From Pseudarthrobacter sp. NamE5 (GTDB lineage: Bacteria; Actinomycetota; Actinomycetes; Actinomycetales; Micrococcaceae), in NCBI RefSeq assembly GCF_005796225.1, contig NZ_VAHO01000004.1:1-64000 (forward strand): DNA of 64,000 bases. The letters run 5' to 3'. The notes under the pieces are model-generated. The model did no database searches. It was not told where the DNA came from and saw only the letters and a list, made by a program, of their open reading frames with translations. The position numbers and the translations under genes were made by a program. Below, piece after piece: positions 1-64,000 of the stretch (positions within the stretch are counted from its first letter, which is position 1; each line of letters starts with the position of its first letter).

Positions 1-60
1 CATCATTTGCTTCATATCTGGTCGAACCAGGCACAAGTCGCGGCGTGAGCCTGCCCGTGA

Positions 61-88
61 TTGTCGGTGCACCCTCGTAGTCTAAATA
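61..88 (+). promoter_or_regulatory. Putative promoter of the M4 peptidase gene
   Basis: TTGTCG (61-66) and TAAATA (83-88) are separated by 16 bp, which places the start of transcription near 95. A GAGGGGG ribosome-binding site follows at 98-104 and the GTG start lies at 111. The match is moderate and no transcript data support it. Confidence 0.45.
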
Positions 89-110
89 CACCAAGTTGAG
101 GGGGTACGCC

Positions 111-1163
111 GTGCACGTTCCGTTCTGTTCGATAGTTCCGCCATACCTGCTGAGGCGCCTGGCCAAACAGGGTGCACCGGAGTTTTCTTCGGCGGCCAGG
201 GCAGCCCGGGAAGCTTTAGGCCACGTTGAGTCTTTCCATTCGGCACGGTCCAAACCAGCACCGGAAGCTCCAGCCGGAATCCGCCAGGCTAAACCAGGAC
301 CAGCGAACCGGAGCATCTTCGATGCCGGCGGCGCCGAAATCCTTCCGGGCAAGCTGGTACGCAAGGAAGGCGACGCTGCTACGGGCGATCCCGCCGCTGA
401 TGAGGCGTACGAAGGACTTGGCCACACGCACAGCCTCTACGCCGACGTGTTTGGACGCAACTCCATTGACGGTGCTGGCTTGCCGCTGAACGCTACGGTG
501 CACTTCGGCAAGCTCTACGACAACGCGTTTTGGGACGGAAAGCAGATGGTCTTCGGGGACGGGGACGGCGAGGTGTTCCAGCGGTTCACCAAGTCCCTCA
601 GCGTCATTGGCCACGAACTCGCGCATGGCGTCACCCAGTATTCTGCTGCCCTGGCATACCGTAACCAGGCCGGAGCGCTCAACGAATCAATGTCCGATGT
701 TTTTGGCGCTCTCGTTGAGCAATATGTCAGGAATCAGTCCGCCGCTGACGCGAGCTGGCTGATCGGCGAAGGACTCTTCACCCCCGAGGTGCAGGGCAGC
801 GCCTTGCGCTCCATGAAGGCACCCGGAACGGCATACGACGACGACGTGCTGGGTAAGGATCCCCAGCCGGACTCGATGGATACGTACGTGAAGACCAGCG
901 CTGACAATGGTGGGGTCCACATCAACTCAGGCATCCCGAACCGCGCCTTTTACCTGGTTGCGGAATCCCTGGGCGGCAACGCCTGGGACTCTCCCGGGCG
1001 TATTTGGTATGAGACCCTCACGGGCGGCTCGTTGCCGGCCGCAGCCACCTTCCGTGTTTTCGCGCGCGCCACGGCTGCCTCCGCCGTGGAGCTCTTCGGT
1101 TCCGGGTCGCTGGAGCATGACGCAGTCCTGCAGGCGTGGGAAACTGTGAAGGTCAAGCTCTAA
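111..1163 (+). CDS. Protealysin-type M4 family metallopeptidase
   Basis: A zinc neutral protease of the thermolysin (M4) family, 350 aa. The first ~45 residues carry the protealysin-type propeptide signature PPYLL (residues 10-14) and no signal peptide, as in the protealysin subgroup that lacks a classical prepro region. HELAH (168-172) supplies two zinc ligands and the catalytic Glu; the Glu of NESMSD (residue 192) is the third ligand; GGVHINSGIPN carries the later catalytic His. All key residues are intact, so it should be active. I chose GTG at 111 because GAGGGGG sits 6 bases upstream; an in-frame TTG at 96 has no ribosome-binding site. The next gene encodes an emfourin-like inhibitor, the classic partner. 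The substrate is unknown. Confidence 0.93.
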   Translation: MHVPFCSIVPPYLLRRLAKQGAPEFSSAARAAREALGHVESFHSARSKPAPEAPAGIRQAKPGPANRSIFDAGGAEILPGKLVRKEGDAATGDPAADEAYEGLGHTHSLYADVFGRNSIDGAGLPLNATVHFGKLYDNAFWDGKQMVFGDGDGEVFQRFTKSLSVIGHELAHGVTQYSAALAYRNQAGALNESMSDVFGALVEQYVRNQSAADASWLIGEGLFTPEVQGSALRSMKAPGTAYDDDVLGKDPQPDSMDTYVKTSADNGGVHINSGIPNRAFYLVAESLGGNAWDSPGRIWYETLTGGSLPAAATFRVFARATAASAVELFGSGSLEHDAVLQAWETVKVKL

Positions 1164-1223
1164 CGGACGCCCTGCCGCCTGCTCCGTGCGGCCGGGCGGT
1201 GGAGGAAGCCCAAGGACCAGGCC

Positions 1224-1535
1224 ATGAAGATCAGTGTTGAGCGGACCGGGGGAATCGCCGGGTTGTCGCGGGTGTGGACGGTAGAGGCCCGGACAGAAAG
1301 CGCCCTTGACCGGTGGCAGCCGATTATTGAAGCATGCCCGTGGGACTCCGTACCGAGGACACCCCGTGCAGCCGCACAGGAATTTAGGGGAAGCCAGCCA
1401 GACCGATTCATTTATTCCATTCGCGCAGGCGAGCACCGCGCCGCACTGCCGGAACAGGCAGTCACCGGGCCGTGGCGGGTTCTGGTCGACAGCACCCGGG
1501 CAGCCGCGGAGAAAAGACCGCCCGGCGGCTCCTAG
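1224..1535 (+). CDS. Emfourin-like inhibitor of M4 peptidases
   Basis: A 103-aa protein that starts 60 bp after the M4 peptidase on the same strand. Its N-terminus (MKISVERTGGIAGLSRVWTV) fits the emfourin pattern MKIxVxRxGGxAGxxRxW, a small family of slow tight-binding inhibitors encoded beside protealysin-like proteases. There is no signal peptide, so it would hold the protease in check inside the cell, which fits the absence of a signal peptide on the protease itself. The last ~15 residues are rich in Arg, Pro and Gly and probably disordered. The assignment rests on the N-terminal pattern plus gene context. Confidence 0.85.
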   Translation: MKISVERTGGIAGLSRVWTVEARTESALDRWQPIIEACPWDSVPRTPRAAAQEFRGSQPDRFIYSIRAGEHRAALPEQAVTGPWRVLVDSTRAAAEKRPPGGS

Positions 1536-1579
1536 CCCCAACCACAGGACGGCCGGACCGACGGACCTCCGGATCAGAA

Positions 1580-2548
1580 CTAAACCGCTTCAGCCAGATG
1601 CCCGCGGAAGGCCCGCCGGTATGACTGGGGGCTGGTGTCCAGCACTTTGGCAAAGTGGTGCCTCAGGAGCACAGGGTGTCCAAAACCGGACTCCCTCGCG
1701 ATCTCTTCGATGTTCAGGTCGGTAGATTCAAGGAGTTCCTGGGCACGTAGTACCCGCTGCGAGTTGAGCCAGGCGGCGGGGGTTGCACCTGTTTCTGACC
1801 TGAACCTTCTCGCAAAGGTCCTGGGCGACATGTGCACCCGAGCCGCCAGTTCGTTGACCGAGTGCTCACGGTCCAGGTTCTTGACCATCCAGCGCAGCAG
1901 TTCCTCCATGGGCGCGGAACCACAGGTGGGCATGGGCCGGTCAATGAACTGTGCCTGGCCGCCGTCCCGGTGGGGCGGAACCACCATGTCCCTGGCGATT
2001 GCGGCAGCAACATGCGCCCCCAGCTCCACCCGCACCAAGTGGAGGCATGCGTCGATGCCTGCCGCGGTGCCGGCCGAAGAGATGATGTTGCCGTCCTGCA
2101 CGTAGAGGACGTTCTCATCCACCTGCACACCCGGGTACTCGGCAGCCAGCTGCCCCGAATAGTGCCAATGCGTGGTGCAGCGCCGGCCATCCAGCAAACC
2201 GGCACGGGCCAAAGCAAAAACACCGGAACAGATGGACATCACCCAGGCGCCCCTGGCATCGGCGGCGTGCAGAGCCTCAAGGACGGACTCCGGCAACCCG
2301 TCATCATGGCCGTACGGCGCCATGATCACCAGGTCCGCATCCAGAGTTGCTTCAAGCCCCAGGCTGACGTGCATCGACAGGCCCGACTTCAGCCGGACGT
2401 TTCCGGGTGAAGGCGTGCAGACGCGGAAGTCAAAGGCCGGGACACCGCTCCCCCGGCCGGACCTGTCGATGCCGAACACCTCGCACGCAGTACCGAACTC
2501 GAAGATCGAGAAGTTGGGAACCACGATCACAGCCACTGATTTCAGCAT
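1580..2548 (-). CDS. GlxA-family transcriptional regulator (DJ-1/PfpI + AraC)
   Basis: A 322-aa transcription regulator. Residues ~1-175 form a class-I glutamine-amidotransferase-like (DJ-1/PfpI) sensor domain, starting MLKSVAVIVVPNFSIFEFGT and with the nucleophile-elbow-like SICSGVFALARAG. Residues ~215-315 are an AraC/XylS double helix-turn-helix (LAARVHMSPRTFARRFR, then IEEIARESGFGHPVLLRHHF). Members control catabolic or stress genes; the ligand cannot be read here. The frame stays open upstream to 2719, but that part is the antisense of the 55-aa membrane gene and looks unlike protein, so I place the ATG at 2548. The gene is divergent from the small membrane protein gene and convergent with the emfourin gene. 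Confidence 0.9.
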   Translation of the reverse strand: MLKSVAVIVVPNFSIFEFGTACEVFGIDRSGRGSGVPAFDFRVCTPSPGNVRLKSGLSMHVSLGLEATLDADLVIMAPYGHDDGLPESVLEALHAADARGAWVMSICSGVFALARAGLLDGRRCTTHWHYSGQLAAEYPGVQVDENVLYVQDGNIISSAGTAAGIDACLHLVRVELGAHVAAAIARDMVVPPHRDGGQAQFIDRPMPTCGSAPMEELLRWMVKNLDREHSVNELAARVHMSPRTFARRFRSETGATPAAWLNSQRVLRAQELLESTDLNIEEIARESGFGHPVLLRHHFAKVLDTSPQSYRRAFRGHLAEAV

Positions 2549-2629
2549 GATTCCATTGTGGCAGGAATTTTCGCTTTTTGGGCATTTCTGCCACTTTTTC
2601 TTGTCCCACAGCAGGAGAAGCATGGAGGC

Positions 2630-2797
2630 ATGGAAATCCTCACAACCATCCTCATCGTCCTGCTCCTCCTTGTTGTCGCGGCCACCGTTTCTGCGCTCCT
2701 GCGCGACGGCCGCGGGCACACCCCTCCCATCGAGTCACACGAGGCCTGGTCCGCCCTGGACCTCCCCAGCACCAACTACACGCTCCGTATCTTCTAA
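2630..2797 (+). CDS. Small single-pass membrane protein
   Basis: A 55-aa protein. Residues 3-24 form one hydrophobic helix (ILTTILIVLLLLVVAATVSA), followed by a short polar tail ending in PSTNYTLRIF. The start ATG at 2630 has GGAGAA about 10 bp upstream; the in-frame ATG at 2558 would add a stretch lying in the divergent promoter region. It sits between the AraC-type regulator and hrpA. No function is recognised. That it is a gene rests on the clean transmembrane-plus-tail layout. Confidence 0.6.
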   Translation: MEILTTILIVLLLLVVAATVSALLRDGRGHTPPIESHEAWSALDLPSTNYTLRIF

Positions 2798-2861
2798 CCC
2801 GGCAAACAGAGGAGAGTGAACAGCTGCAGACAGTCGAAGCGGGAAGCCCGGGCTCCCGCAG

Positions 2862-2867
2862 TAGACT
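2862..2867 (+). promoter_or_regulatory. -10 element (TAGACT) next to the hrpA start
   Basis: TAGACT at 2862-2867 predicts transcription from about 2874, only ~4 nt before the ATG at 2878. There is no ribosome-binding site in front of that ATG. This suggests a leaderless or nearly leaderless mRNA. Confidence 0.5.
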
Positions 2868-2877
2868 GTCAGCAGAC

Positions 2878-5800
2878 ATGACACTTCACATCTCCTATCC
2901 CGCCGAGCTGCCGGTATCCGAGCGCCGCGAAGACCTGATGGCAGCCATTGCGGCGAACCAGGTCACCATCATCGCCGGCGAGACCGGCTCCGGTAAGACC
3001 ACCCAGATCCCCAAGATGTGCCTCGAGCTGGGCTTGGGCGAAGACGGCCTGATCGGGCACACACAGCCGCGAAGGCTTGCGGCACGCACGGTCGCAGAGC
3101 GCATCGCCGAGGAACTGGGCGTGGACATCGGCCAGGAAGTCGGCTTCCAGGTCCGGTTCACGGGCGAGGTCAGTAAATCCACCAAGGTGAAGCTGATGAC
3201 GGACGGCATCCTGCTGGCCGAAATCCAGCGCGACAAGCTGCTGCGCAGGTACAACGCCATCATCATCGACGAGGCCCACGAGCGCAGCCTCAACATCGAC
3301 TTCATCCTCGGTTACCTGAAGCGGATCCTGCCCCAGCGCCCGGACCTGAAGGTCATCATCACCTCGGCAACCATCGATCCCGAGCGCTTCGCCAACCACT
3401 TCGGCACCCCGGAAAACCCTGCGCCCATTATTGAAGTTTCCGGCCGTACCTATCCGGTGGAAATCCGCTACCGCCCGCTGACTCAACCGCGCGAGGACGA
3501 CGAAGTCCCCTCGGACGACGAGCTCGAGGAGGACCGTGACCCGCTGGACGCGGTGTGCGACGCCGTCGACGAACTGGCCAACGAGGCTCCCGGCGACATC
3601 CTGGTCTTCTTCTCCGGCGAGCGCGAGATCCGTGATGCAGCAGATGCGCTGCAGGCCCGCATCCAGGCCAACCGCAGGCTTGCCGGCACGGAAGTGCTCC
3701 CCCTGTTCGCGCGCCTAAGCCTCCAGGAACAGCACAAAGTCTTCCACCCGGGCAACAAGCGGCGGATCGTGCTCGCCACCAACGTGGCCGAAACGTCCCT
3801 CACGGTACCTGGCATCAAGTACGTCATCGACACCGGTACCGCCCGGATCTCACGGTATTCGCACCGTACCAAGGTCCAGCGCCTGCCCATCGAGCGGGTC
3901 TCCCAGGCATCCGCCAACCAGCGCTCCGGGCGCTGCGGCCGCGTGTCCGACGGTATCGCCATCCGCCTCTACTCCGAGGAGGACTTCGAGTCCCGGCCCC
4001 GGTTCACCGACCCGGAAATTCTGCGGACCAATCTCGCTGCGGTCATCCTGCAGATGACCGCGATGGGTGTTGCCCGCGGCCCCAAGGACGTGGAAGATTT
4101 CCCGTTCGTGGAGCCGCCGGAAACGCGCGCCATCAACGACGGCGTCACGCTGCTCCGCGAACTTGGCGCCCTGGCTGCCCCCAAGTCCCAGGACGGCGAA
4201 GGCAACCGGCGAAACGGCGGCGGGCTCACCGCCGTCGGACAAAAACTCGCCCAGCTCCCCGTGGACCCCCGCCTGGGCAGGATGATCGTAGAGGCCGGCA
4301 AGCGGGGCTGCGTCCGTGAGGTAATGATCCTCGCGGCGGCCCTCACCATCCAGGATCCCCGCGAACGCCCGACAGACAAGCAGCAACTTGCGGCCGAAAA
4401 GCACAACCGGTTCAAGGACGAAAACTCGGATTTCACCGGCTTCCTTAACCTGTGGAACTACCTGCAGGAAAAGCAGCAGGAACTCTCGTCGTCGGCCTTC
4501 CGCCGCTTGTGCCGCGCCGAATTCATCAACTACCTGCGGGTGCGCGAGTGGCAGGACCTTTTTGCGCAGCTGCGGCAACTGGCCAGGCCCTTGGGCATCA
4601 GCCTGGACAACAAGCGCCTTGCCGACCCCGTGGGCAACCACGACGGCATCCACATCAGCCTTTTGTCCGGGCTCCTGAGCCACATCGGCATCCTGGACGA
4701 ACGTAAGCGCGAGTACGCAGGAGCCCGCGGCAGCCGTTTCGCGATCTTCCCCGGCTCAGCCCTGTTCAAGAAGTCGCCCACGTTCGTCATGGCCGCCGAA
4801 CTTGTGGAAACCAGCAGGCTGTGGGCCAGGGTTGCGGCAAAGTTCGATCCAATCTGGGCCGAGCAGGTGGCGCCTCACCTCGTCAAGCACAGCTACAGCG
4901 AGCCGCACTGGTCCACCCGGCAGGGCGCCGTGATGGCGTACGAGAAGGTCACCCTCTACGGCGTGCCCATCATCGCGCAGCGCAGGATCAACTACGGCAG
5001 GGTAGACCCGGTGGTCGCCAGGGAACTCTTCATCCGGCATGCCCTGGTGGAAGGTGACTGGAAAACGCACCACAAGTTCTTCCACCGCAACCGCGCCCTC
5101 CTGAGCGAGGTGGAGGAACTGGAAGCCAGGATGCGCCGCCGCGATCTGCTGGTTGACGACGAGACGCTGTTCGAGTTCTACGACGCCCGGATTGGACCGG
5201 ACGTTGTCAGCGAAAGGCACTTCGACAAGTGGTGGAAGGACGCCCGGCAGAAGAACCCGGACCTCCTGGACTACGACAAATCGCTCCTCCTCAACGACGA
5301 CGCGGACGGCCTGGACGAATCCGCCTACCCCAAAACCTGGTCGCACAAGGGCTTCGAACTCCCGCTGACCTACGAGTTCCATCCGGTGGCGCCCGGTTCG
5401 CCACCCGATCCCTCCGACGGCGTAACGGCGGAAGTGCCGGTCCTGTTCCTTAATCAGCTGGATGACAAGGCCTTCCGCTGGCTAATTCCGGGCCAGCGCG
5501 TGGAACTGGTGACGGCGCTGATCAAGTCACTGCCCAAGCAGGTCCGAAAGAACTTCGTTCCCGCACCCGATGTTGCACGGCAGGCAGTAGCCGTGCTGGA
5601 AGCAGACTTTGACCCGGCAACCGACGAGCTGGAGGCGTCCCTCGAGCTGGCTCTCCGGCGCATCCGCGGGCACATCATTCCCCCCGGTTCCTGGAACTGG
5701 AACACTGTACCCCCGCACCTGCGGGTGAGTTTCAAGGTGGTGGACAGCAAGGGCAAGGTCCTGGGCGAAGGCAAGGACCTTGCCGCCCTCCAGGAGGAGC

Positions 5801-6849
5801 TGGCCCCGGCAACCCGGCGCGCCATCGCGGAGTCCCTGGGTGCCACGCCCGCTACCACCGCGCCGGCTTCCGGCAACGGCAAAAAGGCTTCCAAGGCGCG
5901 GGCGGGAACGGACGACGGCGGATCCTCCGCCGTCCGCCAGGCCGCCCATGTGCCAAACGCCGCAGCCATTGCCGGCTTCAGGGAGCAGGACGGGCTGACT
6001 GAGTGGAACTTCGGGACCCTTCCGCGGCAGGTCAGCAACATGGTCAAGGGCCACACTGTTACCGGTTATCCGGCGCTGGTGGATCAGGGTAAGTCGGTCT
6101 CCCTCCGGGTTTTCCAGACCCAGGCAGAACAGCTGGAAGCAATGCGGAGTGGTGTGATCCGCCTGCTGGCCCTGCGCGTGCCGGCCCCGGACCGCTACGT
6201 CCTGGAGCACCTGAGCAATACCGAGAAACTCACGTTCAGCCAGAACCCGCATGGCTCCGTATCCGCCTTGATTGCTGATTGCGCCCTGGCGGCCATCGAC
6301 AAGCTCACGCCTGCGGAACTGCCTTGGGACCGGGAATCCTTTGACCGCCTGTACGAGGTAGTCCGGGCCGAACTCATCGATACCGTCTTCAGCGTGACGG
6401 CGGTGGTGGAGCGGATCCTGGCCAGCACGCGGCGGATCGAGAAGGAGCTCAAGGGGACCACAAGCCTCGCCCTCATCAGCGCCCTCAATGACATCAAAAG
6501 CCAGCTCGGGCAGCTGGTGTATCCGGGTTTTGTGGCCCGAACGGGCTACGCCCAGCTCATCCAGCTCCCCCGGTACTTGGCCGGGATCGAGAAACGGCTG
6601 GAGCGGCTGCCTGGCAACGTCCAGCGCGACGCCCTGAACATGGCCGTGGTGCAGCGGCTGGAGGACGACTATGACGACGCAGTGGCGACACTGCTGCCCG
6701 GCCGCACGGCAGGCCCTGAATTAACCCAGGTGCGCTGGATGCTGGAGGAGCTCCGGGTGAGCCTCTTCGCCGTCGAACTCGGCACGGCGTATTCGGTGTC
6801 CGAGAAGCGGATCAGGGCCGTGCTGAACAAGGCGCTGGCGCCGGCCTAG
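2878..6849 (+). CDS. hrpA: ATP-dependent RNA helicase HrpA (DEAH box)
   Basis: A 1323-aa DEAH-box helicase of the usual HrpA length. Near the N-terminus are Walker A GETGSGKTT (residues ~38-46), DEAH (IIIDEAHERSLN), SAT (ITSATIDPERF) and motif VI QRSGRCGRVSDG. These are followed by the winged-helix/HA2 and OB-fold segments and the long C-terminal DUF3418 region typical of bacterial HrpA; an Ala/Lys-rich linker lies around residues 985-1020. It remodels RNA or stalled ribosomes in the cytoplasm. The open frame extends back to 2578, but only the ATG at 2878 starts the recognisable N-terminus. A strong hairpin follows the stop codon. Confidence 0.95.
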   Translation: MTLHISYPAELPVSERREDLMAAIAANQVTIIAGETGSGKTTQIPKMCLELGLGEDGLIGHTQPRRLAARTVAERIAEELGVDIGQEVGFQVRFTGEVSKSTKVKLMTDGILLAEIQRDKLLRRYNAIIIDEAHERSLNIDFILGYLKRILPQRPDLKVIITSATIDPERFANHFGTPENPAPIIEVSGRTYPVEIRYRPLTQPREDDEVPSDDELEEDRDPLDAVCDAVDELANEAPGDILVFFSGEREIRDAADALQARIQANRRLAGTEVLPLFARLSLQEQHKVFHPGNKRRIVLATNVAETSLTVPGIKYVIDTGTARISRYSHRTKVQRLPIERVSQASANQRSGRCGRVSDGIAIRLYSEEDFESRPRFTDPEILRTNLAAVILQMTAMGVARGPKDVEDFPFVEPPETRAINDGVTLLRELGALAAPKSQDGEGNRRNGGGLTAVGQKLAQLPVDPRLGRMIVEAGKRGCVREVMILAAALTIQDPRERPTDKQQLAAEKHNRFKDENSDFTGFLNLWNYLQEKQQELSSSAFRRLCRAEFINYLRVREWQDLFAQLRQLARPLGISLDNKRLADPVGNHDGIHISLLSGLLSHIGILDERKREYAGARGSRFAIFPGSALFKKSPTFVMAAELVETSRLWARVAAKFDPIWAEQVAPHLVKHSYSEPHWSTRQGAVMAYEKVTLYGVPIIAQRRINYGRVDPVVARELFIRHALVEGDWKTHHKFFHRNRALLSEVEELEARMRRRDLLVDDETLFEFYDARIGPDVVSERHFDKWWKDARQKNPDLLDYDKSLLLNDDADGLDESAYPKTWSHKGFELPLTYEFHPVAPGSPPDPSDGVTAEVPVLFLNQLDDKAFRWLIPGQRVELVTALIKSLPKQVRKNFVPAPDVARQAVAVLEADFDPATDELEASLELALRRIRGHIIPPGSWNWNTVPPHLRVSFKVVDSKGKVLGEGKDLAALQEELAPATRRAIAESLGATPATTAPASGNGKKASKARAGTDDGGSSAVRQAAHVPNAAAIAGFREQDGLTEWNFGTLPRQVSNMVKGHTVTGYPALVDQGKSVSLRVFQTQAEQLEAMRSGVIRLLALRVPAPDRYVLEHLSNTEKLTFSQNPHGSVSALIADCALAAIDKLTPAELPWDRESFDRLYEVVRAELIDTVFSVTAVVERILASTRRIEKELKGTTSLALISALNDIKSQLGQLVYPGFVARTGYAQLIQLPRYLAGIEKRLERLPGNVQRDALNMAVVQRLEDDYDDAVATLLPGRTAGPELTQVRWMLEELRVSLFAVELGTAYSVSEKRIRAVLNKALAPA

Positions 6850-6863
6850 CGGTACGGGCGCCT

Positions 6864-6891
6864 GGCCGTCCCGGCCCTCGCCGGGACGGCC
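6864..6891. terminator. Bidirectional hairpin terminator
   Basis: A perfect 12-bp GC-rich stem (6864-6875 with 6880-6891) and a 4-nt loop CCTC lie between the convergent hrpA and HIT genes. There is no clear T tract, as is common in high-GC genomes. Confidence 0.75.
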
Positions 6892-6898
6892 GCCGTCG

Positions 6899-7327
6899 TC
6901 AGCTTGCCGGAACGAACTGCCCGTACCCGGCGGCACGCAGGCCCTGGCGGAGCTTCTCCGCGTTGGCATCCAGGACCTTCGGGTCGGGGTTCTGGTCCGC
7001 GGAGGCGAAGTTGAAGTCCGCCATGCTCCTTGAGGGCCAGACGTGCACGTGGAGGTGGTTGATTTCATAGCCGGCCACAATCAGCCCGGCGCGTGGCGCG
7101 TCATAGATGTCCACCTGCACGGCGCCAATCCGCCGCGCCACTTCCATGACCTTTGCCAGCGTTTCCGGCGAAGCGTCGGTCCAGCGGTCCACTTCCTCGG
7201 TGGGAACCACCAGGGTGTGGCCATCGGCCAGCGGACCGGTGGTGAGGAACGCGGAGACGTCCGGTTCGCGCCACACAAAGCGGCCGGGAATCTCGCCGTT
7301 CAGGATCCTGGTGAAGAGCGTACTCAT
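6899..7327 (-). CDS. HIT (histidine triad) family protein
   Basis: A 142-aa nucleotide-binding hydrolase. The N-terminus (TLFTRILNGEIPGRFVWR) is HIT-like and the catalytic triad motif HLHVHVWP follows INH at about residue 91. HINT-type proteins hydrolyse purine nucleoside phosphoramidates or dinucleoside polyphosphates in the cytosol. The ATG at 7327 overlaps the stop of the upstream dehydrogenase gene by 4 bp (ATGA), so the two are translationally coupled and lie in one operon with the sulfurtransferase gene. Confidence 0.92.
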   Translation of the reverse strand: MSTLFTRILNGEIPGRFVWREPDVSAFLTTGPLADGHTLVVPTEEVDRWTDASPETLAKVMEVARRIGAVQVDIYDAPRAGLIVAGYEINHLHVHVWPSRSMADFNFASADQNPDPKVLDANAEKLRQGLRAAGYGQFVPAS

Positions 7328-8514
7328 GCGTCTGCCTCCTTGGCGGGTGCCTGCAGGGTGCTGGTATCCAGCACGAACCGGTATTTCACATCCCCTGCGA
7401 CCATGCGGTCGTAGGCATCATTGAGCTGGTGTGCGGCCACCCTTTCGACGTCCGCAGTGACGCCCTGCTCCGCGCAAAAGTCCAGCATCTCCTGGGTTTC
7501 GGCAATGCCGCCAATGAGCGAGCCCAAGTAGGCGATCCGGCGCCTGATAAGGGCACCGGGATTCACCGGCGGCATGTCCTCCGAGGGAAGGCCCAGCTGG
7601 AAGAGTGCGCCATCAACACGCAAGGTCCGGAACAGCGGGTTGAGGTCGTGAGGGGCGGCAACGGTGTCGATGATGAGGTCAATGGTCCGGTTCGCCGCTG
7701 CCATCGCCTCTTCATCCGTGGACAGGATTACCTCGTCAGCACCCAGTTCCAGGGCTGCCGCTACTTTGGGCGCGGACGTGGTAAAAACCACCACTGCAGC
7801 CCCCATTGCCTTGGCCAGCTTGACCGCCATATGTCCCAGTCCACCGAGTCCCACGACGCCCACCACGTCGCCTTCGCCGGCCCCGAAGTGGCGCAGCGGC
7901 GAGTACGTGGTGACGCCTGCGCAGAGCAGCGGCGCGACTGCGGCCGGGTCCAGGGCGTCCGGCACGCGAAGAACGTAGCGGCGGTCCACCACGACCGAGG
8001 ACGAGTAGCCGCCCTGCGTGATGACGTCACCGTTCCGGCGGTCCTTCGCGCCGTAAGTTCCGGTCATGCCTTTTTCGCAGTACTGCTCCAGGCCGTCCTG
8101 GCAGCTCTCGCATTCCCGGCACGAGTCCACGATGCAGCCTACGCCCACCCGGTCCCCCACGCTGAAGTCCGTCACTGCGGAGCCGAGGCGGCTGACGGTC
8201 CCCACGATTTCGTGGCCGGGCACCAGGGGCCAGGCCCGGCCGCCCCACTCGCCGCGGCTGGCGCGCACGTCCGAATGGCACAGTCCGCAGAATTCTATGG
8301 AAATTTCGACGTCGTCAGCCTGGGGAGTGCGCCGGGCAAGGGTCAGCGGCACCAGCCCGCTCGCAGGTGAGGTGGCGCCGTAGGCGGCAGCAAGGACGCC
8401 GCCGGAAGCGGAAGATCCGGCAGGAAGCCGTTCAGCGGCAGTTGCTTCAGCTGCAGACCCTGCCGGGGCGACCGATCGGGCAAGGGGCGGGGGTACGGGG
8501 CGTCCTGGCGTCAT
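7324..8514 (-). CDS. Zinc-dependent alcohol dehydrogenase (CAD/YahK-like)
   Basis: A 396-aa medium-chain dehydrogenase/reductase. Catalytic zinc ligands are seen in CGLCHSDV and PGHEIVGTV. The structural zinc Cys cluster is CRECESCQDGLEQYC. The nucleotide-binding motif is GLGGLGHMAVKLAKAMGA. The pattern fits the cinnamyl-alcohol-dehydrogenase/YahK group, which mostly reduces aldehydes with NADPH. The N-terminus carries ~40 extra Ala/Pro-rich residues before AAYGATSPASG; the ATG at 8514 overlaps the upstream stop by 4 bp and was kept for that reason, although a later start is possible. The substrate is unknown. Confidence 0.88.
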   Translation of the reverse strand: MTPGRPVPPPLARSVAPAGSAAEATAAERLPAGSSASGGVLAAAYGATSPASGLVPLTLARRTPQADDVEISIEFCGLCHSDVRASRGEWGGRAWPLVPGHEIVGTVSRLGSAVTDFSVGDRVGVGCIVDSCRECESCQDGLEQYCEKGMTGTYGAKDRRNGDVITQGGYSSSVVVDRRYVLRVPDALDPAAVAPLLCAGVTTYSPLRHFGAGEGDVVGVVGLGGLGHMAVKLAKAMGAAVVVFTTSAPKVAAALELGADEVILSTDEEAMAAANRTIDLIIDTVAAPHDLNPLFRTLRVDGALFQLGLPSEDMPPVNPGALIRRRIAYLGSLIGGIAETQEMLDFCAEQGVTADVERVAAHQLNDAYDRMVAGDVKYRFVLDTSTLQAPAKEADA

Positions 8515-9407
8515 AGTGCGACGCTACCCTCGCCCGCAGCACTGTTTCCACCCGGCAGGCCGCCTGGCCGGCCTGGTTCTTCACCCGTGGCAACGGGCAG
8601 CTCCCGGTTGTTGGACCACTCCGAAAACGAGCCCGGATACAGTGCAGCCCGGAAACCGGCAAGCTCAAGTGCTGCCACCTCATGCGCCGCTGTTACGCCG
8701 GACCCGCAGTAGACGGCCACCGGCACTCCCTCCCGAACGCCCAGCGACCCGAAGCGCCGGCGCAGCATGTCCGGCTGCAGGAACAGCCCGCTGCCGTCCA
8801 GGTTGTCCGGCGTCGGCGCACTCACTGCACCAGGAATGTGCCCGGCCCGCGGGTCCACAGGCTCAACCTCACCCCGGTACCTCTCCCCCGCCCGCGCGTC
8901 CAGCAGGAGGCCCTGCTCCGGCAAGGCGGCGGCAGCTGCGGCGTCGATCACGGGCATGTTGCCCTCCGCAAGGCTCACGTTCCCTTCTTCCGGGACAACC
9001 GATCCGGACTCGACAGGAAGGCCTGCCGCACGCCAGGCGCCCAGGCCGCCGTCGAGCAGATAAACCTCCTCCACACCGGCATTCCGCAGCATCCACCACG
9101 CACGGGCTGCTGCCATGTTGCCGCTGTCGTCGTAGGCAACCACGGTGTCGCCGTCGTTGATGCCCCAGCGCCGTGCGCTCTCCTGGAAGTCGCCAGGTGC
9201 CGGAAGGGGATGCCGGCCCCGGGCCGGCACGGCCGGAGCGGCAAGCTCCGTGGCGAGGTCCACGAAAACGGCTCCAGGCAAATGCCCCTGCAGGTAGTGC
9301 CGGTAGCCGTGCGGGTCGCCCAGGGCCCAGCGAACATCCAGCAGTACAGTGCGGCGGTCTTCCGCCAGGCGGGCGTGCAGCGCGGCCACGTCCACGAGGG
9401 GATTCAT
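8511..9407 (-). CDS. sseA: SseA-type sulfurtransferase (double rhodanese)
   Basis: A 298-aa protein with two tandem rhodanese domains. The inactive N-terminal domain spans residues ~1-125 and includes LLDVRWALGDPHGYRHYLQG. The catalytic C-terminal domain (~145-275) has the active loop VYCGSGVTA, where Cys forms the persulfide; CGSGVT is the form found in 3-mercaptopyruvate sulfurtransferases. It transfers sulfane sulfur to cyanide or thiols in the cytosol. A Gly/Pro-rich tail follows. It is first in a three-gene operon with the dehydrogenase and HIT genes, and is divergent from the Cds1-like gene, another sulfur enzyme. Confidence 0.9.
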   Translation of the reverse strand: MNPLVDVAALHARLAEDRRTVLLDVRWALGDPHGYRHYLQGHLPGAVFVDLATELAAPAVPARGRHPLPAPGDFQESARRWGINDGDTVVAYDDSGNMAAARAWWMLRNAGVEEVYLLDGGLGAWRAAGLPVESGSVVPEEGNVSLAEGNMPVIDAAAAAALPEQGLLLDARAGERYRGEVEPVDPRAGHIPGAVSAPTPDNLDGSGLFLQPDMLRRRFGSLGVREGVPVAVYCGSGVTAAHEVAALELAGFRAALYPGSFSEWSNNRELPVATGEEPGRPGGLPGGNSAAGEGSVAL

Positions 9408-9471
9408 AGCACTCCTTCAGCGGTGGTACGGCCAACGGCTCCACTCTAACCGCAGCCCTTCCTGCCGCGGG

Positions 9472-9477
9472 TAGGCT
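9472..9477 (+). promoter_or_regulatory. -10 element (TAGGCT) for a leaderless transcript
   Basis: TAGGCT at 9472-9477 puts +1 at 9484, exactly the G of the GTG start codon of the next gene. No ribosome-binding site is possible downstream of that +1. Confidence 0.65.
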
Positions 9478-9483
9478 GGTGCG

Positions 9484-10587
9484 GTGAAGATCGAGCGCAG
9501 CGCAGGCCGGTTCAACGGGAACCGGGACTGGGCGGACCAGGCAATCCGCAGGATCAGGGCAGAAAACAACCGCTCCGCCGACACCCACCTCTATTCCGTC
9601 CCCCTTCCTGAACACTGGGGCGTGCACCTCTACCTCAAGGACGAGTCAACCCACCGTTCGGGCAGCCTGAAGCACCGGCTGGCCCGCTCCCTGTTCCTCT
9701 TCGGGCTGGTGAACGGCTGGATTCGGGAGGACACCACCATTGTTGAGGCCTCCAGCGGGAGTACCGCCGTTTCCGAGGCGTACTTCGCGCAACTCCTTGG
9801 CCTGCCGTTCATTGCAGTGATGGCCCGAACTACCAGCCCGGAGAAGATCGCCCTGATCGAACAGTTCGGCGGGTCCTGCCTGCTCGTGGAGCACGCGTCG
9901 GAGGTGTATGCCACGGCCCAGGAGGTGGCCGCCACCTGCAAGGGCCATTACATGGACCAATTCACGTACGCCGAGCGCGCAACGGACTGGCGCGGAAACA
10001 ACAACATTGCCGAATCCATCTTTGGCCAGCTGGAACTGGAGGAGTACTGTGTCCCGGACTGGATCGTGGTGGGTGCAGGCACCGGCGGAACCAGCGCAAC
10101 TATTGGCCGGTATCTCCGCTACCACAGCCATCCGACCCAGCTGCTGGTGGTGGATCCGGAAAATTCGGCGTTCTACCCCGGCTGGCTTGCAGGCTCCGAA
10201 GCTCCGACGGGCCTTCCCTCCCGCATCGAGGGCATCGGCAGGCCTCGGATGGAGCCCAGCTTCGTGCCTTCCGTGATCGACCGCATGCTCCAGATCCCCG
10301 ACGCCGCGTCCGTGGCCGCAATGCGGCACCTTCACAGCCTGGCCGGGCTCCACGCCGGGCCTTCCACCGGCACCAACCTATGGGGTGTATGGCAGCTGGT
10401 TGCGGAGATGGTTGCCAGCGGCCGCAAGGGCAGTGTGGTTTCCCTGATGTGCGACGGCGGTGAGCGCTATCCGGGCAGCTACTACAACCAGGAGTGGCTT
10501 GCTGCGCAGGGGCTGGCACCGGAGCCATACGAAGCGGTCATCGCGGCGTTCTTCGACACGGGCCGATGGGAAACCGGCACCGTTTAG
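9484..10587 (+). CDS. Cds1-like PLP-dependent cysteine desulfhydrase/synthase family protein
   Basis: A 367-aa fold-type II PLP enzyme related to cysteine synthases. The PLP lysine lies in [11 protein letters not shown] (about residue 61), the Asn/Ser binding loop in [14 protein letters not shown], and the glycine-rich phosphate loop in [15 protein letters not shown]. Overall it resembles actinobacterial Cds1, which releases H2S, pyruvate and ammonia from cysteine, more than CysK. The GTG start coincides with the predicted +1, so the mRNA should be leaderless. It is divergent from the sulfurtransferase gene and overlaps the convergent MBL gene by 4 bp at the stops. Activity on cysteine is an inference. 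Confidence 0.83.
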
Positions 10588-11240
10588 ACTTCTACGGACT
10601 CCCGGGGAGACAGGTGGGTGTACTGCGTGCCGTACCTGGCCCCGATTCTCTGGACATGGCCCTCCACAATCTTCAGGCCATTGTCGTTAAGCAGCCCGTC
10701 ATGAATCTGGAACGCCCGCGGAGCCCGGACGCCGATCACGAAGTCCACCACTTCCGCAGACTTGCTCCATGGTGCGTGCAGGGGAACCAGCAGGGTGCCC
10801 ACGTTGATGCCGTCCGGTATCACGAACGAGTCCCCCGGGTGGTAGACGTTGTCGTCGATAAGGTAGCCGATGTTCGCCACCACCGGAATCTGCGGATGGA
10901 TCAGGGCGTGCTGGCCGCCGAAGCTGCGGACAGTGAAGCCTGCAGCCTCGAAGTTTGAGCCTGGGCTCACTGCGTGGATCCTCGCCCCGGCCCCGTCAGC
11001 CATTTCCTGCAGCTGGGCGGCCACCCCTGCCGGCGCATAAACCGCCAGATCCGTGTTTTCCTGCAGCGCTTTGACCACCGCCGGGACGTCGATGTGGTCG
11101 GCGTGCTCATGCGTGACCAGTACGCTTTCAGCACCGCGCAGGGCCTCCTCCGATTCGGAGAAGTTCCCAGGATCAAGAACCAGGACCCGGCCCTCCTTTT
11201 CAAGGCGGATGCAGGCGTGGGTGTATTTGGTCAGTTTCAT
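10584..11240 (-). CDS. MBL-fold metallohydrolase (UlaG/YtkL-like)
   Basis: A 218-aa metallo-beta-lactamase-fold protein. It starts [14 protein letters not shown] and has the metal-binding motif HEHADH ([11 protein letters not shown], about residue 44), a further metal ligand in YHPGDSF and a C-terminal IHDGL. This layout matches the small UlaG/YtkL-like group of putative metal-dependent hydrolases; the substrate is unknown. Its TAA and the TAG of the convergent Cds1-like gene overlap by 4 bp, leaving no room for a terminator. Confidence 0.85.
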
Positions 11241-11333
11241 GGCGCCAGCCTAGGGTCCGCCTCCGGACCATGTCCACGAAGCCCCGACTGGTAATCTGTA
11301 TCTTTGCCACCATCTGAGGAAGCGAGTCCATCC

Positions 11334-11798
11334 ATGCCCTTCGGCGCCAAGGCTGATTCCACCACCCCGTCGCCGGTAACCGGCGGCGGCAGGGAACAGC
11401 GCGTCACGAAGCAGCGCCGGGCAGTCAGCGCAGCCCTTGATGACCTCGACGACTTTGTCAGCACCCAGGAGCTGTACCGGATCCTGCAGAACCAGGGCGC
11501 CCCGGTGTCCCTTGCCACGGCCTACCGGATCCTCCAGTCACTCGCCGACGAAGGGCTGGTGGATGTGCTGCGCAACGGCGACGGCGAGGCTGTCTACCGC
11601 CGTTGCGCCGTCACGGGGCACCACCACCACCTCTTGTGCCGGAACTGCGGAAAAGCAGTGGAGGTTGAAGCGCCTGCCGTTGAAACCTGGGCGGCGCGCA
11701 CAGCTGCGGAACACGGCTACACCGAGGTGGCCCATACCGTGGAAATTTTCGGACTATGCCCGGACTGCACAGCACGAAAGGCTGCCGGCGGCGTTTAG
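11334..11798 (+). CDS. zur: Zinc uptake regulator Zur (Fur family)
   Basis: A 154-aa Fur-family repressor. The winged helix includes VSTQELYRILQNQGAPVSLA and AYRILQSLADEGLV. The metal-sensing part includes CAVTGHHHHLLCRNCGKAVE and the second pair CPDC, giving the structural CxxC...CxxC zinc site. The neighbouring znuACB operon with a Zur-type palindrome identifies zinc as the ligand. I chose ATG at 11334, preceded by GAGGAAG 11 bp upstream. A TTG at 11304 coincides with the +1 predicted from TAATCT (11292-11297) and would give a leaderless form 10 residues longer. The stop overlaps znuB's stop by 4 bp. Confidence 0.9.
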   Translation: MPFGAKADSTTPSPVTGGGREQRVTKQRRAVSAALDDLDDFVSTQELYRILQNQGAPVSLATAYRILQSLADEGLVDVLRNGDGEAVYRRCAVTGHHHHLLCRNCGKAVEVEAPAVETWAARTAAEHGYTEVAHTVEIFGLCPDCTARKAAGGV

Positions 11799-12673
11799 GC
11801 CGTTCCTGGCGCCACCCGCCCGTTGATGCCGCGGCCCTTCCGGACCGAGCCTATGGCCCTGCACACCACATAGATCAGGAATGACAGGGTTGTGACGTAG
11901 GGGCTGATGGGAATGCGGCCTCCCAGGGCCAGCAGGATGCCGCCCACCGTGGCCGTGAGCGCGAACGCCACACTCAGCGCCACCACTGCGGCCGGGGATG
12001 ATGTCACGCGCAGTGCTGCTGCCGCCGGGGTGATCAGCAGGGCGAGCACCAGGAGGGCTCCCACCACCTGGATGGAAAGTGCCACGCTGACCCCGAGCAG
12101 GACCATGAACACGATGGCCAGCGTCCGCACGGGAACACCCCGGGCCTCAGCCAACTCCGGATCAACGCTGGCGAAATTCAGCGGACGCCAGATGGCGATC
12201 AGGGCAACCATCACCACCACGGCTGTCCCGGCGAGAGCCTGCAGCTGGACAGTATCCACGGAAACAATCTGCCCGGTCAGCAGGCCGAATTTGTTCGCCG
12301 CACGTCCCTCGTAAAGGGACAGGAACAAAATGCCCAGCCCCAGGCCAAAGGGCATGATCACGCCAATAATGGAGTTCTTGTCCCTGGCCCGCACACCCAT
12401 CACGCCAAGAAGCAGTGCGGCGGCAACGGATCCGATCAGCGAGCCGAAAACGATGTCCGCGCCAATCAGCAGTGCGAAGGCAGCACCGGCAAAAGAGAGT
12501 TCGGAAATGCCGTGGACCGCGAAGGCCAGGTCCCGCTTCATGACAAAGGTCCCCACCAGACCGCCTAGGAGGCCCAGCACGGCGCCCGCCCAGATGGAGT
12601 TCTGGACCAGGACCAGCAGCTCTCCATAATTCTCGAAGCTGAAGATGGCCTCGAGGATACTGTCCGCGTCCAT
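11795..12673 (-). CDS. znuB: Zinc ABC transporter permease ZnuB
   Basis: A 292-aa ABC-3 family membrane permease with about eight hydrophobic segments, starting near MDADSILEAIFSFENYGELL. It forms the channel for zinc delivered by ZnuA and driven by ZnuC. The ATG at 12673 overlaps znuC's TGA by one base (TGATG), so the pair is coupled. The frame stays open upstream as antisense to znuC. Third gene of znuACB; the C-terminus is rich in Arg and Gly. Confidence 0.93.
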   Translation of the reverse strand: MDADSILEAIFSFENYGELLVLVQNSIWAGAVLGLLGGLVGTFVMKRDLAFAVHGISELSFAGAAFALLIGADIVFGSLIGSVAAALLLGVMGVRARDKNSIIGVIMPFGLGLGILFLSLYEGRAANKFGLLTGQIVSVDTVQLQALAGTAVVVMVALIAIWRPLNFASVDPELAEARGVPVRTLAIVFMVLLGVSVALSIQVVGALLVLALLITPAAAALRVTSSPAAVVALSVAFALTATVGGILLALGGRIPISPYVTTLSFLIYVVCRAIGSVRKGRGINGRVAPGTA

Positions 12674-13488
12674 CAGGCAGCCTCTCCCGCCAGTGCATGC
12701 GTTTCTGCATGGTGGTGGGTGGTGGCATCGGGCAGGCCCACCACCACGATCCGGCCGTTGGCATGGATGACTTCCACATGACTGCCGTAGAGGTCTGAAA
12801 GTACCTCCGTGGTCATGACTTCTTCGGGAGTGCCGACCTTGAAGCGTCCTCCGGCAAGGTAAAGCACGCGGTCCACATAGTCGATGATGGGGTTGATCTC
12901 GTGCGTCACAAACACCACGGCGCTGTTCTTCCCGTGGCACTGCTCGTTAATGAGCGCGCTCACAGCCTGCTGGTGATGCAGGTCAAGTGACAGCAGCGGT
13001 TCGTCGCAGAGGAGGACCTGGGGATCCGTGGCCAGGGCCTGGGCAACCCGAAGCCGCTGCTGTTCGCCGCCGGAGAGCTGGCCCACCGGAACTTTGGCGT
13101 ACTCAGTGGCGCCCACGAGGTCCAGGAGTTCATCGATCCGGCGGTTTGCCTTGGCGGAGGACAGGCGCAGGCCCCACCGGTGGCCGTCCACGCCCAGGCC
13201 TACCAGGTCCCTCGCACGCATGGGGGTGTCCGGAGCGAAAGACTTCTGCTGAGGAATGTAGCCAATCAGGCTGCTGCCGCGCTCCACGGGGCGGCCGCCC
13301 AGGGTGGCCTTGCCCCGGTGCAGTTCCTGAAGCCCCAGCAGCACCTTCAGGAAGCTGGTCTTGCCACTTCCGTTGGGACCCAGCACGGCGAAAAACTCGC
13401 CTGGCTTGATGTCCAGGTCAAGGTCCTCCCACAGCGCCCGCTTGCCGAACTTCAGGGACGCTCCACTGAGGCTGACCACAGGTTTCAA
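12673..13488 (-). CDS. znuC: Zinc ABC transporter ATP-binding protein ZnuC
   Basis: A 271-aa ABC ATPase with Walker A GPNGSGKTS (37-45), Q-loop IPQQKSFAP, signature [15 protein letters not shown], Walker B VLLCDEPLLSLD and H-loop VTHEI. A His-rich stretch (DATTHHHAETHA) closes the protein, as in some zinc transporter ATPases. The start is a TTG at 13488 overlapping znuA's TGA by 4 bp (TTGA); an in-frame GTG three codons on is the alternative. Second gene of the zinc operon. Confidence 0.93.
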   Translation of the reverse strand: MKPVVSLSGASLKFGKRALWEDLDLDIKPGEFFAVLGPNGSGKTSFLKVLLGLQELHRGKATLGGRPVERGSSLIGYIPQQKSFAPDTPMRARDLVGLGVDGHRWGLRLSSAKANRRIDELLDLVGATEYAKVPVGQLSGGEQQRLRVAQALATDPQVLLCDEPLLSLDLHHQQAVSALINEQCHGKNSAVVFVTHEINPIIDYVDRVLYLAGGRFKVGTPEEVMTTEVLSDLYGSHVEVIHANGRIVVVGLPDATTHHHAETHALAGEAA

Positions 13489-14486
13489 CTATTTGTCTCC
13501 AGAACTTTGCTGATGTTGTCCACATTGTCCTTCATCCACTCCAGGTAGGTCTTGCCCTCCGGCAGTGTCTCGTTGAAGTCAACCACGGGAACCCCTGCAG
13601 TTTCGGCGGCGGCCTTCAGCGACTCCGTCTGCGGACCTTCGGTCTGGCTGTTGTAGGCGAGCAGGCGCACCGACTTTGAAGCCACAAGATCGGTGGCCGC
13701 CTTGAGGACTGCAGGCGGCACGTCCGAGCCTTCTTCAATCGCAGCAGTGTAGTCCTCGGGGGTGGCGTTCACCAGCCCGGCATCCTCGAGGAGGTAGAGC
13801 GGAACGGGTTCCGTCACGGCCACCTGGGCGCCCGCCGAAGTTTGTTTCAGGGCTTCCAGCTTCCCGTGCAGTTCTTCGAGGCTGGACTTGAACGTGGAGG
13901 CGTTCGAATCGAAAGTCGAAGCCGAGGCAGGGTCCAACTCCCCCAGCCTGGCAGCAATGTCATCGGCCAGCCGCTCCATGGCGGGCAGGCTATACCAGAC
14001 GTGCTCGTTCAGGTCGCCATGGTCGTGCGCTTCCCCGCCGGCGGATTCGCTGGCTGTGGCTTCGGCGCCCGTGGCTTCGGCGGTGTGCTCTTCCTCTTCC
14101 GGGTGCGCCAGGCCGGAAACTTCGACGGCGTTCAGCACCTTACCGTTTTCGAGGCCGCTGTCCTTTGCCAACGTGTGGATGAAGTCGTCGTAGCCGCCGC
14201 CGTTTTCCAGGACCAAGTCAGCCTTGGACACGGCCAGCCGGTCCTGGGCAGTCGCTTCGTAGGAGTGGGGATCCTGGCTGGTCTTGCTGATGATGGCGGT
14301 TACGCTGACTTCGTCCCCGCCGATTGTCCTGACGATGTCCCCATAGACATTCGTGGAGGCGACCACGTTGATCCCCTCGGCGGCGGCTTCCGGCGGCGCT
14401 TCCGCCTGCGGGGTGCAGGCGGAGAGCAGGAGGCCCAACCCGGCAAGGGCGGCAACTGAAGATCGGGCAGCGGTGGAACGGCGCAC
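13485..14486 (-). CDS. znuA: Zinc ABC transporter substrate-binding lipoprotein ZnuA
   Basis: A 333-aa cluster A-I (metal) solute-binding lipoprotein. The signal peptide ends in the lipobox LLSAC at about residue 23. Conserved metal-site regions are seen (SKTSQDPHSYEATAQDR, NEHVWYSLPAME), with an acidic/His loop between them (EEEEH...EAHDHGDLNEH) typical of zinc rather than manganese binders. The frame is open to 14528, but the predicted +1 lies near 14522, so the GTG at 14486, with GAGG 5 bases upstream, must be the start. First gene of znuACB, under Zur control. Confidence 0.92.
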   Translation of the reverse strand: MRRSTAARSSVAALAGLGLLLSACTPQAEAPPEAAAEGINVVASTNVYGDIVRTIGGDEVSVTAIISKTSQDPHSYEATAQDRLAVSKADLVLENGGGYDDFIHTLAKDSGLENGKVLNAVEVSGLAHPEEEEHTAEATGAEATASESAGGEAHDHGDLNEHVWYSLPAMERLADDIAARLGELDPASASTFDSNASTFKSSLEELHGKLEALKQTSAGAQVAVTEPVPLYLLEDAGLVNATPEDYTAAIEEGSDVPPAVLKAATDLVASKSVRLLAYNSQTEGPQTESLKAAAETAGVPVVDFNETLPEGKTYLEWMKDNVDNISKVLETNS

Positions 14487-14528
14487 GGAAACCTCGTTCT
14501 TAAAGGAGGGGAAAGACAACGCCACCAC

Positions 14529-14560
14529 TTTATACCTAAATGGGAATGATTCCTATTTAG
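14529..14560 (-). promoter_or_regulatory. znuACB promoter with overlapping Zur box
   Basis: A 25-bp inverted repeat at 14536-14560 reads CTAAATGGGAAT, central G, ATTCCTATTTAG; 11 of 12 positions pair. This is the A/T-edged palindrome expected for an actinobacterial Zur box. On the minus strand a TATAAA -10 (14534-14529) directly follows, so the box covers the -35/spacer region and a bound repressor would block RNA polymerase. The predicted +1 is about 14522. Confidence 0.85.
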
Positions 14561-14572
14561 AACTCGAAAGCG

Positions 14573-14604
14573 TTGTGCCCTTCCCGTCCCCGGGAAGGGC
14601 ACAA
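14573..14604. terminator. Hairpin terminator after the first CNNM-type gene
   Basis: A perfect 14-bp stem (14573-14586 with 14591-14604) with loop TCCC begins 5 bp after the stop at 14610 and separates this operon from the zinc promoter. Confidence 0.8.
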
Positions 14605-14609
14605 GCCGC

Positions 14610-15680
14610 TTATCCCCCGTTCGGCTGCCCGAGCCGGCGGATGCCGGTAGCCTGCGTGGCGTCCCGGATCTCACCCACCAACTGCTCGATGACGTCTTCG
14701 AGGAACAGGACACCCTGGGTCCTGCCATCCGGGCCGATCACCCGCGCCAGGTGGGAACCCGTGCGCTGCATGACGAACATCGCCTTTTCAATCTCGTCGC
14801 CCAGCGCCAAATTGGCGAGGGACCGGATGCGGCTTTCGGCGATGGGCCGTTCGTAGGCCTGCTCGGGGATCGAAAGCACGTCCTTGACGTGGAGGTAGCC
14901 GTACAGCATGTCCTCGTCGTCAAGCATGGGGAACCGGGAAAATCCTGTCCGGCTCACCGCCTTCTCGAACTCCACCGGGGTGGTGGCCGATTTCAGCATG
15001 ACCAGCTTGTCGAGCGGAACCATGATGTCCGCCGCCGTGTATTCGGAGAACTCCAGCGCGCCGGTAATGAGCCCGGCGTCGTCATCCACCAGGCCGTGGC
15101 GCGTGGATTCCTGGACGATGGACTGGACCTCCTCCAGGGTGAAGGAGGAGTTCACCTCGTCCTTGGGCTCAATGCGCAGGAGCTTGAGGATGTGGTTGGC
15201 AGACCAGTTCAGGACCGAAATGACAGGATGAACCAGCCGGGCAACGAACATCAGCGGCGGCGCCAGCAGGAGGGCCGCCTTGTCCGCCACGGACACCGAA
15301 ATGTTTTTCGGCACCATCTCGCCAAAGGTCACGTGGAGGAAGGTCACCAGCATCAGGGCCACGGCGAAGGCCGCCACATCGGCGATCTCCATCGGCAGGC
15401 CCAGCGTCTCCAGGGGGACCGCTAGCAGGTGGTGGATTGCCGGCTCGGCCACCAGCAGGATCAGCAGCGAACAGACAGTAATGCCGAGCTGCGCACACGC
15501 CAGCATCAGCGACACGTTCTCCATGGCACGGAGGGTGGTCTGCGCCCGTTTGGAGCCCGCCTCGGCCAACGGCTCGACCTGGCTGCGCCGGGCCGACATG
15601 ACGGCGAATTCAGCCCCGACAAAAAAGGCGTTGCCCAGCAGCAGGACGGCAAGCCAGAAGATTCCTGCCCAGTCGCTCAT
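14610..15680 (-). CDS. CNNM/CorC-type membrane protein with CBS pair
   Basis: A 356-aa protein. Residues ~1-185 form a DUF21/CNNM transmembrane domain (FFVGAEFAVMSARRSQVEPLA; FGEMVPKNISVSVADKAA). Residues ~200-340 hold two CBS domains (DIMVPLDKLVMLKSATTPVE; GVLFLEDVIEQLVGEI). It ends there and lacks the C-terminal CorC/HlyC domain found in its neighbour. The family is often annotated as haemolysin, but members are implicated in Mg2+/Co2+ efflux. Its ATG overlaps the stop of the upstream paralogue by 4 bp, so the two may act together. Confidence 0.9.
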   Translation of the reverse strand: MSDWAGIFWLAVLLLGNAFFVGAEFAVMSARRSQVEPLAEAGSKRAQTTLRAMENVSLMLACAQLGITVCSLLILLVAEPAIHHLLAVPLETLGLPMEIADVAAFAVALMLVTFLHVTFGEMVPKNISVSVADKAALLLAPPLMFVARLVHPVISVLNWSANHILKLLRIEPKDEVNSSFTLEEVQSIVQESTRHGLVDDDAGLITGALEFSEYTAADIMVPLDKLVMLKSATTPVEFEKAVSRTGFSRFPMLDDEDMLYGYLHVKDVLSIPEQAYERPIAESRIRSLANLALGDEIEKAMFVMQRTGSHLARVIGPDGRTQGVLFLEDVIEQLVGEIRDATQATGIRRLGQPNGG

Positions 15681-17029
15681 CGTCTTGTCCTGTCATCGCG
15701 TTCCATGGCGGCCTCGACGTCCTCATGCCCTGAATCGGACTCCGGGCGGAAACAGATCCGGTCGATGCGGCGGCCGTCCATCCTGGTGACGCTCAGACTG
15801 CCGCCGCCCACGGGGACGGTGTCCCCTACGGCGGCGATGCGCCCCAGCTTGCTCATGACGTATCCGCCCACTGTTTCGTACGCGGCCTCGTCGGGGACGG
15901 TCAGCCGCGGGATCTGCTCGGACAGCTCGTCAGGGCGGAGCAGGCCGGGGAAGTACCAGTCGCCGGAAGCGCTTTGCAGCAATCCCGGACGGACCTTGTC
16001 GTGCTCATCCGATACCTCCCCCACGATCTCCTCCACCAGGTCCTCGAGGGTGGCTATGCCCGCAGTTCCGCCGTACTCGTCAAGCACGACGGCCAGTTGG
16101 AGATTTCCCTCCCGGAGTTCCGCCAGCAGGGCATCGAGGTGGATGGTCTCAGGGACCCTCAGCACTTCGGTCATGATCGCACCGGCTTCCAGGTTCTGCC
16201 GGCGGTCCCAAGGCACGGCCACAGCCTTCTTCACGTGGACCAGGCCACGGATGTCGTCGGGGGAATCACCGATCACAGGGAACCGCGAATAGCCTGTCCT
16301 GCGGGCGGCGTCGAGCACGTCGGAGACAGGCTGGTCGGCGTCGATCGTTTCCACCCGGATGCGTGGCGTCATGACATCCGCTGCCGTCCTGGTGGAAAAG
16401 TTCAGGGTGCGGGCAACGAAGTTTGCCGTACCGGCGTCGAGCGTTCCCATCGCCGCAGAGCGGCGCACCAGTGAGGCAAGCTCGGCAGGCGTGCGCGCCC
16501 CGGAGATTTCCTCTTTGGCTTCCAACCCGAAAACGTGCAGGACCTTGTTGGAGAAACCGTTGAGCAGGATGATGGCCGGCTTGAAGACCGCGGTGAACAT
16601 CAGCTGGGGCCGCGCCAGGGCACGGCCTACCGGGAAGGACAGGGCAATGGCCATGTTCTTGGGCACGAGTTCGCCCAGGAGCATCGACAGGAGGGTAGCG
16701 ATCACCATGGCCAGGACCAGTGAGATGGAGGCCACGGCAACGTCAGGAAGTCCGACGGCGGCCAGCGGGGCTTCCAGGAGCCGGCCCACCGAGGGTTCCA
16801 TGACATAACCGGTCAGGAGGGTGGTCAGTGTGATGCCCAGCTGGCAGCTGGAGAGCTGTGTCGACAGCGATTTCAGGCACTTCAGCAAGGGAACGGCGCC
16901 GGTGTCGCCGTCGTCGATGGCCCGCTGAACCGTTGGCTGGTCCAGGGCGATGAGGGAGAACTCGACGGCAACGAAGAAGCCGGTGCCGGCGATGAGCAGC
17001 AGGCCTGCTGCGAGGAGAAGCCATTCCAT
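15677..17029 (-). CDS. CNNM/CorC-type membrane protein, full length
   Basis: A 450-aa protein with the DUF21/CNNM membrane domain (residues ~1-190; FFVAVEFSLIALDQPTVQRA, LGELVPKNMAIALSFP), a CBS pair (~215-335; DVMTPRIRVETIDADQPVSD, ATLEDLVEEIVGEVSDEHD) and a C-terminal CorC/HlyC domain (~350-435). It is a putative divalent-cation (Mg/Co) transporter. It is the first gene of a two-gene operon with the shorter paralogue. The acidic/Arg-rich last 15 residues are probably disordered. Confidence 0.9.
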   Translation of the reverse strand: MEWLLLAAGLLLIAGTGFFVAVEFSLIALDQPTVQRAIDDGDTGAVPLLKCLKSLSTQLSSCQLGITLTTLLTGYVMEPSVGRLLEAPLAAVGLPDVAVASISLVLAMVIATLLSMLLGELVPKNMAIALSFPVGRALARPQLMFTAVFKPAIILLNGFSNKVLHVFGLEAKEEISGARTPAELASLVRRSAAMGTLDAGTANFVARTLNFSTRTAADVMTPRIRVETIDADQPVSDVLDAARRTGYSRFPVIGDSPDDIRGLVHVKKAVAVPWDRRQNLEAGAIMTEVLRVPETIHLDALLAELREGNLQLAVVLDEYGGTAGIATLEDLVEEIVGEVSDEHDKVRPGLLQSASGDWYFPGLLRPDELSEQIPRLTVPDEAAYETVGGYVMSKLGRIAAVGDTVPVGGGSLSVTRMDGRRIDRICFRPESDSGHEDVEAAMERDDRTRR

Positions 17030-17581
17030 TCAGCATCCCGCCTGCACGGCGGACGCCGGAACAACGGCGCGGAGGAAAATGGCGGTGGGACTGAAAGATC
17101 TTCCCGGCGGAGGATGGTCGGCAGATGCCGACGCTCTTTCCTTGGGGGCTACGGCCGGCTGTGCTGCCAGCGGGTGATGGGCTCGTGGTCGGGGTTTGCC
17201 GGCTCTTCGGGTGGACTGCGCGGAACTGCTCTTCATGCCCCGCTGACAGCCCCCAGGCCGGCACCTAGATTTACTGTCCATAAGAGTTTCAGTCTACAGG
17301 AGCAGATGTTCCCGGCCGCGAACTGCGCCGCGGCGCCTAAATGGCAACCAAAGCAGGCAAACCGGGCAGCAAAAACGCGGATTTTCGATGTGTCCGGCCG
17401 CCATATTTCGCACCTTCCGCTTCACTTCATGATTTGGGTCACCCTTATTGGCAGTTAACACGAGATGCTCACTAGACTTGCAAAGGTCTGGGTTCAGAGG
17501 ACGCAGAGATCGGTTCGAACCGAGTGCTGAAGCACCGTGGGGCCGGAGAGAAATCAAACTCATGGAAGAGGCGTATTTCAA
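17030..17581. other. Intergenic region upstream of kgd
   Basis: About 550 bp between divergent genes. I see no convincing protein; short frames here lack codon structure and ribosome-binding sites. It holds the putative kgd promoter at 17448-17478. A 10-bp palindrome GGTTCGAACC at 17512 resembles a tRNA T-arm, but no tRNA fold surrounds it. The promoter of the CNNM pair should also lie here. Confidence 0.6.
17448..17478 (+). promoter_or_regulatory. Putative kgd promoter
   Basis: TTGGCA (17448-17453) and TAGACT (17473-17478) with a 19-bp spacer predict transcription from about 17485, giving a leader of ~97 nt before the GTG start. The spacer is a little long. Confidence 0.4.
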
Positions 17582-20500
17582 GTGCCAGAGCAGCCTAGCC
17601 ACCGTCTACCAGAGGAATTTGGCGGAAACGAGTGGCTCGTTGACGAACTGTACGAGCAGTACCAGCAGGACAAGAACGCCGTGGATGCCAAATGGTGGCC
17701 GCTGTTTGAATCGTTCGAGTCGGGCAACAGTTCTTCTTCCAATGGAAATGCGGCCCGTGCCGCAGCCCACCCTCCCACCAGGGAGATGCCCATCGTGAAT
17801 GCAGCTCCCGCCGCACCGGCACCGTCGCCGGCCCGGGCTCCTGCTGCTCCCCCGGCACCGCCCGCCACCCCGGCCGCGGCCCCGGCGCCCGCGCCGGCAA
17901 AGAAGGCTCCCGCCACCGTGGCCCGCGACGGGGGAAAGAAGACCGGAGCGGAGACGGGATCCCAGCCCATCCCGGCACAGCTGCCCAAGAACGTCAAGGC
18001 ACCCACTGCTCCTGAAGAGGATGTTGTCTCCGTCCTCCGCGGACCCGCCAAGGCGATTGCCACCAACATGGTCACCAGCCTCGAGGTGCCCACCGCCACC
18101 AGCGTCCGCGCCATCCCGGCCAAGCTGCTGATCGACAACCGCGTGGTCATCAACTCGAACCTGGCCCGCGCCCGCGGCGGCAAGGTCTCCTTCACGCACC
18201 TCATCGGCTACGCCGTCATCCGGGCCCTTTCGCAGTTCCCGTCGATGAACGTGTACTACGACGAAGTGGACGGCAAGCCCGTTGCAGTCCAGCCCGCGCA
18301 CGTCAACTTCGGCATCGCCATCGACATGCCCAAGCCGGACGGCACCCGCCTGCTGATGGTGCCGAACATCAAGAAGGCCGAAACCCTCAACTTCTCCGAG
18401 TTCTGGCACACCTACGAGGACCTCATCAAGCGCGCCCGCAACGGCAAGCTGACGGCCGAGGACCACCAGGGCACCACCGTGTCCCTGACGAACCCCGGCG
18501 GCATCGGCACCGTGCACTCAGTGCCGCGCCTGTCCAAGGGCCAGGCTGCCATCATCGGCGTGGGCGCGCTTGACTACCCGGCGGAATTCCAGGGTGCCAG
18601 CGAGAAGATCATCGCCCAGAACGCGATCAGCAAGGTCCTCACCCTGACCTCCACTTACGACCACCGTGTGATCCAGGGCGCCGGCAGCGGTGAGTTCCTG
18701 AAGCTCGTGCACTCGCTGCTGCTGGGTGCGCAAAACTTCTACGACGAGATCTTCGAAGCACTGCGGATCCCCTATGAGCCTGTCCGCTGGAGCGCGGACA
18801 AGCAGGTGGACCCGGCTGATGAGATCAACAAGGTGGCCCGGATCCAGCAGCTGATCCACTCCTACCGTGTCCGTGGACACCTGATGGCGGACACCGATCC
18901 GCTGGAGTACGTGCAGCGCAAGCACCCGGACCTGGACGTCCTCACCTATGGCCTGACCCTGTGGGACCTGGACCGCGAATGGCCCACGGGTGGCTTCGGC
19001 GGCAAGCCCATGTTAAAGTTCCGCGACATCCTGGGAGTCCTTCGCGACGCCTACTGCCGCACCACCGGCATTGAGTACATGCACATCCAGGAGCCGGCCG
19101 AGCGCAAGTGGTTCCAGGACCAGCTGGAACACCCGTACTCGAAGCCCAGCCGTGAAGAGCAGCTGCGTATCGTCTCCAAGCTGAACGCCGCCGAGGCATT
19201 CGAAACGTTCCTGCAGACCAAGTTCGTGGGCCAGAAGCGCTTCTCACTGGAGGGCGGCGAATCCCTGATTCCGCTGCTCGATGCCATCATGTCCGACGCC
19301 GCCGACGACGGCCTGGACGAGGTTGCCATCGGCATGGCACACCGCGGCCGCCTCAACGTACTCACCAACATCGCCGGCAAGACCTACGCCCAGGTCTTCC
19401 GCGAGTTCGAAGGAACCCAGGACCCCCGCTCCGTGCAGGGTTCCGGTGACGTGAAGTACCACCTGGGAACCGAGGGAACCTTCACCTCGGACACCGGCAA
19501 GGAAACCAAGGTCTACCTCGCCGCCAACCCCTCCCACCTCGAGGCCGTGGACCCTGTGCTTGAGGGCATCGTCCGGGCCAAGCAGGACCGGCTGGACCAG
19601 GGCGAATCCTTCCCGGTCCTGCCCATCGTGGTCCACGGTGACGCAGCTTTCGCCGGCCAGGGCGTCGTTGCCGAAACCCTCAACCTGTCCCAGCTGCGCG
19701 GCTACCGTACGGGCGGCACCATCCATATCGTGGTCAACAACCAGGTTGGCTTCACCACTGCTCCCTCATCCTCCCGCTCGTCCACCTACTCGACGGACGT
19801 TGCCAAAATGATCCAGGCACCGGTGTTCCACGTGAACGGCGACGATCCCGAGGCTGTGGTCCGCATTGGCCAGCTCGCCTACGAGTTCCGCCAGCGGTTC
19901 CACAAGGACGTTGTCATCGATATGGTCTGCTACCGCCGCCGCGGGCACAACGAGGGCGACGACCCCTCGATGACCCAGCCGCTGATGTACAACCTCATCG
20001 AGGCCAAGCGCTCGGTCCGCAAGCTGTACACCGAGTCACTGATCGGCCGCGGCGACATCACCGAGGAAGAAGCCGAGCAGCTGCTCCGCGACTACCAGGA
20101 GCGCCTGGAGCGGGTCTTCGCCGAAACCCATGCTGCCCAGACCTCCCCGATTCCGATCGTTACGGCTGACACCGCCGCCGTGTCGGACATCGAACGGCCC
20201 ATGGCGCAGCAGTCGGACTCCGGCAACAGCGCTCCCGTTTCCACCGCCATCTCCGCAGAGACCCTGGCCCGAATCGGCAAGGCCCACGTGGAGATTCCTG
20301 AGGGCTTCACCGTGCACGCCAAGCTCAAGCAGCTGCTTGAGAAGCGTGAACATATGTCCCGTGAAGGCGGCATCGACTGGGGCTTTGGCGAGATCGCAGC
20401 TTTCGGTTCCCTCATCATGGAGGGCGTACCCGTACGTCTCGCCGGGCAGGACTCCCGCCGCGGCACCTTCGTACAGCGCCACGCCGTGTTCCACGACCGC

Positions 20501-21394
20501 GCCAACGGGCAGGAGTGGCTGCCGCTGGGCAACCTCTCCGATGACCAGGCGAAGCTGTGGATCTACGACTCCCTGCTCTCCGAATACGCGGCCATGGGCT
20601 TCGAGTACGGCTACTCCGTGGAGCGGCCGGACGCACTGGTGCTGTGGGAAGCCCAGTTCGGCGACTTCGTCAACGGTGCGCAGACGATCATCGATGAGTT
20701 CATTTCCTCCGCAGAGCAGAAGTGGGGCCAGCGTTCCTCGCTGGTTCTGATGCTGCCCCACGGCTATGAAGGCCAGGGCCCGGACCACTCCTCCGCAAGG
20801 ATCGAGCGGTTCCTGCAGCTGTGTGCCGAAGAGAACATGATCGTGGCCAACCCGACCACGGCGGCTTCGCACTTCCACCTGCTGCGCCGCCAGGCGTACA
20901 GCCGGCCGCGGAAGCCGCTCATCATCTTCACGCCGAAGCAGCTGCTCCGCCTGAAGGCCGCAGCATCGTCGGTAGAGGACTTCACCAGCGGCTCGTTCCG
21001 CCCCGTGATCGGCGAGCACGAGCAGCTGGACGCCAACGCCGTCGAACGCGTGCTGCTGGTCTCCGGCCGCCTGTACTACGACCTCCTGTCCACGCGGCAG
21101 AAAACGGGTGACAAGACCACGGCAATCATCCGCGTGGAGCAGCTCTACCCGCTGCCGCACGAGGAGATCGCAAGGGAACTGGCAAAGTACCCGAACGCCG
21201 AGGTTGTCTGGGCACAGGACGAGCCCGCGAACCAGGGTCCGTGGCCGTTCATTGGTCTGAACCTGCCGGATGCCCTGGACCGCCGGATCCGGCTGGTCTC
21301 CCGCCCTGCTTCGGCTTCCACCGCTGCCGGGTCCATGAAGCGGCATGCTGCTGAGCAGGATGTTCTCCTGAAGCAGGCGTTTGCCCGCAAGTAA
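17582..21394 (+). CDS. kgd: Multifunctional 2-oxoglutarate decarboxylase/dehydrogenase Kgd (SucA/OdhA)
   Basis: A 1270-aa actinobacterial fusion of E2-like and E1 parts of the 2-oxoglutarate dehydrogenase complex (TCA cycle). The N-terminal ~35 residues (LVDELYEQYQQDKNAVDAKW) form the conserved helix that normally starts these proteins. A Pro/Ala/Lys linker follows (to ~residue 105). Next comes the succinyltransferase-type domain (~115-335) with catalytic DHRVIQGAGSGEF, then the ThDP-dependent E1 domain with GMAHRGRLNVL and the ThDP motif region HGDAAFAGQG...NNQVGFTT. There is no lipoyl domain, as expected. I chose GTG at 17582 because it begins the conserved sequence and has GGAAGAGG 10 bp upstream; the frame is open back to 17537. 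Confidence 0.96.
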   Translation: MPEQPSHRLPEEFGGNEWLVDELYEQYQQDKNAVDAKWWPLFESFESGNSSSSNGNAARAAAHPPTREMPIVNAAPAAPAPSPARAPAAPPAPPATPAAAPAPAPAKKAPATVARDGGKKTGAETGSQPIPAQLPKNVKAPTAPEEDVVSVLRGPAKAIATNMVTSLEVPTATSVRAIPAKLLIDNRVVINSNLARARGGKVSFTHLIGYAVIRALSQFPSMNVYYDEVDGKPVAVQPAHVNFGIAIDMPKPDGTRLLMVPNIKKAETLNFSEFWHTYEDLIKRARNGKLTAEDHQGTTVSLTNPGGIGTVHSVPRLSKGQAAIIGVGALDYPAEFQGASEKIIAQNAISKVLTLTSTYDHRVIQGAGSGEFLKLVHSLLLGAQNFYDEIFEALRIPYEPVRWSADKQVDPADEINKVARIQQLIHSYRVRGHLMADTDPLEYVQRKHPDLDVLTYGLTLWDLDREWPTGGFGGKPMLKFRDILGVLRDAYCRTTGIEYMHIQEPAERKWFQDQLEHPYSKPSREEQLRIVSKLNAAEAFETFLQTKFVGQKRFSLEGGESLIPLLDAIMSDAADDGLDEVAIGMAHRGRLNVLTNIAGKTYAQVFREFEGTQDPRSVQGSGDVKYHLGTEGTFTSDTGKETKVYLAANPSHLEAVDPVLEGIVRAKQDRLDQGESFPVLPIVVHGDAAFAGQGVVAETLNLSQLRGYRTGGTIHIVVNNQVGFTTAPSSSRSSTYSTDVAKMIQAPVFHVNGDDPEAVVRIGQLAYEFRQRFHKDVVIDMVCYRRRGHNEGDDPSMTQPLMYNLIEAKRSVRKLYTESLIGRGDITEEEAEQLLRDYQERLERVFAETHAAQTSPIPIVTADTAAVSDIERPMAQQSDSGNSAPVSTAISAETLARIGKAHVEIPEGFTVHAKLKQLLEKREHMSREGGIDWGFGEIAAFGSLIMEGVPVRLAGQDSRRGTFVQRHAVFHDRANGQEWLPLGNLSDDQAKLWIYDSLLSEYAAMGFEYGYSVERPDALVLWEAQFGDFVNGAQTIIDEFISSAEQKWGQRSSLVLMLPHGYEGQGPDHSSARIERFLQLCAEENMIVANPTTAASHFHLLRRQAYSRPRKPLIIFTPKQLLRLKAAASSVEDFTSGSFRPVIGEHEQLDANAVERVLLVSGRLYYDLLSTRQKTGDKTTAIIRVEQLYPLPHEEIARELAKYPNAEVVWAQDEPANQGPWPFIGLNLPDALDRRIRLVSRPASASTAAGSMKRHAAEQDVLLKQAFARK

Positions 21395-21403
21395 GTGCTG
21401 AGG

Positions 21404-21445
21404 CTGCCCGGCCGGATGTCGAAATCCCAGACTCCGGCCGGGCAG
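21404..21445 (+). terminator. Intrinsic terminator of kgd
   Basis: A 13-bp stem (21404-21416 with 21433-21445), 16-nt loop, then TTCTGTTT, starting 9 bp after the kgd stop codon. Confidence 0.8.
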
Positions 21446-21619
21446 TTCTGTTTAATGGAATGCACAGCCCGGATTGGCCGGCACCGCCCGCCGGAAACGG
21501 TCCGGAGATGTCAGCCGGCAGCGTTGACAGGACAGATCACAGCGAACGCACAGCGCCGCTGCGTGGCGAGCACATGCAACCACGGGGCGGCGACAAGGCA
21601 TCGACGTAAAGAGGAACGT

Positions 21620-22219
21620 GTGGAAGACAGGAAACTGCGGATTGCAGCCGTAGGAGATGAACTGCTGGCCGGACTGGGCGATCCCCGGGCCCTCGGCTGG
21701 CTGGGACGCGTCCTGGCCCGCACCCCCAGAGACAGCATGTCCCTGGAAAGCTATGCCCTTCCCTGCCCGCAGGAAGGCACGGAGGGCCTGGCCGCGCGAT
21801 GGCTGGACGAGGCCGGCCGGCGCTTCAGCGACCAGGCCGAAAACCGGCTGGTCATTGGGCTCTCGGGACGGGACGTGGAGTTTGGACTCTCCACCGCCCG
21901 CAGCCGGCTGAACCTGGCCAATATCCTGGACTCTGCCTCACAGAACCGCATTGAAGTCTTCGTCGTGGGTCCGCCGCCCACGCTCGACCCCGCCCAAAAC
22001 CGGCGCCTCGATGAACTCAACACGGCATTCGCCGATGTCACCACCCGCCGCAAGCACCTTTACGTGGACACCTTCTCCCCGTTGCTGCACCACGAACAGT
22101 GGCGCCAGGACCTGGCAGCCAACGGTGGCACGCCGGGGCAGGCCGGCTACGGCCTCATGGCATGGCTGGTGCTCCACCGCGGCTGGTTCCAGTGGTTGGG
22201 CATGGACGTACCCGAATAA
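21620..22219 (+). CDS. GDSL/SGNH-fold protein lacking catalytic residues
   Basis: A 199-aa protein with the layout of a small SGNH/GDSL esterase. Where block I should read GDSL it reads AAVGDELLAGLGDPRALGW, with Glu14 in place of the nucleophilic Ser. Where the C-terminal DGxHP should lie it reads NGGTPGQAGYGLMA, so Asp is replaced by Asn168 and His by Thr171. The fold-supporting parts (VGD start, P-x-x-AGYxLMA end) are kept. Hydrolysis is therefore unlikely; binding or a scaffold role is more plausible. The GTG at 21620 has GAGG 5 bases upstream. It lies between the kgd terminator and the DUF4097 promoter, so it is probably a single-gene unit. Confidence 0.75.
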   Translation: MEDRKLRIAAVGDELLAGLGDPRALGWLGRVLARTPRDSMSLESYALPCPQEGTEGLAARWLDEAGRRFSDQAENRLVIGLSGRDVEFGLSTARSRLNLANILDSASQNRIEVFVVGPPPTLDPAQNRRLDELNTAFADVTTRRKHLYVDTFSPLLHHEQWRQDLAANGGTPGQAGYGLMAWLVLHRGWFQWLGMDVPE

Positions 22220-22223
22220 CCGC

Positions 22224-22289
22224 TATCGCGATATATCTTGACCGCTCATGAGAGCGCAGGTAGCTTGGGAGAACCAACACGATATATCG
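22224..22289 (+). promoter_or_regulatory. Promoter and repeated operators of the DUF4097-padR operon
   Basis: TTGACC (22238-22243), 17-bp spacer, TAGCTT (22261-22266): +1 near 22273. The octamer GATATATC occurs twice: at 22230-22237, touching the -35 and overlapping a 10-bp palindrome TATCGCGATA (22224-22233), and at 22281-22288 within the perfect palindrome CGATATATCG, just after +1. The two sites are 51 bp apart (about five helical turns) and bracket the promoter, a design suited to autorepression by the PadR protein encoded two genes on. Binding is inferred. Confidence 0.65.
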
Positions 22290-22304
22290 CTTTTGGAGGA
22301 TTCC

Positions 22305-23132
22305 ATGCCCGACCAGGAGTGGGCCGTCAGCAGCCCCCAGACCATCGATGTCGACGGCGTGACGCACCTAAAGCTGGGCATGGTGCAGGGCCGGTTCGAC
22401 GTCGTAACGCATCAGGAGCCTGTTGTCCGGATAGAAATATCGGATGTCCACGGGGACCCCGTGGCCGTGTCCCTGAGTGGCGGAAGGCTGGAGATCCGCC
22501 ATCAGTTGCACGGGCCGCAGGGCTGGTTCAAGAACCTCATGGGTACGGTCAACCACAACAGTGAAAACACGGCGGTTATCAGGCTCGCCGTTCCGGCCTC
22601 CATGGATGTGGAGGCGGGAACGGTCAATGGAGATGGACTCGTTTCCGGCGTCACCGGCGACATCCATCTGAACACCGTCTCCGGCTCGGTCAGGGCGGAC
22701 AGCACGGCGGGTGAACTCCACATCAACACGGTCAGCGGGGAAGTCTCGGCCCGGAACCATACCGGCCTCCTGACAGCCAAGAGCGTTTCGGGCGAAGTCA
22801 CGGCATCCGGCCGGCTGAGCAATATCAGGGCCAACACGGTCAGCGGGGATATGAGCTTCGACCTCCTGGGTTTCACCCGGGATTTCGGCGCGAATTCCAT
22901 CTCAGGCGACCTCACCATTCGGCTGCCCCATGACGTCGGCGTTGACATCGTTGCTAAATCCGCCAGTGGTGCTGTTGTCATCGGGGATCAGCGGTACGCC
23001 TTGGCCAACGGGAAAGTGGAAACCATTGCGGGCCCTGACGGGCAGCTTATGCTCGTCCGGACCAACTCGGTTTCCGGCAAGACCTCCATCTTCCACAGGG
23101 CGGTGGCAGGAAACGCAGAAGCAGGATCCTGA
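22305..23132 (+). CDS. DUF4097-family beta-strand repeat protein
   Basis: A 275-aa protein rich in short repeats of the form NTVSGxVxAxxxxGxLxI (HLNTVSGSVRADSTAGELHI, NTVSGEVSARNHTGLLTAKS, NTVSGDMSF, NSISGDLTIRLP), the DUF4097 solenoid expected to form a beta helix. There is no signal peptide or transmembrane segment. The start is ATG 22305 with GGAGGA 5 bp upstream. Its TGA overlaps the padR ATG (TGATG). DUF4097 proteins often lie beside PadR regulators; the biochemical role is not established, and surface adhesin or envelope-stress roles have been proposed by context only. Confidence 0.88.
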   Translation: MPDQEWAVSSPQTIDVDGVTHLKLGMVQGRFDVVTHQEPVVRIEISDVHGDPVAVSLSGGRLEIRHQLHGPQGWFKNLMGTVNHNSENTAVIRLAVPASMDVEAGTVNGDGLVSGVTGDIHLNTVSGSVRADSTAGELHINTVSGEVSARNHTGLLTAKSVSGEVTASGRLSNIRANTVSGDMSFDLLGFTRDFGANSISGDLTIRLPHDVGVDIVAKSASGAVVIGDQRYALANGKVETIAGPDGQLMLVRTNSVSGKTSIFHRAVAGNAEAGS

Positions 23133-23743
23133 TGGCACCGGTTTTCGCCCACGGAGCGCTTCGCCTGTACCTGCTGGCGCTGCTGGAGTCGGGGCCGAAA
23201 CACGGCTACGAACTTATCAAGGCGCTCAAGGAGCGGTTCGGCGGTACATACTCCCCCAGCGCAGGAACCATTTACCCCCGGCTCGGAAAACTTGAGGAGG
23301 AAGGGCTGGTGGCCACGCAGTCCGCCGGCCGCCGCACCAACTACTACATCACTGCATCAGGTCTTGCAGAGCTGAACCGCCGCCGTGATGAACTGGCGGG
23401 CGTCGAGAGCGAGATTTCGGCTTCCGTCCGGCGCCTGGCGGACACCGTGAGGGAGGATATCCGCAGCAATATGAGGGGGCTGCGGGCAAACCTTGCAGCC
23501 ACTGCAGAAGCGGCGAGGGCTACAGCCCGGTCCACGGACCTGACAGTTTCCGGCCAAATGCCGGCACAAAACCAGCGCTCCCTTAAGGAAGCCGAAATGA
23601 TGCTCCAGTCTTTCCGGGACGGTCTAAGGGCTGAACTAAGGCGGCACGCCGGCAAGGAGCCGCTCAGCCCCCTGGCTTTGGAGACAGTCCGGACGGTGCT
23701 GGAACAGGCTGGTATTTCCATCCGCAATTCCCTCAAATCCTAG
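23132..23743 (+). CDS. PadR-family transcriptional regulator
   Basis: A 203-aa PadR/Vtr-type regulator. The N-terminal winged helix (residues ~8-85) has the family pattern LRLYLLALLESGPKHGYELI and SAGTIYPRLGKLEEEGLV, followed by RRTNYYITASGLAEL. A long C-terminal helical part (VRRLADTVREDIRSNMRGLR onwards) probably mediates dimerisation. It is coupled to the DUF4097 gene by a TGATG overlap and is the natural candidate to bind the GATATATC elements upstream of the operon. Confidence 0.9.
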   Translation: MAPVFAHGALRLYLLALLESGPKHGYELIKALKERFGGTYSPSAGTIYPRLGKLEEEGLVATQSAGRRTNYYITASGLAELNRRRDELAGVESEISASVRRLADTVREDIRSNMRGLRANLAATAEAARATARSTDLTVSGQMPAQNQRSLKEAEMMLQSFRDGLRAELRRHAGKEPLSPLALETVRTVLEQAGISIRNSLKS

Positions 23744-23867
23744 GGCCGCGCTTGCCCCTTCCGGGTCCAGGCGCAGGTCATGCAGCTGTTCCTGGTTCGC
23801 GGGCCGCCAGTTGATGTGGGAGACTTGAGGGCAGCTCTTTTGAGTACCAACAGTAAGGAGGCCAGCT

Positions 23868-23942
23868 ATGAGCAAGCGTGCACGCAAGCGTCGTGACCGT
23901 AAGCGTGGCGGCGCGAACCACGGGAAGCGCCCCAACACCTAG
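23868..23942 (+). CDS. Small ribosomal-type protein bL37
   Basis: A 24-aa, extremely basic protein: MSKRARKRRDRKRGG followed by ANHGKRPNT. This matches the pattern known for mycobacterial bL37 (MAKRGRKKRDRK...ANHGKRPN), a small actinobacterial protein of the large ribosomal subunit. A perfect AAGGAGG lies 6 bp before the ATG, and a 20-bp hairpin terminator follows, so this is a complete transcription unit despite its size. The gene is too short for most gene finders. The assignment rests on the residue pattern. Confidence 0.88.
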   Translation: MSKRARKRRDRKRGGANHGKRPNT

Positions 23943-23966
23943 GCAAATGCCAGGGACTACGGTTCA

Positions 23967-24010
23967 AAGGAAGGACCCCGGAAGCCACACGGCTTCCGGG
24001 GTCCTTCCTT
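23967..24010. terminator. Strong bidirectional terminator
   Basis: A perfect 20-bp stem (23967-23986 with 23991-24010) with loop ACAC lies between bL37 and the convergent rsrA. The A/T-rich ends (AAGGAAGG / CCTTCCTT, then ATT) favour termination in both directions. Confidence 0.9.
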
Positions 24011-24049
24011 ATTGTCATACTCAGCTGCGGCCGGCTGGTGCTGCCTTGC

Positions 24050-24310
24050 CTACGCCTCAACGGGGCGGATCGAATGGATCCGGTCAAGAATGGCGTTCTT
24101 CAGGTTCTCCGGAGCCGCCTCCGTGCAGGAGCGCTTAACCAGGTTGCGGATCACGCACTCAAGGTCGTACTGCTCCGTGCATTCCGGGCAGTCATCAAGG
24201 TGGTTCTTGATTTCCGTGATGTCCTCGCGGGTCAAGGCGCCGTCGAGGTACTCGTAGATGCGTTGCATCCGGGTGTCATCGCAATCGCCCAATCCCTGGC
24301 AGTCGCTCAT
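24050..24310 (-). CDS. rsrA: Zinc-binding anti-sigma factor RsrA
   Basis: An 86-aa ZAS-type anti-sigma factor. H37, C41 and C44 ([15 protein letters not shown]) form the HxxxCxxC zinc motif and C10 matches the N-terminal redox Cys of Streptomyces RsrA. Extra Cys occur at 4, 52 and 62. In the reduced state it binds SigR; disulfide stress forms a disulfide, releases zinc and frees the sigma factor. It overlaps sigR by 4 bp (ATGA), so the two are made in step. Confidence 0.95.
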
Positions 24311-25101
24311 TTCCTGCTCTCCTGTTGTGTGCTTCCTGCCGCCTCCGGTGAATCGACGGCCGTTTTGAAACCGCGTTCCGCGGCGTATTCCCCCAGCATG
24401 TCCCGCAACAATCTCCGGCCGCGGTGGAGCCGGGACATCACTGTGCCGATGGGCGTGTTCATGATGTCTGAGATTTCCTTGTAGGCGAATCCCTCAACAT
24501 CCGCGAAGTACACCGCAAGGCGGAATTCCTCGGGTATGTCCTGGAGTGCCCTTTTGACGTCGGAGTCCGGAAGGTGGTCCAACGCCTCCGCCTCAGCGGA
24601 GCGGAGTCCGCTGGACGTGTGTGACTCGGCCCTGGCCAACTGCCAGTCCTCAATGGTGTCCGAGTTGGACTGCAGCGGCTCGCGCTGACGCTTTCGGTAC
24701 AGGTTGATGTATGTATTAGTCAGGATGCGGTACAGCCACGCCTTGAGGTTGGTCCCGGGCTTGTACTGATGGAACGCAGAGAAAGCCTTGGTGTAGGCCT
24801 CCTGGACGAGGTCCTCGGCATCCGAGGGGTTCCTGGCCATCCGCATCGCCGCCGAGTACAGCTGGTCAACATACTGCATGGCATCCCGTTCGAACCTCAG
24901 GCGGCGCTCTTCCACCGATTCAGTGGAAACGTCCACCAATTCCCCGCCGACTTCTTCAGCAGGGGCGGATGCCGGCGCAGCGGCCGAATCCGCGGCCTCC
25001 CGACCGGAGACGGCGGTACTGTCCGCTGCTTCGGCACTGTCAGTTGCTTCATCGCGGGAAGCCTCATACATGGCCGACACGGCCGGATCCAAGGTGCTCA
25101 T
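24307..25101 (-). CDS. sigR: RNA polymerase sigma factor SigR (SigH), thiol-oxidative stress
   Basis: A 264-aa ECF sigma factor from the ATG at 25101. An acidic Ala/Ser-rich N-terminus (~75 aa) precedes region 2 ([20 protein letters not shown], then [19 protein letters not shown]) and region 4 ([20 protein letters not shown], then [16 protein letters not shown]). Its partner rsrA follows. It directs thioredoxin and mycothiol-system genes in relatives. A -10 TAGACT puts +1 two bases before the ATG. The same frame is open for 83 more codons up to 25350, with a SigR-type promoter above it; a GTG at 25182 could give an isoform 27 residues longer, comparable to Streptomyces SigR'. Confidence 0.93.
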
Positions 25102-25109
25102 TGCCTTCA

Positions 25110-25115
25110 AGTCTA
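25110..25115 (-). promoter_or_regulatory. -10 element close to the canonical sigR start
   Basis: TAGACT on the minus strand (25115 to 25110) predicts +1 near 25103, two bases before the ATG at 25101. No convincing -35 is seen. It may be a housekeeping promoter giving a near-leaderless message. Confidence 0.4.
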
Positions 25116-25331
25116 CTGTGAGGCCCCGCGCGGGCGGCGTGTCATAACCCGGAGGTACCGGCCCCAATGAATCCAGTGCCACCGGGCCTGCTGCTTCAAG
25201 TCCGTCCAATACCCGCGCCAAAGGCCCACTCCGCTCTGTATGTCTGCTGACGTGTCCGCGCTTCTGCTGTTGTAGTCGCGGTTCGACCCGCAATTTCCCT
25301 GCGTCCGGCCATTCCGGTATCCGACATCCAT

Positions 25332-25357
25332 AACTGGATGCCTTCGGCAAATATTCC
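25332..25357 (-). promoter_or_regulatory. SigR-type promoter (GGAAT-N18-GTT) upstream of sigR
   Basis: On the minus strand GGAAT (25357-25353), preceded by two further Gs, is followed after exactly 18 bp by GTT (25334-25332). This equals the SigR/SigH consensus GGGAAT-N18-GTT. It lies ~230 bp upstream of the canonical sigR ATG and predicts autoactivation, as in Streptomyces and mycobacteria. Confidence 0.8.
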
Positions 25358-25424
25358 CCAAAAGTGCAAGACTAGAACGGACTCCGCCGCATCAGACGCG
25401 GTTCGTCCACCCAGGAGGAAATTC

Positions 25425-25973
25425 ATGTCCTTGATCCGCACCCTCGCCCGCCCCATGCTGGCCTCGAGTTTTGTTCTCGCCGGCATGGACAAGCTCAAGA
25501 ACGCTGACGACACCGCCCAGCAGCTCTCGCCGCTGCTGCGCAAGGCGGCCGCATCGCTGCCGTTCAAGTCAGACGAGAAAACCCTGGCCCGTGTGATCGG
25601 CGGAACCCAGGTGGGCGCCGGTGTGCTTTTCGGACTGGGCAAGTTCTCAAGGCTGTCAGCCACGCTGCTCACCGTCATTTCCCTGCTCAATACCTTTGTC
25701 GAATGGCGCAGCGCAGACATCAGCAGCAAGGAGGGCCGGGTAAACCGGCGGAACCAGCTCCTTAAGAACCTGTCCCTGAGCGGCGGCGCACTGCTGGCCT
25801 CGGTGGACACTGCCGGCAAGCCCGGGATGGCATGGCGTGCGGAACACCTGGCAGCCGATGCGCGCAGGGGCGCCACCCACCTCGCCGCCGACGTCAGGAA
25901 GACCACCAACAAAAAGCTCCACAAGGCGGACAAGGCCGTACGCCGTGCGGTGGAGCAGGCCACGGGGGCCTAG
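25425..25973 (+). CDS. DoxX-family membrane protein
   Basis: A 182-aa DoxX-like protein with about four hydrophobic segments in residues 1-125 (LARPMLASSFVLAGMDKLKN; LARVIGGTQVGAGVLFGLGK; LSATLLTVISLLNTFVEW). A long basic/amphipathic tail follows (ADVRKTTNKKLHKADKAVRR), probably cytosolic. ATG 25425 has AGGAGGAA 5 bp upstream. DoxX proteins are linked to thiol-redox functions in mycobacteria; being divergent from sigR fits this, but the role here is inferred. It lies 6 bp upstream of aroA and is likely cotranscribed with it. Confidence 0.85.
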   Translation: MSLIRTLARPMLASSFVLAGMDKLKNADDTAQQLSPLLRKAAASLPFKSDEKTLARVIGGTQVGAGVLFGLGKFSRLSATLLTVISLLNTFVEWRSADISSKEGRVNRRNQLLKNLSLSGGALLASVDTAGKPGMAWRAEHLAADARRGATHLAADVRKTTNKKLHKADKAVRRAVEQATGA

Positions 25974-25979
25974 CAGCGA

Positions 25980-27359
25980 ATGACCGCACCAGCCCACCTC
26001 CAGGACGAATCCGGAAGCACCGCCCACTGGCCTGCGCCGTTCGCGTCCCGGCCCGTCAACGCCACGGTTACGGTGCCGGGTTCGAAGTCGCTGACCAACC
26101 GCTACCTGGCCCTTGCCGCCCTGGCTGACGGCCCATCCCGGCTGCGCGCACCCTTGCACTCCCGGGACTCGGTGCTGATGATCCAGGCGCTGCGGGAGCT
26201 GGGGGCCACCATTACGGAGGTACCCGGGGACGGTGCTTTCGGGCCCGATCTGGAGGTTATTCCGCTGGCCGCGGATACTGCCGCGTCCAGCACCGCGATC
26301 GACTGCGGACTCGCCGGGACAGTGATGCGGTTCGTTCCGCCGCTGGCGGCGCTGCGCAGGGGTGCCAGCGTGTTTGACGGCGATCCCCACGCCCGGAAGC
26401 GGCCGATGGGGACCATCATCGAGGCCCTGAAGGCGCTGGGAGTCTCCGTTGCGGCCGAAGATGGCAGCGCGCCGTCGTCGTTGCCGTTCATCGTGGAAGG
26501 TACCGGCGAAGTGCGCGGCGGGCACCTGGTGATCGACGCCAGTGCATCGTCCCAGTTCGTGTCTGCACTACTGCTGGTAGGGGCGAGGTTCACGGAGGGG
26601 CTGCATCTGGAACACGTCGGCAAAACGGTACCCAGCCTCGACCACATCAACATGACCGTGGCAGTCCTGCGCGGCGCCGGAGTGGCTGTTGATGATTCCG
26701 TTCCCAACCACTGGGTGGTAAGCCCCGGCCCGATACGCGCGTTTGACCAGCGGATCGAGCAGGACCTTTCGAACGCCGGACCGTTCCTCGCGGCGGCACT
26801 GGCGTCCGGCGGAACAGTGCGCATTCCCAACTGGCCCGAGGAAACCCAGCAGGTGGGCGACCTGTGGCGCAGCATCCTTGCCAGGATGGGAGCTGAAGTC
26901 ACACTGCGCGACGGCGTCCTGACGGTTACCGGCGGCCCTGCCATTCACGGCGGAGACTTCGCCGACACCAGCGAGCTTGCTCCCACGGTTGCCGCGTTAT
27001 GTGCACTGGCCACAGGTCCCTCGCGGCTGAGCGGTATCGCCCACCTGCGCGGACACGAGACGGACCGGCTTGCTGCCCTGGTCACGGAGATTAACCGCCT
27101 TGGTGGCGACGCCGAAGAAACGGCCGACGGCCTGGTAATCCGCCCTGCCAGGCTGCACGGCGGCGTCGTCCACAGTTACGCCGACCACCGCATGGCCACC
27201 GCCGGCGCGATCCTCGGCCTGGCCGTCGAAGGCGTCCAGGTGGAGGACATTGCCACCACGGCGAAGACCATGCCCGACTTTCCCCGTTTGTGGGAGGAGA
27301 TGCTCAGCCAAAACGGCCTGGCGGGGGCGGAAGGTTCCGGCAGTGCCTCGCAGGACTGA
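25980..27359 (+). CDS. aroA: 3-phosphoshikimate 1-carboxyvinyltransferase (EPSP synthase)
   Basis: A 459-aa enzyme of the shikimate pathway that joins shikimate-3-phosphate and PEP. Typical motifs are PGSKSLTNRYLALAALADG, LAGTVMRFVPPLAAL, ARKRPMGTIIEAL, SSQFVSALLLVGARF, HLRGHETDRLAALVTEINRL and SYADHRMATAGAILGLAVEG. Length is normal. The ATG at 25980 follows the doxX stop by 6 bp; the end overlaps rsgA by 17 bp. The order sigR/rsrA, aroA, rsgA is common in actinobacteria. Confidence 0.96.
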   Translation: MTAPAHLQDESGSTAHWPAPFASRPVNATVTVPGSKSLTNRYLALAALADGPSRLRAPLHSRDSVLMIQALRELGATITEVPGDGAFGPDLEVIPLAADTAASSTAIDCGLAGTVMRFVPPLAALRRGASVFDGDPHARKRPMGTIIEALKALGVSVAAEDGSAPSSLPFIVEGTGEVRGGHLVIDASASSQFVSALLLVGARFTEGLHLEHVGKTVPSLDHINMTVAVLRGAGVAVDDSVPNHWVVSPGPIRAFDQRIEQDLSNAGPFLAAALASGGTVRIPNWPEETQQVGDLWRSILARMGAEVTLRDGVLTVTGGPAIHGGDFADTSELAPTVAALCALATGPSRLSGIAHLRGHETDRLAALVTEINRLGGDAEETADGLVIRPARLHGGVVHSYADHRMATAGAILGLAVEGVQVEDIATTAKTMPDFPRLWEEMLSQNGLAGAEGSGSASQD

Positions 27360-28458
27360 CTCCTGGGACGAATCGGATGTCCGGGTACGCCCCAACAAGA
27401 AGGGCTCGCGGCCCCGCACCAAGGACCGTCCCAGCCACGATGACGCCGTGACGGGGCGCATCATCACCGTGGACCGGGGCCGGTACACCGCTGTGGTCGG
27501 AGAGGATTCGGGAAACGAGCGGCTGGTCGTCGCCGCCAGGGCACGGGAACTCCGGCGAAACCCGGTGGTTGCCGGGGATTTCGTCTCGCTCGTGGGAGAC
27601 GTTTCAGGGGATCCGCACACCCTGGCGCGCCTCGTGAAGATTCAGGACCGCAAGACGCTCCTGCGCCGCAGCGCTGACGACACAGATCCGGTTGAACGGG
27701 CCGTGGTGGCCAACGCCGACCAACTGGTCATTGTGGTTGCCGCAGCCAACCCTGAACCGCGCACGGGCTTCATTGACCGGGCGCTGGTGGCCGCCTACGA
27801 CGCTGGAATCGACCCCATCCTGCTGGTCACCAAGGCAGACGTCAAGGATCCCGCGGAGCTGCTCTCCAACTACACGCACCTGGACTTCCCGGTGATCATC
27901 AGCCGCACCGCGGATACCCAGGCGTCCGGCATCGACGCCCGCTCCGACGACGGCCTGTCCGCACGCCTGGACAGCACAGCGGTCGGAGAACTGCGGACCC
28001 ACCTCGACGGGAAAGTCACCGTCATGCTGGGCCATTCCGGCGTCGGCAAGTCAACCATGGTGAATGCGCTGACTGGAGCTGAACGCGCCACCGGCGGGGT
28101 GAACGCCGTGACCGGCCGGGGGCGGCATACCTCCTCGTCTGCGCTCGCGCTGCGCCTCGCGGGCGCACCTCCCGGCAGCTGGATCATCGACACCCCTGGC
28201 ATCCGCTCCTTCGGACTGGCCCACGTCGATCCCGACAGGATCCTTCGGTCCTTCCCCGATCTCTCTCCCGGCACCGACGACTGCGAGCGCGGCTGCAAGC
28301 ACACCGCCACTGCCGTGGACTGCGGACTGGACGCGTGGGTTGCCGCAGGCCACGCGGGCCCCACCGGTGAAGCACGGCTGGCCTCGCTGCGGCGCCTCCT
28401 CGGCACGGATCCGAGGATGGAAGCCCAGGAGGCGAAGGAACTGGGCAGCATCAACTGA
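27343..28458 (+). CDS. rsgA: Ribosome small subunit-dependent GTPase RsgA
   Basis: A 371-aa circularly permuted GTPase for late 30S assembly. Order: OB-fold (ITVDRGRYTAVVGEDSGNER), G4 (LLVTKAD), G1 (GHSGVGKST), G3 (DTPG, IIDTPGIRSFGL), and the C-terminal zinc knuckle CERGCKHTATAVDC. The permuted G4-G1-G3 order is diagnostic. The start is GTG 27343 inside the end of aroA, with GGAAGG 8 bp upstream. The first 40 residues are basic and poorly conserved. Confidence 0.94.
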   Translation: MPRRTDSWDESDVRVRPNKKGSRPRTKDRPSHDDAVTGRIITVDRGRYTAVVGEDSGNERLVVAARARELRRNPVVAGDFVSLVGDVSGDPHTLARLVKIQDRKTLLRRSADDTDPVERAVVANADQLVIVVAAANPEPRTGFIDRALVAAYDAGIDPILLVTKADVKDPAELLSNYTHLDFPVIISRTADTQASGIDARSDDGLSARLDSTAVGELRTHLDGKVTVMLGHSGVGKSTMVNALTGAERATGGVNAVTGRGRHTSSSALALRLAGAPPGSWIIDTPGIRSFGLAHVDPDRILRSFPDLSPGTDDCERGCKHTATAVDCGLDAWVAAGHAGPTGEARLASLRRLLGTDPRMEAQEAKELGSIN

Positions 28459-28492
28459 CGGCCGGGTTCCCGGCAGAAACGCATGCAGACGG

Positions 28493-28498
28493 TAGTTT
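28493..28498 (+). promoter_or_regulatory. -10 element (TAGTTT) for leaderless hisN mRNA
   Basis: TAGTTT at 28493-28498 puts +1 at 28505, exactly the A of the ATG. No ribosome-binding site precedes the start. Confidence 0.65.
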
Positions 28499-28504
28499 GG
28501 AAGC

Positions 28505-29317
28505 ATGATCCAACCCGCTTCGAGCTATAACGATGACCTGCGCCTGGCCCACGTCCTGGCCGATTCCGTGGATGACCAGACCATGAGCCGCTTCAAGGCC
28601 CTGGACCTCCATGTTGAAACCAAGCCGGACCTGACGCCTGTCACCGATGCGGACAAGGCTGCGGAAGAAGCCATCCGCGGCCAGCTCTCCCGTTCCCGTC
28701 CCCGTGACGCCGTCCTCGGCGAGGAGTTCGGCAGCACGGGCCACGGATCGCGCCGGTGGATCATCGACCCCATTGACGGCACCAAGAACTTTGTCCGGGG
28801 GGTGCCCGTCTGGGCAACCCTGATCGCACTTGTGGACGAGGGCGAGCCCGTGGTGGGCGTGGTCAGCGCTCCCGCACTCGGCAAGCGCTGGTGGGCAGCT
28901 AAAGGCATGGGCGCCTACATGGGACGCTCCCTTGCGGCCGCCACACGTCTCCGGGTATCCAATGTGTCCCGCCTGTCCGACGCTTCCCTTTCCTACTCCA
29001 GCCTGGGCGGCTGGAAGGAGCGCGGAAACCTTGATGAGTTCCTGGGCCTCACCGAGGATGTGTGGCGTACCCGTGCCTTCGGTGATTTCTGGTCCTACTG
29101 CATGGTGGCCGAGGGTTCGGTGGACATCGCCTGCGAGCCGGAACTGAACCTGTACGACATGGCTGCCCTGGTGCCTATCGTTGTTGAAGCGGGTGGCCGC
29201 TTCACCTCCCTCGAAGGCGAGGACGGCCCGTTCGGCGGCAACGCCCTGGCCACGAATTCCATCCTGCATTCAGAGGTGCTGCGCCGCCTTAACCCGGACC
29301 TGGATGACCTGCTCTGA
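28505..29317 (+). CDS. hisN: Histidinol-phosphatase (inositol monophosphatase family)
   Basis: A 270-aa Mg2+-dependent phosphatase. Motifs: [28 protein letters not shown] (metal site) and [18 protein letters not shown]. These match HisN of actinobacteria, which removes the phosphate of L-histidinol phosphate in histidine synthesis; related inositol or fructose bisphosphatases share the motifs, so the substrate is somewhat uncertain. Leaderless start; a hairpin terminator follows. Confidence 0.88.
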
Positions 29318-29340
29318 ACCCTCCCTTTTTCGAAGATGCG

Positions 29341-29374
29341 ACGGCGGGCACCTCCCCAAGGAGGCGCCCGCCGT
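29341..29374 (+). terminator. Terminator of hisN
   Basis: Stem of 9 + 5 bp with one internal A/C mismatch (29341-29355 with 29360-29374), loop CCAA, followed by AGTCTTCTTC. It begins 24 bp after the hisN stop codon. Confidence 0.8.
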
Positions 29375-29473
29375 AGTCTTCTTCGGTGAAAGCCTGTTTT
29401 TTCAACCCGGCGTAACAAAGCCCTTAACATTGCCGCCGGCTTTTAGCCGTCCCGGTCCATGTCCTACGCTCTT

Positions 29474-29590
29474 AACCAGGTCACGAGTGCCAGCGCTAAA
29501 CCCCGGTTTGCTGGCCGGCAACCCTCCATTCGCGGTGGGGTGCCCCGGGTGACGACCAGGCCGGTCCGGAACGGATGCGGCAAGCGCGGA
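29474..29590 (+). ncRNA. SAM-IV riboswitch
   Basis: The leader contains the SAM-IV core in order: GGTCACGAGTGCCAGCG (from 29479), an arm reading ACCCCGG...TTTGCTGG, CCGGCAACCCTCC, GCGGTGGGGTGCCCCGGGTG and closing GACC (29554-29557) that pairs with the opening GGTC. The downstream GGCCGGTCCGG may form the distal pseudoknot. SAM-IV aptamers are confined to actinobacteria and shut off sulfur genes when S-adenosylmethionine is plentiful. TACGCT at 29465-29470 would start the RNA at ~29477, right at P1. The expression platform before the GTG at 29628 is not clear by eye. Confidence 0.9.
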
Positions 29591-29627
29591 TTCCCGGAGC
29601 GGAGTCCTATTTCGAAGTGAGGTCTCT

Positions 29628-31037
29628 GTGACAACTGCCACCGTCTCCCCCAACGCCGCCGACGTTATTTTCGATCAGCGCAACGCTGCCGCCGCCCAGC
29701 CCTTGGCAGCAGTCACCGGCGCTGAAATCCAGGCTCCGCTGATCCATGGCGGCCAGGTCCGCTACGCCAACCTCGACTATGGAGCGTCCGCCCCGGCACT
29801 CTCTGTAGTGTCCGCATACCTCAACGAGATCCTGCCTTACTACGCCAGCGTCCACCGCGGTGCAGGCTATGCCTCCCAGATCAGCACGTCGGTATACGAG
29901 AATGCCCGCGCCATCGTTCGGGATTTCGTGGGCGGCCGCCCGGACGACTCGGTCATCTTCACCAGGAACACCACGGACTCGCTGAACCTCCTGGCCGGCT
30001 GCCTGCCCGCCACGGACGGACGGCCGGCCGGCGACGTCCTGTACCTCGACATTGAACACCACGCCAACCTGCTGCCGTGGCAGGGCGTCCCGCACCGCAG
30101 CATCGTGGCAGCGGACACGATCGCAGGAACCATAGCCGCGGTAAGGGCAGAGCTCGAACAGGGCGGCGTGAGCCTCGTCGCCGTCACGGGCGCCTCCAAT
30201 GTCACCGGCGAGATCCTTCCCATCAGGGCCCTCGCCTCGCTTGCCCACGAACACGGCGCACGGATAGTGGTGGATGCCGCTCAGCTGGCGCCGCACCGTC
30301 GTGTGGACATCACTGCGGATGACGTTGACTACCTCGCTTTTTCCGGGCACAAGCTCTACGCACCATTCGGTGCCGGCGTGCTGGTGGGACGTACGGACTG
30401 GCTGGACGCGGGCACACCCCATCTGGCAGGCGGCGGCGCCGTCAAAGAAGCAAGGCTCGACGGCGTCAGCTGGGCAAGCGGCCCGGCTCGCCACGAGGGC
30501 GGATCACCCAACGTCCTGGGGGCAGCTACGCTGGCCCGCGCCACACAGGTCCTGGCCGGACTGGACCAGGACCGGTGGCACGCCCACGAAGCAGCCATCC
30601 GTTCTTTCCTGGTGGATGGGCTGCAGGACATCGACGGCGTCACTGTCCACCAGATTTTCAAGGACACCGACCAGGACACGGACACCATCGGCGTGGTGAA
30701 CTTTTCCGTCGAGGGATACGACGCCGGCCTGGTGGCAGCCTACCTCTCCGCTGAGCACGGGGTGGGCCTGCGTGACGGCCGCTTCTGCGCGCACCCGCTG
30801 CTGAAACGGCTGGGGCTTCCCTCCGGTTCCCTGCGGGCCAGCTTCGGCGTCGGATCCAGGCTGGAAGACGCCCAGCGGCTGCTGACGGGTATCCGCGTAC
30901 TGCGCAGCAAGGGGCTGGGCTGGGACTATGTAGTGGATTCAGGCCGCTGGGTGCCCGCCAACGATAACCGCACCTACCCGCACTGGGCACCCAATACCCC
31001 GGGAACTGCCGGCGCCGCCCCCTGCATCGACGACTGA
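29628..31037 (+). CDS. Class-V aminotransferase, cysteine desulfurase-like, SAM-regulated
   Basis: A 469-aa PLP enzyme with the cysteine desulfurase/class-V fold. Markers: EHHANLLPWQ, DAAQLAPHRRVDI, the PLP lysine in FSGHKLYAPFGAGVL, and a Cys in LRDGRFCAHPLLKRLG, at the place of the SufS-type catalytic Cys. The N-terminal ~50 residues and the C-terminal tail are extra to SufS. The SAM-IV riboswitch upstream shows a role in sulfur amino-acid metabolism, perhaps releasing sulfur from cysteine or a related compound; the exact reaction is not known. GTG 29628 has GAGG 7 bp upstream. Confidence 0.85.
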   Translation: MTTATVSPNAADVIFDQRNAAAAQPLAAVTGAEIQAPLIHGGQVRYANLDYGASAPALSVVSAYLNEILPYYASVHRGAGYASQISTSVYENARAIVRDFVGGRPDDSVIFTRNTTDSLNLLAGCLPATDGRPAGDVLYLDIEHHANLLPWQGVPHRSIVAADTIAGTIAAVRAELEQGGVSLVAVTGASNVTGEILPIRALASLAHEHGARIVVDAAQLAPHRRVDITADDVDYLAFSGHKLYAPFGAGVLVGRTDWLDAGTPHLAGGGAVKEARLDGVSWASGPARHEGGSPNVLGAATLARATQVLAGLDQDRWHAHEAAIRSFLVDGLQDIDGVTVHQIFKDTDQDTDTIGVVNFSVEGYDAGLVAAYLSAEHGVGLRDGRFCAHPLLKRLGLPSGSLRASFGVGSRLEDAQRLLTGIRVLRSKGLGWDYVVDSGRWVPANDNRTYPHWAPNTPGTAGAAPCIDD

Positions 31038-31121
31038 GCCCCGGCCTTCCCGCCACAAGCGGCCGCGCCTGATGCGGTAGATTCGGAGCACACCAAAGAC
31101 ACCGGATGAAGGAGGCCGCGC

Positions 31122-31880
31122 GTGGTACGTGGTGGCCCCAAACTGGATCACGGGCGGCGGCAGGAGCTCGGCCGGAGCTTCCAGGACGGCGGCGAACACT
31201 ATCAGCGGGTGCGGCCGGGCTATCCCGCCGAATCCGCGCAGTGGCTGGTACCTCCGGGAGCACGTGACGCACTTGATGTTGGCGCCGGTACCGGCAAATT
31301 CACGGAGCTGCTGCTGGGACAGGGGCTCTCCGTCACGGCCATCGATCCTTCAGCCGACATGCTCGGACAGTTGGAGGCGCACTGTCCTGCTGCCACGGCT
31401 GTCATGGGAACCGCAGAGGAAACAGGCCTCCCGGAGGCAGCATTCGACGTCGCCACCGTTGCCCAGGCATGGCACTGGTGCGATGCCCTCAGGGCAAGCA
31501 CCGAGCTGGCCCGGGTCCTGCGCCCGCAGGGAGCGCTGGGCCTGGTCTGGAACCAGCTGGACACCTCCGTCCCCTGGGTGCACCGGCTCTCCCGGATCAT
31601 GCACGCCGGGGACGTCTACAAACCCGGCTTCCGGCCACTCGTGGGACCTGAGTTCGAAGGGCTGGAAAGCCATGTGATGCACTGGCAGGACACTGTCACC
31701 AGCCATGACCTGATGGAACTGACCAAGTCCCGGAGCTACTACCTGCGCGCAAGTGAAACCACCCGCGCCAAGGTGCTGGCAAACCTTAACTGGTACCTGC
31801 ATGAGCACCTGGGCCACGCACCGGGCGAGAAACTGCAGCTGCCGTACCTGACGCTGGCCTGGCGGGCGGTGAAGGCTTGA
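31122..31880 (+). CDS. SAM-dependent class-I methyltransferase
   Basis: A 252-aa methyltransferase with motif I ALDVGAGTGKFTELLLGQGL, then VTAIDPSADMLGQL (acidic loop), GTAEETGLPEAAFDVATVAQ and EIARVLRPQGAL-like post-motifs (ELARVLRPQGALGLVWNQ). It belongs to the small UbiE/Met11 type; the substrate is unknown. GTG 31122 has AAGGAGG 8 bp upstream and a TAGATT -10 at 31077, so it probably has its own promoter rather than depending on the riboswitch transcript 84 bp upstream. Confidence 0.85.
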   Translation: MVRGGPKLDHGRRQELGRSFQDGGEHYQRVRPGYPAESAQWLVPPGARDALDVGAGTGKFTELLLGQGLSVTAIDPSADMLGQLEAHCPAATAVMGTAEETGLPEAAFDVATVAQAWHWCDALRASTELARVLRPQGALGLVWNQLDTSVPWVHRLSRIMHAGDVYKPGFRPLVGPEFEGLESHVMHWQDTVTSHDLMELTKSRSYYLRASETTRAKVLANLNWYLHEHLGHAPGEKLQLPYLTLAWRAVKA

Positions 31881-31915
31881 ATGCCGGCGCCCCGTGACTG
31901 GACGCGGACAGCCGG

Positions 31916-31921
31916 TAGGCT
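31916..31921 (+). promoter_or_regulatory. -10 element (TAGGCT) for a leaderless regulator mRNA
   Basis: TAGGCT at 31916-31921 gives +1 at 31928-31929, on the G of the GTG start at 31929. This fixes the regulator's start 48 bp downstream of the longest open frame. Confidence 0.65.
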
Positions 31922-31928
31922 TGATCCT

Positions 31929-32666
31929 GTGAAGACCAGCGCGCCCTCCTCCTCGATTGAGGACTACGTCAAGGTCATCTACTCTTTCACCGAATGGCAG
32001 GACAAGCCCATCACGTCCTCCCAGCTCGCCCAGCGCCTGGGCGTAGCCAATTCCTCGGTGTCCGAAATGGTCCGCAAGCTCAAGGACCAGGGCCTGGTCG
32101 ACCATAAGCCGTACAGCGCCATCAGGCTCACGGACGCAGGCCTCCGGCTCGCACTGGCCATGGTGCGGCGCCACCGCCTGATCGAAACCTACCTCGTGCA
32201 GCAGCTGGGCTACAGCTGGGACGAGGTCCACGACGAAGCGGAACTGCTGGAGCACGCGGTCTCGGATACTTTCATTGAGCGGGTGGCGGCCAAGCTGGGA
32301 AACCCGCGGCGGGACCCGCACGGCGATCCGATCCCCACAGCGGACGGCAAGGTGCTAATGCCCCGTGCGCACCTCATGGGTGAACTCGATGAAGGCCATA
32401 CGGGCCGGATCACCCGGATCAGTGACGACAATCCGGATCTGCTCCGCTACCTCGCCGCCGAGGAGATAGACCTTGACGCCGAGGTTGAGGTGATGGGCCG
32501 CAGGCCCTTCGGTGGCGCACTGGTAGTGCGGGTCAGGAATGCGGGGCGGACCCGGGACTATGACTTGGCTGAGGAAGTTACGTCAGCCCTGTGGGTGCAC
32601 AGCGACCATCCCCACCCCGGCTGCGTCCTGGCGGACGCCGGCCTGCCCAAGGCGGGAGCGGGCTGA
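31929..32666 (+). CDS. DtxR/MntR-family metal-dependent regulator
   Basis: A 245-aa iron/manganese-dependent repressor. Winged helix: IEDYVKVIYSFTEWQDKPIT, SSQLAQRLGVANSSVSEMVR, LVDHKPYSAIRLTDAG. Dimerisation and metal-binding part: RRHRLIETYLVQQLGYSWDE, VHDEAELLEHAVSDTFIER. The C-terminal FeoA/SH3-like domain includes GRITRISDDNPDLLRYL. DtxR-type length (with SH3-like domain); whether the metal is Mn or Fe cannot be told by eye. The start is the leaderless GTG. Its 3' end overlaps the first fluoride channel gene. Confidence 0.9.
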   Translation: MKTSAPSSSIEDYVKVIYSFTEWQDKPITSSQLAQRLGVANSSVSEMVRKLKDQGLVDHKPYSAIRLTDAGLRLALAMVRRHRLIETYLVQQLGYSWDEVHDEAELLEHAVSDTFIERVAAKLGNPRRDPHGDPIPTADGKVLMPRAHLMGELDEGHTGRITRISDDNPDLLRYLAAEEIDLDAEVEVMGRRPFGGALVVRVRNAGRTRDYDLAEEVTSALWVHSDHPHPGCVLADAGLPKAGAG

Positions 32667-33082
32667 GCGCTCCGGGTACGCCGAAAGCCCGCGCCTGGCT
32701 GGCTGTTGCCGCGGGCGGCCTGGTTGGCACTGAACTGCGGTACGGCCTGGGGCTTGCCTTTCCGGAGCTCCCTGAATCGTTTCCCTGGACCACGCTCTGG
32801 ATCAACGTGGCGGGCAGTTTTGTCCTGGCCGCCCTGACCACCGCCTGGCTGGCCCGGCCGAAAACTGCGTTCTGGCTGCGGGCGGGGCTGGGTCCCGGAC
32901 TGCTGGGCTCCTTCACCACGTTCTCTGCTGTGATTTACTCCCTGGACCAGTTTTCCCGGGCCGGGCAGCATGGGGTGTGGATTGGCTACCTGGCGCTGTC
33001 GCTGGTCCTTGGCCTGGGGGCGGCCGGACTGGGATGGCGGCTGGGGAAACTTGTGGGGCAGCCTTCCCGGAGCGGGCAATGA
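32591..33082 (+). CDS. crcB: Fluoride efflux channel CrcB/Fluc, first subunit
   Basis: A 163-aa small membrane protein with four hydrophobic segments (AWLAVAAGGLVGTELRYGLG; TTLWINVAGSFVLAALTTAW; GLLGSFTTFSAVIYSLD; WIGYLALSLVLGLGAAGLGW). N in WINVAGSF and the GSFTTFSA loop are Fluc signatures; these channels export F-. The only ATG/GTG/TTG upstream of the first helix is GTG 32591, 76 bp inside the regulator gene, adding ~24 low-complexity residues. A CTG at 32663 forms a CTGA overlap with the regulator's stop and would fit the coupling pattern of this genome. It ends overlapping the second crcB by 4 bp (ATGA). Confidence 0.85.
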   Translation: MGAQRPSPPRLRPGGRRPAQGGSGLSAPGTPKARAWLAVAAGGLVGTELRYGLGLAFPELPESFPWTTLWINVAGSFVLAALTTAWLARPKTAFWLRAGLGPGLLGSFTTFSAVIYSLDQFSRAGQHGVWIGYLALSLVLGLGAAGLGWRLGKLVGQPSRSGQ

Positions 33083-33486
33083 TCGGCGCCGTCCTGGTGG
33101 GGATCTTTGGCGTAGCCGGCGCGCTTCTTCGTTTCGGCATCGACACCTGGTTTGCCCACCACAGCTCCCGCCGCACGCCTCATGCGGCCGTTCCCGGCAC
33201 TCCCCCCAGGCTGCACTGGCCTTGGGCAACGCTGCTGGTCAACGTGGCTGGCTGCTTCATCATCGGGCTGGCTTACGGACTCGCTGCCGGGTCCGGGCCG
33301 GGCGACGAATGGCAGGCGGCGCTGGCGACAGGCCTGGCGGGCGGCCTCACCACCTTCAGCTCGTGGACCACTGCCACCGTTCGTCTTCTCAGCGAGGCGC
33401 GCTTTGGGGCAGCCGCATTGAACCTTTCCGGCAACCTGGTTCTTGGTTTTGCTGCTGCGGCCGCCGGGATCGCCCTGGCGGCGTGA
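33079..33486 (+). CDS. crcB: Fluoride efflux channel CrcB/Fluc, second subunit
   Basis: A 135-aa Fluc subunit with the same layout: MIGAVLVGIFGVAGALLRFG, LLVNVAGCFIIGLAYGLAAG, GLAGGLTTFSSWTTATVRLL and a C-terminal helix. Tandem crcB genes usually encode a two-gene channel with antiparallel subunits. The ATG at 33079 overlaps the previous stop (ATGA). The regulator-crcB-crcB operon ties fluoride export to a metal regulator. Confidence 0.92.
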   Translation: MIGAVLVGIFGVAGALLRFGIDTWFAHHSSRRTPHAAVPGTPPRLHWPWATLLVNVAGCFIIGLAYGLAAGSGPGDEWQAALATGLAGGLTTFSSWTTATVRLLSEARFGAAALNLSGNLVLGFAAAAAGIALAA

Positions 33487-33503
33487 CTATCGGCGGGCTG
33501 CCG

Positions 33504-33509
33504 TATCGT
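33504..33509 (+). promoter_or_regulatory. -10 element (TATCGT) for a leaderless mRNA
   Basis: TATCGT at 33504-33509 puts +1 at about 33516, on tandem GTG (33515) and ATG (33518) codons in the same frame. No ribosome-binding site is present. Confidence 0.5.
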
Positions 33510-33517
33510 GGGTGGTG

Positions 33518-33895
33518 ATGATTAGCAGACGTGACGCCGCCATTGCCCTTGACGTCCCCCTGGAGATGGCGCAGCGCCACGGTCTTCCAAAGTGGATGAC
33601 CGAAGCGGAACTGGGTGAAATCCTGGACAACCCGCCGCCTTGGCTTGTACAGTCCCGTGCCAACCGCACCGGCAAGCGGCCTGTTTGGGTCCATCTTGAG
33701 TGCGCCGTCTGCGGGTACGAGGAAGCGGCGAGGCCCAAGAAGTGGTGGCCGGACTTCACCTACGTGGTTTGCAGCCACCATTCACCACGGGAGGTCCCGA
33801 CCGCGCGCCCCGGTTTCATTCGCAGCGAGTTCGACGGCGTGGGCACGCGTTTCGTGGGAATCGCGGACGTTACAGCGCCTGACACACAGGAGTAG
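33518..33895 (+). CDS. Uncharacterised 125-aa protein with Cys/His cluster
   Basis: A 125-aa protein I do not recognise. Residues 1-58 are helical and charged (DAAIALDVPLEMAQRHGLPK; LDNPPPWLVQSRANRTGKRP). A likely metal site follows: C62-x2-C65 (HLECAVCGYEE) and C85-x-H87-H88 (TYVVCSHHSP), with aromatic residues between (KKWWPDFTYVV). The C-terminus is acidic. GTG 33515 or ATG 33518 are both possible starts at the predicted +1. It sits alone between crcB and the convergent HtrA-like gene. A zinc-ribbon-like nucleic acid- or protein-binding role is only a guess. Confidence 0.75.
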   Translation: MISRRDAAIALDVPLEMAQRHGLPKWMTEAELGEILDNPPPWLVQSRANRTGKRPVWVHLECAVCGYEEAARPKKWWPDFTYVVCSHHSPREVPTARPGFIRSEFDGVGTRFVGIADVTAPDTQE

Positions 33896-33920
33896 GTTCG
33901 GCGTGTGGCGACCCATGGAC

Positions 33921-34904
33921 TCACGGGCCATTGGTCGTCATCTCGTCGGGAACTGCCACCAGGTGAATCTCCGCACCCTCCCGCAGTACCGCGAGCTCGA
34001 GCGGCTGGCCGATCGCATCGGCAAACAAGAGCCGTTGCAGGCTCTCTGCGTTGCTGACGGGCCGCCCACCGGCCTTCAGGAGCACATCGCCCGCTGACAG
34101 TCCGGCCCGGTCTGCCGGAGAACCCGACAGCACCTCCACGATGCGCAGGCCTTCCTTCTGCCCGGTCCGGATGACGGCACTCGGGCTGAGCCTGGCGGGG
34201 GTGCTGACCAGTCCCAGGTAGGCGCGTTTGACGCGCCCGTCCGCGAGCAGCGCAGAGATGATCCTCCGGGTTGTCGCGTTGATGGGGATGGCAAGGCCGA
34301 GTCCTGCGCCGGCCACCGCAGTGTTGATGCCGACGATCCGGCTGTGCGTGTCCGCCAGCGCTCCCCCGGAATTGCCGGGGTTGAGTGCGGCGTCCGTCTG
34401 GATCACGTCCTCGATCACCCTCCGGTTTCCTCCGGACCAGACGGGAATGGCGCGCCCCAGGCCGCTGACCACTCCCGCGGTGACTGATCCCGCCAGGCCC
34501 AGGGGATTTCCCACCGCCACCACCAGCTGTCCCACTTTCAGTGATTCGGCGGCGCCGAACTCTGCAGGGGCAACCCTGGGCCTCCTGCCATGGACCACGG
34601 CAAGGTCTGACAGGGGGTCAGCTCCCACCAGCTCGAGCTCCATGCGGCTGCCGTCGGCGAAGACAGCGTGACCCCGGCTGGTCCCCGCGACCACATGTGA
34701 GTTGGTCAAAAGGTAGCCGTCTTCGGTGAACAGCACGGCGGATCCCGCCCCCATACGGAACCGCCCGTTGCTGCGTTTTGCTGTCATTTCGATGGCTGCA
34801 ACATGCGGGGTTACAGCGGCCGCCACCCGCATGACTGTCCTTGAATACGCATCCAGGGCATCGACGTCGTCATCCTGGAAAGCCGGCTCCGGCGCCTGTT
34901 CCAT
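33921..34904 (-). CDS. HtrA-like trypsin-family serine protease with PDZ domain, no membrane anchor
   Basis: A 327-aa S1C protease. The catalytic triad is in TNSHVV (His), LSDLAVV (Asp) and NPGNSGGAL (Ser). A PDZ domain covers the last ~90 residues (GLRIVEVLSGSPADRAGLSA). Unlike most actinobacterial HtrA/DegP proteins it has no signal peptide or transmembrane helix; the N-terminus is acidic (QDDDVDALDAYS). ATG 34904 has AGGAGG 6 bp upstream, so a longer form with an anchor is unlikely (the open frame adds only 14 residues). It probably works in the cytoplasm. Confidence 0.9.
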   Translation of the reverse strand: MEQAPEPAFQDDDVDALDAYSRTVMRVAAAVTPHVAAIEMTAKRSNGRFRMGAGSAVLFTEDGYLLTNSHVVAGTSRGHAVFADGSRMELELVGADPLSDLAVVHGRRPRVAPAEFGAAESLKVGQLVVAVGNPLGLAGSVTAGVVSGLGRAIPVWSGGNRRVIEDVIQTDAALNPGNSGGALADTHSRIVGINTAVAGAGLGLAIPINATTRRIISALLADGRVKRAYLGLVSTPARLSPSAVIRTGQKEGLRIVEVLSGSPADRAGLSAGDVLLKAGGRPVSNAESLQRLLFADAIGQPLELAVLREGAEIHLVAVPDEMTTNGP

Positions 34905-35073
34905 GGCGCACCTCCTGGTAGTGCCTGTCCTGGCGCCATCTCGCAAGCATGCCAGGTCCTACCGAAGTAAACGACGATGGGATGCGGTCCAGTCCCGCAA
35001 TCGGTACGCCTTGGGTGAACGGAGACCCGCCCATGCGGGGATGGCATCCTTCAGGGCATCCCGAGCAAACAAA

Positions 35074-35100
35074 AACACCCCGGTCGAAGACCAGGGTGTT
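35074..35100 (-). terminator. Intrinsic terminator of ssrA
   Basis: An 11-bp stem with one G/T pair (35074-35084 with 35090-35100), closed by a CTTCG loop on the minus strand and followed by a T-rich run (TTTGTTT). It starts 4 bp after the tmRNA CCA end. Confidence 0.9.
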
Positions 35101-35103
35101 TTT

Positions 35104-35472
35104 TGGTGGAGATGGGGGGAATTGAACCCCCGTCCGATGTCGTGTTGTCAGGGCTTCTCCGGGCGCAGTTTGCGTCGGATTTTCTCGGCCCCAGCCATGC
35201 TGCAAACAGCTGGCTGATCCGGGCCCAGTCATCTAAGAGTCCCGTTCACCCCGATGACGAGGGTAAACAGCAGTGGCTATCTAAATGACGCCAGGAACCG
35301 GGGCGATAGCATCCCCGGGCTGACGGACTGAACTACTGCTTAAGCAGCGAGTTCGAAGTCAGTGCGCTTAGATTCGGCACTTATTGGTTTGCAGAAAGCG
35401 TTAACGAGATAATTCTGCATCCTCGGCCCGCTTCACCTGTCGCGACTAACATCGTCGAAACCGATCATCCCC
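35104..35472 (-). ncRNA. ssrA: Transfer-messenger RNA (tmRNA)
   Basis: On the minus strand the RNA starts GGGGATGATCGGTTTCGAC and ends TTCAATTCCCCCCATCTCCA plus CCA. The 7-bp acceptor stem GGGGATG/CATCTCC has one G-U pair. The tag frame at 35378-35340 reads A-ESKRTDFELAA-stop from resume codon GCC, preceded by AGT as expected. The LAA end directs ClpXP; the Glu before it differs from the usual ALAA. RNase P and tRNA-like processing give the mature ends. A TAGTAT near 35517-35522 may be its -10. smpB lies just upstream, the standard partner. Confidence 0.95.
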
Positions 35473-35549
35473 GTATTTTGTTACCAAACCGGTGGGTCTC
35501 CCCTCCGGACTACCTATACTAGCGCACGTCCCGCCGGTTTCATTCCAAC

Positions 35550-36023
35550 CTACCGGCGGCGGTTGCGTTCCCGCATTTCCCGCTGCGCCTCGCGGTTGTC
35601 CTGCTGCTCCCGCAGGGTCTGCCGCTTATCGTACTCCCGCTTACCCCGGGCGACGGCAATCTCCACCTTGGCTTTGCCGTCCACGAAGTACAGCTGGAGG
35701 GGAACGATCGTGTAGCCGGCTTCCTGGACCTTGCGGGAGATCTTGATGAGTTCTTCGCGGTGCAGGAGGAGCTTGCGGCGGCGGCGCGCGGCGTGGTTGG
35801 TCCAGCTCCCCTGGTTGTACTCGGGGATGTGGATAGCCTCCATCCACAACTCGTCGTTATAGAAGGTACAGAAACCGTCCACCATGGAGGCGTGACCCTC
35901 CCGCAGGGACTTCACTTCGGTGCCCATGAGCGCGATTCCCGCCTCGTAGGTATCCAGCACATGATAGTCGTGCCGGGCCTTGCGGTTTGTGGCCACCACT
36001 TTACGGCCACTTTCTTTAGGCAA
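35550..36023 (-). CDS. smpB: SsrA-binding protein SmpB
   Basis: A 157-aa tmRNA-binding protein. Motifs: KVVATNRKARHDYHVLDTYE, MGTEVKSLREGHASMVDGFC, IHIPEYNQGSWTNHAARRRR, and the basic tail REYDKRQTLREQQDNREAQR that enters the mRNA channel. I chose TTG 36023 (MPKESGRK), because AGGAG lies 7-8 bp upstream; the ATG at 36038 begins inside that ribosome-binding site and would add five residues. Second-to-last gene of the ftsEX block. Confidence 0.95.
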   Translation of the reverse strand: MPKESGRKVVATNRKARHDYHVLDTYEAGIALMGTEVKSLREGHASMVDGFCTFYNDELWMEAIHIPEYNQGSWTNHAARRRRKLLLHREELIKISRKVQEAGYTIVPLQLYFVDGKAKVEIAVARGKREYDKRQTLREQQDNREAQREMRERNRRR

Positions 36024-36125
36024 GGGAAAGCTCCTCATTTCTCAGGTGCGATGTCCTCCTGCCGGTGTGGCACGGAGTCATCCCAGTCTACGGCAGGGCG
36101 CCGCCCGGGCCGGAAGCCCGGCCGG

Positions 36126-37571
36126 CTACAGGAGTCCCATCGGGTCGACGGCGGTGCCGTTCAGCCAGGTTTCAAAGTGTGAGTGGCAGCCGGTGGAGTT
36201 GCCGGTGTTGCCTGAATAGGCGATCAGCTGGCCCTGCGACACCCGCTGGCCGTTCGACACCACGATGCTGGCGTTGTGGTAGTAGATCGTGTTGAGCGTG
36301 TTGCCCTCGACCAGGCCATGCGAGATCTTGACCCGCCAGCCGCCCCCGTCTGCGGAGCTCCAGCCGGAGCCAAAGACTTCTCCTGCTGCTGCGGCGTAAA
36401 CAGGAGTACCGCAGGCTGCTCCAAAGTCCAGGCCGGTATGCATGTACCCGCCCTGCCCGTAAAAGTCGATGGTCCCCGGCGGGGTGGCGCGCCAGCCAAA
36501 GCCGGAGGTGATCGGGACACCGCCATTGAACGGGTGCCGGAGGCCAAAGGCCGACGGCGATCCCACGGGCGGCATGAATGACTGCACCGGCGGCGGCGGT
36601 GGTGCAGGCTGATTCCTTGCAGCGGCTGCGGCTGCCGCGGCTGCTGCAGCTGCTGCAGCCGCCGCTTCCGCCTTCCTGCGCTGCTCCGCTTCCCAGGCCT
36701 CGCGGAGCCTCCGGTCGCGTTCCTGGATCTCAGCCGCCACCGCGTTCTGGCTGGCCTGGACGCCCGCCAGCTGCGACTGGATGCCAGGCTTGGCAGCCTG
36801 CAGCTCAGCATCGAGGCGGGTGGTGTCGGCAATCAGCCGGTCCACTTCTTCCTTCTTTGCCGCGGCCTCGTCACGGGCCGCTTTCTCCCGCTCCAGCGCT
36901 GCGTCAGCCTTGGCCTTGAGGTCCTTGATCTCAGCCTCCACTGCCTGCAGGCGGGCTTCGGAGTTCACGTTGGTGGCGCTCTGCTGCTGCAGCTTGTCCA
37001 TGGCTGCGTTCTGGCTCCGCATTGCCTGGTCCGCCAGGTCCATGGTTTCAGTCAGGCTGCCGCCGTTGTTGGAGCCGAAGAACAGCGAAAGGTTGGAAGG
37101 AACCCCACCGGATTTATAGGCCTGGGTGGCTATCTGGCCGATCAGCTTCTTGGTGTCGGCGATCTTCTGCTTGTCTGTTTCAAGCTGCTGCGTGATCTTC
37201 GCCTTGTTCTGCTGGGCCATGTCCACACGGGCGGACAGCGCCTCAACTTCCTTGACGGCACCGGCCACACGGCCTTGCGCTTCGAGCAGCGCCTGCTGGG
37301 CCCCGGGCAGCTGGCCCTGGTAGATCACCAGGTCGCTGGCCGCCTTGGCGATGCGGGAATCGACGAACTCCAGGGACTGCTGGACGCGCGCAGCCTCTGC
37401 CTCGAGTGCTTTCTGCTTGTCTTCAAGCTCGTCAGCGAAAGCCGCCGGGGTAGAGGATGCGAGCCCCGCAGCGAGGACGACTGCGAGCACACCGCTGATG
37501 ATGCCGGTGCGCTGTGGCGCCTTACGGCCACTGTTGGGCCGACGGGGGGAGGTTTGTTCCGTTACGTTCAT
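36126..37571 (-). CDS. FtsEX-associated coiled-coil M23 (LytM) peptidoglycan peptidase
   Basis: A 481-aa exported protein. The signal peptide (GIISGVLAVVLAAGLASSTP, cleavage after AFA at ~residue 46) is followed by a long coiled coil (residues ~50-310), a poly-Ala stretch (15+ Ala) and poly-Pro hinge, and a C-terminal LytM domain with intact zinc ligands: MHTGLDF (His, Asp) and CHSHFET (HxH). In relatives such proteins (RipC/EnvC type) are held by FtsX and activated by FtsE ATPase at division. Intact ligands suggest it cuts peptidoglycan itself. ATG 37571 has AAGGA 7 bp upstream; the start at 37595 has none. It lies 26 bp after ftsX. Confidence 0.92.
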   Translation of the reverse strand: MNVTEQTSPRRPNSGRKAPQRTGIISGVLAVVLAAGLASSTPAAFADELEDKQKALEAEAARVQQSLEFVDSRIAKAASDLVIYQGQLPGAQQALLEAQGRVAGAVKEVEALSARVDMAQQNKAKITQQLETDKQKIADTKKLIGQIATQAYKSGGVPSNLSLFFGSNNGGSLTETMDLADQAMRSQNAAMDKLQQQSATNVNSEARLQAVEAEIKDLKAKADAALEREKAARDEAAAKKEEVDRLIADTTRLDAELQAAKPGIQSQLAGVQASQNAVAAEIQERDRRLREAWEAEQRRKAEAAAAAAAAAAAAAAAARNQPAPPPPPVQSFMPPVGSPSAFGLRHPFNGGVPITSGFGWRATPPGTIDFYGQGGYMHTGLDFGAACGTPVYAAAAGEVFGSGWSSADGGGWRVKISHGLVEGNTLNTIYYHNASIVVSNGQRVSQGQLIAYSGNTGNSTGCHSHFETWLNGTAVDPMGLL

Positions 37572-37597
37572 AAGCATTCCTTGTTTGGTTTGCATAC

Positions 37598-38512
37598 CTA
37601 GACGCGAAGGTATCTGCGCAAGGTCAAGAGAGACGAAATTCCGGCCAAGGATCCGCCAAGGATTATCAAAGCGGGGACAAGGATCAGCGTCTGCCCGGAG
37701 GAAATGAAGGCGGTGTCCGGGTACTGCTGCGACATGTACTCACCGAGGAAGAAATGCGCCACCGCCCACAGCGTGGCGGAAGCCAGGGCAGCACCAATGA
37801 CAGCCGCGATCACGCCCTCGAGGATGAAGGGCAGCTGGATCACGGTCTTCGAAGCGCCTACCAGCCGCATGATGCCCGTTTCCCGGCGGCGGCTGAAGGC
37901 AGACAGCCGGATGGTGGTGGCGATCAGAAGGATGGCGCAGACGATCATGACGCCAGCGATACCAACCGCTACCAGGGACGCACCGTTCATCACTGAGAAG
38001 AGGCGCTCAAGCAGCTGGCGCTGGTCAATCACTGTTTCCACGCCAGGCTGGGAGGAGAACGTCTCGCTGATGATCTGGTACTTTTCCGGGTCCTTCATGT
38101 TGATCCTGAAGGATGCCGGCAGCTGGTCAGGGGTTACCGAGTCCACAATGGGCGAATTCGAGAACTGGTCCTTGAAGTGCTTGTAGGCCTCTTCCTTGGA
38201 CTCAAACTGGAAGTCGTTGATGTACTGGGCCACTGCCGGGGATTCCAGCAGTGCGTTCAGGCTCTCCTGCTGCTCGGGGGTGACAGGCCCGCCCGCGCAG
38301 CCGGCCGCCGTCGACCCTTCACTGCAGAGGAAGATAGCCACCTGGACTTTGTCGTACCAGTACCCCTTCATCTGGTTGATCTGCATCTGCAGCATTCCTG
38401 CTGCGCCGACGAAGGTCAACGAGACGAAGGTGACCAGAATGACCGAGATCACCATGGAGAGGTTGCGGCGGAGCCCGCTGCCAATCTCACTGAGGATGAA
38501 TGCGAGCCTCAT
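37598..38512 (-). CDS. ftsX: Cell division protein FtsX
   Basis: A 304-aa permease-like protein. One N-terminal helix ([20 protein letters not shown]), an extracellular domain with a Cys pair ([15 protein letters not shown]), then three C-terminal helices ([20 protein letters not shown] and later). The cytosolic loop [20 protein letters not shown] contacts FtsE. It transmits ATP-driven movement to the peptidoglycan hydrolase encoded next. The ATG overlaps ftsE's stop by 4 bp. Confidence 0.95.
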
Positions 38513-39288
38513 CGCTGCGCCTCGCCCTCGCCTGGCAGCCTGTTTTCCGTGTCGTCCCGGCCGCTGGCGTCCTTGAGTCTTCGCGACTGTCCGACGACGG
38601 GAATCATGGAAGTGTAGAGGGCCTTGGCCTCATCGCGGATGACGACGCCGTTCTTGAGCTCAACTACCCGCTTGCGCATTTCGTTCACGATGTCGTCATC
38701 GTGCGTCGCCATCACCACCGTGGTGCCGTTCTGGTTGATTTTGTCCAGGACCCCCATGATGCCCATCGAGGTGGTGGGGTCCAGGTTTCCGGTGGGCTCG
38801 TCGGCTAGGAGGATGCCGGGCCGGTTGACCACTGCCCGGGCGATGGCGACGCGCTGCTGCTCGCCGCCGGAAAGCTCGTGCGGCATGCGGTGCTCTTTAC
38901 CCTCCAGCCCTACGGTCTTCAGCACCTCGGGAACCGTGTCCCTGATGACGCTGCGGCTCTTGCCGATGACCTGCATGGCGAAGGCGACGTTTGCGAACAC
39001 ATTTTTCTGGGGCAGGAGCCGGAAGTCCTGGAAGACGACACCGATGCCCCGCCTCAGGCGGGGCACGCGCCAGCTGGAGATTTTGGCGACGTTCTGGCCG
39101 GCAACATAAACAGCGCCGGACGTTGCCCGGTCCTCCTTGAGAACCAGGCGCAGGAATGTGGATTTGCCGGAGCCGGATGCACCCACCAGGAAGGCAAATT
39201 CGCCGCGGTCAATCTCAAGGTTGACCGAGTCCAGCGCAGGCCGCGCTTTCTGGTCGTACACCTTGGTGACATTTTCGAATCGGATCAT
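38509..39288 (-). CDS. ftsE: Cell division ATP-binding protein FtsE
   Basis: A 259-aa ABC ATPase with Walker [11 protein letters not shown], signature [15 protein letters not shown], Walker [14 protein letters not shown] and H-loop MATHD. A variable acidic/basic tail follows residue ~230. [12 protein letters not shown] is the standard FtsE N-terminus, so ATG 39288 was chosen over the open frame to 39354. It forms FtsEX with the next gene. Confidence 0.95.
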
Positions 39289-39471
39289 GGCCCTCAGTAC
39301 CCTGCAGGGCATGGCTGATCCGTCTGATGCAGCCCAGTTCTGCAGCCGGTGCACGGGTTTCTGTTGGGGAAAGTAGGGCCCCGGCCCTCTGACTATACGC
39401 AGAATTTCCGCTGATGCGGCGGGGATTCACAGGTGTGTCGCCTGAACCGGGATCCCCCGGACCCGATTCCG

Positions 39472-40587
39472 TTACTTTTCGGCGTTGCGGTTGTCGGTGC
39501 GCCACCGGATGCCGGCGTCGATAAAGTCGTCTATCTCTCCGTCGAATACAGCAGATGTGTTGCCCACTTCGTGCTCGGTGCGGAGGTCCTTGACCATTTG
39601 ATATGGGTTCAGGACATAGGACCGCATCTGGTCGCCCCAGGATGCCTTGACATCGCCGGCGAGCGCCTTCTTTTCTGCGTCCTCCTGCTCCTTTTTCAGC
39701 AGCAGGAGACGGGACTGCAGCACGCGCATGGCCGCGGCGCGGTTCTGCAGCTGCGATTTCTCGTTCTGCATGGACACCACGGTGCCCGTGGGGAGGTGGG
39801 TCAGCCGGACTGCGGAGTCCGTGGTGTTAACGGACTGGCCGCCGGGGCCGGATGAGCGGAAGACATCTACCCTGATCTCGTTGTCCGGGATGTCGATCGA
39901 ATCGGTCTGTTCGATCAGTGGGATGACCTCCACTGCAGCGAACGAGGTCTGGCGCCGCCCTTGGTTGTCGAAGGGGCTGATCCTCACGAGCCGATGGGTT
40001 CCGGCCTCAACGCTGAGGGTTCCATAGGCATAGGGTGCCTTTACTTCGAAAGTTGCCGACTTCAGTCCGGCTTCCTCCGCATAGGAGGTGTCCATAACAG
40101 TGGTGGGGTAACCGTGCCGTTCTGCCCAGCGGAGGTACATGCGCAGCAGCATCTCGGCGAAGTCGGCGGCATCCACGCCGCCCGCTCCCGCACGGATGGA
40201 GACGACGGCCTCGCGCTCGTCGTACTCCCCGGACAGCAGCGTGACGACTTCGAGTTCCTTCAAAGCCTTCTTAATCGACTCCAGTTCCGCTGCCGCCTCC
40301 CCCATGGAATCGGCGTCTTCCTCATCCTGTCCAAGCTCTACCAGGACTTCGAGGTCGTCGATCCTAGCGGCGAGCCTGTTGAGGCGCTCCAGTTCCGACT
40401 GGCGGTGCGAAAGCCTGGAGGTGATTTTTTGCGCCGCAGCGGGGTCGTCCCACAGGTCCGGCTCGCCCGCCCGCTCGCTCAGTTCGGCGATGTCTTCCTT
40501 CAGTGCCTCTACGTCGGAGACTCTCTCGATGGACTCGTAGGTGGCGCGAAGGGCGCGGATTTCAGCGGAAAAATCAATATTGGCCAT
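39472..40587 (-). CDS. prfB: Peptide chain release factor 2
   Basis: A 371-aa class-1 release factor. SPF ([20 protein letters not shown]) gives UGA/UAA recognition and GPGGQSVN is the hydrolysis loop. The frame is continuous: the in-frame UGA and programmed +1 frameshift found in E. coli are absent, as usual in actinobacteria. A TAGGGT at 40602-40597 would start transcription ~3 nt before the ATG. The gene heads the prfB-ftsE-ftsX block, with a 183-bp gap before ftsE in which I see no gene. Confidence 0.96.
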
Positions 40588-40654
40588 GGTTGTTTAACCC
40601 TACGCTATCCGGCAGACGGCCCGACGCTTGTTCGCTGGCTGCCGCCCTGGTGAG

Positions 40655-41101
40655 TCAGCGCGTCAGGCGGGACCGCGCCGTCGACGTTGCCTCGATCCTG
40701 ATGCCGTCGGGTACCAGGAAATTCACCACGGGAGGATGAACGGCTGCCGACAGCACGACGACGGCCGTTGCGCCGTCCGGACTGCCTGTTGCCCCCGTGA
40801 CAGCAAGTCCATCGAAGCGCCGGGAGGCAGGACTCCTCGCAACGAAGTCTGCTGCAGCATTCCTGACGCGAACAGGGTTGAGGGTTGCCGAAGGGATGCC
40901 GCCCTGCATTGCCACCTCGCCAAGGGTGTAGCTGTCAGTTGCTGCCAGGGAGGCGCCGTCGGCAAGGGAAAGCAGTCGCTTGTGCTCGAGGTAGACGGAA
41001 GAAATGCCAATGACCACGGTTGCCACCAGCAGCGCCAACAGGACGTAGCCGACGATCATCACCAGCATTTGGCCTTCTTCCTTGCAGTTCCTGGAAGTCA
41101 C
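40655..41101 (-). CDS. Tad pilus assembly TadG-like/helicase-associated secreted protein
   Basis: A 148-aa protein with an N-terminal helix (EEGQMLVMIVGYVLLALLVA) then HKRLLSLADGASLAATDSYT, the putative TadG-like pattern, in which a short membrane anchor precedes an exterior domain. Last gene of the Tad operon; its GTG overlaps the upstream stop by 4 bp. Much shorter than proteobacterial TadG (no von Willebrand domain). It is probably a minor pilin or exported assembly factor. Confidence 0.75.
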   Translation of the reverse strand: MTSRNCKEEGQMLVMIVGYVLLALLVATVVIGISSVYLEHKRLLSLADGASLAATDSYTLGEVAMQGGIPSATLNPVRVRNAAADFVARSPASRRFDGLAVTGATGSPDGATAVVVLSAAVHPPVVNFLVPDGIRIEATSTARSRLTR

Positions 41102-41607
41102 CGGAACCGGCCCACCAGTTGGGTCGACGATGCCTCTACCTCGCTGGCGGCCAGCCTGAAATTATCGCTGAATGGCGCGAACGGCAGCTGGATGGACAGG
41201 CGCACGGTCACGGTGACGGCGGTGCCGGGAGCCTGGCAGTCAGCTGGGCTGCAGGTTGTTGAAACTCCTGCTAACTGCGGCTCGTGCCCGAAATCGGCAA
41301 GGGCAATGGACACTGCCTGTTCTGCGGCCGCCTGGGCTGTCGCTTCGTCCGGTTGGGCTACATAGACCTTCGCAGCCTGGTCAGCGGCTCCCACCACGGC
41401 AAACGAGCCTCCCTGAATTTTCGCGATGGTAATGACGAAGTAGACCAGCGGCACCATAAGCAGGAGGGCGAGGAACGTGAACTCGATCACGGCACTCCCC
41501 TGTTCGTTCCTCCTTTCCTGCTTCACTTCCAGCGGTTGCCAGCACAAGACTTCCGCCAGCCTGGCCTTCAGGAACACCGACCAGCGCTTAGGGCTGTACG
41601 GCAGCAT
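41098..41607 (-). CDS. TadE-like minor pseudopilin
   Basis: A 169-aa protein with the TadE-like anchor: NEQGSAVIEFTFLALLLMVP, where a Gly-Ser site precedes E at +5 of the hydrophobic stretch. The exterior part has two Cys (CSPADC). The start overlaps the upstream tadE gene by 20 bp; ATG 41607 has GGAGGTG 7 bp upstream. The 35 residues before the anchor are unusually long for TadE. Confidence 0.8.
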   Translation of the reverse strand: MLPYSPKRWSVFLKARLAEVLCWQPLEVKQERRNEQGSAVIEFTFLALLLMVPLVYFVITIAKIQGGSFAVVGAADQAAKVYVAQPDEATAQAAAEQAVSIALADFGHEPQLAGVSTTCSPADCQAPGTAVTVTVRLSIQLPFAPFSDNFRLAASEVEASSTQLVGRFR

Positions 41608-42004
41608 GCCCCTTCACCTCCAGCATCTCCCGGAGACCGATCAGCCCGATGACGGGCATCGGTGCCCTGACCGTCACCTCCAGCGTCCGGAATCCCTTAT
41701 GGGTTACCTCATTGGTGCTGACATTTTCGGCAAAACCCGCATTGAGCGCTGCGCCGATGAGGCTGCGGGTCCTCTCCTCAGCGTCGGCAGAGCTCCGGTC
41801 TGCCAGCGTCCCGTAGCGGGCACCGGATGCCGCCGCGTCAATCAACGTGTTGCGAACATGAAGGACCAAGGTCAACTGGATGATGGCCAGGAAGAACATG
41901 GTGAGGAGCCCGCCGACCAGGACAAAGTCCACCACTGCCGAACCCTGCTCCCGCGAAGCGTCCAGGCAGTTTTGGCTGCCTGGACGGCAGAGGGGCCTCG
42001 TCAC
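41588..42004 (-). CDS. TadE family protein
   Basis: A 138-aa TadE-like pseudopilin: REQGSAVVDFVLVGGLLTMF starts the membrane helix, followed by HVRNTLIDAAASGARYGTLA, typical of the family. Probably a minor pilin processed by a prepilin peptidase not encoded in this window. GTG start at 42004, 3 bp after the small pilin-like gene. Confidence 0.85.
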   Translation of the reverse strand: MTRPLCRPGSQNCLDASREQGSAVVDFVLVGGLLTMFFLAIIQLTLVLHVRNTLIDAAASGARYGTLADRSSADAEERTRSLIGAALNAGFAENVSTNEVTHKGFRTLEVTVRAPMPVIGLIGLREMLEVKGHAAVQP

Positions 42005-42007
42005 TGG

Positions 42008-42229
42008 CTAGCTTCCGACCGTGTCCATCGCCTGGTTGAACATTGCTTCCAGCGCCGGCCCGGCAAGGGCAAGCAGCGCCGCCACCAGGACAGCGGACAT
42101 CAAGGTGATCATCACCCAGCCAGGTACATCCCCCCGCTCATGATGGTCCTCCGCGCGCCGCGTGCCCGCGCTTAGCGCTGTGCCGAGCATCATCAGCAGC
42201 GATCCGTACCGGTTCCCAAAAACTTTCAT
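42008..42229 (-). CDS. Small pilin-like membrane protein of the Tad operon
   Basis: A 73-aa protein. After a basic/acidic N-terminal part of ~35 residues it has ERGDVPGWVMITLMSAVLVA, a single helix, then EAMFNQAMDTVGS. By size and position, between tadC and the tadE genes, it corresponds to the Flp major pilin, but the Flp motif (G-x4-E-Y) is not clear; D-V-P-G-W replaces it. ATG 42229 has AAGGA 6 bp upstream. Confidence 0.75.
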   Translation of the reverse strand: MKVFGNRYGSLLMMLGTALSAGTRRAEDHHERGDVPGWVMITLMSAVLVAALLALAGPALEAMFNQAMDTVGS

Positions 42230-42301
42230 GTGGCGTCCTTTTCCTGGTTGGATTTTTGTACTGCCTTGTCTTTTTATAAATGGACTCACGATGTTGCCCG
42301 T

Positions 42302-43243
42302 CTAGAAGCCCAGGTTGATGGCAGCAACTCCGGGAAAAACCGCAAACACCACGGTCAGCGGGAGTACGCCAAAAACAAGCGGCACCATCATCGCAATCTC
42401 TTTCTTGCCCGCGGCTTCCATCAGATCGCGTTTAGCTGTGTCCCGTACGTCCTGGGCTTGAGCACGGAGTACATCGGCCAGCGGTGTGCCGCGCTCTACT
42501 GCAACCACAATGCCGTCCACGAACCTGACCAGTGGGGCAAGATCGGTTCGCGCCGAAAACTCCTGCAGGGCCGGGACCAGTGGTTTGCCGGCCCTGGTTT
42601 CGGCAAGGATGGTCGAAAACTCCCTGGTCAATTCGCCCTTGGCACTGCGGCAAACCCGGTCAAGCGCTCCGGTGGCGCTTTCCCCTGCGCTGACCGCGAG
42701 CGCCATGAGCTCAGCAAGGCTGGGGAACTCGGCCATCATCCGCGATTCACGCCGCCGGACCTGCACGCCGAGCCAGTAGTCGCGCAGTATGAACCCGCCA
42801 ACCGCACTGCCCAGGATTGCCACTGCAGCGAGCAGCGGATTGAACCTGCCGGCAGCCGCAGCAAGGAGGGTGAAGCAGAGGGCGAGTGCAAAGCCGCCAG
42901 CTGCCCACAAGAGCTGCTCTGCGCGAAAGTCGATGGAGGATTTGTTAATTCCTGCCTGTGCCAGCCGCCGCGTAGTGGCGCCCGGCGAGGGGTTGAGGCG
43001 CCCAAGCGCCGCCATGCCGTCCCTGAAGACCGGACGGAATATCCGCGCCAGGGGGCCGAATGGCGTCAGATGCTGTTCTCCGGAGTACAGCAGCCTTGAC
43101 TCAAGGTTCTGGGACTTCAGCTGCGGCTCGATGCGCTGCGTGAACGTGGTTGCCCTCAGGAACGGGGACCGGAAGACGACGAGCCACAGCCCTATGCCCA
43201 GGAGCAGCCCGCAGACAACTGCGGCAGGCGATACTGCGTTCAC
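42302..43243 (-). CDS. tadC: Tad secretion inner-membrane protein TadC (T2SS-F family)
   Basis: A 313-aa GspF-type membrane platform protein. The conserved block MMAEFPSLAELMALAVSAGE followed by LVRFVDGIVVAVERGTPLAD and four hydrophobic segments fit TadC. GTG start at 43243 overlaps tadB's TGA by 4 bp. It works with TadB as the membrane rotor of the pilus machine. Confidence 0.9.
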   Translation of the reverse strand: MNAVSPAAVVCGLLLGIGLWLVVFRSPFLRATTFTQRIEPQLKSQNLESRLLYSGEQHLTPFGPLARIFRPVFRDGMAALGRLNPSPGATTRRLAQAGINKSSIDFRAEQLLWAAGGFALALCFTLLAAAAGRFNPLLAAVAILGSAVGGFILRDYWLGVQVRRRESRMMAEFPSLAELMALAVSAGESATGALDRVCRSAKGELTREFSTILAETRAGKPLVPALQEFSARTDLAPLVRFVDGIVVAVERGTPLADVLRAQAQDVRDTAKRDLMEAAGKKEIAMMVPLVFGVLPLTVVFAVFPGVAAINLGF

Positions 43244-44097
43244 CTGAGCACCCTCTCGTCCTGGGGAAGAGCTCCGATCCTCAGCATGATGGAGTAGCAG
43301 AACAGGGACACCACCAGGCCGCCGAGAAGGACCACGGCGCCTGCCGGGGTGTTGTATGCCTGTACCGCTTCCGGTCTTGTGGCCAGCAGGATCATGACAA
43401 TCCAGGGTGCAGCGACCGCAAGGCGCGCAGCGTTGACTGTCCAGGACTGCCTGGCTTCCAGTTCGCTGCGGGTACGCGAGCTCTCGCGCAGGAACTCAGC
43501 CAAGGTGCCGAGGAGCTTCCCCAGGTCAGATCCTCCCACTTCCCTGGTGAGGCGCAGTGCTTCGACTATGCGGTCTGAGACGGGATCGGCGAGCCGTTGC
43601 TTGAGCTTGTTGAGCGAAGCGTCAAACTGTCCCCCGGCGCGGTAGTCGGCCCCAAACTCCCGGAAAGCATGCCGCAACTCTTCGGGGCCCTTCTCCCCCA
43701 ACTGGATGAGGGCCTCCGGCAGCGGCAGGCCTGCCCGAATGGCGGACCGGAGGTGATCGACGACGTCAGGCCACAGTTGCCGCAGCAGGGCGGTTCTTTT
43801 CTTTGCACGCCAGCGCAGGATGCTGATCGGCAGCCATGCCGCGAACAATGAAAAACAGCTGGCGATCGGCCAGGACCGGCTGAGGGTGTAGAAGACGAGT
43901 GCAATGAAAAGCCCTAGTCCTACACAGGTGCTCAGTAACCCGGCCGGCGACACTTTTTCAATGCCGGCGGCAGCCAGCAGATCGCCAAGCCGGCTGACCC
44001 GGCGTTCCCTCGGCCCTTGTTCGGGTGACTCCCAGCAGGACCACCACATCAGGAACAGGCCTGTCCCCGCCGTGACCCCCAGCAACGCCGACATCAT
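43240..44097 (-). CDS. tadB: Tad secretion inner-membrane protein TadB (T2SS-F family)
   Basis: A 285-aa GspF-type protein. Motifs: LWPDVVDHLRSAIRAGLPLP, ALRLTREVGGSDLGKLLGTL, FLRESSRTRSELEARQSWTV and four hydrophobic segments. ATG 44097 overlaps tadA's stop (ATGA). Two tandem ATGs allow a start one codon later. Confidence 0.9.
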   Translation of the reverse strand: MMSALLGVTAGTGLFLMWWSCWESPEQGPRERRVSRLGDLLAAAGIEKVSPAGLLSTCVGLGLFIALVFYTLSRSWPIASCFSLFAAWLPISILRWRAKKRTALLRQLWPDVVDHLRSAIRAGLPLPEALIQLGEKGPEELRHAFREFGADYRAGGQFDASLNKLKQRLADPVSDRIVEALRLTREVGGSDLGKLLGTLAEFLRESSRTRSELEARQSWTVNAARLAVAAPWIVMILLATRPEAVQAYNTPAGAVVLLGGLVVSLFCYSIMLRIGALPQDERVLR

Positions 44098-45317
44098 TGC
44101 AGATCCAGTAATGCCGCGACGTCGTACCCTGCGCGGCTGAACTTCTCTGCGGCAGGCATCGAGTTCGCCCGGGGCTGCAGGACACCGTCCACCATCGCGA
44201 ACACGGGGGACGATTCGATAATGCCGTTTTCCACCCTGCGGCCCAGTGAGAGGATTTCAGTTACTTCCCTGCGTCCGCTCGACCGTCGGCTGCAATGAAC
44301 CACCAGATCGATGCACGATGCGACCGTGGGGACAACGAAGGCGCTTGATATGTTTTCGCCGGCCAGCAAGGGAAGCGTGCAGATCTTGGTCACAGCGTCG
44401 TGGGCTGAGTTGGCATGTACGGTACACATCCCAGGAAGGCCGCTATTCAGGGCGATGAGCATATCCAGGCTCTCCGCTTCACGGACCTCTCCCACCACCA
44501 GACGGTCGGGCCTCATCCGGAGCGCCTCCTTAACAAGCCGGCGCAGGGGAATCTCCCCCTCACCCTCGAGGTTCGGCTGGCGGCATTGAAGGCCCACCAC
44601 ATCCCGCAACGGAAACTGGAGCTCGAAGATCTCCTCGACGGTGATCACACGTTCCCGGCTTCCGATGCTGGCTGCCAGGCAGTTGAGCATTGTGGTCTTG
44701 CCAGCTTGAGTAGCCCCGGAGACCAGGATGTTCAGGCCACTTGAGACGGCGGCCCCAAGGAACCGGGCCGACTGCGGGGTCAGTGTCCCGAGCTCAACGA
44801 GGTGCTCCAGCCGAGTGGCCTTCACTACGAACTTCCTGATGTTGACTGCCCAGTGCTTCCGGGTCACGTCCGGGATGACCACATGGAGCCTTGAGCCGTC
44901 AGGGAGGGCGGCATCCACAAAAGGGGAGGACATGTCCAGTCTGCGGCCGGAGCTCTTGAGCATCCGCTCGACCAGGTCCCGGACCTGCTGTCCGGTCAGG
45001 CTGTGGGATGTGAGTTCCGATTCACCGTTGCGTGCCACGAAGATCTCGTTGGGGGCGTTTAGCCAGATCTCCTCGATGGATGGATCGTCAAGCAGTGGTT
45101 GGAGCACCCCGAAGCCGGCAACAGCGTCAAAGAGGAACCTTCGCGCTGCGTCCAACGGGCCTATTGGAGGAAGCGGCCCCAGGAGAGCCCTTTCGTCGTA
45201 GTCCGTCACGGCTGCCTCGACAAGCCGGCGCACTTCTCCCGCCTCGTGCAGCGGATCGAGCCCCCGACGACGGATCAGCTCGCGGACCTCGTCCTCGACA
45301 ATTTCCAGCGCGTCCAT
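44094..45317 (-). CDS. tadA: Tad/Flp pilus assembly ATPase TadA (CpaF)
   Basis: A 407-aa secretion ATPase. Walker A SGATQAGKTTMLNCLA, the Asp box ITVEEIFELQF (Glu-rich), the His box GMCTVHANSAHDAVTKI and Walker B-like RPDRLVVGEVREAESLDML. It energises pilus assembly. The start is ATG 45317 with GGGGGAAG upstream. It heads the operon tadA-tadB-tadC-pilin-tadE-tadE-tadG. CpaE/TadZ and a prepilin peptidase are not in this window. Confidence 0.93.
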   Translation of the reverse strand: MDALEIVEDEVRELIRRRGLDPLHEAGEVRRLVEAAVTDYDERALLGPLPPIGPLDAARRFLFDAVAGFGVLQPLLDDPSIEEIWLNAPNEIFVARNGESELTSHSLTGQQVRDLVERMLKSSGRRLDMSSPFVDAALPDGSRLHVVIPDVTRKHWAVNIRKFVVKATRLEHLVELGTLTPQSARFLGAAVSSGLNILVSGATQAGKTTMLNCLAASIGSRERVITVEEIFELQFPLRDVVGLQCRQPNLEGEGEIPLRRLVKEALRMRPDRLVVGEVREAESLDMLIALNSGLPGMCTVHANSAHDAVTKICTLPLLAGENISSAFVVPTVASCIDLVVHCSRRSSGRREVTEILSLGRRVENGIIESSPVFAMVDGVLQPRANSMPAAEKFSRAGYDVAALLDLQ

Positions 45318-45471
45318 AAGTGCTTCCCCCAGATGACTGCCGCCCCGGCGGAGGCAGTGCAATTGGGTACAGCCTAAAGAACGTGAAGGTCAGTGTGAAC
45401 CCCCAATGAGGCCCTGTGGACAAGGCCTGCTTCCTTGCCTCCCAGTACCCGAGTCCAGAACGCCGCCGCAC

Positions 45472-47652
45472 CTACTGTGGTTGCTCTTCTTGCTGTTCGA
45501 CGAGGACTGAACGCAATATCGGCCCGAGCTTTTTCGAATAAGCACCAGTGAGGTGACCACCGTCGGCGAACATGATGGTGTTGTTGACGAAAGAAGGACA
45601 CCTGTTATCGTCGCCACAGAACCAAGACGAGGTATCTATCACCGATACGTTTGGTAAGTCGTCCGGTACAGCGGCGAAGACGGCAGCCTGCGTCTTGTCG
45701 TATTCAATTGACCTGGTGGTTATACAGTCTTTGGGTGTGCTGAGGGCAGTAGCGCACAGCTGGAGGTTCGTTCCGCCTGGTGGAGGTCCAAGTAGAACTA
45801 CCTTCTTTGCTACTGAGGCGTACTGGGTAATCGTTCTTGCGGTGGCACTCGCCCAGTCGTTAATGGCATCATCACCAGTGGCTTGATTGGCAAGCCGTTG
45901 GGTTGTTTCCTGAACGCTGCTCATTATGAGCACATCAGGGTTTGCTTTGCTGACGTAGTCCTTGACCCAGGCATGGTGCCGCTCGCACTCTATATACTCG
46001 CCGCCGCCGCTGCTTCGGTCCTTGAGAACGGGCACGTCTACGGCCGGGCACTGCTGAAGTGTAAGTGACGTGATTTTCCACCCGTCACCTTCAAGAGCTG
46101 CTCGAATACCGGGCATGTAGCTTATGGCGATTGAGTCTCCCACAAGCACCGCAGTTTTTGAAGCTTCGGGATCACCGTAACTGCAGCGCGCTACGTCCTC
46201 TTCCCAAACATCATGGCATCTATCCAATACCCATTCCGGGACCCAAGCATCCGGGCCTAGATTGTCCACAGCAGGAGCCAGGGTTGGCCATTCCTCGTAG
46301 CCCAGACTGCTCTTGATTTGGCTTGCCCGGGCGGCCGGATCGACGTCCAGGGGAGCAGTTTGTATATCCGCTTCCAAGCGCGCAGATACGCCGGCGACCA
46401 CTGTCGAAACAACCAGCGCTACCACCGCTGGGCCTACACCCACCAGGACGATCTTGGGCCATCCCAGGGAACGTGACTTCGGGGCTGCCCCGCCGACGGT
46501 TTTCCGGGGAGATCCGTCTTCAAGCCACCGGGATTTTCTGATTGGGTCTTCCACCAGATGGAAAGACGCCACGGAAAGCGTCACCATGACAACCAACTGA
46601 ACCAAGACGACCAGCGTGCGTTGTGGCTGAGGAAAAATGGATTGAGAAATAATAATTGTTGGAAAGTGCCAGAGGTACAGTGAATAGGAGATTTTCCCAA
46701 CGTATTGCATCGGCCACGCGGAAAGCAGCTGCGGAGTGTGACTACCGGAGCCCCCCGTACCTGCGGCGATCACTAGCGCGGTGGCGACCACCGGCAGTGC
46801 TCCCCAGGGAGCGGGAAATACCGATTGCGGATTGAGTGCGAAAAGGGCCACTGCTACGCCAGCCACGCCAAGCCATGCCAATCCTGCTCGTACAGCTTCT
46901 GGAATCTCCGATAAGCGGACGGCAAACACAGCCAAAAGGGCGCCGACCCCTAGCTCCCATGCGCGGGAGAATGTCGAAAAGTAGGCCCACGTGGGCTCCG
47001 CCGATGATTGCCAGCAGGCATAAATGAAGGAGGCCACCGTAAGTCCGACCATGCTGGCGCGCAGGACCTGCATGCCGCGTCGTTTGTGCCATCCAAAGCG
47101 TTTCACTGCCACGCCTAGGACAAGCACCACGAGCACTGGCCAGAGGATATAGAACTGTTCTTCTACCGCAAGGGACCAATAATGCTGCACGGGTGACACT
47201 GGACCGTGCGCCTGCATATAGTCGGTGCCGGCAGCAGCGAAGTGCCAGTTGGCGGCGAACAGTAGCGAATACGTAGAATCCACAAGTATCGCTTTGGCGC
47301 GACCAATACCCTGAATCAGGGAAACGGCTGCCGTAGCTGCAACGAGAACCAACACTGCGACTGGCATGATCCTGCGCAGGCGGCGCCGGTAGAAATCTAC
47401 AAATGACAGCCGGCCGGTACGCTCGTGTTCACGAATAAGGATTCCGGTGATCAGAAACCCCGAAATGACGAAGAAAATGTCTACGCCAATGTAACCACCT
47501 GATGGCCACTTCAGTAGATGGTCAAGAACCACAACGCCGACGGCAATCGCCCGGAGTCCTTGAATGTCCTTCCGCATTCCGGCTTTCTTGTGCACCCTGA
47601 GGGGCGCCATATGTCTGGCCGGAGCCACAAGCGTCTTGTTTTGACCATTCAT
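45472..47652 (-). CDS. Acyltransferase family membrane protein with SGNH domain (OafA/YrhL type)
   Basis: A 726-aa protein. Residues ~25-400 are an acyltransferase-3 domain with ~10 hydrophobic helices; the catalytic His-Asp region is RAIAVGVVVLDHLLKWPSGG, followed by YIGVDIFFVISGFLITGIL. Residues ~430-715 are an exterior SGNH domain with GDSIAIS (Ser) and DGGHLTGAYS (Asp, His). Such fusions O-acetylate surface polysaccharides or peptidoglycan. ATG 47652 has GGGGGA 5 bp upstream. It opens the glycan region, next to the GT39 gene. Confidence 0.92.
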   Translation of the reverse strand: MNGQNKTLVAPARHMAPLRVHKKAGMRKDIQGLRAIAVGVVVLDHLLKWPSGGYIGVDIFFVISGFLITGILIREHERTGRLSFVDFYRRRLRRIMPVAVLVLVAATAAVSLIQGIGRAKAILVDSTYSLLFAANWHFAAAGTDYMQAHGPVSPVQHYWSLAVEEQFYILWPVLVVLVLGVAVKRFGWHKRRGMQVLRASMVGLTVASFIYACWQSSAEPTWAYFSTFSRAWELGVGALLAVFAVRLSEIPEAVRAGLAWLGVAGVAVALFALNPQSVFPAPWGALPVVATALVIAAGTGGSGSHTPQLLSAWPMQYVGKISYSLYLWHFPTIIISQSIFPQPQRTLVVLVQLVVMVTLSVASFHLVEDPIRKSRWLEDGSPRKTVGGAAPKSRSLGWPKIVLVGVGPAVVALVVSTVVAGVSARLEADIQTAPLDVDPAARASQIKSSLGYEEWPTLAPAVDNLGPDAWVPEWVLDRCHDVWEEDVARCSYGDPEASKTAVLVGDSIAISYMPGIRAALEGDGWKITSLTLQQCPAVDVPVLKDRSSGGGEYIECERHHAWVKDYVSKANPDVLIMSSVQETTQRLANQATGDDAINDWASATARTITQYASVAKKVVLLGPPPGGTNLQLCATALSTPKDCITTRSIEYDKTQAAVFAAVPDDLPNVSVIDTSSWFCGDDNRCPSFVNNTIMFADGGHLTGAYSKKLGPILRSVLVEQQEEQPQ

Positions 47653-47922
47653 TTCGTCCCCCGAGACTCATGCCGACACGTTTGAACACCGTCGACTTAC
47701 ATGAGTGTGATGTGGCCTGGCCGTGACAAGATTGCTCAGGAGCCCTCTGCAGACATTATCGAAGGCGGCTTGCTACCTGGGGGTACAATTTCCCGCCTCC
47801 GGGCAACCGGCTTTGCTAACTATAGCGAAGGGTTTCAAGGCAGCGAAATCGGGCAGGCCAGCGGCTGCTGCTATCAGTTGTGAGAGACGCCGGACCGGCC
47901 GGGCCCACCATACGTACGTAAG

Positions 47923-49593
47923 TCACTCGTGGATGAACTTCGTCACCGTTGTTGATGGCCCCCTATGACTTTCTCGCGGGGAATAGCCCAGTTCCTGCAG
48001 AGCCACAGACAATTTCGACTCATTCGTTTTTTCAATAAGTATTACTACAGGATACTTCCGTATTCGTTCCGCCGAGGACGCAACGTCAAAACGCTGGTTG
48101 AAAATGCGCTTCCACTGTACTGCGGTAATCCCAAGAGTGGGATCGGCCAGGTTTGAAAAGGAGGCAGGATAGGCCTGGAACATGAGGTCGTTGGAATAAT
48201 CAATGACGAAGGAGTCCCCGGGCCTGCCAAGCTCTTCCACTGCGCGGGCAACAAAACGGAAGTCGTCCTGCGGATCGCGCCCGAACTGGGTTCGCTGACC
48301 CAGATAAGAGGGCATGCAAACTAGGAACACTGCTGCCACTGCGACGCAGATGAGCGGCCGGCGATAGGGTGCCCGGAGGTTTGAAGGGCCTGAAAGTGCC
48401 AACACTGGCGCCGCCGCGAGAAGCGCCATAGATGGCAGCACAAACGTTAGATACCTCGGCAGATAGTAATCGCCACCGGTTAATAGAGATCCCCCTATCA
48501 CCACCGCGGGAGGCAAAAGCAGCCATGGGATGGCAAGACGCAGAAGAAAGTGTCGGCGGATGGCAATTGCACTGACGAAAGCGGCTATCCAAAGCACTAC
48601 CGCGAGTGCCGTCATAGACCAATTTTCACCCGGTGTGGGCGTGGGGATAATATCACCGCCCAGAATGAAATAGCCATCGGCAAAAAACTGTAAGAAAAAA
48701 AATTCATAAGGGAACGCTGGCCCGACTTCGCGGATCCAGGAAATTTGGAACTGCTGCTGACTGGCGATACCACCAATGAAGAGCGCGGGCGCGACCCAAC
48801 CTGCAGAACTTGCAAGCAAGCGTCGCCATTCCTGCCGAAGTCGTGAATCTAGAACAACTGTGAGTGCGTGCGCAAAAACGAGCAGCACGCAATAGAACGA
48901 CAGACTGACTGTAAAAAATCCAACGAGGGCGTATCCGCACCATTTCGCGGCAGCGGGGCGTTCCCGGATCGACACCAGCAAATATGTTGCAGCGACGGCA
49001 CCAAGAAGAGTCAGCGCATAGGAGCGCGCATCTGTGGCAACGTATTGCGTGCGCGGCAGGAGGATCAGCAATGCCGTTGCCACGAGGCCGTACGATGTCC
49101 CAACGACTTTCCTGCCAAGTTCGAAAAACAGCACTGCAGCACAACTGACTGCTATGAGGCTAGGAAGGCGCAGGGAAACTTCCGAGAAACCAAACAATCC
49201 GGTCCAGCCAAGCATCAGTGTGTAGTAGGCACCGTGGACTGCATCAATGTTCGCAAGCAGAGCATACAGGTCAGTGATTGTCCGTCGGACTGCACTGATG
49301 GTCGCCGCTTCATCTGTCCAAAAACTAGGGCGCCACATGGCCATGCCGGAGTAGAACAAAGTCGTCAGGCCAACGGCCCATGACCACTTTGAGAATCCGG
49401 TACGCCCTGCATCTCGCGCCGCGGTTACGCTGGAACTGCCTGGGCGTGACGTGCTCAGAACGCAACCACCCTGTATAAGCTCCAATGACCCGGACGGGAA
49501 GCCAGGAAGTCGCGAATGTTCCACACCAGCATCCTGCTCGCCCTTCCAGAGTGTCCGACGTGTCGTTTTGTCACGAAGTTCTGTATCACTCAA
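47923..49593 (-). CDS. GT39-like membrane glycosyltransferase
   Basis: A 556-aa protein with ~10-12 transmembrane helices. The first exterior loop FWTDEAATISAVRR has the Asp-Glu typical of PMT/ArnT-like GT-C enzymes, with YYTLMLGWTGLFGFSEVSLR next. It would use a polyprenyl-phosphate sugar and modify lipid-linked glycans or proteins. The start at TTG 49593 has AAGGAG but only 1-2 bp away, so a later start such as GTG 49524 is possible. Base composition is lower in GC than the housekeeping genes, with A/T runs at 48680-48710, perhaps a sign of acquisition. Confidence 0.82.
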   Translation of the reverse strand: MSDTELRDKTTRRTLWKGEQDAGVEHSRLPGFPSGSLELIQGGCVLSTSRPGSSSVTAARDAGRTGFSKWSWAVGLTTLFYSGMAMWRPSFWTDEAATISAVRRTITDLYALLANIDAVHGAYYTLMLGWTGLFGFSEVSLRLPSLIAVSCAAVLFFELGRKVVGTSYGLVATALLILLPRTQYVATDARSYALTLLGAVAATYLLVSIRERPAAAKWCGYALVGFFTVSLSFYCVLLVFAHALTVVLDSRLRQEWRRLLASSAGWVAPALFIGGIASQQQFQISWIREVGPAFPYEFFFLQFFADGYFILGGDIIPTPTPGENWSMTALAVVLWIAAFVSAIAIRRHFLLRLAIPWLLLPPAVVIGGSLLTGGDYYLPRYLTFVLPSMALLAAAPVLALSGPSNLRAPYRRPLICVAVAAVFLVCMPSYLGQRTQFGRDPQDDFRFVARAVEELGRPGDSFVIDYSNDLMFQAYPASFSNLADPTLGITAVQWKRIFNQRFDVASSAERIRKYPVVILIEKTNESKLSVALQELGYSPRESHRGPSTTVTKFIHE

Positions 49594-49789
49594 ACTCCTT
49601 CACCACGCGCCCAGACCGTGACGGCAGCAAGCGCAATTCAGCAACTGCTGGGATTGGCTGACAGGCGCACTTGTTGCCGGCGGACCGGCGGGGTGCAGCT
49701 AACCAAATTAAGCAGGCCATACTTACGCCCGTAAGACCCCGGATGGCAGCTTCGTGTTAAACATTAAGTACTAGCGCCGCTTGCCGATT

Positions 49790-51235
49790 CTATCTGATTG
49801 CCGCGCCATTCTTGGCTGCAGGGCGGTGCAGCCTTCTCACATAGATGCCTCCCCCTGCAAGTCCCAGGACGCAGGTTGCAAGAGCGCTGCCGATACCCCA
49901 GCCGATAGAGTCAGGCATCATCAGCATCAGAACTGTAACGGCGACAGCAGCAGCCATACCTTTCAGCATCAGCTTCATATTCACCAGTTTCGGGTCATAG
50001 CGGCGGACTACGAAAACGTAGGCAACGCCGAGAAGAAGATATGAAGTTACCTTGATCACGCCCAGGAGCAACAAATTCCCGCTGCCGGCTGGAAAAAAAG
50101 CAAGCCCCAGACCGACAGCGGCGACGCAAGGTGTTACCACAGCCATGAGCCGCGTTTTCCCGATAGCAAACAATTGCGAGGTCGAAATCAGGAAGACGAC
50201 GTACCCGTAACCAAGAAGCGGAAGGGTTCGGGCGAGAAGGAGCAGGACGGGTTCGGGATCATTGACCAGCACATGGGTGGCCAACACCGCTACTCCACTG
50301 CCACCCAGAGTGAGCATAAAGCCGATGAAGACCGCTTCCCGCTGAACTTTTGCAACTTGACCGGTGTTATCGACGCCCCGGTGAGAAAAGATGGTTGTCT
50401 GCCACACGTTGGACAGAGCCATGATGACGGCAAGGGGTCCCAGGGCCAATGGCATAACAGCGTTGTACCGTCCGACGAGTTCCTCTCCGCGCAGCATCGT
50501 TATCAGGACCGATTCACCTTGTAGCATCAGCACGAGAGCGATGCTGTGCGGCAGGACAGGCAGGGAGGCCCGCACAGCATTCCGAAGCGATTCCCGGTAC
50601 TTCATCGGGGCACCGGGCCTGCTTGTGAGCACCCCTGCCAAGGAAGCCGCCACGACGCATAGGGCAAAGCTGCCCATGTATATGGTGGCAGTTGGAGCTA
50701 TGTAGATGATCGCTAATAGGCCGGCCACGTGTCCGAGAACGGTGGCGATCACGGTGATAACAACAAATGCCAGTGCCTTGTGCTGCGAGCGCAAGTAGGC
50801 GAGAGACATTTGAGTGATTCCGTGGAAACCGATTATGCCGACTGAAATCAGGTAGGGTACGACGCTATCGATTGTGCCGTTGAAAATCGTCACGAGAGCG
50901 AAAATGGAGGCTGCCAGGCCAGCGCCAACAATGCTGAGGCCCACGCCGAAACCGTTGAGGGAGCGCGCTTTATCCGGCCCACGGTCAGGGTCGAAATACA
51001 TCGTACTCAAAACCATGGGGAGCCCGGCCGAAATAGCTATCAAACCGATTGAGATAAAGGAAAGGGAAAAACTTACCTGCCCCCACTGCTGGGGGTCAAG
51101 CAGCCGGATCGCGAACGGCTGGACCACGACTGCGCCAATGCCCTGCGCCACGGCGGCAATGAGATACAGGAGTCGGTGGTGCGTTGGTATTGCCGTTGGG
51201 TGTGTCTCTCCCGCCAACTGCGACTCGGCTGCCAT
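49790..51235 (-). CDS. Oligosaccharide flippase (Wzx/MATE-like)
   Basis: A 481-aa protein with 12-14 hydrophobic segments (YLIAAVAQGIGAVVVQPFAI; LPHSIALVLMLQGESVLITM; GRYNAVMPLALGPLAVIMAL). It matches the polysaccharide biosynthesis exporter (Wzx, MATE/MVF clan) layout. It probably flips a lipid-linked sugar unit across the membrane. Its ATG directly follows the stop of the GT2 gene (TAAATG) and it has no ribosome-binding site, so it depends on coupling. Confidence 0.85.
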   Translation of the reverse strand: MAAESQLAGETHPTAIPTHHRLLYLIAAVAQGIGAVVVQPFAIRLLDPQQWGQVSFSLSFISIGLIAISAGLPMVLSTMYFDPDRGPDKARSLNGFGVGLSIVGAGLAASIFALVTIFNGTIDSVVPYLISVGIIGFHGITQMSLAYLRSQHKALAFVVITVIATVLGHVAGLLAIIYIAPTATIYMGSFALCVVAASLAGVLTSRPGAPMKYRESLRNAVRASLPVLPHSIALVLMLQGESVLITMLRGEELVGRYNAVMPLALGPLAVIMALSNVWQTTIFSHRGVDNTGQVAKVQREAVFIGFMLTLGGSGVAVLATHVLVNDPEPVLLLLARTLPLLGYGYVVFLISTSQLFAIGKTRLMAVVTPCVAAVGLGLAFFPAGSGNLLLLGVIKVTSYLLLGVAYVFVVRRYDPKLVNMKLMLKGMAAAVAVTVLMLMMPDSIGWGIGSALATCVLGLAGGGIYVRRLHRPAAKNGAAIR

Positions 51236-52228
51236 TTATTTGCCCATGTCGAAGGTCCGGCGGACGTGCCACATGTAGAGCTTGGCGTAAAGAACCGGAA
51301 AAACCTTTATGAGCATGGCGGATAGTCCCAAGTGGGGCGCCGCAAGAGTTGCGTCGGCCACATCACGAATGGAAAGATCCTCACGGACGTACCGGATGAT
51401 CCTGTCCACGCTGTCCTTGGGACTGCCCGCAAATAGCCCGCCCGAGACAGTAAGCACCCCAAGGAATGTACGCAGCGTGTTCCATGATCGAGTCTTCACC
51501 TGGCTGATCAACGCGGGGTTCAGACCACAACGCACTGAGTTCAGCGGTCCGTTTACGAATTCCATCGTCGGCTCCTGACTCCACGTTAGCGACTGGGCTT
51601 GGACGTGATAGACGTACACCGGCGTTGACACAATGCGTACACGGCGGCTGTACGAGTAGGCTATGGCGTTCACAACAAGGTCCTCGTAGCGGACGAGGTG
51701 ATCAGGAAACGAGAAGTTTTCGAAGAGGGAGCGCCGATAAGTCTTGGCGTGAAGAAAGTTCCATAGCTTGCCTTGCAGGGCAAAATCCACTGTTTCCAGC
51801 CCGGTCAACAGACCCTGGGCGGAATCCGGCCGCGGATACCGGCGGCCTGCCGGGGTTTGTGCCACATGGGCTGCCACTACGACGTCCACATCCTCTGCCA
51901 TGTGCTCTTCCATAGTGGCGAGATAATTGGGTAGCAGTTCGTCATCGCAGTCCAGAAAAGCAAGGAACTCACCCCTGGCCGCTGCGACACCTGCGTTGCG
52001 GGCTGCGCTGGGCCCACCATTCCGTTCCTGACGGATAAGGCGAATCCTGCCGTGCCGTTCTCCCACCGCAAGGCTTTCCACAATTTCGGGGCTATTGTCG
52101 CTGGAGCAGTCATCGACGACCAGAAGTTCCCAGTCGTCCCGGGTCTGGGCCAGCACGCTTCTAACGGCCCGTTCGACCGTGGATCGGCCATTGTAGACAG
52201 GCATCACGAGGCTGGTCCTGATGGTCAT
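51236..52228 (-). CDS. Family-2 glycosyltransferase
   Basis: A 330-aa GT-A enzyme. TSLVMPVYNGRSTVERAVRS starts the nucleotide-binding fold; WELLVVDDCSSDNSPEIVES and FLAFLDCDDELLPNYLATM contain the UDP/metal DxD-like site. C-terminal part (VRYEDLVVNAIAYSYSRRVR) gives acceptor binding. ATG 52228 has AAGGA 5-6 bp upstream; the frame upstream to 52348 is unlike protein. First gene of the GT2-wzx-GT39 group. Confidence 0.9.
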   Translation of the reverse strand: MTIRTSLVMPVYNGRSTVERAVRSVLAQTRDDWELLVVDDCSSDNSPEIVESLAVGERHGRIRLIRQERNGGPSAARNAGVAAARGEFLAFLDCDDELLPNYLATMEEHMAEDVDVVVAAHVAQTPAGRRYPRPDSAQGLLTGLETVDFALQGKLWNFLHAKTYRRSLFENFSFPDHLVRYEDLVVNAIAYSYSRRVRIVSTPVYVYHVQAQSLTWSQEPTMEFVNGPLNSVRCGLNPALISQVKTRSWNTLRTFLGVLTVSGGLFAGSPKDSVDRIIRYVREDLSIRDVADATLAAPHLGLSAMLIKVFPVLYAKLYMWHVRRTFDMGK

Positions 52229-52507
52229 GGAAGTCCTTACGTTGTGCTCACGGATCGCTACCTGCGAAGGGTAGACGGTCCTGCCAGGTGCCTGCGGCAG
52301 CAGGTCTACTCTACCGGTCGCAGGCGGACTCCCCAGGCCAGCAACCACATCTGCAACCCTAGTAACAGCAGCACCAAGAGTGCTATCTTAGATCAGCTTC
52401 AAGGGGGGCGTTGACGATGTCAACGTAACCGCCACTGCCCTGTCCTTTTCCTGACGGCAACCCAGGTCTCATACGGTTGCCGGCAGGAGCTCGTTCCGGA
52501 GTTATAT

Positions 52508-54796
52508 ATGAATAAGCCCAAGCGCAAAAATAAAAGCTTGCAGCCGGAAAGGGGCCAACGCGCACGGGTGATGCCAGTGCTAATGGCCGCATGCACCGCA
52601 GCCGTTGTTGGAGTCCTGGGAAGCCTGCTAGCCGTCCCGTCCGCGACGGGCTCTGTGTTGCCATCGCCCGCCGCCACCGCGTCACCTGAAACCTCCCGAA
52701 CAGTTCCCCATCATGGGACCAGTGAGGGTTCCGCGCTCCCAACGGAAGCCGTTCCTACAGGAGCAGCGGAAGTGGAAGCTTCGGCAACTGCTCCAGCCAC
52801 GCCTGCACCGGAAAGCCCCGAGGCCAATCCCAATCCCGCCCGTTGGGGCGTCATGCCGCTGTCTTCCGCTGACGCCGCCGCGCTCGCAGTTGAGATGGGC
52901 CAAGGCGGGGCCTACATGGGAGCCGGACTTAGGGCGGTCTCAAGCGATGCTGAAGACGCCTCGGTAGCTGATCGCAGGACGATTTCGGCCGAGGCCTACA
53001 ACACCTGGAAGCCACCCGGCATTCAAGGAGTGGACGTCAGCAGCTGGCAGCCCGGAATTGATTGGGACGGACAGTTCAACCAAGGCGCGCGTTTCGCCTA
53101 TGTGAAAGCTACTGAGGGAACGACATACACCAACCCCGAGTATCACAACCAGTACAACGGATCACGTAGCGCGGGCATGATTCGCGGCGCATACCACTTT
53201 GCAACGCCAAGCACCTCGTCCGGAGCCGACCAAGCACGCTACTTCGTTTCGCGCGGCGGAGGCTGGTCAGCCGACGGGATTACCCTTCCGCCGCTTCTCG
53301 ACATCGAGTACAACCCTTACCAGGCCTTGGGTAATACTTGTTACAACATGTCTGCAACGCAGATGGTCACTTGGATCAGGGACTTCTCAAACACCATGGT
53401 GGCACTTACCGGGCGTAAGCCGGCCATTTACACCACCACCGACTGGTGGAAGACCTGTACTGCAAACAACGGGGGGTTTTCAGACCATCCGCTGCACTTG
53501 GCAAGCTATGCGACTTCGCCTGGCACTCTTCCAAACGGCTGGAGCGCGTACAGCATCTGGCAGTATTCACCGGAGGGCCCGTACGTGGGCGACTCAAATG
53601 TCTGGAACGGCACGTACAGTCAGCTGAAGGCTTTCGCTTACGGGCGCCCGCTAAGCGCAGGAGAACATGCCGTATCAACTTTGGCAGAAGCTATGCCGCT
53701 GGGTGCCCCCCTCTACAGTACTGTCTGCGGAATCAGAGACAACGGGTGCTACCAAGGCTTCCGCAACGGGGAAATACTATGGTCTCCAGCAACCGGTGCC
53801 CATACGTCACGAGCCGGAGCCATCCGTTCCCTGTACCGTCAAATGGGAGCCGAGAACAGTCTGCTGGGATACCCAACGAGCGGGGAACAATGCGGGCTTA
53901 GGGACGGGGGCTGTTACCAGATGTTCCAGGGCGGCGCCATCCTGTGGTCGTTCAAGACAGGCGCGCAACTATCACGCCATGGCGCCATCAGGGAGGCCTG
54001 GGCAGCAGGCAATTTCGAAAATGGTGCGCTTGGCTACCCCACCGGGAATGAGATATGCGGGCTGCGCGACAATGGCTGCTACCAGTCCTACCAACATGGA
54101 CAAATACACTGGTCACCCAAAACGGGCGCCCATCCCACGCGGAACGGAGCAATACGCAGCACTTGGGCTGCAGGCGGATACGAATCCGGCGTTCTCGGAT
54201 ATCCTACCGGTTCAGAATCGTGTGGGCTCAAAGACGGTGGATGCAGTCAGGCCTTCCAAAACGGCCAGGTCCACTGGAGCAACGCAACAGGAGCATACGC
54301 GACACGCGGCGGCGCTATCCGTAGCCTCTGGCTGGCTCTTAAGTCTGAAAATGGCGTGCTGGGGTATCCGCTCAGCTCCGAAATCTGCGGTTTGAAGGAC
54401 AGCGGCTGCTACCAGTCCTTCCAACACGGGCAAATTCATTGGTCCGCGGGAACCGGTGCCCAGCCGACCCGAAACGGCGCGATCCGCAACGAGTGGGCAG
54501 GGAGCGGGTATGAGAACGGCGTACTGGGATTCCCCACCGGGCCGGAAACCTGCGGGCTTAGGGATAACGGTTGCTACCAATCCTTCCAGGGCGGCCAGAT
54601 ACATTGGTCGCCTGCAACAGGAGCCCAGCCGACCAAGGGTGCAATTTCAGCGCACTGGGCACAAAGCGGTTGGGAGAATGGGCCGCTGGGTTATCCGACG
54701 GGCCGGGAAACCTGCAGTGCTGGCAACGAATGTACCCAGACTTTCCAACGGGGAACGCTCACGTGGACTCCCACCACTGGCGTAACGCGGCGCTGA
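52508..54796 (+). CDS. GH25 muramidase with seven Cys-paired LGFP-like repeats
   Basis: A 762-aa secreted enzyme. An N-terminal hydrophobic helix (VMPVLMAACTAAVVGVLGSL) acts as signal or anchor, followed by an Ala/Pro/Thr linker. Residues ~170-375 are a GH25 lysozyme domain with GVDVSSWQPGIDWDGQF, AYVKATEGTTYTNPEYHNQY and catalytic PPLLDIEYNPY. Seven repeats of about 55 residues follow (165-bp period from about 53680), each like ENGVLGYPTGxExCGLRDNG then CYQxFQxGQIHWSPxTGA. Each repeat has a CX6C pair (CX5C in the last). LGFP repeats bind arabinogalactan-type wall glycans. CGGAG lies 6 bp before ATG 52508; a TATCTT at 52384 may be its -10. Confidence 0.92.
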   Translation: MNKPKRKNKSLQPERGQRARVMPVLMAACTAAVVGVLGSLLAVPSATGSVLPSPAATASPETSRTVPHHGTSEGSALPTEAVPTGAAEVEASATAPATPAPESPEANPNPARWGVMPLSSADAAALAVEMGQGGAYMGAGLRAVSSDAEDASVADRRTISAEAYNTWKPPGIQGVDVSSWQPGIDWDGQFNQGARFAYVKATEGTTYTNPEYHNQYNGSRSAGMIRGAYHFATPSTSSGADQARYFVSRGGGWSADGITLPPLLDIEYNPYQALGNTCYNMSATQMVTWIRDFSNTMVALTGRKPAIYTTTDWWKTCTANNGGFSDHPLHLASYATSPGTLPNGWSAYSIWQYSPEGPYVGDSNVWNGTYSQLKAFAYGRPLSAGEHAVSTLAEAMPLGAPLYSTVCGIRDNGCYQGFRNGEILWSPATGAHTSRAGAIRSLYRQMGAENSLLGYPTSGEQCGLRDGGCYQMFQGGAILWSFKTGAQLSRHGAIREAWAAGNFENGALGYPTGNEICGLRDNGCYQSYQHGQIHWSPKTGAHPTRNGAIRSTWAAGGYESGVLGYPTGSESCGLKDGGCSQAFQNGQVHWSNATGAYATRGGAIRSLWLALKSENGVLGYPLSSEICGLKDSGCYQSFQHGQIHWSAGTGAQPTRNGAIRNEWAGSGYENGVLGFPTGPETCGLRDNGCYQSFQGGQIHWSPATGAQPTKGAISAHWAQSGWENGPLGYPTGRETCSAGNECTQTFQRGTLTWTPTTGVTRR

Positions 54797-54821
54797 ACCG
54801 GCGAAGGCTTCACGGCATTTG

Positions 54822-54868
54822 AAGGACGGGGGCTTTCGCCGGCTGTAGCGGCGAAAGCCTCCGTCCTT
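54822..54868 (+). terminator. Terminator of the GH25 gene
   Basis: A 20-bp stem with a single G/T pair (54822-54841 with 54849-54868) and loop GCTGTAG, 25 bp after the stop codon. Confidence 0.9.
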
Positions 54869-54886
54869 TGATGCCCTTAAAACAAA

Positions 54887-54932
54887 CAGTGGTCGTTCCA
54901 ACCCTGATGGAGCCTGGCTGGAACGACCACTG
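54887..54932 (-). terminator. Terminator of the downstream glycosyltransferase gene
   Basis: A perfect 14-bp stem (54887-54900 with 54919-54932) with an 18-nt loop, followed on the minus strand by TTTGTTTTAA. It lies ~40 bp after the stop of the minus-strand GT2 gene. Confidence 0.85.
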
Positions 54933-54972
54933 GGGACAGGACGTGTCCCGATGGAAGATTGAGGGAGTAACG

Positions 54973-55869
54973 CTAGGGACGAACAGCGTGCATGACCAGC
55001 TTGCCAAGCCCGGGCCACATGCGCTTGCTGACAACCTTGGGCGTCAGTGTCACGGCGTTGAGGCGCGAAGTGAGGTGCAGGCGTGCGGCGCGGGCCGCTT
55101 TCGTCCATCCAAGCGCCGCGAAGTCACGGGCACACTCATCAAAAAACGCGCGTTCTTCGGCAAAGCGGCGCCCGTCCAAGGCCCGGACCGAGGAATCCGA
55201 TTCGCGGTGCCGGCGGTACTGAAAGCAAATTGTGTCCGTGACAAGCATCTTGCCACCGTCCATAATTATGTCCATCGCCAGCGCGATATCTTGTACCACA
55301 TTGTACTGTTCCCGAAAATCGTGTTTCAGGATTGCGTCGGACCGCCATGCTACCGACGGGAAGTACAGCCAATCACCGGTAATTAGGCTCTCGGCGATTG
55401 GTTCGCCAGCGATGACAGCTTCGGAAGAGCCCCCAACGGCCAGCCGTCGAAGGCCCGCCTTCACTTTGTCACCCAGCGGCAGGTAAACATTGCCGTCCTC
55501 ATCAATGACCTCAACACCAGGCTGAACAATCTTGATGTCCGGGTTCTGGAAAGCCTTCCGGACGGTGCCGACGTAGTTAGGCAGCATAATGTCGTCTGCC
55601 CCCATCACCACGACGACGTCGTGCTGCACTAGGCTCAGGCATTTCTTGTAATTGCCGTTAGCGCCGAGGTTGGTCTCATTCCGAAAGTAGCGAACACGCT
55701 CATCGGAATCCACCAGTTGCTGAAAGTATGCCGGGAGATCAGCGTCCGGGTAGCCATCGTCCACGATCGTCAGGACAAAGTCCTTGTCCTCTTGGTTAAG
55801 GACCGAATCTACAGCAGCCTTCATCATTGCTACGTCGCCGTAGTAGGGCAGCATTACATCAATAGTCAA
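54973..55869 (-). CDS. Family-2 glycosyltransferase
   Basis: A 298-aa GT-A enzyme: DVMLPYYGDVAMMKAAVDSV, LTIVDDGYPDADLPAYFQQL, DVVVVMGADDIMLPNYVGTV (DxD-like). The start is a TTG at 55869 overlapping the DUF2304 gene's TGA by 4 bp (TTGA), with GAGAAGAG upstream; ATG 55854 would cut the first beta strand. Third gene of the operon GT2-DUF2304-GT2. Confidence 0.88.
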   Translation of the reverse strand: MTIDVMLPYYGDVAMMKAAVDSVLNQEDKDFVLTIVDDGYPDADLPAYFQQLVDSDERVRYFRNETNLGANGNYKKCLSLVQHDVVVVMGADDIMLPNYVGTVRKAFQNPDIKIVQPGVEVIDEDGNVYLPLGDKVKAGLRRLAVGGSSEAVIAGEPIAESLITGDWLYFPSVAWRSDAILKHDFREQYNVVQDIALAMDIIMDGGKMLVTDTICFQYRRHRESDSSVRALDGRRFAEERAFFDECARDFAALGWTKAARAARLHLTSRLNAVTLTPKVVSKRMWPGLGKLVMHAVRP

Positions 55870-56282
55870 TTTCGCTCTTCTCTTGAATTGCTCGTCTGGT
55901 CAACAGTCTCAGTGGCGACGTGCCCGTGGTCCCGCGCTGATTCGCCCAAGCTCAGTCGGGCGACGGACGAGCGCAGGATGGCAACTTCCTCTGCCAGGAT
56001 GCGGGTCTCATCCTCCAAGATGGTGAGTTCGCGGGAGACGTGGAGCCCCACACCCACCAACAGCACGATCGACAGCGCAAACAGGAGGTTGGAAGGAACT
56101 CGAACGCCAACGGCGGAGGCAGCGAAATCAAGCAGGTTCGGAAAGATTCCCAAAACGATGGTCAGTCCGCCTACCACCAGCCAAAGCACAGCGTATTTTT
56201 CGCGGAGCTTGCCAACGCGGAGCATCAGCAGGACGGCCAAGACCATTCCGATGGACGTGACCAGGGAAAAGGCAACACTCAC
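55866..56282 (-). CDS. DUF2304-family membrane protein
   Basis: A 138-aa protein with three to four hydrophobic helices (VTSIGMVLAVLLMLRVGKLR; YAVLWLVVGGLTIVLGIFPN; LLFALSIVLLVGVGLHVSRE) and a coiled-coil-like acidic tail (LEDETRILAEEVAILRSSVA). DUF2304 proteins sit beside polyprenyl-phosphate GT2 enzymes in surface glycan loci and may act as their partner. GTG start overlapping the upstream stop (GTGA). Confidence 0.85.
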   Translation of the reverse strand: MSVAFSLVTSIGMVLAVLLMLRVGKLREKYAVLWLVVGGLTIVLGIFPNLLDFAASAVGVRVPSNLLFALSIVLLVGVGLHVSRELTILEDETRILAEEVAILRSSVARLSLGESARDHGHVATETVDQTSNSREERN

Positions 56283-57058
56283 GCGGGTACACTTCCTTCT
56301 CCGGCTATGTCGCCCGGCCGGGGTGTAGCTTTGTCAATCTGAACGCGCGGCCGCCGTCTCGCCAATGCAAAGCACAGGACGAGGCCGGAGCGTGCGAGAT
56401 AAATCATGGCCTTGTAGGGGCTATGGCTCGGAGTGCCGGCCTGCCGGACTTTCATCTCGACAGGCACCTGCACCACTTTGCAGCCCGACTTAATTGCAAC
56501 TACAAGGGAATCTATGGTGTCGCCCAAGTACTCCACCGGAAAGTGATCGATGTACTGGTGAAGGGCCCGCTCATTCGCAGCCCGGAAACCGGACGTCACG
56601 TCGGTCAGCTGGGTGCGCGCCACCTTCGAGATCACCTTGGCCAGCACAGTCATCGCCCAGCGGCGCGGTCCTTTGGCGTCATATTGGCCTCGGCCGGCAA
56701 AGCGGGCGCCTATTGATATGTCCGCGGTCCGAAGCCCTGCCAATACCCTGTCGATGTCGTGCGGATCATGCTGCCCATCGGAGTCGACCTGGATAGCAGA
56801 GGTGTAACCATGCCTTATCGCGTACTTGAAGCCAGTCCGCATAGCTCCACCGACACCGAGGTTAAAGGGCAGGCGAAGAACTGCTGCCCCTGCCTCCTCC
56901 GCGATGGCTGCAGTATCGTCATGAGAGCCATCATCAACAACCAGGATGTCGTGCTGCGGGACGACGCGGCGAACCTCCCGCACAGTATTGCCGATGGCTT
57001 CGGCCTCGTTCCAGGCAGGCATGATGATGAGCGTGCCGGACCGCGTCTTGTTACTCAT
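56279..57058 (-). CDS. GT2 glycosyltransferase, polyprenyl-phosphate sugar synthase type
   Basis: A 259-aa enzyme similar to dolichol-phosphate mannose synthases (DPM1/Ppm1): LIIMPAWNEAEAIGNTVREV, HDILVVDDGSHDDTAAIAEE, AIQVDSDGQHDPHDIDRVLA (DxD) and the conserved RFAGRGQYDAKGPRR and DVTSGFRAANERALHQYI. It would make the polyprenyl-linked sugar used by GT-C enzymes such as the GT39-like protein. TATAGT at 57072-57067 puts +1 two bases before the ATG, so the operon mRNA is nearly leaderless. Confidence 0.9.
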   Translation of the reverse strand: MSNKTRSGTLIIMPAWNEAEAIGNTVREVRRVVPQHDILVVDDGSHDDTAAIAEEAGAAVLRLPFNLGVGGAMRTGFKYAIRHGYTSAIQVDSDGQHDPHDIDRVLAGLRTADISIGARFAGRGQYDAKGPRRWAMTVLAKVISKVARTQLTDVTSGFRAANERALHQYIDHFPVEYLGDTIDSLVVAIKSGCKVVQVPVEMKVRQAGTPSHSPYKAMIYLARSGLVLCFALARRRPRVQIDKATPRPGDIAGEGSVPA

Positions 57059-57066
57059 GATTTGTA

Positions 57067-57072
57067 ACTATA
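57067..57072 (-). promoter_or_regulatory. -10 element (TATAGT) of the GT2-DUF2304-GT2 operon
   Basis: TATAGT on the minus strand (57072 to 57067) predicts +1 at ~57060, two bases before the ATG at 57058. No ribosome-binding site precedes the start. Confidence 0.6.
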
Positions 57073-57172
57073 GCAAGGGAGAAATGCCCATCAGGCGCGC
57101 TTCGGAACCTGCGCCCGCCACAGGGCCTGCATAATTGGAAGGTTGACGTTTACTTTTGAGGAGCCGTAGCGC

Positions 57173-59215
57173 ATGACATGGTGGCAGACTATTCCGACGT
57201 TCGCGTCGGCGGCATTGATCTACTTCTTGCCGGGACTGTCCATCCTTGCAGCGGCCGGGGTACGACGACTGAACCTGGTGGCCCTGGCGGTCCCGGTGTC
57301 CACCTCTGTAGCAGCATGTGCCGCCGTCGTAGTCCCTTTCCTGCACCTTCCCTATACGCCATTGGTGTACTTCAGCATCAGCGGCGTCTTGGCCCTTCTG
57401 ACATTCGCGGCCGCACGTCTATGGCGGAAAAAGGGAAAGCATATTGGGCACCTGGCCTCCAACGGGCCGCTTCCTGCGGATCCAGGGCCTTGGACAGCCA
57501 AACTTGCGGTACCTCTCGGCGCTGTCCTGGCAGCCGTGCTGATCGGGGCACGCTTCATCACCGGTTTCGGCGGTCCCGACAACTTTTCACAAACATTCGA
57601 TAATGTGTACCACCTCAATGCCGTCCACCATATTGCGCAGACGCACAACGGCTCATCGCTGACGCTGGGAAATCTCACCGCCGAATCCAGCTACTTCTAC
57701 CCGGCGGGCATGCACGACATGATGGCCCTGCTGCAAATGCTGACAGGCAGCTCTGTCCCCACTGCCGTCAACGTGGGCACAATCGTCATAGGAGCAGTTG
57801 TATGGCCTCTGGGTGCCATGTTCCTGGTCAGCAGGCTTGCAGGGAACAGGCCGGTGGCGTTACTGGCGGCCGCGGCACTTTCGGCGGGCTTCAGCGCCTT
57901 CCCCTATCTGCTCGTCGGGTACGGCGTCCTGTACCCCAACAACGCTGCCATTGCGCTGCTTCCGGTAGCCTTGGGGCTGGCTGTGGAAGCCCTGCGCATG
58001 TCCAAGGGGGCGCCGTCGTCGTTTGTACCGCCCGTCCTGGCCTTTTGCGCTGTGCTGCCAGGCATGGTCCTGACGCACCCCAGCGCGATGGTGGCTCTCC
58101 TCGGTTTCCTGGTTCCGGTATTCCTGGGCCGCCTCCTTGAAGTTTTCCTTGCCTGGCGTGCTGGCGGGTCGGCTGCACGGCCTGTCGTCTGGTGGGCAGC
58201 CATTTGCGCACTTTATGGAGCGGGCGTGGTTGCGGCCTGGCTGGTTCTACGGCCGGGGCTCGGCGCAGCTCCCTGGCTCCCGTTCCAGTCCAATGCCCGA
58301 GCCATCGGCGAGATCCTGGGCAGTGCACCCATGGGCACCACCACGGCATGGATGATGGCCATCCTCACTGTCATCGGGCTGTATGTTATTGCCCGGACGC
58401 TGGCCCGCACATGGTGGATGCTGGGCATGTTCCTTGTTGCGGCGCTGCTGTACATGGTCGTATCCAGCTGGCCTCCGGGAACTTTCCGGACTTTGCTTAC
58501 CGGGGTTTGGTACAACGACAGTTTCCGTCTTGCGGCTCTTCTTCCTGTCGTCACCCTTCCTATCGCCGTATTCGGCGCCGAATGGGCAATTTGGCGCATT
58601 AGAGCTCTGCTGGAGCGCGTGGCGAAGTTCACCAAGGCCCGCAGAAAGAGCTCAGAGGGGGCCACCTTATGGAGTAGGTCACTCGCAGTGGATCCCGCGG
58701 GAATGATGGGCGCCGTGGTCTGGGTAAGTATTCTCCTGCTGGCCCTCCTAGCGCAGGGTGGAACGCTGGCCCAGATTCAGGGCAGGATCTCCTCCATTTT
58801 CAGCATCACCGAGAGCTCCGACCTCGTGGATGAGGACGAGATGAAGATACTTAAGCAGGCAAAAACCCTGGTTCCGGAAGATGGCGTTGTGCTCGCAAAC
58901 CCTTTGACGGGAGGCTCGCTTGTATACGCACTGGCGGACCGCCAGCCGGTTGCCCCGCACATATTCGGGGAGCGCAGCGACAATGAGCAACTGTTGCTTG
59001 ATCACTGGGACGAGGCGGTCTACAACAAAGACGTTTGTCCTGTCATCAGGGAAATGAACGCCTACTGGGCCTTGGACTTTGGCAGCAAAACAGTGATCCC
59101 TACCGAAGATCCCTTTCCCGGCCTTGCCGATGTGATAGCCGGTACAGCGCACGGCACAGAAGTTCTAGCGGAGTCAGGAAATGCACGGCTCGTCCGCATG
59201 ACCGCCTGCGGCTGA
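57173..59215 (+). CDS. Large multi-pass membrane protein, DUF6541-like (probable GT-C type)
   Basis: A 680-aa protein with ~14 hydrophobic helices and a C-terminal exterior domain (~residues 540-680, ITESSDLVDEDEMKILKQAK...). The first large loop GGPDNFSQTFDNVYHLNAVH carries acidic residues in the position typical of GT-C enzymes; TLGNLTAESSYFYPAGMHDM follows. This is the layout of DUF6541 proteins common in actinobacterial glycan loci; enzyme activity is not shown. ATG 57173 has GAGGAG 9 bp upstream. Divergent from the GT2 operon. Confidence 0.8.
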   Translation: MTWWQTIPTFASAALIYFLPGLSILAAAGVRRLNLVALAVPVSTSVAACAAVVVPFLHLPYTPLVYFSISGVLALLTFAAARLWRKKGKHIGHLASNGPLPADPGPWTAKLAVPLGAVLAAVLIGARFITGFGGPDNFSQTFDNVYHLNAVHHIAQTHNGSSLTLGNLTAESSYFYPAGMHDMMALLQMLTGSSVPTAVNVGTIVIGAVVWPLGAMFLVSRLAGNRPVALLAAAALSAGFSAFPYLLVGYGVLYPNNAAIALLPVALGLAVEALRMSKGAPSSFVPPVLAFCAVLPGMVLTHPSAMVALLGFLVPVFLGRLLEVFLAWRAGGSAARPVVWWAAICALYGAGVVAAWLVLRPGLGAAPWLPFQSNARAIGEILGSAPMGTTTAWMMAILTVIGLYVIARTLARTWWMLGMFLVAALLYMVVSSWPPGTFRTLLTGVWYNDSFRLAALLPVVTLPIAVFGAEWAIWRIRALLERVAKFTKARRKSSEGATLWSRSLAVDPAGMMGAVVWVSILLLALLAQGGTLAQIQGRISSIFSITESSDLVDEDEMKILKQAKTLVPEDGVVLANPLTGGSLVYALADRQPVAPHIFGERSDNEQLLLDHWDEAVYNKDVCPVIREMNAYWALDFGSKTVIPTEDPFPGLADVIAGTAHGTEVLAESGNARLVRMTACG

Positions 59216-59221
59216 CCCGCC

Positions 59222-59268
59222 CTGCCATGGTGATCCCCCGCGGCCTGCGGGGGGACTCACCATGGCAG
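59222..59268. terminator. Bidirectional terminator
   Basis: A long hairpin: 12 bp of CTGCCATGGTGA paired with TCACCATGGCAG, then TCCCCCGC paired with GCGGGGGGA, loop of ~5 nt and a small bulge. It lies between the convergent DUF6541-like and binding-protein genes. Confidence 0.85.
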
Positions 59269-59305
59269 CACACAAGGAAGTGGCTCGTACCCCAGGGTGG
59301 TGAAG

Positions 59306-60376
59306 CTAACTGCCGCTGCGCGACTCATAAGCTGCCCGCGCCAGCTCTGGCAGAACCGTCAGTGTAGCCCACTTCACGCTCAGGGGAGACGCTTCCACCA
59401 GAGCCAGGCCATCGTCCGTCGCGGACAGAAGGACGGGCTGTATCCGGTCTGCGCCAGGAAGTCCGTTCAGAATGCCGTCCTTCTTGACCAGCTCCTTTGA
59501 AAAACCTATGGCTGCAACATGGATGTCCGCCTCAAGCTCCCCGGCCCGGCGGGCTTCCCACAGCACCGGTTCCGTGCCTGTGCCCACCCGTTTCGGCCGG
59601 CCCTCCTGCATCACCTTAGTAATGGCCGGTGACGGGACGGCACCAAAATCCTGCAGGATGGCGCAGGGGTTGGAGTCCTCCCCGTAAATTTCGAAGTCCG
59701 CTCCGGGGGCAAGGCTGACTCCCATATAGATGAATGTCGCACCGTTCAGCTCGTCATAGCTGGACCGGGCCTTGTTGATTCCCTCTTCTACCTCTTCAAT
59801 CAGCTGTTGTGCGGCCAAGGGCTTGCCCAGGGCTTCGCCGACCATGGTGGTCGTCTTACGCCAAGGCGTAGCGAAAGGAGCACTTGGGTAAGCGACCACA
59901 GGGGCAATCTCCCGCAGCTTGTTGTACTGCCCGCGTGTGATGCCGGAATTAACGGCAAGAATAAGGTCCGGCTCCAAGCCTTCCAGCAGCTCATAGGGCG
60001 GTTCTTCCCCCTCACGGTACTGGGTCGGCATGACCGCGTTCATGGCCATTACGGCCTTGTTGAACCACAGGCTGACGCCAAAGCCCCGCTGCTCGTACTG
60101 CGGCACCCCTACGGGAACTACTCCAAGTGCAATGCATACGTCCTGGCTGGCGTAACCGAGTGTAGCGATTCGCTTTGGCGGTCCGTCGACAGTGGTGGAG
60201 CCAAACGCGTGCTTGACGGTAACAGGAAAAACAGCCGATTCCACCGGACCAGCGGTGGAATCCTGTGGGCCCAGACAGCCAGTGAGCAATAGCGGCGAAG
60301 CCAGGGTTGCCCAGAGGAAGGAACGGCGCCGCAATAGACTCTTGCCACTGCCGCTCTCGTTGTCCTGCATGTTCAT
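59306..60376 (-). CDS. Siderophore-type ABC substrate-binding lipoprotein, Tat signal
   Basis: A 356-aa FepB/FhuD-like periplasmic-binding-fold lipoprotein. The N-terminus has RRRSFLWATLASPLLLTGC: a twin-arginine motif (RRxFL) with lipobox LTGC, so it is a Tat-exported lipoprotein. The binding fold follows (PKRIATLGYASQDVCIALGV, GLEPDLILAVNSGITRGQYN). It would bind ferric siderophores or a similar ligand. No ferric permease or ATPase is nearby: the ABC genes upstream are a polysaccharide exporter. ATG 60376 has GGAACGGAG upstream; ATG 60370 is equally possible. Confidence 0.88.
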   Translation of the reverse strand: MNMQDNESGSGKSLLRRRSFLWATLASPLLLTGCLGPQDSTAGPVESAVFPVTVKHAFGSTTVDGPPKRIATLGYASQDVCIALGVVPVGVPQYEQRGFGVSLWFNKAVMAMNAVMPTQYREGEEPPYELLEGLEPDLILAVNSGITRGQYNKLREIAPVVAYPSAPFATPWRKTTTMVGEALGKPLAAQQLIEEVEEGINKARSSYDELNGATFIYMGVSLAPGADFEIYGEDSNPCAILQDFGAVPSPAITKVMQEGRPKRVGTGTEPVLWEARRAGELEADIHVAAIGFSKELVKKDGILNGLPGADRIQPVLLSATDDGLALVEASPLSVKWATLTVLPELARAAYESRSGS

Positions 60377-60465
60377 GTTCTCCGTTCCTGCTCCCACTTG
60401 AGCAGCAGTGATTCTCCGCTGGTCCTGGTTATGTTCTTGTACCTGCACAGGCTGCAGACGGCGGC

Positions 60466-61218
60466 TCACAGAACGTTCGAGCGCTTCCGCAGTTCTGCCA
60501 CGACCTCGTGAACGTCACCATCCATGACCACGTGTCCGTGCTGAAGGAGCACCCCGCGCTCACATATCGTCGAAACCAGGTCAAGGTCGTGGCTGACGAC
60601 AAAAAGTGTCTTGCCCCTCGCGGCCAGCTCCTTGATCTTGGCGATGCATTTGCGCTGGAACGGCTCGTCTCCAACGGCAAGGATTTCGTCGATCAGGAAA
60701 ACTTCCGGATCAGTGTGCACCGCAATGGAGAAGGCAAGCCGCAGGTACATGCCCGATGAATAGAACTTCACCTCGGTATCAATGAACTCGCCAATTTCAG
60801 AGAAATTTACGATCGATTCAAACTTGTCGTCGATCTCTGCTTCGGTCATACCGAGGATGGCGCCATTCAGATAGACATTGTCGCGCCCGCTGAGGTCGTG
60901 GTGAAAGCCGGCACCAACTTCTATGAGGCCGGCCACCCGTCCCCGCGTGAGGACTGTACCGCTGTCGGGTTGGAGTACCCCCGAAATAAGTTTCAGGAGA
61001 GTTGACTTACCCGACCCGTTCAAGCCCAGCAGGGCGACAGTTTCACCATGCTGAACATCTAGGGAGACGTCTTTGAGGGCGTCAAACTTCTTGGATAGGT
61101 CACCTTTTCGGCCACGGATCAGCCAAACCAGCGCTTCCTTCATCGAGCGGGTATGCCTCAGGACAAATTGCTTACGGACTCCGACGCAACTGATTGCCCT
61201 GTCATCAATGGCGACCAA
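60466..61218 (-). CDS. Polysaccharide ABC transporter ATP-binding protein (Wzt/TagH-like)
   Basis: A 250-aa ABC ATPase: Walker A LGLNGSGKSTLLKLISGV, FHHDLSGRDNVYLNGAILGM typical of Wzt/TagH exporters, signature region KFYSSGMYLRLAFSIAV, Walker B VFLIDEILAVGD. It has no C-terminal carbohydrate-binding domain. TTG 61218 has AGGAG 6 bp upstream and follows the permease stop. Exports a lipid-linked wall polymer with the permease. Confidence 0.92.
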   Translation of the reverse strand: MVAIDDRAISCVGVRKQFVLRHTRSMKEALVWLIRGRKGDLSKKFDALKDVSLDVQHGETVALLGLNGSGKSTLLKLISGVLQPDSGTVLTRGRVAGLIEVGAGFHHDLSGRDNVYLNGAILGMTEAEIDDKFESIVNFSEIGEFIDTEVKFYSSGMYLRLAFSIAVHTDPEVFLIDEILAVGDEPFQRKCIAKIKELAARGKTLFVVSHDLDLVSTICERGVLLQHGHVVMDGDVHEVVAELRKRSNVL

Positions 61219-62085
61219 TTAGAGCTCCTGAGCAAAGTGGATGGCGAGCTTACGAAACACAAGTTGACCAACGAAGAGGACAACAAGTGAGATAGAGAAT
61301 GCAAGGGGCAACCAAAGCTTAACCAGATCGGGTGGCAGTGCTACCAGCGGCAACTGATCAGGATCAAGAGTTGGATACCAGAAGGCCCAGTGGAATATCT
61401 CGACACCAACTGTCAAAGGGTTCAGCTGGTAGACCCAATACCAAGGCCCCATCACGCGCTCTACCATTGTCCAGACGTAAAGGACTGGCGATGCCCACGT
61501 GACGATCATGAGGATCATGTCAACGAGATTTTCTGAGTCCCGGAAGTAGACATTGGCAGCACCGAACAACAGGCCCAGCCCCGTCGCCAAAATCGACACC
61601 ATAACAAAGGCCGCCAGAACAGCTAAGAGCTGCAAGACCGAGGGCACCCACCCCGCGACCAGGCAGGCGCCGACAAGGACTGCAGCCTGAGGAAGGAAGT
61701 GGGCAGCCGAAACCCACACTGTTGCAACGGGGAAAAGTTCCCGTGGAAGGTAAATCTTACGAATAAGGTCCCTGTTGTCGACTATAGAGCGGGTAGCGTT
61801 ACCAAGGGCCTCCGTGAAGAAGTTGACGAAGACTATTCCGGAGAAAAGGTAAATGGCGTAGTTGGGGGTGCCATGTTGAAGATTCAGGAAGATTCCTAGG
61901 GCAACAAAGTAGATAAGAAACTGCATGAGCGGCTTCACATAGGACCACAACAGTCCCAAGGCGGAGCCACGATAGCGGATCTTGATTTCCTTGCGCACAA
62001 GCAGCTTGAGTAAGAACCGGTTCGCATAAACGTCCAGCAGGCCCCGCCCACTGCCCGGCTTAATCAGCTCCCCATATTGAGCCAT
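61219..62085 (-). CDS. Polysaccharide ABC transporter permease (ABC-2, Wzm/TagG-like)
   Basis: A 288-aa permease with six hydrophobic segments. Typical residues: RYRGSALGLLWSYVKPLMQF, NYAIYLFSGIVFVNFFTEAL, LPRELFPVATVWVSAAHFLP. Coupled to the upstream GlfT2-like gene: its ATG (62085) overlaps the TAA by one base. Forms the transmembrane channel with the ATPase. Together with the galactofuranosyltransferase this is the arrangement of actinobacterial galactan export. Confidence 0.92.
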   Translation of the reverse strand: MAQYGELIKPGSGRGLLDVYANRFLLKLLVRKEIKIRYRGSALGLLWSYVKPLMQFLIYFVALGIFLNLQHGTPNYAIYLFSGIVFVNFFTEALGNATRSIVDNRDLIRKIYLPRELFPVATVWVSAAHFLPQAAVLVGACLVAGWVPSVLQLLAVLAAFVMVSILATGLGLLFGAANVYFRDSENLVDMILMIVTWASPVLYVWTMVERVMGPWYWVYQLNPLTVGVEIFHWAFWYPTLDPDQLPLVALPPDLVKLWLPLAFSISLVVLFVGQLVFRKLAIHFAQEL

Positions 62086-64000
62086 TAATTGTGTTCCTTC
62101 GGGGAAGCCTTAACAGGAGAACTGAACGTCGACCGCCAGGTCTCTATGGAGGTTATGTCGGGCAGCGCCCTGCGGTACTCCGCCGACAGACTTTCCCATT
62201 GCCGGAACAACTGGGCCTGTAATTGCGACGCTTCCATCATCTTGTTTTTCAAAAGGTCAGGATTTCGCCTATGCCACGAAATTCCGGTGCCTTCAGCATT
62301 TGAAACCAGAACACTGTCGTACCGGGAAAGGGTCCACCACTTATTCTCCCGATGCGCAAGGTGGGCCTGCGGACGTTCCAGGGACTGCGGATCCGGCCTT
62401 CTGAATACTTGGCGAAGGACCGTCTTTGCTGCCCACTTCGCCAGGTCCTTCTTGGCCGGCATGCCCGGCGCCGCGCCGCCCCGGCCACCACGCGTAAGGC
62501 CGACCGCAGGGAAGTCGTCCACATCAGTACGGATCTGGGCCTCGGGGTGCTGCGCGCGAAGTTTGTTGACCTCCCCGAGCTTCAACCGCAATTCATTGTG
62601 GAGTTCGTCCGGTCCGCGCAGCACATCGCGAAGCGCCATGATCCGTGCTTCCTGCGCAAAATACTGCATGGAGATCAGGTGTTTGACGTTGTTCTGGAAT
62701 GATTCACGCAGCACGCGCCCGCCCTTGGGAAACGGGCTATGAATCAACGCGGCAATCAGCCGGTTACGCTCGTGGAAATACGCCTGCCATCCCAGTGAGT
62801 CATCCTTGTCGATCCAGGACACGTGCCAAAGAGCGGCGCCCGGCAATGACACAGTAGCAAAGCCTGCTTCCTTGGCCCGCAGTGAGTACTCGGCATCGTC
62901 CCATTTGATGAAGACCGGAAGGGACAGTCCGATTTCACGGATGATCGCTGTCGGAATAAGGCACATCCACCAGCCATTGAAATCGACGTCCACCCGCCTG
63001 TGCATCCAGGGCGTCTGCCGAAGATTGCGCTGCCGGAAGTCGTGCCGGTATTCGACATCCGTATCCGGGCTGACCCAGGCCAACCTGTAGGGGTCCACAA
63101 CTTCACCAAAGGTGTGGAGCGTAGTGCGGCTGTACAGGTCAAACATATGGCCCCCGACTATTGTCGGTTTCCGACTGAACCGGGCGAAAGAGATGATCCT
63201 CTCGATGCTGTCCGGCTCGACCACAACGTCGTCATCGAGCAGCAGTACGAATTCGCTGCCGTTGTTGACTCCCTCGGCCATGCCCCGGGAAAAACCACCG
63301 GAGCCGCCCAGGTTGTCCTGCTCCACAACCCGGAGCCTGTCCCCGAGAAGCGCCCGCACCTCCTCAAAATCAGGGTGCTCCTGGACCCGGTTGGTTCCCT
63401 GGTCCACAATCAGGATTTCCTTGACGCTTGCGAGGGCGTAGGGGTTCGCCGCCAGGATCTTGGCGTTGGCAATGCAGAAATCCGGCTTGTTCATCGTGGT
63501 GATCTGGATGGTCGCCACCTCACCCGGTGCAGTCACGGCGGAGTCCCGAGTATGCCAGGATGCGCCCAGCAGATGCAGCTCCGACTGGCCTGCAACCATC
63601 TCAAACCAGTACCATCCCCCGTCGCCGAACATGTCCAGCGGCAGTTCCAGCTCTATGTCCTGCCGACCGTCCACCCGGATGGACTCCAGGCGCTGCGGCA
63701 CGCCGCGGGCGTTGGACCGGAAAACGATGAGGCTGCCTGTGCCTTCTGCCATGACCTTCAGCTGGACCGAACTGACGGTTGTCCACCGGCGCCAATAGCT
63801 GGCGGGAAACGCGTTGAAGTAGGTTGCGAACGAAACGTGCTGTCCCGGCCGCACCATCATCGACGTGCGCGAAAGGAAGTCCTCATGGTGGGCTTCGACA
63901 GGGCTGGAACCCACCATGTGCATCTTGTTTTCGGGCAGTTTAGGGTTCCGGTAGAGACTGTCATCTTCGACTAGATGCAGCCCCAAGGCGCTTCCAGCAT
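62085..64000 (-). CDS. GlfT2-like galactofuranosyltransferase, 5' end beyond the window
   Basis: At least 633 aa; the frame is open to the window edge, so the N-terminus is cut. An N-terminal beta domain (FNAFPASYWRRWTTVSSVQL) is followed by a GT-A domain with FVLLLDDDVVVEPDSIERII (the DDD metal site), FIKWDDAEYSLRAKEAGFAT (catalytic WDDAE) and ALWHVSWIDKDDSLGWQAYF (His). The C-terminal helical domain has a region that aligns with acceptor-binding helices. These are GlfT2 signatures; GlfT2 polymerises the galactan of mycobacterial arabinogalactan. An in-frame TTG at 63986 is only the last start seen here, not the likely one. Confidence 0.9.
   Translation of the reverse strand, partial: AGSALGLHLVEDDSLYRNPKLPENKMHMVGSSPVEAHHEDFLSRTSMMVRPGQHVSFATYFNAFPASYWRRWTTVSSVQLKVMAEGTGSLIVFRSNARGVPQRLESIRVDGRQDIELELPLDMFGDGGWYWFEMVAGQSELHLLGASWHTRDSAVTAPGEVATIQITTMNKPDFCIANAKILAANPYALASVKEILIVDQGTNRVQEHPDFEEVRALLGDRLRVVEQDNLGGSGGFSRGMAEGVNNGSEFVLLLDDDVVVEPDSIERIISFARFSRKPTIVGGHMFDLYSRTTLHTFGEVVDPYRLAWVSPDTDVEYRHDFRQRNLRQTPWMHRRVDVDFNGWWMCLIPTAIIREIGLSLPVFIKWDDAEYSLRAKEAGFATVSLPGAALWHVSWIDKDDSLGWQAYFHERNRLIAALIHSPFPKGGRVLRESFQNNVKHLISMQYFAQEARIMALRDVLRGPDELHNELRLKLGEVNKLRAQHPEAQIRTDVDDFPAVGLTRGGRGGAAPGMPAKKDLAKWAAKTVLRQVFRRPDPQSLERPQAHLAHRENKWWTLSRYDSVLVSNAEGTGISWHRRNPDLLKNKMMEASQLQAQLFRQWESLSAEYRRALPDITSIETWRSTFSSPVKASPKEHN

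Follow-up and report, generated by a model that had tools for sequence, protein, structure and literature searches.

An SGNH-fold protein without canonical catalytic residues, encoded behind the 2-oxoglutarate dehydrogenase gene kgd in Pseudarthrobacter

Analysis of a 64,000-nucleotide stretch of the Pseudarthrobacter sp. NamE5 genome (the window) revealed a true SGNH-fold protein in which every canonical active-site residue is replaced and whose gene is under strong purifying selection. We favor, with modest confidence, the reading that this pseudo-SGNH protein is a cytosolic, Alr1529-type pseudo-hydrolase that binds a ligand or a partner, perhaps at the 2-oxoglutarate node. From the domain match alone, such proteins would be annotated as GDSL esterases, a label that is probably incorrect across most of an order.

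The protein has an SGNH fold of the Alr1529 type

The gene and its translation signal, read from the sequence, are as follows.
21610 to 21615, forward strand: ribosome-binding site AGAGGA, 4 bases 5' of the GTG start
21620 to 22219, forward strand: pseudo-SGNH protein gene, GTG start, 199 codons (199 amino acids)

The product has no apparent signal peptide and opens directly with the first beta strand (residues 4-10, a strand in the AF2 model). Its best named match is a protein of Pseudarthrobacter sp. NamB4, with 99% over the window protein. It matches PF13472 (Lipase_GDSL_2) with 54.8 bits over model positions 1-176 of 178, against a curated cut-off of 32.9 bits. The genome contains 12 PF13472 matches, this one included; no NCBIfam family matches the protein. 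The nearest solved structure by sequence is Alr1529 of Nostoc (PDB 1vjg and 1z8h; E 3.8e-17), and a profile built on 81 orthologues matches 1vjg with E 1.1e-48. The AF2 model, predicted from a shallow alignment of 47 close rows (mean pLDDT 66, pTM 0.69) and adequate for the fold but too low in confidence for the pocket, has the flavodoxin-like alpha/beta/alpha architecture and was matched to 1vjg by Foldseek (E 8e-11, TMq 0.78). Together, the PF13472 score, the sequence and profile matches to 1vjg and the model comparison make the assignment to the SGNH fold sound, in agreement with the original prediction of an SGNH/GDSL-like protein whose fold and structural residues persist without the triad.

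PMC10779480, citing Bakshy 2009, describes Alr1529 of Nostoc/Anabaena PCC 7120 as an SGNH hydrolase variant and a serine hydrolase in which Arg54, found where block II usually has Gly, is important for activity; our matching of the Arg54 number was made by count from the chain alignment. The same paper records SGNH variants with altered block II residues. The window protein aligns with Alr1529 over its full length and shares with it the block I extension GDP..LGW.GR and the Arg and Trp positions equivalent to R60, R68 and W161, and so belongs to the Alr1529 subfamily. In contrast to the window protein, Alr1529 retains the Ser (GDS), DGVH and Arg54.

All five catalytic and oxyanion positions are changed

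The active site was read by alignment to Alr1529 and to approximately 80 orthologues, which located the following positions, all five catalytic and oxyanion positions being changed in the window protein.
21659 to 21661, forward strand: Glu14 codon (GAA), replacing the nucleophilic Ser of block I, aligned to GDSF of Alr1529 and GDS of the class outgroups
21770 to 21772, forward strand: Gln51 codon, in place of the oxyanion Gly of block II, where Alr1529 has Arg and most relatives have Gly
21869 to 21871, forward strand: Arg84 codon, in place of the oxyanion Asn of block III (by alignment)
22091 to 22093, forward strand: His158 codon, invariant in 62 of 62 sampled Ser-less orthologues
22121 to 22132, forward strand: Asn168-Gly169-Gly170-Thr171, what is left of block V after a one-residue deletion (by alignment)

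Block I aligns to GDSF of Alr1529 without a gap, GDE standing against GDS, which bears out the predicted replacement of Ser by Glu14. In block V, the order-wide alignment reads 'GDGVHPGQAGYG' compared with 'NGGT-PGQAGYG' in the window's family, indicating the loss of one residue. The original prediction had placed the Asp-His pair at Asn168 and Thr171. Both residues are indeed lost, and the His position corresponds to Thr171 or to the deleted residue, but the column of the catalytic Asp is Gly169, where close relatives with NDGR-P have Asp; Asn168 had been reached by counting back three residues in a block that is one residue short. No Asp-x-x-His is left in block V of the window protein. The prediction that every catalytic position is changed thus held for Ser, Asp and His and had missed the two oxyanion changes, Gln51 and Arg84.

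None of the features of an active SGNH hydrolase (the GDS Ser, the oxyanion Gly and Asn, and Asp-x-x-His) was found in the window protein. Because nucleophile, acid, base and oxyanion residues are all gone, hydrolysis of the SGNH type by this protein is very unlikely.

The nucleophile was probably lost first

Orthologues were present in 241 of 297 genomes of the order, nearly always in single copy, in almost all genomes examined of the same genus (also single copy), and in 46 of 297 genomes of a class-wide sample. Viral contigs yielded one 27-residue fragment only. Beyond the window's family, identity was mostly 45-60%.

Among the 81 sampled orthologues, all five canonical residues were present in five and none in 13, the window protein included, and a graded series connects these extremes, so that the sequence of an enzyme's death can be read directly from living intermediates. 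Ser, Asp and His are all kept in relatives from other families of the class (L205-L212), in the distant family f36 (L199-L204) and, within the order, in the majority of members of two families. Rows bearing Ser have His in 19 of 19 cases and Asp in 18 of 19, whereas His is found in only 25 of the 62 Ser-less rows.

A first tree placed Ser-bearing Micrococcales within the Ser-less rows, as if Ser had been regained; this was traced to the joining of two long branches (L157 and L159). With these two removed, 59 Ser-less rows, all but L151, grouped together as a single clade with an SH-aLRT of 91 (not starred); the changes counted were two for Ser, seven for His and nine for Asp. Since His is universal in Ser-bearing rows and Ser-less rows form a single clade, the nucleophile was probably lost first and once, and Asp and His later and repeatedly. 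L151 (genome G126) is a separate case: within the Ser-keeping family f17 it has independently lost Ser (to Glu), Asp and His, and so represents parallel evolution of the same Ser-to-Glu change. Orthologues with Ser, Asp and His, which had been named in advance as evidence against the prediction, occur only outside the Ser-less clade, in other families of the class; many orthologues with Glu14 do keep Asp-His.

Two orthologues of f17 (G230:C1:972174-972764 and G209:C31:23828-24415) carry one in-frame TGA each, possibly reflecting local pseudogenization or a shifted start site in a lineage that otherwise mostly keeps Ser.

The gene usually lies directly behind kgd

The upstream neighbor of the pseudo-SGNH gene was identified by Pfam, PDB and synteny.
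17537 to 21394, forward strand: kgd/odhA, encoding the two-in-one actinobacterial 2-oxoglutarate dehydrogenase E1/E2

Its product contains the Pfam domains E1_dh, 2-oxoacid_dh, Transket_pyr and OxoGdeHyase_C and matches the solved Kgd/OdhA structures 8p5r, 2xt6 and 8p5t. In a sample of 86 orthologue loci (L119-L204), from which a near-identical Arthrobacter set was left out, 74 had kgd as the immediately preceding gene, on the same strand and less than 600 bp away, and eight more had it within 5 kb; start codons in this count were chosen by script, and single distances to kgd are approximate. In seven loci the end of kgd and the start of the pseudo-SGNH gene share 4 bp, and in six more the spacing is -1 to 8 bp. 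Within the order, a longer block is conserved, comprising corC, kgd, the pseudo-SGNH gene, sigma/anti-sigma genes, aroA and beyond, and the adjacency to kgd is therefore in part general synteny. In f36, kgd was upstream in six of six loci and the other window neighbors were absent save for weak PadR matches; thus the pair is common to lineages with differing surroundings. No kgd was found within approximately 6 kb in the outgroup loci with canonical residues (L205-L212).

The pairing is not obligate, because three genomes (G158, G191 and G241) in which kgd was not detected retain a pseudo-SGNH protein, each with 32 of 34 conserved residues. Conversely, family f19 (e.g. L226-L230) has kgd but seems to lack the protein, and in family f4 both are absent. 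A hidden orthologue behind kgd in f19 was sought by profile search of five loci, and none was found. Based on gene order, a functional tie to Kgd is a tentative proposal, somewhat short of an even chance. If the link is functional, the protein would be a new player at the 2-oxoglutarate node, where the TCA cycle meets glutamate synthesis and which is central to actinobacterial physiology and amino-acid fermentation. A more specific version, unlikely as it stands though conceivable, is that the pseudo-hydrolase arose in steps from an active (thio)esterase, which another actinobacterial family still encodes behind kgd, and now serves the two-in-one 2-oxoglutarate dehydrogenase as an unrecognized regulator or ligand sensor.

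A narrower alternative is that the protein serves as a dedicated subunit or regulator of Kgd/OdhA and has no other function. OdhI/GarA, a small cytosolic protein controlling Kgd/OdhA, is the candidate analogue. It has an FHA fold, unrelated to that of the pseudo-SGNH protein. Inhibition of the actinobacterial 2-oxoglutarate dehydrogenase by OdhI/GarA was shown experimentally (PMC9769921), whereas the link of the pseudo-SGNH protein to Kgd is genomic only. Adjacency in two distant lineages favors such a dedicated role, and the 4-bp overlaps suggest translational coupling, but the retention of the protein in three genomes without kgd and its loss from f19, which retains kgd, make this alternative rather improbable. 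No report of an SGNH protein tied to OdhA was found in the literature searched, which mostly excluded subscription papers.

Several further features of these loci were observed. In the 1.9 Mb genome G191 (L237, G191:C7:100109-112675), kgd is gone from between corC and the pseudo-SGNH gene and the sigma factor, aroA and following genes are kept, an apparent natural loss of 2-oxoglutarate dehydrogenase. The f36 orthologues (L199-L204), which lie directly behind kgd with Ser, Asp and His intact, could represent an active (thio)esterase acting at the 2-oxoglutarate node. In Arthrobacter, the pseudo-SGNH gene is followed by genes for a DUF4097 protein and a PadR regulator (22248-23743), which look like a movable two-gene unit because elsewhere they are differently placed or absent. 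A scan of 21300-22320 for promoters and terminators found none and was uninformative.

Selection maintains the domain around the lost active site

The median dN/dS of the window gene against 80 orthologues was 0.056, a sign of strong purifying selection; together with the conservation, this value rules out a pseudogene or a sequencing error. In the 62 Ser-less rows, G12, G20, D21, G26, W27, R30, R60, R68, D85, H158, W161, P172, Q174, G176 and H186 are invariant, and G20, D21, G26, W27, R30, R60, R68 and W161 are invariant across all 81 rows; some 30 non-catalytic residues are near-invariant. The old catalytic positions are among the freer ones, ranking 165 (the Asn at position 84), 128 (Asp) and 154 (His) of 199 in the Ser-less rows. 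Position 14 is E in 47 of these rows, D in nine, A in four and Q in two. The residue preceding P172 in Ser-less rows across the order is H in 25, T and L in nine each, R in six, Y in five and A in four, with others in the remainder. The expectation that GDE and NGGT would be conserved was largely borne out for Glu at position 14; NGGT is kept only close to the genus and is not a conserved motif.

Loss of catalytic residues is thus retained across orthologues along with purifying selection, the pattern of a pseudoenzyme. Strong constraint falls on an Arg- and Trp-rich set within and beyond block I, as well as on H158, W161 and H186; this points to a binding or regulatory role, which we consider reasonably likely. 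From their places in the SGNH blocks, the conserved residues would be expected to ring the old pocket. The fold is preserved without the triad under strong selection, so there is good support for the original proposal that the protein has been repurposed, probably for binding.

We propose that most Micrococcales descend from an ancestor in which an active relative, encoded behind kgd/odhA, lost its nucleophile in a single event, and that the Asp-His dyad and the oxyanion residues were then lost piecemeal. Selection keeps the rest of the domain around the old active-site blocks, namely GD..LGW.GR in block I, R60/R68, D85, H158/W161, Q174, H186 and W189/W192. Because the rest of the domain is kept around the lost catalytic blocks, we propose that the protein has given up hydrolysis altogether. 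It would instead accommodate an anionic ligand where the active site used to be, or dock on another protein, and so serve as a regulator or scaffold; the 2-oxoglutarate dehydrogenase node (Kgd/OdhA) is the best candidate setting. A precedent is ERMO3/MVP1/GOLD36 of Arabidopsis, a plant GDSL-family pseudoenzyme that likewise lacks the catalytic Ser and has a non-hydrolytic cellular role with protein partners (PMC3498303, PMC4757993), although it is a distant protein of the plant secretory pathway and its loss has a separate origin. The literature searched, which mostly excluded subscription papers, described no comparable family of SGNH pseudoenzymes from bacteria.

Alternatively, catalysis could have been re-invented, with Glu14 as general base or nucleophile acting together with an invariant His (158 or 186) or the conserved arginines. 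The very strong constraint on the gene, the invariance of both histidines in 62 of 62 Ser-less rows and the carboxylate at position 14 in 56 of them are consistent with an enzyme. However, a carboxylate at position 14 is usual rather than required, since six Ser-less rows have Ala or Gln there, and the oxyanion Asn position varies freely. His158 is already present in nine of 19 Ser-bearing rows and so was not gained as a substitute for the lost triad. We consider this alternative, and with it the suggestion in the original prediction of a chemistry using Glu14, the weaker reading and improbable. Slow decay of a redundant ex-esterase retained by chance could account for the drift of catalytic positions in blocks III and V and for the outright loss of the gene in f19, but is largely refuted by the selection signal (the low dN/dS, the near-invariant residues and the single copy in most of the order) and has very little probability. 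Equally hard to credit is a mis-aligned working esterase using the fairly conserved Ser91 or Ser95, given the gapless block I, the missing Asp-x-x-His and the location of these serines outside the SGNH blocks, where the helix following block III begins in the AF2 model. A different Ser in the active site had been named in advance as evidence against the prediction; in block I of the Ser-less rows, no conserved Ser, Thr or Cys takes the place of the nucleophile.

Finally, one complete Arthrobacter chromosome record (CP116670.1) has the same gene near both of its ends (L085 and L087), possibly reflecting overlapping assembly ends.
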